Positions 1-32,407 of a stretch of 32,407 bases of DNA are shown piece by piece. Source of the DNA: Salegentibacter agarivorans (GTDB taxonomy: Bacteria > Bacteroidota > Bacteroidia > Flavobacteriales > Flavobacteriaceae); NCBI RefSeq assembly GCF_900113135.1, contig NZ_FOOH01000036.1:1-32407 (forward strand), written 5' to 3'. Each line of letters starts with the position of its first letter. Position 1 is the first letter of the stretch. Below the pieces are notes generated by a model. That model saw only the letters and a program-made list of their open reading frames with translations. It was not told where the DNA came from and did not search any database. The translations under genes were made by a program, and so were the position numbers.

Positions 1-334
1 ATTTTCCATAACAAATCCTTGTCTCTCGACTTGTTTCTGCTTAGCCTGGAAAGGCGAATAATCAGGCTTCCCCCGTTAAGCAAACATTCCTGTTAGTGAA
101 GCCATCCGTTTTAACATATATTGCTATTCGGATTTTGGGCATCGGCACTTTTTGCAACCTTACCCCCAATATATGCCAGAATCGGTTCGATTTCTCTATG
201 TTCCACTAACTTGCTAGGTCTTCCTTCACACCCCACCGTTGCCAGTGACGCACTTGACTTTACATTGCTCTTCCCTCCGATCAGGTGAGCGGGCTTTCTT
301 TCAAGCCTCGGAATTGTTTGCATGCAGGGCAAAC
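1..334 (-). mobile_element. 5' part of a putative group II intron (ribozyme RNA region, runs off left edge)
   Basis: Read on the minus strand this segment is structured and more GC-rich than its surroundings, and contains stretches resembling domain I of bacterial group II introns (a GGTGTGAAGGAAG stretch, then GTGGAACATAGAGAAATCGAACC split by a few bases, then GGGGGAAGCC). It starts directly behind the T-tract of the terminator at 335-364; the first bases GTTTG (334-330) match the group II 5' consensus GUGYG at four of five positions. Near the edge an AAGGA (minus 20-16) precedes an ATG at 9-7 (reads Met-Glu-Asn before the window ends), a plausible start for the reverse transcriptase/maturase. 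Insertion just after a terminator hairpin is the known preference of class IIC introns. A 73-codon open frame inside (332-111) is most likely RNA, not protein. Assignment is from recall of family patterns; the catalytic domain V is outside the window. Confidence 0.5.
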
Positions 335-364
335 AAAAAGGCTGCCAAATTTGGCAGCCTTTTT
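335..364. terminator. Bidirectional rho-independent terminator
   Basis: A perfect inverted repeat: GGCTGCC, loop AAATTT, GGCAGCC, flanked by A5 on the left and T5-6 on the right, so it has a T-tract on either strand. On the minus strand it ends the epimerase transcript (389-1291). The group II intron-like segment begins straight after its minus-strand T-tract. Confidence 0.85.
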
Positions 365-388
365 TAATGCTTAAAAACTTCAGTAACC

Positions 389-1291
389 CTAAATTAAATC
401 TTCCAGGGCTTTAGAGAGGTTTACATATTTAAAATTATAACCTTCCTGTTCTATTTTATCACTACTCACCAATTGACTGGACAAAACCAGGCGGGACATT
501 TCTCCCAGCACTAATTTAAGTGCTACTTTAGGAACATTAGGCAACCAAACTGGTTTCCCCATTTGAGAAGCCACTTCGTTAACCAGTTCTTTATTAGTAA
601 CAGGATTTGGTGCTACAGCATTATAAACGCCGGTAAGCTCTTTTTCTAAAGCGAACATAAATATCCCACTAATATCGTCTATATGAATCCAGGATTGCCA
701 CTGTTTCCCATTTCCCAAGGGAGAACCTACATTAAAGTTTACCGGTTCTTTTAATTTTTGGAGCATTCCGCCGTTTTTAGCAAGAACAAGTCCTATTCTA
801 ATTTTAGCTACTTCAATGCCCAGGTCTTTAAAATTATCTACAGCTTCTTCCCATTTTACCACCACTTCTCCTACAAAAGAATCATCTACACCCTGGTCTT
901 CTTCAGTATATAATTTCTCCAGGGAACTTGGGTAGATACCTATGGCACTGGCTGAAAGCAGGTTTTTTACCTCGTGCCCATTTTCCTGTAAACAAGTGTA
1001 AAGTAAATTTGCCGTTTCGGTACGGCTCTTTAAAATTTTCTTCTTTTGTTCTGGCGTCCATCGTTCTGCAATACTGGCACCAACAAGATTTATTATAGTA
1101 TCTACGCCTTCTATGGCCTTACTGTCTATTTCATTCTCGTTAGGATTCCAATAAAAACCTTTATAGTCTGTTTTGTTTTCCAGCTTGTCTTTACTGGTAG
1201 AGAGGTAATGAACTTTTATTCCTTTTTCCCGACACAACCGACTAATTTTAGATCCAATTAAACCGGTAGCTCCTGTGATTAATACTCGCAT
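389..1291 (-). CDS. TIGR01777 family NAD(P)-binding epimerase (YfcH/SDR39U1-like)
   Basis: A 300-residue Rossmann-fold protein of the atypical short-chain dehydrogenase type. The N-terminus carries the dinucleotide-binding glycine motif GATGLIG (residues 7-13), a central SASAIGIYP stretch in the position of the substrate region of extended SDRs, and a C-terminal part (about 245-300, with LPNVPK, LGEMSRLVLSSQ and a final GYNF..LSKALEDL) typical of the DUF1731 domain that ends this family. Length matches the family (about 300). The substrate of these proteins is not established, so the name describes the fold only. It is last in a minus-strand group with mnmD (70 bases upstream) and the DUF4920 gene, and is followed 25 bases later by the terminator at 335-364. 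Confidence 0.88.
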   Translation of the reverse strand: MRVLITGATGLIGSKISRLCREKGIKVHYLSTSKDKLENKTDYKGFYWNPNENEIDSKAIEGVDTIINLVGASIAERWTPEQKKKILKSRTETANLLYTCLQENGHEVKNLLSASAIGIYPSSLEKLYTEEDQGVDDSFVGEVVVKWEEAVDNFKDLGIEVAKIRIGLVLAKNGGMLQKLKEPVNFNVGSPLGNGKQWQSWIHIDDISGIFMFALEKELTGVYNAVAPNPVTNKELVNEVASQMGKPVWLPNVPKVALKLVLGEMSRLVLSSQLVSSDKIEQEGYNFKYVNLSKALEDLI

Positions 1292-1361
1292 TTTTCTTTA
1301 CAAGATAGCAACAAGTATAAACCTCAACTAAAGTTTATCACCTATTTAACAGCAAAATAGC

Positions 1362-2036
1362 CTACTTTTTTAATGCTCTTAACATTTCTCGTTTACCTGG
1401 AGGCCCGGGAAGCCTTTCAACTATAAAACCTGCAGTTTGCATAGCCCTTCTTACACTTCCTTTTGCCGAATAAGTAACTAAAACCGAGTTATTTTTCATC
1501 GCAGCGAACATTCTGGAAAAAATATCTTCAGTCCATAGTTCGGGTTGAACCCTGGCACCAAAGGCATCAAAAAACACTAAATTATATTGATTAATATCTT
1601 CAATTTCTTCAAAGCGCTGCTGTTGTTTTTCAAGCTGAAAATTTTCTGAAATATCTACTTTTTTATTCCACGGAATTTCGTGCATACTTCGAAAAGTTTC
1701 TATTTGATTTTCTGCGGAAAGCATTTCGGCATAATTCAGTGCTTTTATTTCAGAAGTTGAAACGGGATAAGCTTCTACCCCAGTATAATCTATTTTTAAT
1801 TGAAGCTTTTGAGCTTCCAAAAAAGTAATAAACGCATTTAGCCCGGTACCAAAACCAATTTCCAAAATAGCGGGATTTTTTTTCTTATTTAGTTCAACCC
1901 AGTATTCCAGGCCCATTTTTATAAAAACGTGCCGGGCTTCCTGTATTGCACCGTGTTTAGAGTGGTATTGCTCATCCCATTCGCTTAAATGAATAGTAAC
2001 CGAGCCATCGCCGGTCTTTATAATTTTTCTTTCCAC
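1362..2036 (-). CDS. mnmD: Standalone MnmD: tRNA (mnm5s2U34)-methyltransferase
   Basis: A 224-residue SAM-dependent methyltransferase. It shows the SAM-binding motif ILEIGFGTGLN (57-67), the family hallmarks DAFG (157-160) and QPELWTEDIF (164-173), and the C-terminal GPPGKREMLRA (211-221). In enterobacteria this domain is fused to the FAD oxidase MnmC1; here it stands alone, as is usual in Bacteroidota, and would add the final methyl group in wobble-uridine modification of tRNAs. The start is GTG at 2036: an ATG two bases upstream is in another frame and meets a stop after six codons, whereas GTG has AGGA seven bases before it. It lies one base after the stop of the DUF4920 gene, so translation is probably coupled. 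Confidence 0.88.
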   Translation of the reverse strand: MERKIIKTGDGSVTIHLSEWDEQYHSKHGAIQEARHVFIKMGLEYWVELNKKKNPAILEIGFGTGLNAFITFLEAQKLQLKIDYTGVEAYPVSTSEIKALNYAEMLSAENQIETFRSMHEIPWNKKVDISENFQLEKQQQRFEEIEDINQYNLVFFDAFGARVQPELWTEDIFSRMFAAMKNNSVLVTYSAKGSVRRAMQTAGFIVERLPGPPGKREMLRALKK

Positions 2037-2037
2037 A

Positions 2038-2544
2038 TTATTCCTTTAAAAGTACGCCGTTCGCAATAAACGCCCTGGAAACCTCAGGGGAAGTAATTGC
2101 TGCTATTTCTGCTTCAGATTTCCCTTCATCTTCGGCATAATGTTTTTGATCTTCAATAGACATTTGGTTTATAAAAGCTTTTCCTTCTACAATCACATCG
2201 GTATTTTCGCTGTCTTTCGGTACAAAAAATCCATAATCTTTAAAAGTCACTCTTACATCTTCCCCTTCAGGAAGTTCTAAAATCATCCAGCAACCTTTCT
2301 TTTTACAAACATTATTGATTTTTGATTTAAATTTTAAATCTAAAGTATCACCGGGTTTCAGGGAATTGAATTTATTAAGAGCTTCGCTGGAAGAAATAGC
2401 ACTTTTTGAACTTATTTCGGCTCCAAAAGAATTATAAGAAGTGGTATTGTTTTCAGCTACAATTTCTGTCTCTTTATTAGATTTTTCATTTTTACAGCCT
2501 ATAAATATTAAGGATAAAGCCAATATAGCAGCGAATTTTTTCAT
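2038..2544 (-). CDS. DUF4920 domain lipoprotein
   Basis: A 168-residue predicted lipoprotein. The start is placed at the ATG at 2544 because the protein then opens with a clear lipoprotein signal (MKKFAAILALSLIFIGC, lipobox Cys17) and has AGGA just upstream; a longer frame back to 2589 would put a charged tail before the signal. The body (about 55-160) fits the DUF4920 pattern: LKPGDTLDLKFKSKINNVCKK, then GCWMILELPEGEDVRVTFKDYGFFVPKD split over two motifs. The paired cysteines in NVCKKKGCWM suggest a metal or redox role, but none is established for this family. It heads the group DUF4920-mnmD-epimerase and is divergent from ilvE. Confidence 0.82.
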   Translation of the reverse strand: MKKFAAILALSLIFIGCKNEKSNKETEIVAENNTTSYNSFGAEISSKSAISSSEALNKFNSLKPGDTLDLKFKSKINNVCKKKGCWMILELPEGEDVRVTFKDYGFFVPKDSENTDVIVEGKAFINQMSIEDQKHYAEDEGKSEAEIAAITSPEVSRAFIANGVLLKE

Positions 2545-2599
2545 TTTCCTATTTTTAGTTAAAACCTTGCAGGTAAACAAATTTACCAAAACTTTAGAT

Positions 2600-2629
2600 T
2601 TTGATTCTGTTTTAATTTAGGTAAATTTG
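2600..2629 (+). promoter_or_regulatory. Bacteroidota-type promoter of ilvE
   Basis: TTTG at 2600-2603 and TAAATTTG at 2622-2629 are separated by 18 bases, close to the Bacteroidota consensus of TTTG (-33) and TAnnTTTG (-7). Transcription would start near 2635, which makes the in-frame TTG at 2627 an unlikely translation start and leaves a very short leader before the ATGs at 2642 and 2648. Confidence 0.55.
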
Positions 2630-2647
2630 TTAACTAAATTAATGATA

Positions 2648-3715
2648 ATGAAATACGATACTAACCAGCTTGAAATTAATAAAGTCCAAAAATCTAAGAT
2701 TGAAGAGGTAAATTTTGAAAACCTGGTTTTTGGCGAAATTTTCACCGATCATATGTTTGTATGTGATTATGAAAATGGCCAGTGGCAAACCCCTAAAATT
2801 ACACCTTATGGGCCAATTCAACTAGATCCATCGGCTAAAGTATTTCATTATGGGCAAGCAGTTTTTGAAGGAATGAAAGCCTACAAAGATGATGAAGACC
2901 AAATTTGGCTTTTTAGACCTGAAGAAAATTATAAAAGAATAAATAAATCCAGCGCCAGATTGGCCATTCCTGAATTTCCAAAAGATTATTTCTTCCAAGG
3001 ATTGGAAGAATTATTGAAATTGGATAAGGATTGGATAAAGAAAGGTTTTGGGAACTCGCTGTACATTCGTCCGTTTGTAATTGCTACCGAGGAATGCGTT
3101 TCTGCCAATCCTGCAACGAAATATAAATTTATGATTATTTGTTCTCCCGCCCAGGCTTATTATAGCGGCGAAGTAAGAGTTCAGTTTTCAGAAAAATACA
3201 GCCGTGCTGCCGATGGTGGTGTTGGAGCTGCCAAAGCTGCCGGGAATTATGCCGCGCAGTTTTACCCTACCAATCTTGCTAAAGAAGCCGGGTTTCAGCA
3301 AATAATTTGGACCGATGCTAATACGCATGATTACCTTGAGGAAGCTGGAACAATGAATATTTTCTTTAGAATTGGAGATAAACTTATTACTGCTCCTACC
3401 AGCGATAGAATTTTAGATGGAGTTACAAGAAAATGCGTGATAGATCTCGCAAAAGATATGAATATTGAGGTTGAAATTAGAAGAGTTCCAGTTTCAGAAA
3501 TCGTTGAAGCCGCAAGGAAAGGTGAGCTAAAAGAGATCTTTGGTTCAGGGACCGCGACAGTTATTAACCCGATTGCCGGTTTTGGATATAAAGACGAAAA
3601 ATTTGAACTACCAAAAATGAAAGATTCCTACGGAAAATCTTTTAAAGACCGCCTAATGAAAATTCAATACAACCAGGCTGAAGACAAGCACGGTTGGAGA
3701 TACCAGGTGAAGTAA
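2648..3715 (+). CDS. ilvE: Branched-chain amino acid aminotransferase
   Basis: A PLP-dependent fold-type IV aminotransferase of 355 residues that interconverts leucine, isoleucine and valine with their 2-oxo acids. Visible hallmarks are FHYGQAVFEGMKAY (about 66-79), YIRPFVIAT (139-147), the PLP lysine in GAAKAAGNYAAQF (Lys196), LEEAGTMNIFF with the cofactor-contacting Glu (about 230-240), and GSGTATVINP near the C-terminus. Length fits the long (about 355) class of this family. The start is uncertain between ATG 2642 and ATG 2648; I chose 2648 because it aligns best with the usual N-terminus preceding the SKI motif. An in-frame TTG at 2627 overlaps the likely -7 box. It is monocistronic, closed by the hairpin at 3732-3772. 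Confidence 0.93.
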   Translation: MKYDTNQLEINKVQKSKIEEVNFENLVFGEIFTDHMFVCDYENGQWQTPKITPYGPIQLDPSAKVFHYGQAVFEGMKAYKDDEDQIWLFRPEENYKRINKSSARLAIPEFPKDYFFQGLEELLKLDKDWIKKGFGNSLYIRPFVIATEECVSANPATKYKFMIICSPAQAYYSGEVRVQFSEKYSRAADGGVGAAKAAGNYAAQFYPTNLAKEAGFQQIIWTDANTHDYLEEAGTMNIFFRIGDKLITAPTSDRILDGVTRKCVIDLAKDMNIEVEIRRVPVSEIVEAARKGELKEIFGSGTATVINPIAGFGYKDEKFELPKMKDSYGKSFKDRLMKIQYNQAEDKHGWRYQVK

Positions 3716-3731
3716 TTTTTCCTGATTATAT

Positions 3732-3772
3732 AAATTAAACCTCACAGATTTAAAAACTGTGAGGTTTAATTT
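3732..3772. terminator. Terminator hairpin after ilvE
   Basis: A 16-bp perfect stem: AAATTAAACCTCACAG at 3732-3747 and its complement at 3757-3772, with a 9-base A/T loop. The A/T-rich stem ends give U-rich tails on both strands, so it can also stop the convergent minus-strand transcript from 4853. Confidence 0.75.
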
Positions 3773-3824
3773 GCTTTAACCTGAAGTTGTTTCAGATTCT
3801 AATTTTGAACTATTCCTGATTAAA

Positions 3825-4853
3825 TTATTCCGATGGGAAACGTACCGGCAGCGTAAATTTTCTATCTAATTCAGGTTTTCCTGAAGCATTTGATTTTTCA
3901 AAAATTAAATAGCCTTTTTTATCTTCAGGAAAATTGCCAAAAGACAGTTCGGTAGAGAACGGCACAAAATCGTTGGTCATCCATTCACCTTTCGCTTTTA
4001 TAGAAGTTTCTGCCAGGGTAATATAATTTTTATCAACTAATCTAACAGGCGCTTCGGCTTCAAAAAACCAGGTTCCGCGTGCTTCACCAGAAATTTGTAT
4101 GGGAGAATTAATAAGCGTATTTACCGCAGGTTTTTCAACTTTTATAAGATCTGAAAGTTCTTTACGCTCTTCAGCATTCTTCCTAAAAAAATAAAGAGAG
4201 CTCATTATTTTATCCAGTTGCATCTTACTTTTTTCATTAATTTCTCCTGAAAACCTCACTTCATCTTCACCCATTGGATCGCATTCTTGCATAGGCTTTG
4301 ATTCTCCCCCGGTTGAAATGCAGGTAGTATTAAAATTTTCAATTTGATAATGCACAAAAATACCTCCGTATTCATCCCACTTTTCCGGAGACTGGTAAAA
4401 CTTTAAATAATAAGCCCAGGCCTCACCGTTTTCTAAAAGGTAAACCCGCGAATCGTTTTTATTAAAGTTAAAAGAAAAATCCAGGACCGATTCCCAATTA
4501 TTAAAAGATTTTTGTTTACCTGAAGGCCCATCTACGCCAAAACCTTTAGGTAATAATGCGATATACGCTATTTCGGGTTCTTCGTGAATAGCGAGCGGTT
4601 TACTAATATCAACTTTTTTTGAATAAACATTTACTACAGGGCTGTTTGCCGGTAATTCGTCTTCTAAAACTTCAAAATTTGAAGGATATTCCAGGGCAAA
4701 ATTCCAGGTACTATCAACATATTTTTGAACTTCATTATTGATTTTTTTAGTATTCTGTTCTTCTTGGACTTTAGAAGTTTCAGCACTCCCGGGATTATTT
4801 TTACAACCAAAAGCTACAAGTACCAGCAACATAGAGAGTAACGAAATTTTCAT
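3825..4853 (-). CDS. Lipoprotein with C-terminal Gmad2-type Ig-like domain
   Basis: A 342-residue predicted lipoprotein. The signal MKISLLSMLLVLVAFGC puts the lipidated Cys at 17, followed by a Ser/Glu/Lys-rich linker. The middle (about 45-230) begins with a YVDSTWNFALEYPSNFEV motif like the PsbP/MOG1-like or other substrate-free domains seen in surface lipoproteins, and I cannot name it firmly. The C-terminal 100 residues (VEKPAVNTLINSPIQISGEARG, then WFFEAEAPVRLVD, KGEWMT, PFSTELSF) match the Gmad2 immunoglobulin-like domain known from spore-germination proteins and from many cell-surface lipoproteins. It follows the MazG-like gene by 43 bases on the same strand. Confidence 0.7.
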   Translation of the reverse strand: MKISLLSMLLVLVAFGCKNNPGSAETSKVQEEQNTKKINNEVQKYVDSTWNFALEYPSNFEVLEDELPANSPVVNVYSKKVDISKPLAIHEEPEIAYIALLPKGFGVDGPSGKQKSFNNWESVLDFSFNFNKNDSRVYLLENGEAWAYYLKFYQSPEKWDEYGGIFVHYQIENFNTTCISTGGESKPMQECDPMGEDEVRFSGEINEKSKMQLDKIMSSLYFFRKNAEERKELSDLIKVEKPAVNTLINSPIQISGEARGTWFFEAEAPVRLVDKNYITLAETSIKAKGEWMTNDFVPFSTELSFGNFPEDKKGYLIFEKSNASGKPELDRKFTLPVRFPSE

Positions 4854-4896
4854 ACTATTTTATTTTTAAATTAGTCAACAGTTTTAATTTATAAAT

Positions 4897-5283
4897 TCAA
4901 CCTTTTAGCACTTTCACTATATTGGGTTTACAATAGTTAGAACCTTTAATAACTTTGCCTTTTTCATTATAAAGTGGATTTCCATCTTCACCAAGTTTAC
5001 TCATATTACTACGCTGAATTTCATTAAAAATGGCTTCAATTTTATGTTCCAGGCCGTGCTCAATAATGGTTCCGCATAAAACGTACAGCATATCACCAAG
5101 AGCATCGGCAACTTCGGTTAAATCACCCTTACTTGCAGCTTCAAGATATTCTTCGTTCTCTTCCTTCATTAATTCATAGCGCAAACGATTCTTTGTGGCT
5201 CCCAATGATGCCTGCGGATTTTCTGCAATTCCCAGCCTAAAAGTTTTATGAAATTCCTTTACCGCAGCAAGTGTCTTTTTCAT
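4897..5283 (-). CDS. MazG-like / PRA-PH-type nucleotide pyrophosphohydrolase
   Basis: A 128-residue all-alpha NTP pyrophosphohydrolase-like protein. The metal-binding acidic pattern is present: E41, E42 and E45 in ELMKEENEEYLEA, then E57, D60 and D64 in EVADALGDMLYV, the EExxE...ExxD arrangement of the MazG/HisE/dUTPase-like superfamily. Downstream SNMSKLGEDGNPLYNEKGKV is the segment typical of the phage and bacterial phosphoribosyl-ATP pyrophosphohydrolase-like branch. The natural substrate is not known for this branch; removal of non-canonical nucleotides is likely. It is the first gene of a two-gene minus-strand unit with the Gmad2 lipoprotein and is divergent from the small membrane gene at 5351. 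Confidence 0.75.
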   Translation of the reverse strand: MKKTLAAVKEFHKTFRLGIAENPQASLGATKNRLRYELMKEENEEYLEAASKGDLTEVADALGDMLYVLCGTIIEHGLEHKIEAIFNEIQRSNMSKLGEDGNPLYNEKGKVIKGSNYCKPNIVKVLKG

Positions 5284-5326
5284 CTGTTTATAATTTAAAA
5301 TCGATTAGAGGTTAAGCCTAAAACCT

Positions 5327-5334
5327 TAACTTTG
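5327..5334 (+). promoter_or_regulatory. -7 box upstream of the small membrane gene
   Basis: TAACTTTG fits the Bacteroidota -7 consensus TAnnTTTG and lies 17 bases before the ATG at 5351. A convincing TTTG -33 element is not visible. Confidence 0.45.
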
Positions 5335-5350
5335 CATAAAATTAAATAAA

Positions 5351-5539
5351 ATGTTTAGCACCGGCCAACTCATTTTCGCGGGTTTATTTGTGTTTGTTTT
5401 TATAATAATAATTGCATTTAGTTATAAAAAAGACACCGTATTACATAGAAAGCAATATAAAGGAAGTTTATGGGTGCTTGTAGCATTTCTTGCTTTTATA
5501 GGACTTCTATTTATTTTAAAGGGCTTCTTAAATCCGTAG
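5351..5539 (+). CDS. Small two-helix membrane protein, hypothetical
   Basis: A 62-residue protein of unknown function. It has two hydrophobic segments, about residues 7-24 (IFAGLFVFVFIIIIAFSY) and 41-58 (SLWVLVAFLAFIGLLFIL), joined by a basic loop KKDTVLHRKQYKG, so both termini are probably on the same side of the inner membrane. A -7 promoter box precedes it at the expected distance, which supports that it is a real gene. I recognise the general style from other flavobacterial genomes but no function. Confidence 0.65.
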   Translation: MFSTGQLIFAGLFVFVFIIIIAFSYKKDTVLHRKQYKGSLWVLVAFLAFIGLLFILKGFLNP

Positions 5540-5581
5540 TTTACTTCTTATAAAGTGAATTACTAATTATGTTAAATTAAG

Positions 5582-5589
5582 TATCTTCG
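5582..5589 (+). promoter_or_regulatory. Probable -7 box for the SRPBCC/crcB unit
   Basis: TATCTTCG deviates in one base from TAnnTTTG and lies 17 bases before the ATG at 5607, the same spacing as for the neighbouring gene at 5351. Confidence 0.4.
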
Positions 5590-5606
5590 CTTATAAACCC
5601 ACCAAT

Positions 5607-6638
5607 ATGAAAATTTTAAAATATCTATTCTTCCTACTGCTTATTGTAATAATTGCAGGTTCTATTTATATCGCTACAAAAGATGGTGATTACCAGGTTG
5701 AAGAAACCAGGGTAATTACAGCACCGGTAGAAATGGTTTTCCAGGAAGTAAATGAATTTCAAAATTGGGAGAACTGGGAACCCTGGTCGGCTGAAGCAGA
5801 TGATATGATTATTGAATACGGCGCAAAAACCAGCGGCGATAGCGCTTCTTATTCCTGGAAAAGTGAAAATGCGGGCGATGGGGAAATTAAGACTATTTCA
5901 GCAAAACCTTATTCAGAAATTGAGCAGGAAATAATTTTTAAAACTCCATTTGGCGAATCTATCAGTGATGTTTACTGGGAATTCAACGAGATAGAAAACG
6001 GCACTCAAGTTACCTGGGGAATGAAAGGCAAACAAAGTTTTATGGAGAAACTGGCCTTTACTTTCCAGGATAAATCTATTACTGAAATGATGCGGCCAAA
6101 ATTCCAGACCGGGCTAAATAATATGGAAAGTGTAGTGCTAAATAAGATGGATAAATACACTATTAATGTAGACGGAGTTATTCAGCACGGGGGCGGTTAC
6201 TATATGTACACCACCACTGCCAGCAAAATTAGCCAGGTAGATGAAAAAATGGCGTCTATGTTTTCTGAAGTTTCTACTTATATGGATGAAAACGGAATAG
6301 AAAAAAGCGGCAATCCGTTTGTTCTTTATAACGAATGGAATGAAAATTCTGGAAACGTAATTTTTTCCGCAGGAATTTTCACTCCCAGCGAAGTAATTAC
6401 TCCGGCTGCAAGCGAAATTTTAACCGGATTTTTACCAAACCAGAAAGTTTTAAAAACTACCCTAAAAGGAGATTATAAGAATTTAAAGGAAGCCTGGGAT
6501 AATGCATATAATTATATTGAAGCAAACGATCTTGAAATGGCAGAAGACACAAAGAATTTTGAAGTGCATTTAACATCGCCAGAGAACGTGGCAAATCCTG
6601 CTAAATGGATTACACACTTATATATTCCGGTTAAATAA
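5607..6638 (+). CDS. Membrane-anchored SRPBCC (polyketide cyclase-like) plus GyrI-like protein
   Basis: A 343-residue protein with one N-terminal membrane helix (about 5-24, LKYLFFLLLIVIIAGSIYIA). Residues about 30-175 look like the SRPBCC/START ligand-binding fold: VEETRVITAPVEMVFQEVNEFQNW, split with WENWEPW, the sequence feature at the start of polyketide cyclase-type domains. Residues about 185-343 look like a GyrI-like/AraC effector-binding domain (GGYYMYTTTASKISQVDE, then ending in HLYIPVK). This two-domain arrangement is common in Bacteroidota; a bound ligand is expected but unknown. Only six bases separate it from crcB, so the two are likely cotranscribed. Confidence 0.72.
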   Translation: MKILKYLFFLLLIVIIAGSIYIATKDGDYQVEETRVITAPVEMVFQEVNEFQNWENWEPWSAEADDMIIEYGAKTSGDSASYSWKSENAGDGEIKTISAKPYSEIEQEIIFKTPFGESISDVYWEFNEIENGTQVTWGMKGKQSFMEKLAFTFQDKSITEMMRPKFQTGLNNMESVVLNKMDKYTINVDGVIQHGGGYYMYTTTASKISQVDEKMASMFSEVSTYMDENGIEKSGNPFVLYNEWNENSGNVIFSAGIFTPSEVITPAASEILTGFLPNQKVLKTTLKGDYKNLKEAWDNAYNYIEANDLEMAEDTKNFEVHLTSPENVANPAKWITHLYIPVK

Positions 6639-6644
6639 ACAAGT

Positions 6645-7019
6645 ATGCTTAAACAACTATTACTGATTTTCTTAGGTGGCGGACTTGGCAGTGCGTTGCG
6701 CTACCTCATCAGTAAAAGTTTGAATTTTGAAACTGCATTTATTCCTTTTGGCACTTTTACGGTAAATATCCTGGGAAGTTTACTTTTGGGATTAATCCTG
6801 GGAATCGCTGCTAAATCTGATTTTTTCTCGTCTAATATTGTTTTATTTCTTGCCTTGGGTTTTTGTGGCGGCTTTACTACCTTTTCAAGTTTCGCTTTTG
6901 AAAATCAGGCACTTTTACGTTCCGGAGATTATCTAAATTTCTTCTTTTACACCTTCGGAAGCATAATTCTGGGAATTTTGGCTGTCTTTTTAGGTCTTTT
7001 CCTCTCAAAATTGACCTAG
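6645..7019 (+). CDS. crcB: Fluoride ion channel CrcB/Fluc
   Basis: A 124-residue four-helix membrane protein that exports fluoride as a dual-topology dimer. The family pattern is complete: GGGLGSALRYLIS (11-23), GTFTVNILGSLLLGL (36-50, with the pore Asn41), and GFCGGFTTFSSFAFE (72-86), which includes the phenylalanines and the TT/S residues lining the fluoride path. Length is standard for the family. I looked for a fluoride riboswitch, but the gene follows the SRPBCC gene after only six bases, so it has no leader of its own. A terminator follows at 7071. Confidence 0.95.
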   Translation: MLKQLLLIFLGGGLGSALRYLISKSLNFETAFIPFGTFTVNILGSLLLGLILGIAAKSDFFSSNIVLFLALGFCGGFTTFSSFAFENQALLRSGDYLNFFFYTFGSIILGILAVFLGLFLSKLT

Positions 7020-7070
7020 GCCCTGGTCAAAAAATTAGAAACAAATCAAAACACATATGTAATTTAAATT

Positions 7071-7098
7071 AACCCCTAATTTTTTAGGGGTTGTTTTT
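7071..7098 (+). terminator. Rho-independent terminator after crcB
   Basis: AACCCCTAA (7071-7079), a four-T loop, TTAGGGGTT (7084-7092), then G and a T5 tract. It lies about 50 bases after the crcB stop and 90 bases upstream of glnK. Confidence 0.8.
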
Positions 7099-7122
7099 AT
7101 TTATTTCACATTAATTTAGCAT

Positions 7123-7147
7123 ACACCCCTATTTTTTAATAGGTGTT
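7123..7147. promoter_or_regulatory. Second CCCCTA hairpin upstream of glnK
   Basis: ACACCCCTATT, a short T loop, and AATAGGTGT form an inverted repeat with a two-base bulge. It resembles the terminator 50 bases upstream (both contain ACCCCTA followed by a T-run) but has no T-tract after it. It ends 13 bases before the possible glnK -7 box TACATTTA (7160-7167), so it sits where a regulator or RNA polymerase would bind. Function is inference. Confidence 0.35.
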
Positions 7148-7188
7148 ATGATATTTTTATACATTTACATCATCAAAATCAAGTTTTT

Positions 7189-7527
7189 ATGAAAAAAATA
7201 GAAGCCATTATTAGAAAATCTACGTTTGATGAAGTTAAGAAAGCACTTCATGAAACCGAAGTCAATTTTTTTAGCTATTGGGATGTTACCGGGGTAGGTA
7301 ATGAAAAACAAGGTCACGTTTATCGGGGAGTATCTTACAGCACTAGCGATATTCAGAGACGAAAAATTTCACTGGTAGTATCAGATGAAAATGTTCATAG
7401 TACTGTAGAAACAATTCTAAAAGCTGCGCATACAGGCTCTGTAGGAGATGGGAAAATATTTGTGTCTCCCGTAGAAGAAGCCTATCGCATAAGAACAAAA
7501 GAGAAAGGCACCGATTCCCTTTCTTAA
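7189..7527 (+). CDS. glnK: PII nitrogen-regulatory protein (GlnK/GlnB type)
   Basis: A 112-residue PII signal protein that senses ATP/ADP and 2-oxoglutarate and, in the GlnK role, plugs the Amt channel. The fold-defining parts are present: N-terminal MKKIEAIIRK, the T-loop region (about 37-55) with YRGVSY placing a tyrosine at position 50 where GlnB has Tyr51, and the C-terminal signature TGSVGDGKIFVSPVEEAYRIRT (about 82-103; shown in parts in the family). The residue before the T-loop tyrosine is Ser instead of the usual Glu, and the following VDFLP-type segment is replaced by STSDIQ. It lies 30 bases upstream of the ammonium transporter, the classical glnK-amtB arrangement, and is presumably induced by nitrogen limitation. 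Confidence 0.92.
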   Translation: MKKIEAIIRKSTFDEVKKALHETEVNFFSYWDVTGVGNEKQGHVYRGVSYSTSDIQRRKISLVVSDENVHSTVETILKAAHTGSVGDGKIFVSPVEEAYRIRTKEKGTDSLS

Positions 7528-7557
7528 ACTAATCAACTCATTATAAAAATAACTTTT

Positions 7558-8799
7558 ATGGAATTACTTACTACTAATAATGTTTGGATGATGGTGTGTA
7601 CCGCGCTGGTATTTTTTATGCACCTGGGCTTTTCACTGCTTGAAGTTGGACTTACAAGGCAAAAAAATGCCATTAATATCCTTTTTAAAAACGTATTTAT
7701 AATTTGTGCCGGGCTACTTACTTATGCCATTATCGGTTTTAATCTTATGTACCCAGGCTCTTTTATCGCCGGATTTATTCCAGATTATTTCTTCGACCTT
7801 TTTGGGTTAAGCGCGCCGGTGGCAGATGGTGCTTTAGACTTAGCCTATAACGAAGGTTACACTTACTGGACAGATTTTCTCTTCCAGGGAATGTTTGCTG
7901 CAACTGCGGCTACAATAGTTTCTGGTGCAGTTGCAGAACGAATTAAACTGGGAAGTTTTATGCTGTTTTCTGTGATCTATATTACCATTGTTTACCCTAT
8001 TGTTGGTTCCTGGAAATGGGGCGGCGGTTTCTTAGACGGACTCGGTTTTTACGATTTTGCCGGTTCTACCCTGGTTCATTCTGTAGGAGGATGGGCAGCT
8101 TTAATAGCTATTTATTTACTGGGTGCGCGTTTAGGGAAATTTGGTAAAGATGGCCAATCTCACGCCATCCCTGGCCATAATATTCCTTTAGCTACTGCAG
8201 GAGTATTTATTCTTTGGTTAGGCTGGTTTGGTTTTAATGGTGGTTCAGTACTTTCAGCCGATCCTTCTTTAACTTCTATTACCCTTGTAACAACTTGTCT
8301 TGCTGCGGCAGCCGGTGGAATTTCTGCCTTCGTGGTTTCTACAATTGCTTATAAGAACTACGATCTTACCATGTTCCTAAATGGAATTTTAGGTGGGCTT
8401 GTTGGTATTACTGCAGGAGCAGACCTTATGTCACCATTAGACGCCGTACTTATTGGTCTTGTTGCCGGTGGAGTTATTGTCTTAGGTGTTGCACTGGTTG
8501 AAAAACTTAAATTAGATGATCCTGTTGGTGCTGTGGCTGTTCACCTGGCTTGTGGTATTTGGGGAACTCTGGCGGTAGGAATTTTTGGAAGTATGGCCGG
8601 TTTTAATCAACTACTTATACAACTGGCAGGCGTAGGAATAATTGGTGCTTTCTGCTGCATTACAGCTTTCGGGATTCTTTCAATTATTAAAGCCACAATG
8701 GGCTTAAGGATGGAAGAAAAAGAAGAAACTGAAGGCCTGGATGCTCACGAGCACGGGATGGATGCTTATGCCGAATTTGGAACAGTACAGGAAAGATAA
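7558..8799 (+). CDS. amtB: Ammonium transporter Amt
   Basis: A 413-residue ammonium channel with about eleven membrane helices. Visible family features: LLEVGLTRQKNAINILFKN (28-46), FQGMFAATAATIVSGAVAER (109-128), the ammonium-recruiting Asp166 in YDFAGS, and the twin pore histidines His174 (STLVHSVGG) and His329 (VAVHLACGIWGT). The cytoplasmic tail (about 384-413) carries GLRMEEKEETEGLDAHEHG, split by the conserved pattern used for PII contact. There is no long signal peptide; the start has the usual out-facing first helix. It is transcribed with glnK and followed by a hairpin and a porin gene. Confidence 0.95.
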   Translation: MELLTTNNVWMMVCTALVFFMHLGFSLLEVGLTRQKNAINILFKNVFIICAGLLTYAIIGFNLMYPGSFIAGFIPDYFFDLFGLSAPVADGALDLAYNEGYTYWTDFLFQGMFAATAATIVSGAVAERIKLGSFMLFSVIYITIVYPIVGSWKWGGGFLDGLGFYDFAGSTLVHSVGGWAALIAIYLLGARLGKFGKDGQSHAIPGHNIPLATAGVFILWLGWFGFNGGSVLSADPSLTSITLVTTCLAAAAGGISAFVVSTIAYKNYDLTMFLNGILGGLVGITAGADLMSPLDAVLIGLVAGGVIVLGVALVEKLKLDDPVGAVAVHLACGIWGTLAVGIFGSMAGFNQLLIQLAGVGIIGAFCCITAFGILSIIKATMGLRMEEKEETEGLDAHEHGMDAYAEFGTVQER

Positions 8800-8813
8800 T
8801 TTTTCAAAAAAAA

Positions 8814-8835
8814 GGAGCGCTTGGCGGAGCGCTCC
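8814..8835. terminator. Hairpin between amtB and the porin gene
   Basis: GGAGCGC (8814-8820), an 8-base loop, GCGCTCC (8829-8835). An A8 run precedes it, but no T-tract follows on the plus strand, so termination of the amtB message is likely partial; it may serve as an attenuator or RNA-stability element ahead of the porin gene. Confidence 0.5.
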
Positions 8836-8901
8836 CTATAAAGTAAACCTCTCATAAAGCTTTGCTCAACACATTTCACTCATTAAACAAGACTATTAAT
8901 T

Positions 8902-10017
8902 ATGAAAAAATTTACTATTACAAATATCCAAAAAATATTCCTTTTAGGCGTATTCTTCGGACTAGGTTCTGGCCTTCAGGCTCAGGAAACTGAAACAACT
9001 GAGGTTGAAAGCTTTATGTCAAAATTTAGTATAAGCGGTTCTGTAGACAGCTATTTTAGAACCAATTTTAATGGATTAAATAAGTACGAATATAATGATG
9101 CGGGTGAACCAATTGCAGGTCCACAGGCACCCGCTTCTTCTTTTGCAAACGATCCCGGTTTTGCCATTGGGATGGCTAATGTAATTTTAGGATATGAAGG
9201 AGAGAAAGTAGGATTTGTAGCCGATTTGGTTTTTGGACCTCGTGGAGAAGATGCGGTGTTTGCTTCTGCTGCACCCAGTAATATCGTAAACCAATTATAT
9301 GTTTACTGGAACGTTTCAGACGCAGTTACTTTAACTATGGGAAATTTCAATACATTTCTGGGTTATGAGGTAATCTCTCCGGCTGCCAACTTCAATTATT
9401 CTACTTCGTATATGTTTTCTTACGGACCATTTTCTCACACCGGAATAAGAGCTGATTTCACCATTGATGATAATTGGAGTGCAATGCTGGCTGTAATGAA
9501 TCCAACTGATTGGACAGAGTTTAATCCTTATGGAAAATATTCTTTTGGAGGTCAACTTGGCTATTCAACCGGGGAAGGCAGTGCTTTTTTGAACCTAATT
9601 TATGGGGAACAAATGCCCCTCTCAGATGAAGCTACTTTTCAAATAGATTTAACTACCGGATGGGATTTTAGCGATGCCTTTTATTTGGGATTAAACACCA
9701 CTTATAATACTACTGATGGAGAAGGGTTTTATGGTGCAGCTGTTTATCCACAAATCCAGACTTCAGAGAATTTTGCTATTGGTTTAAGAGCAGAATATTT
9801 TAAAGAATTAGAAGACGGTGGGCCGGTTTATGGTGCAGATGCCGAAGCATTGGACTTCACCCTTACCGGAAGTTATACTCTTGGAAGCCTTACCCTTAAA
9901 CCTGAATTACGTTTAGATAAAGTATCTAACACAGCATCACCGGTGTTTTTAAATTCAGATTTAGAAGGAACCGATAATCTTTCATCTTTTGTGCTAGCTG
10001 CGATTTATGCTTTTTAA
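8902..10017 (+). CDS. Outer-membrane beta-barrel porin next to amtB
   Basis: A 371-residue secreted protein with a signal peptide (positively charged start, hydrophobic core about 12-26, cleavage near LQAQ). The mature part alternates polar and aromatic residues in strand-like stretches (FSISGSVDSYFRTNF, GFVADLVFGPRG, YVYWNVSDAVTLTMGNF in parts) and ends in a phenylalanine (IYAF), as outer-membrane barrels do. It fits the Bacteroidota BBP2-like putative porins. Its place behind glnK-amtB suggests it supplies ammonium or small nitrogen compounds to the periplasm; that role is inference. Confidence 0.72.
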   Translation: MKKFTITNIQKIFLLGVFFGLGSGLQAQETETTEVESFMSKFSISGSVDSYFRTNFNGLNKYEYNDAGEPIAGPQAPASSFANDPGFAIGMANVILGYEGEKVGFVADLVFGPRGEDAVFASAAPSNIVNQLYVYWNVSDAVTLTMGNFNTFLGYEVISPAANFNYSTSYMFSYGPFSHTGIRADFTIDDNWSAMLAVMNPTDWTEFNPYGKYSFGGQLGYSTGEGSAFLNLIYGEQMPLSDEATFQIDLTTGWDFSDAFYLGLNTTYNTTDGEGFYGAAVYPQIQTSENFAIGLRAEYFKELEDGGPVYGADAEALDFTLTGSYTLGSLTLKPELRLDKVSNTASPVFLNSDLEGTDNLSSFVLAAIYAF

Positions 10018-10155
10018 AACAAATATTTGATTTTTTGATACCTGTTGAAATAGTTGTTTCTGAATGATTATCAGGTGGGAAATTAACAACAAATAAATTA
10101 CAATTATTAGCATAGAAAGGATTATGTAGTAAAAGATCAACAAATTGGAATCACC

Positions 10156-10192
10156 CTCCGGTATCCTTAAGTCTGAATACCGTCCGCCGGAG
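10156..10192. repeat. Imperfect inverted repeat downstream of the porin gene
   Basis: CTCCGGTAT at 10156-10164 faces ATACC (10177-10181) and CCGGAG (10187-10192), giving a stem interrupted by five unpaired bases. It lies in the 242-base gap between convergent genes; no T-tract follows. Possibly a weak terminator or a repeat element. I see nothing else in this gap. Confidence 0.35.
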
Positions 10193-10259
10193 TTGGTGGT
10201 TTCGTAGTTATTAAATTATACGTTTCAACACTCGTGAGCATCAGCAGTTTTTTCCTGAA

Positions 10260-11684
10260 TTAACCTTCAGCTTTATAATATTTTGCTTCTCCCAGGTATT
10301 CCCTGATTTTGTCGTTATAAGCTTCACTTAATTTAAGGTCTAAAATACCCTCAATCTCATATAAAGCTTCCATATCGTCAAATCCGGTTTTTAATAAATC
10401 TTCAAGATATAAAAGGGCGGTTTCGTGATCGCCATCGTGACCCGCAATTTTAATGATGTTTAAATAAGCCTCAGGATCTTCCTTATCAAATATAGTTCTA
10501 AGTACACTAACAAACACTTTAGAACGCGGTGTGGCCTGGGAATTCACATACCCATCGTAATAATTTTTGCTAAGATTATCTAGAAAACCTTGCAGCCTGC
10601 TAGCCATTTTTTGTTTAGGTCCGCTAAACTTTTCTTCGTTTTTCTTTAAATCTTCTACCTGGGCAGCCCACCAGCCCACATTTTCGAAATTTGAAGTCAC
10701 CACATCGGTTTCCATATAATAAATATATTCTTCCTGTTTAGCTTCTTCAGATGCTGCTACATTTCGGTAATCCCTTCTCTGCTCTTTAAAGGCTTTATTC
10801 CTTCTTATATTTCTTATTTGATCGCGCAAATCTACGTCTATATCAAAATCTTCATACTTATCTTCTATTTGCTTCAGTTTTTCGAAAGCCTGGTAATAAT
10901 TTCTGGTACGCCTTAAAACTTCGGCATATTCTACTTCAGCATCAAAAAGTGATTTTACTAAATTTAAATCTTTAGTCCTTTTACCTTCTTTCATCGCATT
11001 CAGGGTAAAGCCGGCTACCGCATTCCTAATCACATCCACATCTGGCCACTCTACATCTTCTTCACAGGTATAATAATTTATTTCCGTTGGAAAGTTTTTA
11101 CTGTCCAGGTAGTTTTCAATTTCCTCTAAAACGAACATAGAATTATTACTATCGCAAGCCAACGCACTAAACATAAATTTATTATTGATACTTAAATATT
11201 CGGTATTTATCCAGGCATTTTCTACCGCCAATACTCCTGAAATGTTATTGTAAAGAAAAGGCAGTGCCGTAGCCAGTTGGCCGCCGGCTGAAAGACCCGC
11301 CACGTAAACCTGTTTGCGATCTATAGACAGCATCCCGTCTACCTGGTTAATAAAGGGAGCTACTTTGTCCAGGTTATTTTTTAAAGAATCTTGTTTTAAA
11401 TTTAAATTAGAAGAGGCAATTATATAAGACTGTTCTTCGGCTACTGTTCTAAAAAGCTGGGTGGTTGCTCTTCCCCGGCCTTCGTGATCAAAAACAAAGA
11501 TTACCGGCCATTGTTCCTTTTGATTAAAATTTTGTGGCAGATAAATTGCAAAATTACTCGCCGTGGTATCGGCAGTTGGTATAGAATCTACAATTTTACC
11601 AAGAGGAAGTTCTATTTCTTGCGCATTGCCAAATTGAAAAATAAAAGTAAAAAGCAATATTAAAATTGGTATCCTTTTCATCAT
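10260..11684 (-). CDS. Secreted alpha/beta-hydrolase-like protein with helical C-terminal half
   Basis: A 474-residue protein with a signal peptide (MMKRIPILILLFTFIFQFGNAQ, cleavage near residue 20-22). Residues about 40-230 resemble an esterase/dienelactone-hydrolase-like alpha/beta hydrolase: WPVIFVFDHEGRG (59-71) and a nucleophile elbow GLSAGGQ (130-136, Ser132). The second half (about 240-474) is helical and rich in charged residues, with TPR-like stretches (YYQAFEKLKQIEDKYEDF; HETALLYLEDLLKTGF). A catalytic acid and histidine are not obvious to me, so activity is uncertain. Exported to the periplasm or outside. It stands alone, convergent with the porin gene. Confidence 0.6.
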   Translation of the reverse strand: MMKRIPILILLFTFIFQFGNAQEIELPLGKIVDSIPTADTTASNFAIYLPQNFNQKEQWPVIFVFDHEGRGRATTQLFRTVAEEQSYIIASSNLNLKQDSLKNNLDKVAPFINQVDGMLSIDRKQVYVAGLSAGGQLATALPFLYNNISGVLAVENAWINTEYLSINNKFMFSALACDSNNSMFVLEEIENYLDSKNFPTEINYYTCEEDVEWPDVDVIRNAVAGFTLNAMKEGKRTKDLNLVKSLFDAEVEYAEVLRRTRNYYQAFEKLKQIEDKYEDFDIDVDLRDQIRNIRRNKAFKEQRRDYRNVAASEEAKQEEYIYYMETDVVTSNFENVGWWAAQVEDLKKNEEKFSGPKQKMASRLQGFLDNLSKNYYDGYVNSQATPRSKVFVSVLRTIFDKEDPEAYLNIIKIAGHDGDHETALLYLEDLLKTGFDDMEALYEIEGILDLKLSEAYNDKIREYLGEAKYYKAEG

Positions 11685-11734
11685 AATCTTAAATAATTAA
11701 TATAAATATAAGCATAGATATCAAAGATCGTGCA

Positions 11735-11762
11735 TAAAAAAGCCCTCATCATAGATGAAGGC
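11735..11762 (-). terminator. Terminator of the DUF1328 gene (minus strand)
   Basis: On the minus strand AGCCTTCATC, loop TAT, GATGAGGGCT (11762-11741, one mismatch) is followed by T6 at 11740-11735. It lies 27 bases past the stop of the gene at 11790. Confidence 0.75.
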
Positions 11763-11789
11763 TAAATAATTATATAGGTGAGATAGATT

Positions 11790-11984
11790 CTATTTTTTTA
11801 TTCGTTGTAATCTCATTTGGTCTTTTCTAAAAAACAAACGCGCAACTAAAGAGACTACTAATAAGTCTGCAAAGATTAAAAACAACACCCTCACTACTTC
11901 AATACCGGCAAAATTTAATCCGGAAAATCCTATCGCACCGGTTAATGCCGCTACGATTAGATATAATGTACTATACTTTCTCAT
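11790..11984 (-). CDS. Small DUF1328-like membrane protein
   Basis: A 64-residue protein with two hydrophobic helices (about 7-27, LYLIVAALTGAIGFSGLNFAG in parts; 31-51, VRVLFLIFADLLVVSLVARLFF) and a basic tail KDQMRLQRIKK. The order (aromatic start, GAIGFSGLNFAGIEVVRVLFLIF) follows the DUF1328/YtjA pattern of small stress-associated inner-membrane proteins. Two GCTATA elements lie upstream on the plus strand (about 12010 and 12052). It has its own terminator, so it is a single-gene unit. Confidence 0.65.
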   Translation of the reverse strand: MRKYSTLYLIVAALTGAIGFSGLNFAGIEVVRVLFLIFADLLVVSLVARLFFRKDQMRLQRIKK

Positions 11985-12201
11985 AATGTAATTTCTTTTT
12001 TGTAAAAATAGCTATAGTATAGTCGTCATGGTATTAACAAAATTACAATTTGCTATACTTTAACTAAAACAAAATTTGAATTAAGAATTTCGTTAAAAAC
12101 AGGTGAAAAAGCAAAAGGATTTAACGAATTTCTGAATTTTAATTATTAAAAATAAGCGAGTTTAAAATGTAAAGAAAGGAAAGTATTAAAAAACATTAGA
12201 A

Positions 12202-12651
12202 TCATTTTATTTTACTCTTATTTATAGCTGCAAAATCTACTACCTGGGAAAGTACAATATGGGTTTTGGTTTCTCCATAAGTAATAAGTTTATCAATAAA
12301 TTCTTCCAAATGAACCTGATCCCGAAGAACAACTTCCATAATTATATTTTCATTACCGGTAATGCGATAACAATTATTAACTTCTTTAAATTCTTTTACT
12401 TTTTCTAAAAATGGTTTTAATCTTCCCATAAAAGCCCTAAGCGTAATAATTGCTTTTAACTGGTAACCTGTCCTATGATAGGAAATTTGGGTTTTATAGC
12501 CTTTTATAATCCCGGCATCTTCCATTTTTTTTACCCTTTCTGCCACGGCCGGGGAGCTTAAACCTACTTCCCTACCAATTTCGGCAAAAGAATATCTGGC
12601 ATTTTCCTGCAATCGTGTTAAGATTGCCCAGTTAAGCTCATCTACTTGCAT
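12202..12651 (-). CDS. Lrp/AsnC family transcriptional regulator
   Basis: A 149-residue regulator. Residues 1-60 form the AsnC-type helix-turn-helix (LNWAILTRLQENARYSFAEIG in parts, then VGLSSPAVAERVKKMEDAGIIKGY); residues about 65-149 form the RAM/ACT-like sensor domain that binds amino acids and builds octamers (ITGNENIIMEVVLRD, KTHIVLSQVV). The start was set at 12651 (MQVDELNW), which matches the usual N-terminus and leaves a leader of about 58 bases after the minus-strand -7 box TATCTTTG (12723-12716); the longer frame to 12702 begins inside that leader. It is divergent from the gene at 12768 over a region with regularly spaced GAAATTAAA copies, which looks autoregulatory. Confidence 0.9.
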   Translation of the reverse strand: MQVDELNWAILTRLQENARYSFAEIGREVGLSSPAVAERVKKMEDAGIIKGYKTQISYHRTGYQLKAIITLRAFMGRLKPFLEKVKEFKEVNNCYRITGNENIIMEVVLRDQVHLEEFIDKLITYGETKTHIVLSQVVDFAAINKSKIK

Positions 12652-12676
12652 ATTAAAGTTTTTAAATATAAATACC

Positions 12677-12762
12677 TTAAATTTAAAGGTAAAACATCTC
12701 ATTGAAATTAAAACACAAAGATAGACTATTTAATTTCTCATTAATTTTATGCTGAAATTAAA
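12677..12762. promoter_or_regulatory. Phased GAAATTAAA operator array between lrp-like gene and 12768 gene
   Basis: GAAATTAAA at 12704-12712, its inverse TTTAATTTC at 12729-12737, and GAAATTAAA again at 12754-12762 are separated by exactly 16 bases each (25-base centre spacing). A related TTAAATTTAA lies about 26 bases further left (12677-12686). The minus-strand -7 box TATCTTTG of the regulator (12723-12716) lies between copies one and two; the likely plus-strand -7 box TAATTTTA (12742-12749) lies between copies two and three. Regular phasing suits a multimeric Lrp-type protein. Confidence 0.5.
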
Positions 12763-12767
12763 TAAAA

Positions 12768-13172
12768 ATGGCTCAGGCTTTCCCTAATAATACATATCAC
12801 ATGCCGGTTTACCGGAAAGCGCTGGAAATCTTTAAACTTTCCAGGGCAATGGCGGTGCATTTTACCCAGGATAAGCACGTTGTGGAAATGGGATTTTCAG
12901 CCTGCCCTAAAGACCGATATGCAGGAGACCTTGTTTCTGAATCGCTTCAACTTGCTCCCGGTATAGCTTCAGTGGCTACAGCAAAAAGTTCTGGTTCCCG
13001 TTTAGAACGAATTAGAAATATTAGGAAAGCGAGTAAAAGTCTACAATTACTCTGTAAAAATCTAGAATTTTCAGGAGCTAAAGAACATGAATTTCTAAAT
13101 TTACTTAAGAAAGAAATTCATATTTTCGATAAGATGATTGCAGACTGGATTCAACAAATTAGAAAGGTGTAA
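12768..13172 (+). CDS. Helical protein, four-helix-bundle-like, hypothetical
   Basis: A 134-residue protein that is predicted mostly helical and has no signal or membrane segment. The order of segments (MPVYRKALEIFKLSRAMAVHF, then KDRYAGDLVSESLQLAPGIASVA in parts, then SRLERIRNIRKASKSLQLLCKNLEF and KEIHIFDKMIADWIQQIRKV in parts) resembles the four-helix-bundle proteins related to the 23S rRNA intervening-sequence protein and Avd, though the usual signature between helices two and three is weak. It is divergent from the Lrp-like regulator across the GAAATTAAA array and so is probably its target. Confidence 0.5.
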   Translation: MAQAFPNNTYHMPVYRKALEIFKLSRAMAVHFTQDKHVVEMGFSACPKDRYAGDLVSESLQLAPGIASVATAKSSGSRLERIRNIRKASKSLQLLCKNLEFSGAKEHEFLNLLKKEIHIFDKMIADWIQQIRKV

Positions 13173-13181
13173 GCTTCAAAT

Positions 13182-13793
13182 TTAGAAGAAAGCGATTTTA
13201 ATCCCTTCAATAAGCATATTGGTTCCTATAATTGCTATTATTAGTCCCATTATTTTTTCAATCACAATAATCTTATTTTGTCCAATAAACCGCACCAGGT
13301 AATCACTGGAAATAAATGCCAGGTGGTTTAAAACCATAATTAATCCGAACATTGCTACAATAATTGCCATATCTACATAACTAGCGGTGGTAGTATAGTT
13401 CATGGCGGTTACAATAGTTCCCGGCCCGGCAAGAATTGGAATTGCCAGTGGAGAAATTGAGATTCCTTCGTTAAAATCAATTTCGGTTTGGTTATCAATA
13501 CTAGATTGCTGCGCCCTAATCATTTCAAAACCTACAAAAAACACAAGGATTCCCCCGGTAATTTTAAAGGCAGGAATTGTGAGACCAAAAAGTTGAAAAA
13601 TGTATTTTCCCAACAGAATAAATCCTGTAACAATTACGAATGCCGTGAAAGTCGCTTTTTTAGAAATAAAACGCTTTCTTTTTCCATCGGCCTGTTTGGT
13701 AAGGCTAAGAAATATAGGAATATTCCCCACGGGATTATTAATCGCGAAGAATGCGGTAAACGCACCTATGGCATATAACCAGATATTTTCCAT
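13182..13793 (-). CDS. MarC family (UPF0056) integral membrane protein
   Basis: A 203-residue inner-membrane protein with six hydrophobic helices. Family hallmarks are the early AFFAINNPVGNIPIFLSLT (about 14-32), the GGILVFFVGFEMI stretch (about 79-91), and SPLAIPILAGPGTIVTAM (about 113-130), all typical of MarC/YhgN proteins. Despite the name, a role in multiple antibiotic resistance was not upheld for E. coli MarC and the transported substrate is unknown. It ends nine bases from the end of the convergent gene at 13172 and appears to be a single-gene unit. Confidence 0.9.
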   Translation of the reverse strand: MENIWLYAIGAFTAFFAINNPVGNIPIFLSLTKQADGKRKRFISKKATFTAFVIVTGFILLGKYIFQLFGLTIPAFKITGGILVFFVGFEMIRAQQSSIDNQTEIDFNEGISISPLAIPILAGPGTIVTAMNYTTTASYVDMAIIVAMFGLIMVLNHLAFISSDYLVRFIGQNKIIVIEKIMGLIIAIIGTNMLIEGIKIAFF

Positions 13794-14009
13794 AGATTTA
13801 AATTTTTGGCACTTACGAAGTTACAGGTTAAATTTTAGAAGCTGCAAAACTAATCTGAATTTTAGCGCTGCCCAATAAAAAAGATGAAAATTTTAAAGCA
13901 CCTTCAAACCTTGCAATTAAAATATTCCGTTTTTAGAAAATTGAAGAAATAACCGGGGCGGTTCATGGAATGATATTACTGAAACCCTGAGATAAAATTA
14001 TTCTTAAAT

Positions 14010-14043
14010 TAAAAATCCCAATGAGGCTTTCGCCCATTGGGAT
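14010..14043 (-). terminator. Terminator for the icmF transcript (minus strand)
   Basis: ATCCCAATG (14015-14023) and CATTGGGAT (14035-14043) enclose a GGC-tttc-GCC inner stem. On the minus strand a T5 run follows at 14015-14011. It is the only one of the three hairpins after icmF with a proper T-tract in the right direction. Confidence 0.65.
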
Positions 14044-14142
14044 GATTTATCAATAACTCTGTAATATTAAAGCCGTGATCGCCAGGCTCATCACTTCATT
14101 TTTTTTCTAATAAACTGCTTTAACAACATTCCGGTTTTAAAG

Positions 14143-14215
14143 ATCCCGATATCGCTGCGCTTATCGGGATAAGCGATTCGCACGCATTCTCAAAGCTTTT
14201 CGCTTTGAGAATGCG
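14143..14215. repeat. Two tandem palindromes directly downstream of icmF
   Basis: First palindrome: ATCCCGATA (14143-14151) with TATCGGGAT (14162-14170). Second: CGCATTCTCAAAGC (14183-14196) with its perfect 14-base complement (14202-14215), loop TTTTC. They begin 10 bases after the icmF stop codon. No T-tract follows, so they look like 3'-end protecting or repeat-family hairpins rather than simple terminators. Confidence 0.6.
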
Positions 14216-14224
14216 GCTCTCTGC

Positions 14225-17200
14225 TTACATATTTCTTCTATATTGCCCGCCAACCTCAAACATCGCCTGGGTTATTTGGCCCAAAGAACAAACTTTGGTG
14301 GCTTCCATTAATTCTTTAAAAATATTCTCATTTTTAATAGAGGCCTCTTTAATTTTCTCTAAAGCTGCTTCAGCTGAATCTTCTTTGGCTTTGTGAAGCG
14401 TACGCAAAGTTTTAAGCTGATGCTGTTTTTCTTCTTCCGTAGCTCTAATTACTTCTCCCGGTGTTACCGTTGGTGAGCCGGTAGAACTTAAAAACGTATT
14501 TACACCAATAATTGGATAATCGCCATTATGCTTTAAAGTTTCATAATGCAAGCTCTCCTCCTGGATTTTCCCACGTTGGTACATAGTTTCCATCGCGCCA
14601 AGAACTCCGCCTCTTTCGGTTATTCTATCGAATTCGGTTAAAACGGCTTCTTCTACAAGATCGGTTAATTCTTCGATAATAAAAGAACCCTGAATTGGAT
14701 TCTCGTTTTTCGCAAGTCCCAGCTCTTTATTGATAATTAACTGAATAGCCATTGCTCTTCTTACCGAAGCTTCGGTTGGCGTGGTGATCGCTTCATCATA
14801 CGCGTTGGTATGCAATGAATTACAATTGTCATAAATCGCGTAAAGTGCCTGAAGCGTAGTTCTAATATCGTTAAAATCTATTTCCTGCGCGTGTAGTGAT
14901 CTACCTGAGGTTTGAATATGGTATTTCAACATTTGCGCCCTTGGATTTGCACCGTACTTATGTTTCAGTGCTTTAGACCAAATTTTTCTGGCTACACGTC
15001 CTATTACTGCATATTCAGGATCTATTCCGTTAGAAAAGAAGAAAGAAAGGTTTGGACCAAATTTATTGATATCCATTCCCCTGCTTAAGTAATATTCCAC
15101 GTAAGTGAAACCATTAGCCAGGGTAAATGCTAACTGTGTAATTGGATTTGCACCCGCTTCAGCAATATGATATCCGGAAATTGAAACCGAATAAAAATTC
15201 CTTACTTTTTCTTTAATAAAATGTTCCTGAACATCACCCATTAAACGTAAAGCGAATTCCGTAGAAAAAATACAGGTATTTTGTGCCTGGTCTTCTTTCA
15301 AAATATCAGCCTGAACAGTTCCACGAACCACGCTAATAGTTTTTTCTTTAATTTCTTCATAAACCTCTGCCGGTAGAACCTGGTCTCCGGTTAGTCCTAA
15401 AAGCATTAAACCAAGTCCGTTGTTTCCTTCGGGCAATTCTCCACGATAAACGGGACGGTCTAAATCACGATCATCATAGAGTTCTTTATATTTCGCCTCA
15501 ACTTTATCCTCCAGCCCGTTTTCTTTAATGTATTTCTCACATTGCTGATCTATAGCCGCATTCATAAAAAAACCAAGCAACATTGGCGCCGGTCCATTTA
15601 TAGTCATACTTACCGATGTCATGGCATCTGCCAGATCAAAGCCTGAATAGAGTTTTTTAGCATCATCCAAACAGCAAATAGAAACCCCGGAATTTCCAAT
15701 TTTTCCATAAATATCGGGACGTTCATCTGGATCGTTTCCGTAAAGCGTTACCGAATCAAAAGCGGTAGAAAGCCTTTTTGCGGGTAAGCCCATACTCACA
15801 TAATGAAATCGGCGGTTGGTACGCTCTGGCCCACCTTCACCGGCAAACATTCTTGTAGGATCTTCGCCTTGTCTCTTAAACGGATAAAGACCTGCGGTAT
15901 ATGGAAATTCTCCCGGAACATTTTCCTGAAGGCACCATTTTAAAATATCGCCCCAGGCTTTATATTTTGGAAGTGAAACTTTTGGAATTTGTGTATGTGA
16001 AAGCGACTCGGTATGTGTATCTATTTTAATCTCTTTATCACGAACTTTAAAGGAATAAACAGGCTCTACATATTTATTTACCTTCTCCTGCCAGCTCTGG
16101 ATCACTTCCCAGTTATAAGGATCGAGGTCCATTTTTACACGATCAAATTCAGCAAAAAGAAGCTTTAGAAAATCTTTTTGGGAATCTTCGGCAAACTCAT
16201 TTATTTCTTCCTGGTTAATGCCGTGTTTTTCTAAATATTGAGATTGATTATTTGTCATTTCCAAACCAGAAACCGACTCGATAGTTTTGAAAACTCCATA
16301 TAGTTTTTGAGCTACTTCAGCCTGGTTTGCAGCTTTCTCGTCGTAGCTTCTGTTATTTTCAGCAATTTCTGAAAGATAACGTGTTCGTTTCGGTGGAATT
16401 ACGAAGATCTTTTCACTCATTTCTGCTGAAATCTCAAAAGTAGAATTCAGATCGGCTTTAGTTTTTTCAGCAATCTTATCCATAATTTGACGATATAGGG
16501 TGTTCATCCCCGGATCGTTAAACTGAGAGGCGATGGTTCCAAAAACCGGAAGTTTCTCAGCGTCTTCATGCCATAATTGGTGGTTTCGCTGATATTGCTT
16601 TTTCACATCACGCAAAGCATCCTGTGCACCACGTTTATCAAATTTATTGATCGCCACTAAATCGGCAAAATCAAGCATATCAATTTTCTCTAACTGCGTA
16701 GCTGCACCAAATTCCGGGGTCATCACGTATAGAGCAACGTCAGAATGATCCATAATTTCGGTATCACTCTGCCCAATTCCGGAAGTTTCGAGAATAATTA
16801 AGTCGAATTCAGCAGCTTTTAAAACTTCAACGGCTTCAGCCACGTGTTTAGAAAGTGCAAGGTTAGATTGGCGGGTAGCCAGCGAACGCATATAAACGTG
16901 CTTGTTGTTTATGGCATTCATCCTAATTCTATCTCCCAGCAAAGCGCCGCCGGTCTTCCTTTTAGAAGGATCTACAGAAATAATCCCGATATTTTTCTCA
17001 GGAAAATCACCTAAAAATCGGCGTACCAATTCGTCTACCAAACTGGATTTCCCTGAACCACCGGTTCCGGTAATTCCAAGAACTGGAATTTCGCTTTTAT
17101 CTGTGTCTTCTCTTAAAGGTTCAAAATGCTTCAGAAAAGAATCGTGTTTATTTTCAGCCAGCGAAATTAGCCTTGAAATAGTATTTACATTCTTATTTTT

Positions 17201-17680
17201 TAGATCTTCAGCAACAGATTTCTCTTCAACCAAATCGCGAGTTTCAGTATCTACCCGCTTTACCATATCATTGATCATTCCCTGGAGTCCCATTTCACGG
17301 CCATCGTCTGGCGAGTAAATTCGGATTATCCCGTAATCCATCAATTCCTTAATTTCTTCAGGAAGAATTACTCCGCCACCACCGCCAAAAATAGCGATAT
17401 GACCGGCGTTCTTCTCCTCAAGCAAATCGTGCATATATTTAAAATATTCGGTGTGACCTCCCTGATAGGAAGTCATTGCGATAGCCTGCGCATCTTCCTG
17501 GATGGCGCAATTCACAACCTCGTCTACACTGCGGTCGTGACCAAGGTGAATTACCTCAACTCCCGTAGATTGGATGATTCGGCGCATTATATTTATTGCT
17601 GCATCATGTCCATCAAAAAGCGAAGCTGCGGTAACGATTCTTATTTTATTTTTAGGCGTATATGGTTTTTGTTGTTCCAT
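14225..17680 (-). CDS. icmF: Fused B12-dependent isobutyryl-CoA mutase with G-protein chaperone (IcmF-type)
   Basis: A 1151-residue fusion. Residues about 12-145 are the cobalamin-binding domain with the DxHxxx pattern LFDGHDAA (His25 as lower cobalt ligand). Residues about 195-420 are a MeaB-like GTPase: P-loop GTGGSGKSS (205-213), [20 protein letters not shown] in parts (235-254), ETSGIGQSD (298-306) and NKFD (345-348). Residues about 545-1151 are the TIM-barrel acyl-CoA mutase. The active-site stretch reads GLYPFKRQ, with Phe where methylmalonyl-CoA mutase has Tyr, and this fits IcmF (isobutyryl-/n-butyryl-CoA interconversion) rather than methylmalonyl-CoA mutase. Automatic annotation would probably call it methylmalonyl-CoA mutase. 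It is alone on its strand; no cobalamin riboswitch is seen upstream. Confidence 0.9.
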
Positions 17681-17820
17681 TTGTAATGATATCGTGTTTT
17701 TGGTACTGCAATTTACGAAAATTGTAATTCTCAGGAGCCTTCCGTGATATTAATATAATTCTAAAATCAGGCCTAATGAAACAACCCAAATTGTTTAATT
17801 TTATCTTTTAAAATCCTGCT

Positions 17821-18672
17821 ATGTCAAAAATTACGCTTCTTATCCATTGCCCTGACACTTCAGGAATTATTGCTCACGTTACCTCCTTTTTTTATAAAAA
17901 GCAGGGCAATATTATTTATATAGATCAATATGTAGATGTAGAAAATACTGTTTTCTTTATGCGTCTGGAATGTGAGTTTAATGCGGAAACCAATATTAGC
18001 GCCACCAAAGAAGAATTTAAGGAAACTGTTGCTGAAAAATATAATATGTCCTGGGAAATGTATTCAGACAATACACTACCCAGAATGGCCGTTTTTGTTT
18101 CTAAATACGACCATTGCCTTTATGATATTTTAAGCAGGTATAAATCAAACGAACTAAAGGTATTTATACCATTAATTATTAGCAATCATAAAGACCTTGA
18201 GCAGGTAGCACAAAATTTTGGAATTCCGTTTCATCATATTCCCGTAACTGCCCAGACAAAAGAAAAAGCTGCTGAAATCCAGCTGGAATTGCTTCAAAAA
18301 GAAAAAGTAGATTTTATTGTCCTGGCCAGGTATATGCAGATAATACCAAAATCTTTAATAGCATGTTTTCCCAATCGAATCATTAATATTCACCACTCCT
18401 TCCTGCCTGCATTTGCCGGAGCTAAACCATATCACCTGGCTTACAAACGAGGTGTAAAAATAATTGGAGCTACCAGTCATTACGTAACTGAAGAGCTAGA
18501 CGCTGGCCCTATAATTGAACAGGATATCACCCGCATTTCACATAGCCATTCAATTAAAGACCTTATTTTAAAAGGAAGAGACCTGGAAAAAATTGTTTTA
18601 GCCAAAGGAGTGAAATATCATATTGAAAGAAAAACCTTGGTTTTCAATAACAAAACTATAGTTTTTATTTAA
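17821..18672 (+). CDS. purU: Formyltetrahydrofolate deformylase
   Basis: A 283-residue enzyme that hydrolyses 10-formyl-THF to THF and formate, balancing one-carbon units for purine synthesis. Residues about 1-80 form an ACT domain (LLIHCPDTSGIIAHVTSFFY in parts); residues about 88-283 form the formyltransferase-type catalytic domain. The catalytic triad is visible: Asn189 and His191 in INIHHSFLPAF and Asp227 in ELDAGPII. Length matches the family (about 280). A -7-like TATCTTTT (17802-17809) precedes the start. It is divergent from icmF. Confidence 0.95.
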   Translation: MSKITLLIHCPDTSGIIAHVTSFFYKKQGNIIYIDQYVDVENTVFFMRLECEFNAETNISATKEEFKETVAEKYNMSWEMYSDNTLPRMAVFVSKYDHCLYDILSRYKSNELKVFIPLIISNHKDLEQVAQNFGIPFHHIPVTAQTKEKAAEIQLELLQKEKVDFIVLARYMQIIPKSLIACFPNRIINIHHSFLPAFAGAKPYHLAYKRGVKIIGATSHYVTEELDAGPIIEQDITRISHSHSIKDLILKGRDLEKIVLAKGVKYHIERKTLVFNNKTIVFI

Positions 18673-18712
18673 CAGCTGTTTTCCCGACCAATCGGTTTCT
18701 TTCCAAAAATGG

Positions 18713-18720
18713 TACATTTG
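18713..18720 (+). promoter_or_regulatory. -7 box of the DUF4197 gene
   Basis: TACATTTG matches TAnnTTTG and ends 14 bases before the ATG at 18735. No clear TTTG -33 partner is seen at the normal distance. Confidence 0.45.
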
Positions 18721-18734
18721 CAAAAAAGCATTCT

Positions 18735-19442
18735 ATGAAAAAGATTACTCTCATTTTAAGCATATTTATTTTCTCCTCCTGTGCTGAATTACAAACAATA
18801 GCCGAAAATTACCCGCAAGCAGGCGTTAGCAATACCGAAATAGCTTCAGGTTTGCGCCAGGCTTTAGATATGGGAATTGAAAAGCAAGTCACTAAACTTA
18901 CCGAGGAAAACGGGTTTTACAACAATGATCTGGTAAGAATTACGTTGCCGGCAGAACTGCAAAAGGTAGACAAAACCCTCCGCGATATTGGGCTGGACGC
19001 TTTAGCAGATCAAGGCTTAAAAGTATTAAACAGGGCTGCTGAAGAAGCAGTTAAAGAAGCCACTCCAATTTTTGTAAATGCCGTAAAAGAGATCACGTTT
19101 AATGATGCGCGAAATATTCTATTAGGCCAGGATAATGCCGCCACAATGTATCTTACCGGCAAAACCGAAGAGCCTCTTTACAGCAAATTTAATCCTGTTG
19201 TAACCAATTCCCTGGAGAAAGTAGGTGCTACTGAAGTATGGACCAATATTATAAACCGATATAACAGTTTACCGCTAACCAGCAATGTGAATCCAGACCT
19301 GGCCGATTATGTAACCAATGAAGCTTTAAACGGTGTTTATACAATGATCGCGTTTGAAGAAAAAGAAATAAGAGAAAAGGTTTCTGCAAGGACTACAAAT
19401 CTTTTACAACGAGTATTCGCATTACAAGACAACCAGTATTAA
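18735..19442 (+). CDS. DUF4197 domain lipoprotein
   Basis: A 235-residue predicted lipoprotein: signal MKKITLILSIFIFSSC with lipidated Cys16. The rest is helical and follows the DUF4197 pattern: SNTEIASGLRQALDMGIEKQV in parts (32-52), LPAELQKVDKTLRDIGLD (about 74-91), then NDARNILLGQDNAATMYL (124-141), TEPLYSKFNPVV-like and NEALNGVYTMIAFEEKEIR in parts near the end. Function of the family is unknown; found in many Gram-negative bacteria. It has its own promoter box and lies alone between purU and the Lacal_2735 gene. Confidence 0.85.
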   Translation: MKKITLILSIFIFSSCAELQTIAENYPQAGVSNTEIASGLRQALDMGIEKQVTKLTEENGFYNNDLVRITLPAELQKVDKTLRDIGLDALADQGLKVLNRAAEEAVKEATPIFVNAVKEITFNDARNILLGQDNAATMYLTGKTEEPLYSKFNPVVTNSLEKVGATEVWTNIINRYNSLPLTSNVNPDLADYVTNEALNGVYTMIAFEEKEIREKVSARTTNLLQRVFALQDNQY

Positions 19443-19539
19443 AAGGGCATCTCTAATATTTTAACATTTAAAGCCTTAAAGAAAGATTTTTTACATGAAC
19501 ATTAACGCCGACTTAGCAATCCTTTGCGGTGTTGGCTCC

Positions 19540-19547
19540 TATCTTTG
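19540..19547 (+). promoter_or_regulatory. -7 box of the Lacal_2735 gene
   Basis: TATCTTTG fits TAnnTTTG and would start transcription near 19553, 16 bases before the ATG at 19569. This excludes translation from upstream in-frame starts such as 19524. Confidence 0.5.
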
Positions 19548-19568
19548 CATCAAAGACGAAAACAAATT

Positions 19569-19751
19569 ATGTTCAAAATCTTTGAAACAAAATCTACAGA
19601 AGAATGCCTCTGTGATAAGTATACTCACCTTATGCACAAAGCTTACAAGCTGGCACTTACCGATAAAGAGGAAAGTGACCGCTTAAACGCTCGTGCAAAA
19701 TCCATTCTAAGGGAACTTCGAAGAATGAATTATGATAAAATAGATTATTAG
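19569..19751 (+). CDS. Lacal_2735 family small protein
   Basis: A 60-residue charged helical protein. It starts MFKIFETKSTEE and continues with LHKAYKLALTDKEESDRLNARAKSILREL in parts, the pattern of the flavobacterial Lacal_2735 family (short start MFxxFxxKS, then one long helical hairpin). Function is unknown. The ATG at 19569 was chosen over the in-frame ATG at 19524 because the -7 box TATCTTTG (19540-19547) lies between them. Its stop overlaps the stop of the convergent BtuF-like gene by four bases. Confidence 0.72.
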   Translation: MFKIFETKSTEECLCDKYTHLMHKAYKLALTDKEESDRLNARAKSILRELRRMNYDKIDY

Positions 19752-20521
19752 CTTCTAAGCGTTTTAAAATAATCTATTGCTCCCACCAATCTTGATCCAT
19801 ACCAGCTAAAATATTCCCCGTCTACCAGTTGAATTTCAATATTTAATGCTGAAAAATATTCTTTATGTTTCTCTTTAAACGGATAAGGTTCTGAAGAAAG
19901 TAAAATTACATCGGGATTTTTGGCTTTTATTTCTTCAAAAGAAGTTTCGGGATATCGAGACTCTTTAAATACATTTTCAAACTTATTTAGTTTTAAAAGC
20001 TCGTCTATAAAAGTTTCCTTACCGGCCACCATTAAAGGTTTTTTCCAGATAAAATAGGCTACTTTTTTTACCGGTTTATCCTGAAGTTTTTCCTGTAGAA
20101 CCACAATTTTTTCCCTAACGGAATTTACCATTGTTCCCACTAAAGCTTCTTTCTGAAAGATCTCACCGTATTGATGCATCAATGTAAAAGCATCGTCAAT
20201 TTTCACAATATCTGAAACATGTACGGGAGCAATTTCTTGTAGCTCTTCCACCATTTCTTTGGTATTCTCCTCTTTATTACAGAGAATAATATCTGGCTCT
20301 AAAGCTTTGATTTTTTCAATCTTAACCTGCTTGGTACCGCCTACTATGGTTTTGGTTTTCCGAAGATATTGGGGATGAACGCAGAATTTTGTGATGCCTA
20401 CCAGGTTTTCCTCCAAACCTAAGTCTACCAGAAGTTCGGTTTGACTGGGAACTAAGGAAATAATTCGTTTTAGAACGTTGGGAAGGGAAATCTTTCTTTG
20501 TAATTGATCTATCACTTCCAT
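19748..20521 (-). CDS. BtuF-like helical-backbone metal/cobalamin-binding protein, no signal peptide
   Basis: A 257-residue protein of the class III periplasmic-binding fold used for cobalamin and siderophores. Recognisable parts are RIISLVPSQTELLVDLGLEEN in parts (19-39), LVGITKFCVHP (about 40-50), VGGTKQVKIEKIKALEPDIIL in parts (about 60-80) and the second-lobe DVILLSSEPYPFKEKH (about 208-223). What is odd is the N-terminus: MEVIDQLQRKISLPNVLK is polar, with no signal peptide, so the protein should stay in the cytoplasm. It begins nine bases after pyrF on the same strand, so the two are probably cotranslated. It may be a repurposed ligand-binding protein; BtuF proper is periplasmic. Confidence 0.75.
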   Translation of the reverse strand: MEVIDQLQRKISLPNVLKRIISLVPSQTELLVDLGLEENLVGITKFCVHPQYLRKTKTIVGGTKQVKIEKIKALEPDIILCNKEENTKEMVEELQEIAPVHVSDIVKIDDAFTLMHQYGEIFQKEALVGTMVNSVREKIVVLQEKLQDKPVKKVAYFIWKKPLMVAGKETFIDELLKLNKFENVFKESRYPETSFEEIKAKNPDVILLSSEPYPFKEKHKEYFSALNIEIQLVDGEYFSWYGSRLVGAIDYFKTLRS

Positions 20522-20530
20522 GTTAGAATT

Positions 20531-21349
20531 TTAAAGTTTCCTCAACTCTTCTGCCATTTGCTGCTGAAGCACTTCAGCTTTGGCTCCAGCTATTTCAGCG
20601 AAATTTGAAGATTCTGAAGCATAAATAATCTTTCGGGAAGAATTTACTAAAAGACCAACATTTTTAGTCATTCCGTATTTACAAACGTCTTCCAGTTTTC
20701 CGCCCTGGGCACCAACACCAGGTACTAACAAGAAATTTTCAGGAATAATCTCCCTTATTTCTTTCAGAAATTCAGCTTTAGTCGCTCCCACAACGTACAT
20801 CAAATTCTCAGAATTTTTCCAGGTTTTAGAGGTTTTAAGTACTTTTTTATAAAGTTCTTCGCCATCAATTTGCTGAGTTTGAAAATCGAAAGCACCTTCA
20901 TTAGAAGTTAAAGCCAGTAAAATTGCCTGGCGATTGTCAAACTCCAAAAATGGCTCTACTGAATCTTTTCCCATATAGGGCGCTACCGTTACCGAATCGA
21001 AACCGAGATCCTGGAGAAAAGTTTTAGCATACATTCTGGAAGTATTACCAATATCGCCACGTTTGGCATCAGCAATGGTATATATTTCGGGATATTCGTG
21101 GTGAAGATAATTGATTGTTTTTTCTAAAGCCTGCCACCCTTCAACTCCATTAGCTTCATAAAAAGCGATATTAGGCTTATAAGCCACGCAAAATTTATGC
21201 GTAGCGTCTATTATAGCTCTATTGAATTCAAAAATAGGATCGTCTTCAGACAATAAATAGGTGGGAATCCTATCTATATCCACATCAAGTCCCACACATA
21301 AAAACGATTGCTTTTTAAAGATCTGTTCAGTTAATTCTTGTGGGGACAT
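20531..21349 (-). CDS. pyrF: Orotidine 5'-phosphate decarboxylase (type 2)
   Basis: A 272-residue enzyme for the last step of UMP synthesis. The type 2 hallmarks are FLCVGLDVD (16-24), [15 protein letters not shown] (54-68), the catalytic [11 protein letters not shown] (94-104, with Asp94, Lys96 and Asp99), [11 protein letters not shown] and, near the end, [10 protein letters not shown]. Length is normal for the long type 2 form. It lies downstream of prfA beyond two hairpins and just upstream of the BtuF-like gene. Confidence 0.95.
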
Positions 21350-21393
21350 AGGTTAGTTTTTTGTAATTAATATGATTCAAAATAAAAAGAAAA

Positions 21394-21409
21394 TTCCGCT
21401 TTCGCGGAA
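21394..21409 (-). terminator. Short hairpin before pyrF
   Basis: TTCCGC (21394-21399), TTTC loop, GCGGAA (21404-21409). On the minus strand it is followed by T/A-rich sequence starting TTTTC. With the stronger hairpin at 21460-21479 it forms a tandem barrier between prfA and pyrF. Confidence 0.5.
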
Positions 21410-21444
21410 AGTAATTCTTAAAATAAAGTATTTGTCATACTTAA

Positions 21445-21479
21445 AAAATAAAAAAAGCGACCTCCGCCTTCGCGGAGGT
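21445..21479 (-). terminator. Rho-independent terminator of prfA (minus strand)
   Basis: ACCTCCGC (minus 21479-21472), GAAG loop, GCGGAGGT (21467-21460), then CGC and a long T-run. It begins seven bases after the prfA stop codon. Confidence 0.8.
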
Positions 21480-21485
21480 GACAGT

Positions 21486-22562
21486 TTAAAATATATCTGA
21501 ATTTTCTTTAAGCTTCTCTGTATTTTCTACAAATCGCAATTCGTCCAGTATTTTTTGAATATCCCCATTTATGATGTTTGAAAGATCATAAAGCGTAAGA
21601 TTTATACGATGATCTGTAACCCTTCCCTGGGAATAATTATAGGTTCTAATTTTTGCACTACGGTCACCACTGGAAACCATAGAATTTCTTTTAGCAGCAT
21701 CCGCTTCCTGCTTTTTAGCAAGTTCCATTTCATATAAACGGGAACGTAATACTCTAAAGGCTTTCTCTTTGTTCTTATGCTGCGATTTTTGATCCTGGCA
21801 CTGTGCCACCAATCCTGTAGGCTCGTGAGTCAATCGCACGGCAGAATAAGTAGTGTTCACCGATTGCCCACCGGGACCGGAAGAACAGAAATAATCTATT
21901 CTCACCTCTTTTGGATCTATTTCTACATCAAATTCTTCAGCTTCAGGAAGTACCATTACGGTAGCTGCAGAAGTATGCACACGACCCTGTGTTTCGGTTT
22001 GTGGCACACGTTGTACACGGTGTACACCGGCTTCAAACTTCATTGTACCATAAACATCTTCACCAGAAACTTCAAAAATCATCTCTTTAAATCCGCCACT
22101 GGTACCTTCGCTATAATCTACAATATTATGCTTCCAGCCTTTGCTTTCCACATATTTGGTATACATTCTATAAAGATCTCCGGCAAAAATACTAGCCTCA
22201 TCACCACCGGTACCGGCCCTAATTTCTATTACCACGTTCTTGGCATCGTCTGGATCTTTTGGAACCAGCATCATCCTAATCTTTTCTTCCAGCTTTGGCA
22301 CTTCCTTTTCGGCTTCTTCCAATTGCATTTTGGCCATTTCGGTCATTTCCGCATCGCTGCCATCGACAATAATTTCTTTGGCTTCTTCAATATTATTGGT
22401 GAGTTCCAAATATCTTTCGCGCTCATCCATTAAAGCCCTAAGATCTTTATATTCTTTATTTAATTCTATGTATCGCTTTTGATCTGAAATCACATCGGGC
22501 TGAATAATAAGATCATTCACCTCATCAAAACGCTGCTTTACTATATTAAGCTTCTCAATCAT
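21486..22562 (-). CDS. prfA: Peptide chain release factor 1
   Basis: A 358-residue class I release factor that reads UAA and UAG. The GGQ motif that triggers peptide release is at 231-233 ([21 protein letters not shown] in parts); the tripeptide anticodon region reads [10 protein letters not shown], i.e. PQT at 187-189 where E. coli has PAT, within the PxT rule for RF1. An acidic NTG-like [20 protein letters not shown] in parts (115-134) is typical. A minus-strand -7 box TAAATTTG (22594-22587) precedes it by about 25 bases. It is monocistronic, ended by tandem hairpins. Confidence 0.96.
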
Positions 22563-22586
22563 ATAATCACACTGATTTTAGGAAAA

Positions 22587-22594
22587 CAAATTTA
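22587..22594 (-). promoter_or_regulatory. -7 box of prfA
   Basis: On the minus strand TAAATTTG matches TAnnTTTG about 25 bases before the prfA ATG. No clear -33 TTTG partner. Confidence 0.4.
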
Positions 22595-22659
22595 CGATAA
22601 ATTGGGCGAATTATAAGATTGAAAAAAGAATTGTAAATTGAAACGATCTTACGACTTTT

Positions 22660-22947
22660 ATGATAAGCAAAACCAAGGCAATATTTTATTTTTACAAGCA
22701 ATTTATTTTGATATCTATTTTGCTGAATTTTGTATTTCTATTTTATAGAAACCCGTTGATTTTGATAGTCATATTTAAGCTTGTGCTTAGTTTACTGGTA
22801 TTTTACGTTTATAAAACCTCATATAAAAACCAGTTGTATCTTTACCAAAACCTTTCTTTAAGTAGTATTCAACTGTTCTTTTTTAGTTTTCTTATAGATT
22901 TTATTTTCATCATAGTTTCCGCCGGAATTTATTCTCTGATAATATGA
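22660..22947 (+). CDS. Tiny membrane protein coupled to an ABC ATPase
   Basis: A 95-residue, strongly hydrophobic protein with about three membrane helices (roughly 12-29, 31-50 and 66-95), few charges (short KTSYKNQ loop at 52-58) and no recognisable motif. Its stop overlaps the start of the ABC ATPase gene by ATGA (22944-22947), so the two are translationally coupled. It is far too small for a normal ABC permease (usually 200 residues or more). I do not recognise a family. It may be the membrane partner or a regulator of the ATPase at 22944. Confidence 0.65.
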   Translation: MISKTKAIFYFYKQFILISILLNFVFLFYRNPLILIVIFKLVLSLLVFYVYKTSYKNQLYLYQNLSLSSIQLFFFSFLIDFIFIIVSAGIYSLII

Positions 22948-23603
22948 TCTTCGAAATTGATAATATTGAACTTTATTTTGCCGACAAGCAAATTCTTAAC
23001 GGAGTTTACTTAAAGGCTGAAACAGGAAAAGTTACCGGAATACTCGGTCCTAATGGCTGCGGCAAAAGCAGTTTGCTCAATATTTTCTTCGGAAGGCTTC
23101 AGCCCAGGCACAAATTGATTAGAATTGACAAGAAACCTTACCTGAAACCACTTTTTAAATACGGAATGGTAAACTATTTACCGCAACAAAATTTTATTCC
23201 GCCCAAAATGAAACTTGAAACCTGCTTTCAACTTTTTAAGGTAGATCTAAGGGAATTTTTAAAGATTTTCCCTGAATTTAAGGCCGCAAAAAACAATAAA
23301 ATGCGAGAGCTTTCAGGGGGACAACAACGTGTAGTGGAAATTTATATTTGCCTAAATAGCAGAGCTAAACTTATTCTTTTAGACGAACCATTTTCGCATC
23401 TTTCGCCATTGTATGTAGAGAAAATTAAACATTTACTTCAAAAATTAAAGAAAAAAAAAGCCATAATTATTACAGACCATATGTATCGGCATATTTTGGA
23501 TTCCAGCGATGAGATTTATCTTCTAAAAAATGGAAGTACACAGCTTATTAAAGAGGAAAAAGCTTTGGAAGATTATCAGTATTTAAGAGTTGGTACGTTT
23601 TAG
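22944..23603 (+). CDS. ABC transporter ATP-binding protein
   Basis: A 219-residue stand-alone nucleotide-binding domain. All motifs are intact: Walker A GPNGCGKSS (35-43), Q-loop Gln81/82 (NYLPQQNF), signature LSGGQQ (123-128), Walker B LILLDEP (143-149), and H-loop His179 (ITDHMYRH). It begins inside the stop of the tiny membrane gene and is followed by no permease in the window. It is lysine-rich (e.g. KLKKKKA). The transported substrate is unknown. Confidence 0.85.
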   Translation: MIFEIDNIELYFADKQILNGVYLKAETGKVTGILGPNGCGKSSLLNIFFGRLQPRHKLIRIDKKPYLKPLFKYGMVNYLPQQNFIPPKMKLETCFQLFKVDLREFLKIFPEFKAAKNNKMRELSGGQQRVVEIYICLNSRAKLILLDEPFSHLSPLYVEKIKHLLQKLKKKKAIIITDHMYRHILDSSDEIYLLKNGSTQLIKEEKALEDYQYLRVGTF

Positions 23604-23656
23604 ATTTATAGCCTAAAAACAGAAAATTTTAGTTTAGGCTTTCTTCAACTTAAAGA

Positions 23657-24376
23657 TTAAATTTCAGTATCAATCCCCTCAATGTAATTAAATTCCAAAG
23701 GTTTCATCCAGAAAAGAATAATTAAACCAAGGCTAAAAATATGAAGAAATCTATCGGGGTAATAAAATACAGGCATATCTAAATAGAAGGCTATAAAGAA
23801 ATTCACATCAGAGAGCGCCAGGAAAAGTGCAGCTAGCAAAAAATAAGAACTTTTTTTGTTGCTGTACCTATTATTATAAGTAATTGCTGTTCCAACCAAC
23901 ATCATCGTTAGAATGGTAAAGCCCAAATAGGCCGGATCAAAATAATCGTACAAATGAACTTCTGGGACCATATCTAAGAGTTCAAACAATAGATAAATAT
24001 TAATACCTACCACGGCCAGACCCAGAAACAATTCAAAAAATCTAAATTTTATAGCCCGAATTTTAGAAAAAACAATTAAAATCAACGCAAAGAAAATCAA
24101 AGATCTGGAAATAAAAGTTATAAAATTAAAGATTTGATTTTCGTAAAAAAGAAGCGCAATATCGCAAATCCAAAAGGAAAATAAAACATAATGAATTTTA
24201 GATTTAAAAGCCTGGAAAGACAAACTCCATAAAATAAAATACGAAGATGTTGCGACCCTTACCCACCTGCTGGCTTCTTCAGTAAAAAAATAGAGACTAA
24301 GTAAATTGAGTATAACCCAAGCAACGGTTGAGGCAAAAACAAATTTGGAGTTATATATATTCAATTTATTCGCCAA
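23657..24376 (-). CDS. YhhN/lysoplasmalogenase-like membrane protein
   Basis: A 239-residue polytopic protein with about eight hydrophobic helices and few charged residues. The pattern at about 195-210, LAALFLALSDVNFFIAFYLD in parts, resembles the GALLFAISDxxLA signature of the YhhN (lysoplasmalogenase/TMEM86) family, and the total length and helix number also fit, but the match is weak. If so, it would act on lysoplasmalogen-type lipids. It is a single-gene unit convergent with the ABC ATPase gene (54-base gap). Confidence 0.5.
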   Translation of the reverse strand: MANKLNIYNSKFVFASTVAWVILNLLSLYFFTEEASRWVRVATSSYFILWSLSFQAFKSKIHYVLFSFWICDIALLFYENQIFNFITFISRSLIFFALILIVFSKIRAIKFRFFELFLGLAVVGINIYLLFELLDMVPEVHLYDYFDPAYLGFTILTMMLVGTAITYNNRYSNKKSSYFLLAALFLALSDVNFFIAFYLDMPVFYYPDRFLHIFSLGLIILFWMKPLEFNYIEGIDTEI

Positions 24377-24485
24377 TAGGGTATATTTTTAAAGGTAAGT
24401 AAAGAAACCTTAAAAACTTAGCTTGAAATTGTATGCAATCTATACTTTTTAAAAATCACTACTATCAATAAACTATAAGAAGTTT

Positions 24486-25664
24486 TTAATACTCAAATTT
24501 CCCAAACTCACTGTTAATAGTAAGTTTCTTTTCATCTGCAGCTTCCACCCTACCAACAATTTGCGCATCTACATTAAAAGATTTAGAAATAGCGATAATC
24601 TCTTCGGCAATTTCAGGATTTACATAAAGCTCCATACGGTGACCCATATTAAAAACCTGGTACATTTCTTTCCAGTCGGTTTTGCTTTCTTGCTGAATGA
24701 GTTTGAAAAGTGGTGGCACCTCAAACATATTGTCTTTAATAATATGCAAATTATCTATAAAGTGAAGAATTTTGGTTTGGGCACCTCCGCTGCAGTGCAC
24801 CATCCCATTAATTTCATTATTACTGAATTTTGAAAGTATCTTCTTAATAATTGGTGCGTAAGTTCGGGTGGGAGAAAGCACTAATTTCCCAGCGTCTAAA
24901 GGTGAATTTTCAACTTTATCAGTTAAAGATTTAGTTCCGGAATAGATCAAATCTTCAGGAATATCGTTATCAAAACTTTCAGGATATTTTTCGGCTAAAA
25001 CCTTAGAAAAAACGTCGTGGCGTGCAGAAGTAAGTCCGTTACTACCCATTCCGCCGTTATACTCCTTTTCGTAAGAAGCCTGGCCGGAAGAAGATAAACC
25101 AACAATTACATTTCCGGGTTTAATATTGGCATTATCAATTACGTCAGATTTTTTCATCCTGGCGGTTACGGTAGAATCCACAATAATAGTTCTTACAAGA
25201 TCGCCAACATCGGCAGTTTCGCCACCGGTAGAATGAATCTCAACGCCGAAGTCTTTTAACTCGGTAATCAATTCTTCGGTTCCATTAATTATTGCTGAAA
25301 TTACCTCACCCGGAATTTTATTTTTATTTCGCCCAATTGTGGAAGACAACATAATATTATCTACAGCGCCCACACAAAGCAGATCGTCTATATTCATAAT
25401 TAGTGCATCTTGCGCAATGCCCTTCCAAACCGAAAGATCTCCGGTTTCTTTCCAATACATATAGGCCAGGGAAGATTTTGTTCCTGCACCATCGGCGTGC
25501 ATAATTAGGCAATGATCTGCATACCCGGTAAGATAATCGGGCACAATCTTGCAAAATGCTTTAGGAAATAATCCTTTATCTACATTTTTAATTGCATTGT
25601 GCACATCTTCTTTACCTGCTGAAACGCCGCGCTGAGCATATCTTTTACTAACTTCCTGACTCAT
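24486..25664 (-). CDS. purM: Phosphoribosylformylglycinamidine cyclo-ligase (AIR synthetase)
   Basis: A 392-residue purine-pathway enzyme, longer than the about 345-residue E. coli form, as in other Bacteroidota. Family marks: N-terminal RYAQRGVSAGKEDV (9-22), HADGAGTKSSLAYMY (about 56-70), NIDDLLCVGA (about 91-100), HSTGGETADVGD (about 143-154), GLSSSGQASYEKEY (about 188-201) and GMGSNGLTSARHDVF (about 205-219). A minus-strand -7 box TATCTTTG (25691-25684) precedes the ATG by about 20 bases. Confidence 0.93.
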   Translation of the reverse strand: MSQEVSKRYAQRGVSAGKEDVHNAIKNVDKGLFPKAFCKIVPDYLTGYADHCLIMHADGAGTKSSLAYMYWKETGDLSVWKGIAQDALIMNIDDLLCVGAVDNIMLSSTIGRNKNKIPGEVISAIINGTEELITELKDFGVEIHSTGGETADVGDLVRTIIVDSTVTARMKKSDVIDNANIKPGNVIVGLSSSGQASYEKEYNGGMGSNGLTSARHDVFSKVLAEKYPESFDNDIPEDLIYSGTKSLTDKVENSPLDAGKLVLSPTRTYAPIIKKILSKFSNNEINGMVHCSGGAQTKILHFIDNLHIIKDNMFEVPPLFKLIQQESKTDWKEMYQVFNMGHRMELYVNPEIAEEIIAISKSFNVDAQIVGRVEAADEKKLTINSEFGKFEY

Positions 25665-25683
25665 AATTATATTGTTGAAGCCC

Positions 25684-25691
25684 CAAAGATA
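25684..25691 (-). promoter_or_regulatory. -7 box of purM
   Basis: TATCTTTG on the minus strand matches TAnnTTTG, about 20 bases before the purM ATG at 25664. It lies in the gap after the terminator of the curli operon. Confidence 0.45.
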
Positions 25692-25722
25692 AACAGATTA
25701 GCTTAGTCGCTGAAAGATTATA

Positions 25723-25761
25723 AAATAAAAAAAGCGATAGCAAAAAATCCGCTACCGCTTT
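25723..25761 (-). terminator. Terminator of the curli operon
   Basis: AAAGCGGTAGC (minus 25761-25751), A/T loop, GCTATCGCTTT (25741-25731) with one mismatch, then a T-rich tail into 25723. It is 19 bases past the stop of the last operon gene at 25781. Confidence 0.75.
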
Positions 25762-25780
25762 CCCCCGAAAAGAAAAATCT

Positions 25781-27271
25781 TTATTCCCAGTCAGGCATCT
25801 TTGCATTAGAATATAATTCCTGCCTACTGGATGCTCCCCCGTTTTCAATAAGGGTTTGTTCTATAAACATTTCTGAAATCCCATCGTTAGAAGTATTTAC
25901 ATAAGTAACTTCGGCTTCACTTGGGGAAAACCTTGGATCTAAATCGTTTGTTCCTTCAGGTTTATCATCACTAATATCTGTACTTTGGTTGGTGTTGAAA
26001 TTATAAATAAACATTCTGGAATTAAGTTGACGATAGTCGGCACTCTCATAACCTGAAACATCCCGGGTATACAAGAGTCTTTGGTTATCTACCGATAAAT
26101 TTAAACCACCCAGAGCACCATCGAGTCCAGATATTACAGATTTTATAAAATTACCAGACATATCTATAGTATAAATTTCAGCATTATAACCGGTGGCATT
26201 ATTTACTAACAATGCAATTCGGGTATTGTCATTACTAACATCAACCTCTGTTATAAACTTGCCGTTAGGTTCTTCATAAATTAGGCTTGTTCCGCCGCCG
26301 GTTACATTTACCCTGTATAGTTTTTCGAAATTTGGATAAACCAAACTAGCGCCATCGTTAGCCCAGGAAAAGTCTACTTTCTCGAGGTTAAAGCCGTTTA
26401 CAGGAATGTTGGAAGTGATTTGCGTTTGAGCCGATCCATCTAAATTCATAGTAAAAAGATGGGTTTGATTGCCTACCGTTCTAAGGAAAGCAATTTTATT
26501 GGTACGATGATTTTTACGTGGCCTGAAACTGTTTTGACTGGCAGAAGTTAGCTGATATTCATTTCCGTTTAAATCTCGAGCAAATATTACATTATTGTTA
26601 TTCATCTCCCGCACATACATAAACCTTGTTTTAGGAAATTCTAACGTATTAAAAGAATATACTTCACTTAAAACGGGATCGTTAAGGCTATCTGAAACCT
26701 TTACCTGCCAAAAATATTTATATCCATAATTTAATCCCTCAACTGTTTGTACAGTATCACGAAGTTCTGTAAACCGCATTACTTCGTTATTACGATCGTT
26801 TCTTATTTCAAGTTCGTAAGTAAGGGTATCGTTATCTGCATCCCGGGATTCCCAGGTAAAATCTACGGTGGTAGGTATTCCTTCGGCATTGTCCTGAGGT
26901 GTCAACAAAGTTGGTGCGTCGGGTTTTCTATTATTAGCATTTGCAGGTTGCATTTCAAAAATAACATTTACGTCAGCATTTGCTAAAACTTCAGCGCCTT
27001 CAAATTGGGTTAACAATCCTTCTTTCCTGGCCTGCACAGAATATTCATCTACAGGAACGTTTTCAATTATAAATTCCCCGTTCTCATCGGTAAAAACAGT
27101 AGAAGTTGCCGGTGTGGTTGAAATGCGTACATTTTCTATTGGTTCAAAATCACCCTCGGTCACTACGGTTCCGGTTATGCTTCCACTTTGTAAAGCATCA
27201 ATCGTGTCTTCACTACACCCCACTGAAATGAAAATAAATAACAGCGGAAAAATATATTTTAGATTTTTCAT
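25781..27271 (-). CDS. Curli-operon lipoprotein with carboxypeptidase-regulatory, FN3-like and beta-propeller domains
   Basis: A 496-residue predicted lipoprotein (signal MKNLKYIFPLLFIFISVGC, Cys19). Residues about 30-110 look like a carboxypeptidase-D regulatory-like domain (SITGTVVTEGDFEPIENVRIS in parts, ENGEFIIENVPVDEYSV). Residues about 118-212 look like a fibronectin type III domain (PDAPTLLTPQDNAEGIPTTVDFTW in parts, YGYKYFWQVKVSD). Residues about 215-496 look like a TolB/PD40-type beta-propeller (TRFMYVREMNNNNV, HLFTMNLDGSAQTQIT, AEIYTIDMSGN, LYTRDVSG, then DPRFSPSEAEVTYV). Its start shares a TAATG with the csgG stop, so it belongs to the curli operon. E. coli has no such gene there; fibre anchoring or envelope sensing are guesses. 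Confidence 0.75.
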   Translation of the reverse strand: MKNLKYIFPLLFIFISVGCSEDTIDALQSGSITGTVVTEGDFEPIENVRISTTPATSTVFTDENGEFIIENVPVDEYSVQARKEGLLTQFEGAEVLANADVNVIFEMQPANANNRKPDAPTLLTPQDNAEGIPTTVDFTWESRDADNDTLTYELEIRNDRNNEVMRFTELRDTVQTVEGLNYGYKYFWQVKVSDSLNDPVLSEVYSFNTLEFPKTRFMYVREMNNNNVIFARDLNGNEYQLTSASQNSFRPRKNHRTNKIAFLRTVGNQTHLFTMNLDGSAQTQITSNIPVNGFNLEKVDFSWANDGASLVYPNFEKLYRVNVTGGGTSLIYEEPNGKFITEVDVSNDNTRIALLVNNATGYNAEIYTIDMSGNFIKSVISGLDGALGGLNLSVDNQRLLYTRDVSGYESADYRQLNSRMFIYNFNTNQSTDISDDKPEGTNDLDPRFSPSEAEVTYVNTSNDGISEMFIEQTLIENGGASSRQELYSNAKMPDWE

Positions 27272-28683
27272 TATTGATTGTTTAAGTTGTTATTTCTTTC
27301 ACGTTTAGTTTTACCAAGGTGAAAATTAAGACCAATGCTAAAGTTGAAATAATGGTCGTTTCGCTTACCGTGAACAAACCGGTCCAGTTCGTCGTTAAAC
27401 ATAAGGTTATGCTCTGCAAAACCTCTTATGCCCAACTTATCGGTAATCATATACTCGAGCCCAAGGCCGTATTGAAGTTTAAAATGCGTTGAAGACATTC
27501 CATCAGGCACCTCATCGCTATCCAAACCAAAAACAACGCCGCCTCCGGCAGATAAATAAGGCCCAAAGGTGTCGTTAGGCAAAACATTATATTGTCCATT
27601 CACATCAAGGCCTACAAACTTTTCTGAAAATGCGCCCTGATTTTTAAGCTCAAAAGCATTGGCTGCCAGATTCACAGAAAGGGAAGGGAAAATATTATTG
27701 GTATAATCTACTCTTAACATTCCACCTGCTTCAGCGTTGGAGAAATCCCCGCTCATTAAAGAAGTCCCTACATTAACTCCAATAGAACTGCCGGTTTTAT
27801 CTATAAACTTGCGGTCATATAAGCTTTCCATCCCAGCATCTTCTTTTTCGGTATTATAGAGAGCGATTAATTCGTTTGCTAAAGGTTGCTGATCTTCTCT
27901 GGGAGTCCATAAATTATCCTGAATTCCCTCCAAAACCAGGGCTTCTACCCCTTTTTCTATAGCTTCGGTAACCGCTAATTGTACAGGCTCGTTTCGGGTA
28001 AAGCCGGTTTCAGCTTCCATTAAACGCTGAAAACTCACATATTTAAATAAGCTGGCATCTAAAGCCTGGGAAAGTATAGTTTTAGAAATGTAAACATTCT
28101 TTAAAATTCTTCCACTGGAAGTAGAAACAGCTCTTAGATAAATAGTCACCCTGTCCTGTCTATACTGGGTAGAACCACCAACACCAAAATACCTGGCACC
28201 TAAACCACCAGTAATAATATTGGTATCGTAAGATACTATACCTCCTTCCAGAATAATTCCTGCGTAAAGCAAAGGTGGAAGTTGCGGTTCATTGGTATTA
28301 GAATTAGCTCTGTATTCCTGGCGGGTAGAACGAATTATATTTCTTTCGTTTAAAAGGTTTCCTACGTTTTCTCTTTCTATGGTAGTAAACCATTTAGAGT
28401 CTTCAAGAGCTTTAATAAGAATTGAAGTAGCTCCCTGGGTTACGGCTGTACTAAAGGTACTCCCCATTTCTGAGGGTTTATACTGGCCGGTTAAATCTCT
28501 AAAATTATAGACTCCTACTACCACCGGTTCTTCGGGTAGAGGGAGATTTTTAAGGGCGGTTGTAGCATTTGTACTCTCCCCTATTCTAGCATCCTGATAG
28601 TCTACAGGTTGGTTAAAATAAGATCCGCAAGAACAAAACAGCACCACTACCCCCACTAAAATGGAGTATTGCAAAAATTTCAT
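27271..28683 (-). CDS. csgG: CsgG curli secretion pore with C-terminal beta-barrel extension
   Basis: A 470-residue lipoprotein. The N-terminus has a lipoprotein signal (MKFLQYSILVGVVVLFCSC, Cys19 most likely). Residues about 45-270 match the CsgG pore domain: VVVGVYNFRDLTGQYKP, FSTAVTQGATSILIKALEDS, WFTTIERENVGNLLNERNII in parts, LEGGIVSYDTNIITGGLGARYFGVGG in parts, YRQDRVTIYLRAVSTSSGRIL in parts. E. coli CsgG stops near residue 277, but this one continues with about 185 more residues (285-470) of alternating strands and aromatics (VGTSLMSGDFSNAE, FGPYLSAGGGVVFG, YNFSIGLNFHLG-like end), typical of an OmpA/OmpW-like barrel. It follows csgF by 11 bases. Confidence 0.88.
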   Translation of the reverse strand: MKFLQYSILVGVVVLFCSCGSYFNQPVDYQDARIGESTNATTALKNLPLPEEPVVVGVYNFRDLTGQYKPSEMGSTFSTAVTQGATSILIKALEDSKWFTTIERENVGNLLNERNIIRSTRQEYRANSNTNEPQLPPLLYAGIILEGGIVSYDTNIITGGLGARYFGVGGSTQYRQDRVTIYLRAVSTSSGRILKNVYISKTILSQALDASLFKYVSFQRLMEAETGFTRNEPVQLAVTEAIEKGVEALVLEGIQDNLWTPREDQQPLANELIALYNTEKEDAGMESLYDRKFIDKTGSSIGVNVGTSLMSGDFSNAEAGGMLRVDYTNNIFPSLSVNLAANAFELKNQGAFSEKFVGLDVNGQYNVLPNDTFGPYLSAGGGVVFGLDSDEVPDGMSSTHFKLQYGLGLEYMITDKLGIRGFAEHNLMFNDELDRFVHGKRNDHYFNFSIGLNFHLGKTKRERNNNLNNQ

Positions 28684-28694
28684 AAATAGGAGGT

Positions 28695-29093
28695 TTATTG
28701 TGGAACTATTATTTGAGTTTGCTCGCCGGTATTGGTATCAAGAATATTGATTACCAAACCTTCGTTAGAGGGAAAAATATCTATTGCCAAACTGCCAAAA
28801 GTATATTTTCCTTCCTGTAAACCTGCTTCGCCAAATTCTTCAGTAAATAACTGCCGGCCTACCTGGCCCAGTAACTGTGAATTTAAACTTTGGGTAAATT
28901 GTTGCATTTCAGAAAGTTCCTTGCGTGCAGCATCAGGATCTTCAAAAGAATTTTGTGATTGCGCACTGCTTAAAAGCCACTGGTAGTTAAATGTATCACC
29001 ACCAAATGCGGGATTTTTAGGTGTATAAACCAATTCTTGAGCAGATATTGGGAGACACCAAAAAAATAATAGAATTAAAACTAATCTTTTCAT
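28695..29093 (-). CDS. csgF: CsgF curli nucleation/anchor protein
   Basis: A 132-residue secreted protein, close to the 138 residues of E. coli CsgF. Signal peptide MKRLVLILLFFWCLPISAQ; the mature N-terminus ELVYTPKNPAFGGDTFNYQWL in parts (20-40) is the strongly conserved CsgF segment that inserts in the CsgG pore, with the N-P-x-F-G-G motif. A helical region (about 55-85) and a strand-rich end (about 97-132, FGSLAIDIFPSNEGLVINI in parts) follow. It sits between csgE (19-base gap) and csgG (11-base gap). Confidence 0.92.
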   Translation of the reverse strand: MKRLVLILLFFWCLPISAQELVYTPKNPAFGGDTFNYQWLLSSAQSQNSFEDPDAARKELSEMQQFTQSLNSQLLGQVGRQLFTEEFGEAGLQEGKYTFGSLAIDIFPSNEGLVINILDTNTGEQTQIIVPQ

Positions 29094-29112
29094 AATCGGG
29101 GGGATTAAAAAA

Positions 29113-29874
29113 TTAATATTGTGAAATCTTTTCGCTTCGGTTTTTTAGGTATTCCATATACCTATTCACCTGTTGTAAGGCCGTAACAGCCTGTTCTTTT
29201 AAATAGTCTAATTTTGGTCTGGTAAAAAATTCATAAATCACCTTATCATCTACCTTTACCATTATTTTTGTTGTTCGGCCAAAACTTATCATTTCTTCTA
29301 TTTCTATCATTTTATTACCTTCTACAGGATTTAAACTGTATTGCTGGTAAAAAAAGTCGTAGAAATCTTTTCCGGGTTTCGTTTTTGTTCTTTGAATAAC
29401 CATACTGGTTAATTCAATTCCTTCGTTTCTTTTTTCATAAGAGAGTTGGTTTTCTTCTTTTTCCTCTGTTTTCTCTTCAAATACAATTCTACTGGTACCC
29501 ATAACCTCATCATCTTCGTTATAAATTATTAAAAGAATAATGCTGCGTTGTTGTGGGTTAATTGAAACTGTAGTTGAAGAAAGTTCCCGGGTTTCAAAAG
29601 GCTCTAAAGTGAACCGGCCCGTTTGAGAATTTTTGGAAGAATTATTATCTCCAGATGAAGTAATTACCGATAACTCGTAGTGCAAACTATAAGTAGCCTC
29701 GGTTAAATTTTTAGAAATTCCCGTAATCTCCAGGAGATTATCCTTATTATCATTGGTTTTAATAGAAGCTTCTACTTCTGAATTAAAATTTTGAGCTTCA
29801 GCAGAAACTGAAATTAAAAAAATAAGAACCAGTAAATTCAATGGTCCCGATATTATTTTTCTCAATGAAATCAT
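29113..29874 (-). CDS. csgE: CsgE specificity factor with N-terminal CsgC/CsgH-like domain
   Basis: A 253-residue secreted protein, about twice the length of E. coli CsgE (129). Signal peptide to about residue 28 (VSAEAQ). Residues about 33-132 form a small beta-sandwich-like domain: LLEITGISKNLTEATYSLHYE in parts, NSSKNSQTGRFTLEPFETREL in parts, SINPQQRSIILLIIYNEDDEV in parts. The S-x-x-S-Q-x-G-x-F-x-L pattern resembles CsgH and the CsgC curlin-inhibitor fold. Residues about 150-253 are CsgE: GIELTSMVIQRTKTKPGKDFYDFF in parts (152-175), the hallmark R-T-x-T-x-x-G-x-D-F-Y. The start overlaps the csgB-like stop by ATGA. Confidence 0.85.
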   Translation of the reverse strand: MISLRKIISGPLNLLVLIFLISVSAEAQNFNSEVEASIKTNDNKDNLLEITGISKNLTEATYSLHYELSVITSSGDNNSSKNSQTGRFTLEPFETRELSSTTVSINPQQRSIILLIIYNEDDEVMGTSRIVFEEKTEEKEENQLSYEKRNEGIELTSMVIQRTKTKPGKDFYDFFYQQYSLNPVEGNKMIEIEEMISFGRTTKIMVKVDDKVIYEFFTRPKLDYLKEQAVTALQQVNRYMEYLKNRSEKISQY

Positions 29875-30356
29875 TTAAAATTTCTTACAATTAAAGAGCG
29901 TGAATCACCATTCATATGAAATTTCAGATTATTTCCAATAGAATTAGAACCAAATTGTTCAAAATGATGGTTTTTCCCTTGCTGATTAAGCTCTAAACTT
30001 ATTTCTTCTCCAGGACTGTTCACAAAATTGAAAGCCTTATGCCTGTCTCCATTTTGTACAATTGAAGATGAAAAGGTTGTGGCAGTAACATTAGAATAAA
30101 TATTATTAAAATTTCCATTTTGAATGTAAACAGATTTATTCTCCTGGGCTCTTACCGAAGTATATACCTGGTTTCTATCTCCAATTTGATTTATGAAGAC
30201 TTCATTATTTACCTGTTTATTCTCCTTTTGCACACTTGCCAAAAGATTTACTACAACCTGATTTTGAATTCGATTATGAGTTAAATTATCCTGGGCAGTT
30301 AACTGGAAATTAAAACAAAGCAGTAATAAAAAAGTGCTAAAACCAATACTTCTCAT
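29871..30356 (-). CDS. csgB: Minor curlin, CsgB-like nucleator
   Basis: A 161-residue secreted protein. Signal peptide MRSIGFSTFLLLLCFNFQLTAQ, split across residues 1-22. After it come about five degenerate curlin repeats with Q-x-G at 57-59, 79-81, 101-103, about 125-127 and near 149, close to 22-residue spacing (VFINQIGDRNQV, VYIQNGNFNNIY, SIVQNGDRHKAF, LELNQQGKNHHF). The repeats are less regular than in the major subunit and the end is basic (SRSLIVRNFK), like the last CsgB repeat. Start at ATG 30356, because a longer frame to 30401 would translate the terminator hairpin. The stop overlaps csgE by four bases. Naming as CsgB rests on place and repeat degeneracy. Confidence 0.7.
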   Translation of the reverse strand: MRSIGFSTFLLLLCFNFQLTAQDNLTHNRIQNQVVVNLLASVQKENKQVNNEVFINQIGDRNQVYTSVRAQENKSVYIQNGNFNNIYSNVTATTFSSSIVQNGDRHKAFNFVNSPGEEISLELNQQGKNHHFEQFGSNSIGNNLKFHMNGDSRSLIVRNFK

Positions 30357-30375
30357 AAGATGAATTTTTAAATAA

Positions 30376-30412
30376 AAATAACCCGGACGCCTAAAATACA
30401 TCCGGGTTATTT
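30376..30412 (-). terminator. Intra-operon terminator between major curlin and csgB-like gene
   Basis: AAATAACCCGGA (30376-30387) and TCCGGGTTATTT (30401-30412) form a perfect 12-bp stem with a 13-base loop, followed on the minus strand by TTTTTATTT. It lies 12 bases after the major curlin stop and 20 bases before the csgB-like ATG, so it can both end the major curlin message and lie in the leader of the next gene. Confidence 0.8.
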
Positions 30413-30424
30413 TCTATTTATTAA

Positions 30425-31210
30425 TTAGTTTGCTGATGGAACTAAGTTACCCTGGTTAACCATTGAAGTGTTATGGTTTCCACTCTGGTTCACTAAGCTC
30501 ATATGCATGCTACCACCTTGAGTAACAGTGCTGGCATTATGATTTCCAGATTGCATAGACCAGGACATATGGCGATCTCCTTTTTGTTCTACATCACTAG
30601 TGTTGTGATCTCCAGTTTGGGTTACGTAAGAATTACTTCCCCATCCGTTTTGGTAAACATCACTCTCATTGTGGTTTCCAGATTGAAAGGTATAAGATTC
30701 ATGACTTGCACCAGTTTGAAAATCGTCAGCAGAGTTATTATCCCCAGACTGCGTTTGAATAGAAACATGGTTGCTGTTTAATTGCTCGATACTAGCATCG
30801 TTGCCGTTTCCAGATTGTATTTGCATAGCCACACCATTTACAGTTCCGCTTCCTGCACCATTTGTATATGGAGAATCTTGAGAAATTACAGCTTCGTTGT
30901 GGTTACCACTTTGATATTGCATAGAGAAATTCGCCGCTGGTCCTTGTAGACCATCATCATTCTGACCTGAAATAGCAGAGTTATGACTTCCGGTTTGAAT
31001 AACAAAAGCTTCATTATACTCAGCTTTTTGATCTACATCAGCAGAGTTATGATCTCCAGATTGAGAAACAAAAGACAGGTTAGATAATCCTTGTTGATCT
31101 ACATCAGATTGGTTATGATTACCAGATTGACCAACAAGACTTGAATTACTTTGAGCAAATGCAACTGCCCCAAACATTAGCGCGCTAGCGCAAAAAATCA
31201 CTTTTTTCAT
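30425..31210 (-). CDS. csgA: Major curlin subunit, CsgA-like, ten repeats
   Basis: A 261-residue secreted amyloid subunit. Signal peptide MKKVIFCASALMFGAVAFA, cleavage before Gln20. The mature part has ten curlin repeats with Q-[ST]-G starting at residues 28, 50, 72, 100, 132, 154, 176, 198, 220 and 242. Spacing is exactly 22 except between repeats 3-4 (28) and 4-5 (32), where insertions rich in Gly, Asn and Asp sit (NDDGLQGPAANF; SPYTNGAGSGTVNG). The consensus is QSGNHNxSxVxQxGxxxxSxVx. Histidine occupies position +4 in eight repeats. E. coli CsgA has five repeats. It is first in the operon, closed by a hairpin at 30376-30412. Confidence 0.93.
   Translation of the reverse strand: MKKVIFCASALMFGAVAFAQSNSSLVGQSGNHNQSDVDQQGLSNLSFVSQSGDHNSADVDQKAEYNEAFVIQTGSHNSAISGQNDDGLQGPAANFSMQYQSGNHNEAVISQDSPYTNGAGSGTVNGVAMQIQSGNGNDASIEQLNSNHVSIQTQSGDNNSADDFQTGASHESYTFQSGNHNESDVYQNGWGSNSYVTQTGDHNTSDVEQKGDRHMSWSMQSGNHNASTVTQGGSMHMSLVNQSGNHNTSMVNQGNLVPSAN
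30455..31129 (-). repeat. Ten tandem 66-base curlin-coding units
   Basis: Codon 28 to about codon 252 of the major curlin gene. The DNA repeats are degenerate but visible as recurrent CAGATTGGAGATC-like and CAGAATGGTAACC-like blocks every 66 bases on the minus strand, with insertions after the third and fourth. They are coding repeats, not CRISPR units. Confidence 0.75.
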
Positions 31211-31245
31211 AATAAAAAATTAAGGTTAAAAAAATATTTAAATTA

Positions 31246-31274
31246 AAAACTTACAATTTCACTTTGGGGCAAAA
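31246..31274 (-). promoter_or_regulatory. Candidate promoter of the curli operon
   Basis: On the minus strand TTTTG (31274-31270) and TAAGTTTT (31253-31246) are 16 bases apart, near but not exactly the Bacteroidota consensus (18-21 apart, TAnnTTTG). Transcription would start near 31240, about 30 bases before the csgA ATG. Weak; another start may exist in the long upstream region. Confidence 0.35.
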
Positions 31275-32054
31275 CGAGTCTTCTTCATAACTATAATAAA
31301 ACTATACTATAGAAATAGAATTAATGTTGGGGGCATAATGTGTAGGGAGTTAGAATTTGACGCAACCTTGGGGGGAAGGTTTAGGGGGGTGTTAAATTCT
31401 GATGCTAATATAGGATGGATTTTAGGACGAAAATATACTTTTCGATGAAGAGCTACATTTTTTGACAAGATGTGAAATGAATCTTAAAGGAATAATTATA
31501 CGGGAAAACCCGTATGCACTTATTTGAATTAGTAGGAATTTTCTTATCCTCTTTATATTTTATATAATTCATTGAAAAGCAGATTCTAAATCTTTAGTTT
31601 TCAGTAGATTTATAAAAATTACAGTTATAAAAATTTTAAAAATTTAATAGGAAGAAATAAAATTATAGCCGCGCTCTAAAATCTTTAAAAAAGTTGAATT
31701 AATCGATATGGTGTGAAATTTCCTATAAAATTTATCCAAATAATAAGCTCATTTCAAAAGAAGACTAAAACACACATAAAGCACTGATTTATAATATTTT
31801 ATAGTTATTTTACAAGTCCCCGATAAAAATTGAAGAAATTCTGCGCTAAAAAGCAGTTTAATACACGCTAAAATAAAAATTGTAGGAAATAACTTATAAT
31901 TCTTAATAATAATAAAGGTAGTTTCCGGTACGGGAAAGCTCCAAAAATGCGGAAATCCTCTTAAAAACAGAAAAAGTCTTCTGTAATAGAATTAAAATAA
32001 TGAAAATAGTACTCAAATTAGGTAATTAAAATTTTAAAATTAGTTCTGAAACAA
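31275..32054. other. About 0.8 kb gene-free AT-rich region upstream of the curli operon
   Basis: No frame with a believable start and codon pattern and no tRNA is visible. It contains a cluster of G-runs at 31329-31398 (G5, G3, G6, G6) in otherwise AT-rich DNA, a perfect small palindrome ATACGGG-aaaa-CCCGTAT at 31498-31515, and long A/T tracts. It ends at the IS1182-type element. It may be the regulatory region of the curli operon, or hold debris from insertion events. Confidence 0.5.
31498..31515. promoter_or_regulatory. Palindrome upstream of the curli operon
   Basis: ATACGGG (31498-31504), AAAA, CCCGTAT (31509-31515): a perfect 7-bp inverted repeat, the only one of its kind that I see in the region, about 290 bases upstream of the csgA start. 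It could be a dimeric-regulator site. Function not shown. Confidence 0.3.
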
Positions 32055-32056
32055 AA

Positions 32057-32407
32057 AAGAGGCTGTCTGAAAAGGCAGCCTTTCTTGTTGGATTATTTTG
32101 AGGTTTTTATTATTTTCATGTAATGAAAGCTAAAGTTGTATTTAAGACCTATAACCAGTCGCAGTTAAGTCTTTTACCTCCCAGTTATGATGATTTGGTT
32201 CCTGTAAATCATCCCGTTAGAATCGTCAATACGATTATTGATCAAATCGACATCGCTGACCTGGAGCGAAGTTACAAAGGAGGTGGTACTTCCAGTTACC
32301 ATCCTCGGATGCTTCTTAAGGTGATCATCTATGCGTACCTGCGCAATATGTATTCCTCTCGTAAGATAGAACAGGCTCTTCTGGAGAACATTCATTTTAT
32401 GTGGCTC
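32057..32407 (+). mobile_element. 5' end of an IS1182-family insertion sequence (runs off right edge)
   Basis: The end begins near 32057 with AGAGGCTGTCTGAAAA, like IS1182-family terminal inverted repeats that start GAGGCTGTC. AGGCTG (32060-32065) and CAGCCT (32076-32081) inside it form a small hairpin followed by a T-rich run, which shields the transposase gene from incoming transcription. The transposase gene starts at 32123. The exact boundary and target duplication cannot be set because the other end is outside the window. Confidence 0.75.
32123..32407 (+). CDS. IS1182-family transposase, N-terminal part
   Basis: The first 95 residues of a transposase, open to the window end. The sequence opens MKAKVVFKTYNQSQLSLLPPS and goes on with DLVPVNHPVRIVNTIIDQIDI, SYKGGGTSSYHPRMLLKVIIY and SSRKIEQALLENIHFMWL in successive stretches (about 25-95). 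This is the conserved N-terminal helical domain (DUF772-like) of IS1182 transposases; the DDE catalytic residues lie further on, outside the window. Start at ATG 32123, about 65 bases inside the element end. Whether the element is intact cannot be seen. Confidence 0.85.
   Translation, partial: MKAKVVFKTYNQSQLSLLPPSYDDLVPVNHPVRIVNTIIDQIDIADLERSYKGGGTSSYHPRMLLKVIIYAYLRNMYSSRKIEQALLENIHFMWL

Follow-up and report, generated by a model that had tools for sequence, protein, structure and literature searches.

A complete Bacteroidota-type curli operon in Salegentibacter agarivorans with a CsgC/CsgH-like domain on CsgE, a barrel domain on CsgG and an added lipoprotein

The analysed DNA of Salegentibacter agarivorans (contig NZ_FOOH01000036.1, 32,407 nt; hereafter the window) contained a complete operon for curli, amyloid fibres of biofilms that are made by type VIII secretion; its six minus-strand ORFs at positions 25781–31210 were recognised by ORF reading and profile searches (Table 1). 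Along the direction of transcription, the genes are arranged as csgA, csgB-like, csgE, csgF, csgG and a lipoprotein gene. An earlier sequence-only reading had proposed such a complete operon of six collinear genes, and the profile searches bore this out: CsgG, CsgF, CsgE and the curlin repeat scored 218, 139, 54.4 and 90.2 bits, respectively, all above cut-off. Taken as a whole, these features are very probably those of a working Bacteroidota-type curli operon with an inhibitor tethered to CsgE, a barrelled CsgG and an added lipoprotein.

Table 1. Features of the curli locus (positions in the window)
Feature	Position	Strand	Description
csgA-like major curlin	30425..31210	-	261 aa, signal peptide-like start, PF07012 90.2 bits
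csgB-like minor curlin	29871..30401	-	~4 degenerate repeats, PF07012 16.4 bits, below cut-off
csgH-csgE in-frame fusion	29113..29874	-	253 aa, NF041112 36.5 bits, PF10627 54.4 bits
csgF	28695..29093	-	132 aa, PF10614 139 bits
csgG + C-terminal outer-membrane beta-barrel	27271..28683	-	470 aa, PF03783 218 bits, PF13505 38.3 bits
curli-linked lipoprotein	25781..27271	-	496 aa, lipobox Cys19, PF13620 47.5 bits
upstream intergenic region	31211..32122	.	912 bp

Counted from the first ATGs, csgB and csgE overlap by 4 nt (ATGA) and csgG and the lipoprotein gene by 1 nt (TAATG), as the earlier reading had described, and the remaining intergenic gaps are 23, 19 and 11 nt. Given that the start at an inner ATG (30356) is signal peptide-like, csgB probably begins there, in which case the csgA–csgB gap is 68 nt. 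The curlin-repeat subunit of the operon is CsgA, with nine PF07012 stretches, 11 Q-x-G-x-x-N units and a net charge of −20. The proposed minor curlin did contain four spaced Q-x-G units but scored 16.4 bits against a curlin cut-off of 20.7. Both subunits would be exported to the periplasm as precursors of an amyloid fibre. The genome holds one CsgG place and one curlin place; second loci for CsgG, curlin and a CsgH-like protein were considered and rejected, as the genome search gave one of each.

The operon shares homologues of CsgG, CsgF, CsgE and curlin with the E. coli csgBAC/csgDEFG system, and an equal secretion logic is expected. Unlike the E. coli genes, it is single and collinear, with no csgD found in it by ORF reading of the window, and it carries a CsgC-like part on CsgE, a barrel on CsgG and an additional lipoprotein. 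Its description as non-canonical is thus apt against E. coli but not within Bacteroidota, where the fused genes recur in the majority of the 80 top-ranked named relatives. Curli-like operons were, as the earlier reading stated, already known in this phylum: Dueholm et al. (2012; PMC3521004) reported Bacteroidetes operons without csgC and, with one exception, csgD, a lack that the six-gene operon shares. The main text of that paper, as distinct from its figures and supplement, mentions neither fusion nor lipoprotein, and no description of CsgH–CsgE or CsgG–barrel fusions was found in the papers searched.

All six genes are under purifying selection, with Ka/Ks values of 0.044–0.249 against Salegentibacter holothuriorum (locus L151; csgA 0.153, csgB-like 0.249), which argues that they are more than chance reading frames. 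Past the long upstream region, the contig ends with an ORF resembling a transposase. Bacteroidetes promoters have a −33/−7 consensus, which had no match in the 912-bp upstream region apart from two weak partial ones. No Rfam element reached the gathering threshold at the locus, the sole match of the window lying elsewhere. An upstream palindrome (ACGGG-TTTT-CCCGT) was rejected as a conserved element, being absent from S. holothuriorum L151 with spacers of 2–8; with spacers of 3–5, it was absent from loci L151–L230. The transposase-like ORF and the lack of a clearly recognised promoter would suit a decaying or silent remnant. However, every reading frame is intact, the Ka/Ks values are low and the DNA is collinear with S. 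holothuriorum over 6.5 kb, making decay or silencing highly improbable.

CsgE and CsgG had been noted as enlarged, and in both the extra length corresponded to defined domain fusions. In CsgE, a signal peptide-like start is followed by a CsgC/CsgH-like domain (aa ~34–132), a disordered linker (~137–155) and the CsgE domain (~156–246; PF10627, above cut-off). The N-terminal domain exceeded the cut-off of the NCBIfam CsgH model NF041112 by 1.5 bits (36.5 vs. 35), and 2na4 was matched by profile. The AlphaFold model of the whole protein (pLDDT 86.4, pTM 0.52) gave this domain seven strands, as in a seven-stranded Ig-like sandwich, and Foldseek aligned it with 2n59 (TMt 0.62) and 2xsk (TMt 0.70). 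A seven-stranded Ig-like fold is not exclusive to CsgC/H. The claim that a separate csgC is absent held insofar as the only CsgH-like place in the genome lies inside csgE, but it missed this N-terminal domain. The CsgC/H part is thus not missing but built into CsgE, and a simple loss of csgC/H function was rejected as an explanation.

The domain shares the seven-stranded Ig-like fold and the link to curli with alphaproteobacterial CsgH and CsgC (2N59, 2XSK; PMC4838910), from which it differs in being joined to CsgE, acidic (net charge −8; family median −2) and without a cysteine pair. None of 62 fused rows had two Cys within the domain. Because the two Cys far apart in sequence that belong to the CsgH definition of Taylor et al. 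are missing, we use the name CsgC/CsgH-like. The fusion was present in 14 of 16 loci of the own and next family, whereas six of the 41 strong csg loci, each from a family further away, have a standalone CsgH-like gene beside curlin genes; both of the two standalone proteins run against NCBIfam were above the CsgH cut-off. One module therefore occurs both separate and fused. A CsgH-like subfamily in Bacteroidetes has been noted before (PMC4838910).

Part of this evidence would also fit a generic Ig-like domain that serves as a spacer or for oligomerisation, is no amyloid chaperone and resembles CsgH at the level of fold only. The top Foldseek PDB matches were unrelated Ig-like proteins scoring equal or better (2n59 ranked 5 and 2xsk 11), the domain is acidic without a cysteine pair, and the position appears to tolerate different modules: four of four proteins of other lineages, picked by eye, had LysM there, and CsgE N-termini of another family (f5) gave no Pfam match (two proteins) and NCBIfam noise far below cut-off (one protein). 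Against this, the CsgH cut-off was exceeded by both the window domain and a separated form in Flavobacterium, the latter and two standalone proteins matched CsgC, albeit below cut-off, and the standalone genes adjoin those for curlin, a position that csgH also occupies in alphaproteobacteria. We consider a generic domain rather unlikely and favour a CsgC/CsgH-related inhibitor.

CsgC and CsgH inhibit CsgA nucleation and have been proposed to keep CsgA fit for CsgG–CsgE recruitment (PMC4838910). In the present lineage, CsgE would cap the CsgG pore while bearing a CsgC/CsgH-like inhibitor of amyloid nucleation on a flexible linker, so that the amyloid-prone substrate could be held unfolded right at the loading site. 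CsgC/CsgH are described as acting via a positive patch, whereas the domain of the window is acidic, as is CsgA, and lacks the Cys pair; its inhibition of nucleation may be reduced or absent. These findings suggest that in Flavobacteriaceae the secretion cap itself bears the amyloid inhibitor that Bacteroidetes curli systems were reported to lack, and a handover from inhibitor to CsgE to pore is therefore directly testable.

In a genus identified as Flavobacterium through named loci, the joint between the two domains is broken in half of the loci read (35/70). All 35 split loci have exactly A10 in the domain linker and need a −1 shift, and the same held for all 16 split loci among the best 80 named. 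Both halves are under purifying selection; the E frame has a Ka/Ks of 0.10, with no usable pair above 1. A conserved slippery run in fixed phase with a selected downstream frame, as expected of recoding, therefore occurs in Flavobacterium but not in the window, whose gene is the in-frame form without the run. Indirectly but strongly, these features point to programmed frameshifting or slippage during transcription, which would yield free CsgH and CsgH–CsgE. A CsgE with its own start, a neutral indel or a homopolymer sequencing error could instead underlie the break: downstream structure was not strong (mean z −1.36 under simple shuffling, 10/36 below −2), an SD-like stimulator occurred at 1 of 36 sites, and in-frame A11 relatives exist. 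As F. turcicum (L204, A11) is nearly identical at the joint to F. erciyesense (L187, split A10), run length does change. Yet the uniform A10 and −1 relation, the constrained E frame, the lack of a signal peptide-like segment in the E frames inspected and the single-contig assemblies of seven split genomes leave these alternatives only a slim chance.

As in dnaX-type dual products of −1 frameshifting or slippage (PMC5009743), an A-run lies in the A_AAA_AAG phase and a short and a long product of one gene are expected, in the Flavobacterium relatives only; here, the putative products are a chaperone and a chaperone–cap fusion of a secretion system. No report of a recoding switch in curli was found in the literature search, which included recoding papers. 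We regard as likely a distinct Bacteroidota curli machine with a CsgE-tethered chaperone in Flavobacteriaceae, a barrel per CsgG and a dedicated lipoprotein, in which a −1 slip at A10 sets the ratio of free CsgH to CsgH–CsgE in a large Flavobacterium clade and the window gene is hard-wired for all-fusion. If so, a functional-amyloid system would have in the A10 joint a natural switch that adjusts chaperone dosage by recoding.

CsgG comprises a lipobox (Cys19), the CsgG domain (47–262) and an eight-stranded OmpA-like barrel (~299–456; OMP_b-brl, cut-off 28.7 bits). Its model had eight C-terminal strands, and none of the residues with pLDDT <50 (106/452) lay in them. In Foldseek, the CsgG part matched 4uv2/4uv3 and the barrel 1qjp/1p4t (1qjp TMt 0.80). 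CsgG and barrel are encoded in a single frame at all 41 strong csg loci sampled across Bacteroidota and at 79 of the 80 best named loci. The combination of fusions had been thought to deserve description, and none was found in the literature search. The parts are common to relatives; a combination unique to this genome was accordingly rejected. CsgG size is reportedly unaffected by CsgA size (PMC3521004). CsgG would form the pore, with one barrel per subunit ringed beside it in the outer membrane, and CsgF, whose profile score was above cut-off, would guide nucleation outside the cell.

The extra lipoprotein announced in the earlier reading was recovered, with SEDT after its lipobox Cys, then CarboxypepD_reg (PF13620, above cut-off) and an fn3-like part below cut-off. 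The propeller ascribed to it, which would be TolB/DPP-like, is likely on the basis of TolB and Dpp5 matches far below cut-off. When three first-look candidates per genome were scored among the matches listed, the full-length protein was recovered from 24 of the 395 genomes of the phylum sample, and every one of these 24 belongs to the 50 that are csgF-positive, which include two weak CsgF matches (G292 and G085) left out of the locus reading. Under random placement, uncorrected for kinship, the P value of this co-occurrence is ~7e-25. The conserved lipoprotein would be a further component specific to this lineage and might anchor the base of the fibre or act as its receptor. It could serve as a marker, and the CsgG barrel as a domain tag, for such operons in genomes and metagenomes. 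The protein is probably surface-exposed, and its CSEDT resembles the SDDFE consensus of F. johnsoniae surface lipoproteins (PMC5080379).

The curli operon of S. agarivorans is a real, conserved, lineage-specific curli variant. All six same-direction genes described in the sequence-only reading were present and filled the operon interval. In the Pfam/NCBIfam profile check, the curlin CsgA, CsgE, CsgF and CsgG exceeded the Pfam cut-offs, and the second curlin remained below threshold. When the first ATGs were taken, neighbouring genes overlapped by 4 and 1 nt or were separated by gaps of 23, 19 and 11 nt. The operon is followed by an AIR-synthase-like gene, which we take to be purM. On its upstream side, a stretch of 912 bp with no listed gene separates it from a truncated transposase-like ORF. 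The synteny comparison suggested for Salegentibacter showed S. holothuriorum (L151) DNA to be collinear with 84% identity across 6.5 kb and its CsgG to be 91% identical; a long ORF upstream of its csg locus presumably resembles glutamine synthetase III. Ka/Ks values of 0.044–0.249 between the two species indicated purifying selection on all six genes. The genome itself contained a single place each for CsgG, curlin and CsgH-like sequences. Among five Salegentibacter records (L151, L154, L155, L190 and L200), CsgG identity to the window ranged from 91% to 53%, a spread that hints at locus transfer or old divergence.

Features located in the window
Feature	Position	Strand	Remark
Curli operon (six genes)	25781-31210	-	
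Start of DUF772-type transposase	32123-32407		Upstream of curli operon, interrupted by contig end
Group II intron D1-D4-3 match	83-248	-	63 bits, at window start

In CsgE (253 aa), residues 43–124 matched the NCBIfam CsgH profile (36.5 bits; cut-off 35) and residues 156–246 matched Pfam CsgE. The AlphaFold model, for which 62 members of the family were used (mean pLDDT 86.4, pTM 0.52), comprised a seven-stranded part and a separate CsgE-like one, with a disordered linker between them. The top Foldseek ranks were unrelated Ig-like proteins; CsgH (2n59) came fifth, with a target-normalised TM of 0.62, and CsgC (2xsk) eleventh, with 0.70. A profile search of PDB sequences recovered CsgE (2na4) at 7.8e-7 and CsgC weakly (0.027). 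Taylor et al. recognise CsgH by two cysteines, which none of the 62 fused rows contained, and the window domain is acidic; the N-terminal domain was therefore named CsgC/CsgH-like.

CsgF was found in 50 of 395 sampled Bacteroidota genomes (45 over the CsgF cut-off), and 47 csg loci were fetched besides the window, two weak CsgF matches being omitted. CsgG and its C-terminal barrel formed one frame in all 41 strong loci (CsgF E ≤ 2e-29, window counted in). All seven fetched loci with weak CsgF (L073–L079, family f18) encoded a plain CsgG of 290–322 aa, and a CsgE profile search found no CsgE in them. Among the strong loci, the CsgE N-terminus varied with lineage. The CsgH–CsgE fusion occurred in 14 of 16 loci from two families of the same order, the window's own and one more, the remaining two loci being split, and a standalone CsgH-like gene lay near the curlin genes in six loci of families f9, f36 and f44. 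An N-terminal LysM was found in all four CsgE proteins of f24 and f43 preselected as LysM-looking (L037, L039, L043 and L060); at least two other f24 proteins (L058 and L064) did not look so by eye, and the other strong loci tested carried no recognised domain there. LysM in place of CsgH suggests that the cap may be anchored to peptidoglycan. In L059, L060 and L066, the curlin genes were placed between csgF and csgG.

Among the best 80 of at least 573 named relatives, csgH–csgE was in frame in 64 and split in 16, CsgG and barrel formed one frame in 79 (L217 has a stop between them), and the full lipoprotein was present in 78, the other two ending at contig edges. Three of these 80 (L182, L191 and L224; two Olleya and one Lutibacter MAG) had two CsgH-like domains in tandem before CsgE. 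The combination of fusions, proposed as deserving description, was ordinary for the family; the fusions were not found in print, most subscription papers lying outside the search. The accessible parts of earlier work report Bacteroidetes without csgC and, except for Spirosoma, csgD (PMC3521004), a CsgH-like subfamily in Bacteroidetes (PMC4838910, its available main text lacking “fusion” or “fused”) and five commonest curli gene sets in which CsgE is not paired with CsgH (PMC12822426); no csg fusion was found in the available portions of PMC10192328 and PMC5135000.

A striking recoding candidate was found in relatives. Two loci of the fetched family set encoded CsgH and CsgE out of frame with each other, and a search with CsgH from one of them was positive in 72 of 299 Flavobacterium genomes, a sample skewed towards genomes related to a split species. 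Among the 70 junctions examined (L080–L149), 35 were split, all with exactly ten A's and all requiring a −1 shift, and 35 were in frame, seven with a run of 9–11 A's and 28 without; the two of the 72 outside this set (L042 and L072) were in frame and had no run. Across 36 split genes (these 35 and L047), the A10 was always followed by G and was preceded by G (32) or C (4). Among the seven in-frame genes that have a run, the two alternative frames each reached a stop within nine codons of the run start, so slipping there would yield CsgH by itself. Counts of A runs in the ORFs of 38 loci from the genus (two genomes entered twice) fell from 302 for A6 to 71, 22 and, for A9, 4, then rose to 32 for A10, which lay at the joint in 30 of 36 counted loci. 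Median Ka/Ks was 0.12 for H and 0.10 for E, with no value above 1 among the usable pairs (278 and 293 of 630, respectively; synonymous sites near saturation). A quick tree placed 35 of the 36 split genes in one 39-member group, together with four in-frame genes, three bearing A10 or A11; one split gene fell outside.

All 16 split named loci (L187, L189, L192, L194, L201, L203, L205–L207, L214, L216, L217, L220, L222, L223 and L229) shared the identical A10 and −1 shift; by title, 15 were Flavobacterium (including F. xueshanense, F. aquidurense and F. tiangeerense) and one was a Flavobacteriaceae MAG. Near-identical joints differed by one A between F. erciyesense (A10, split) and F. turcicum (A11, in frame), and in-frame runs of 8–11 A's occurred in named relatives of other genera, such as Aquimarina; both observations count against a fixed design of the joint. 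Judged from sequence, the frame break is likely a programmed frameshift or transcriptional slippage. Read in the zero frame, the joint includes A_AAA_AAG, which is the E. coli dnaX shift site described in the accessible part of PMC5009743; transcriptional slippage would explain the joint equally well. Term searches of the available text of two recoding papers (PMC3711429 and PMC5009743) did not find curli. The window csgH–csgE lacks such a run, its longest being A6.

The model of CsgG (470 aa; mean pLDDT 70.4 overall, low within parts of the CsgG domain) showed eight strands C-terminal to the CsgG domain. By Foldseek, these strands resembled OmpA (1qjp, TM 0.80) and NspA (1p4t, 0.76), and the CsgG-domain part resembled solved CsgG (4uv2 and 4uv3). 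The fusion is topologically sensible because the ends of an OmpA-type barrel and the CsgG C-terminus are both expected to be periplasmic. We infer that nine satellite barrels would form a ring around the CsgG pore.

Full-length lipoprotein relatives (family profile, E ≤ 9e-168) were found in 24 of the 395 genomes, all csgF-positive, and in none of the 345 csgF-negative genomes (P ~7e-25 for random placement, kinship ignored); three candidates per genome were scored among the matches listed, and the lipoprotein and csgF samples agreed in size and in the handles listed. Four further matches covered the N-terminal part only, three of them in csgF-negative genomes. The gene lay inside the fetched csg locus in 23 of 24 cases and just past the fetched stretch, ~7.5 kb from csgF, in the other. 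Several distant families had only the N-terminal part, mostly in proteins of 205–270 aa; full and N-terminal-only forms together occurred in 37 of the 41 strong loci. The residues after the signal, Cys-Ser-Glu-Asp, resemble the Flavobacterium surface signal SDDFE given in the available part of PMC5080379. We propose that the lipoprotein may be a surface-exposed, curli-specific accessory. Separately, one contig of Flavobacteriaceae bacterium RhTr2 carried two csgG loci (L166 and L175) ~9 kb apart, possibly a tandem operon duplication.
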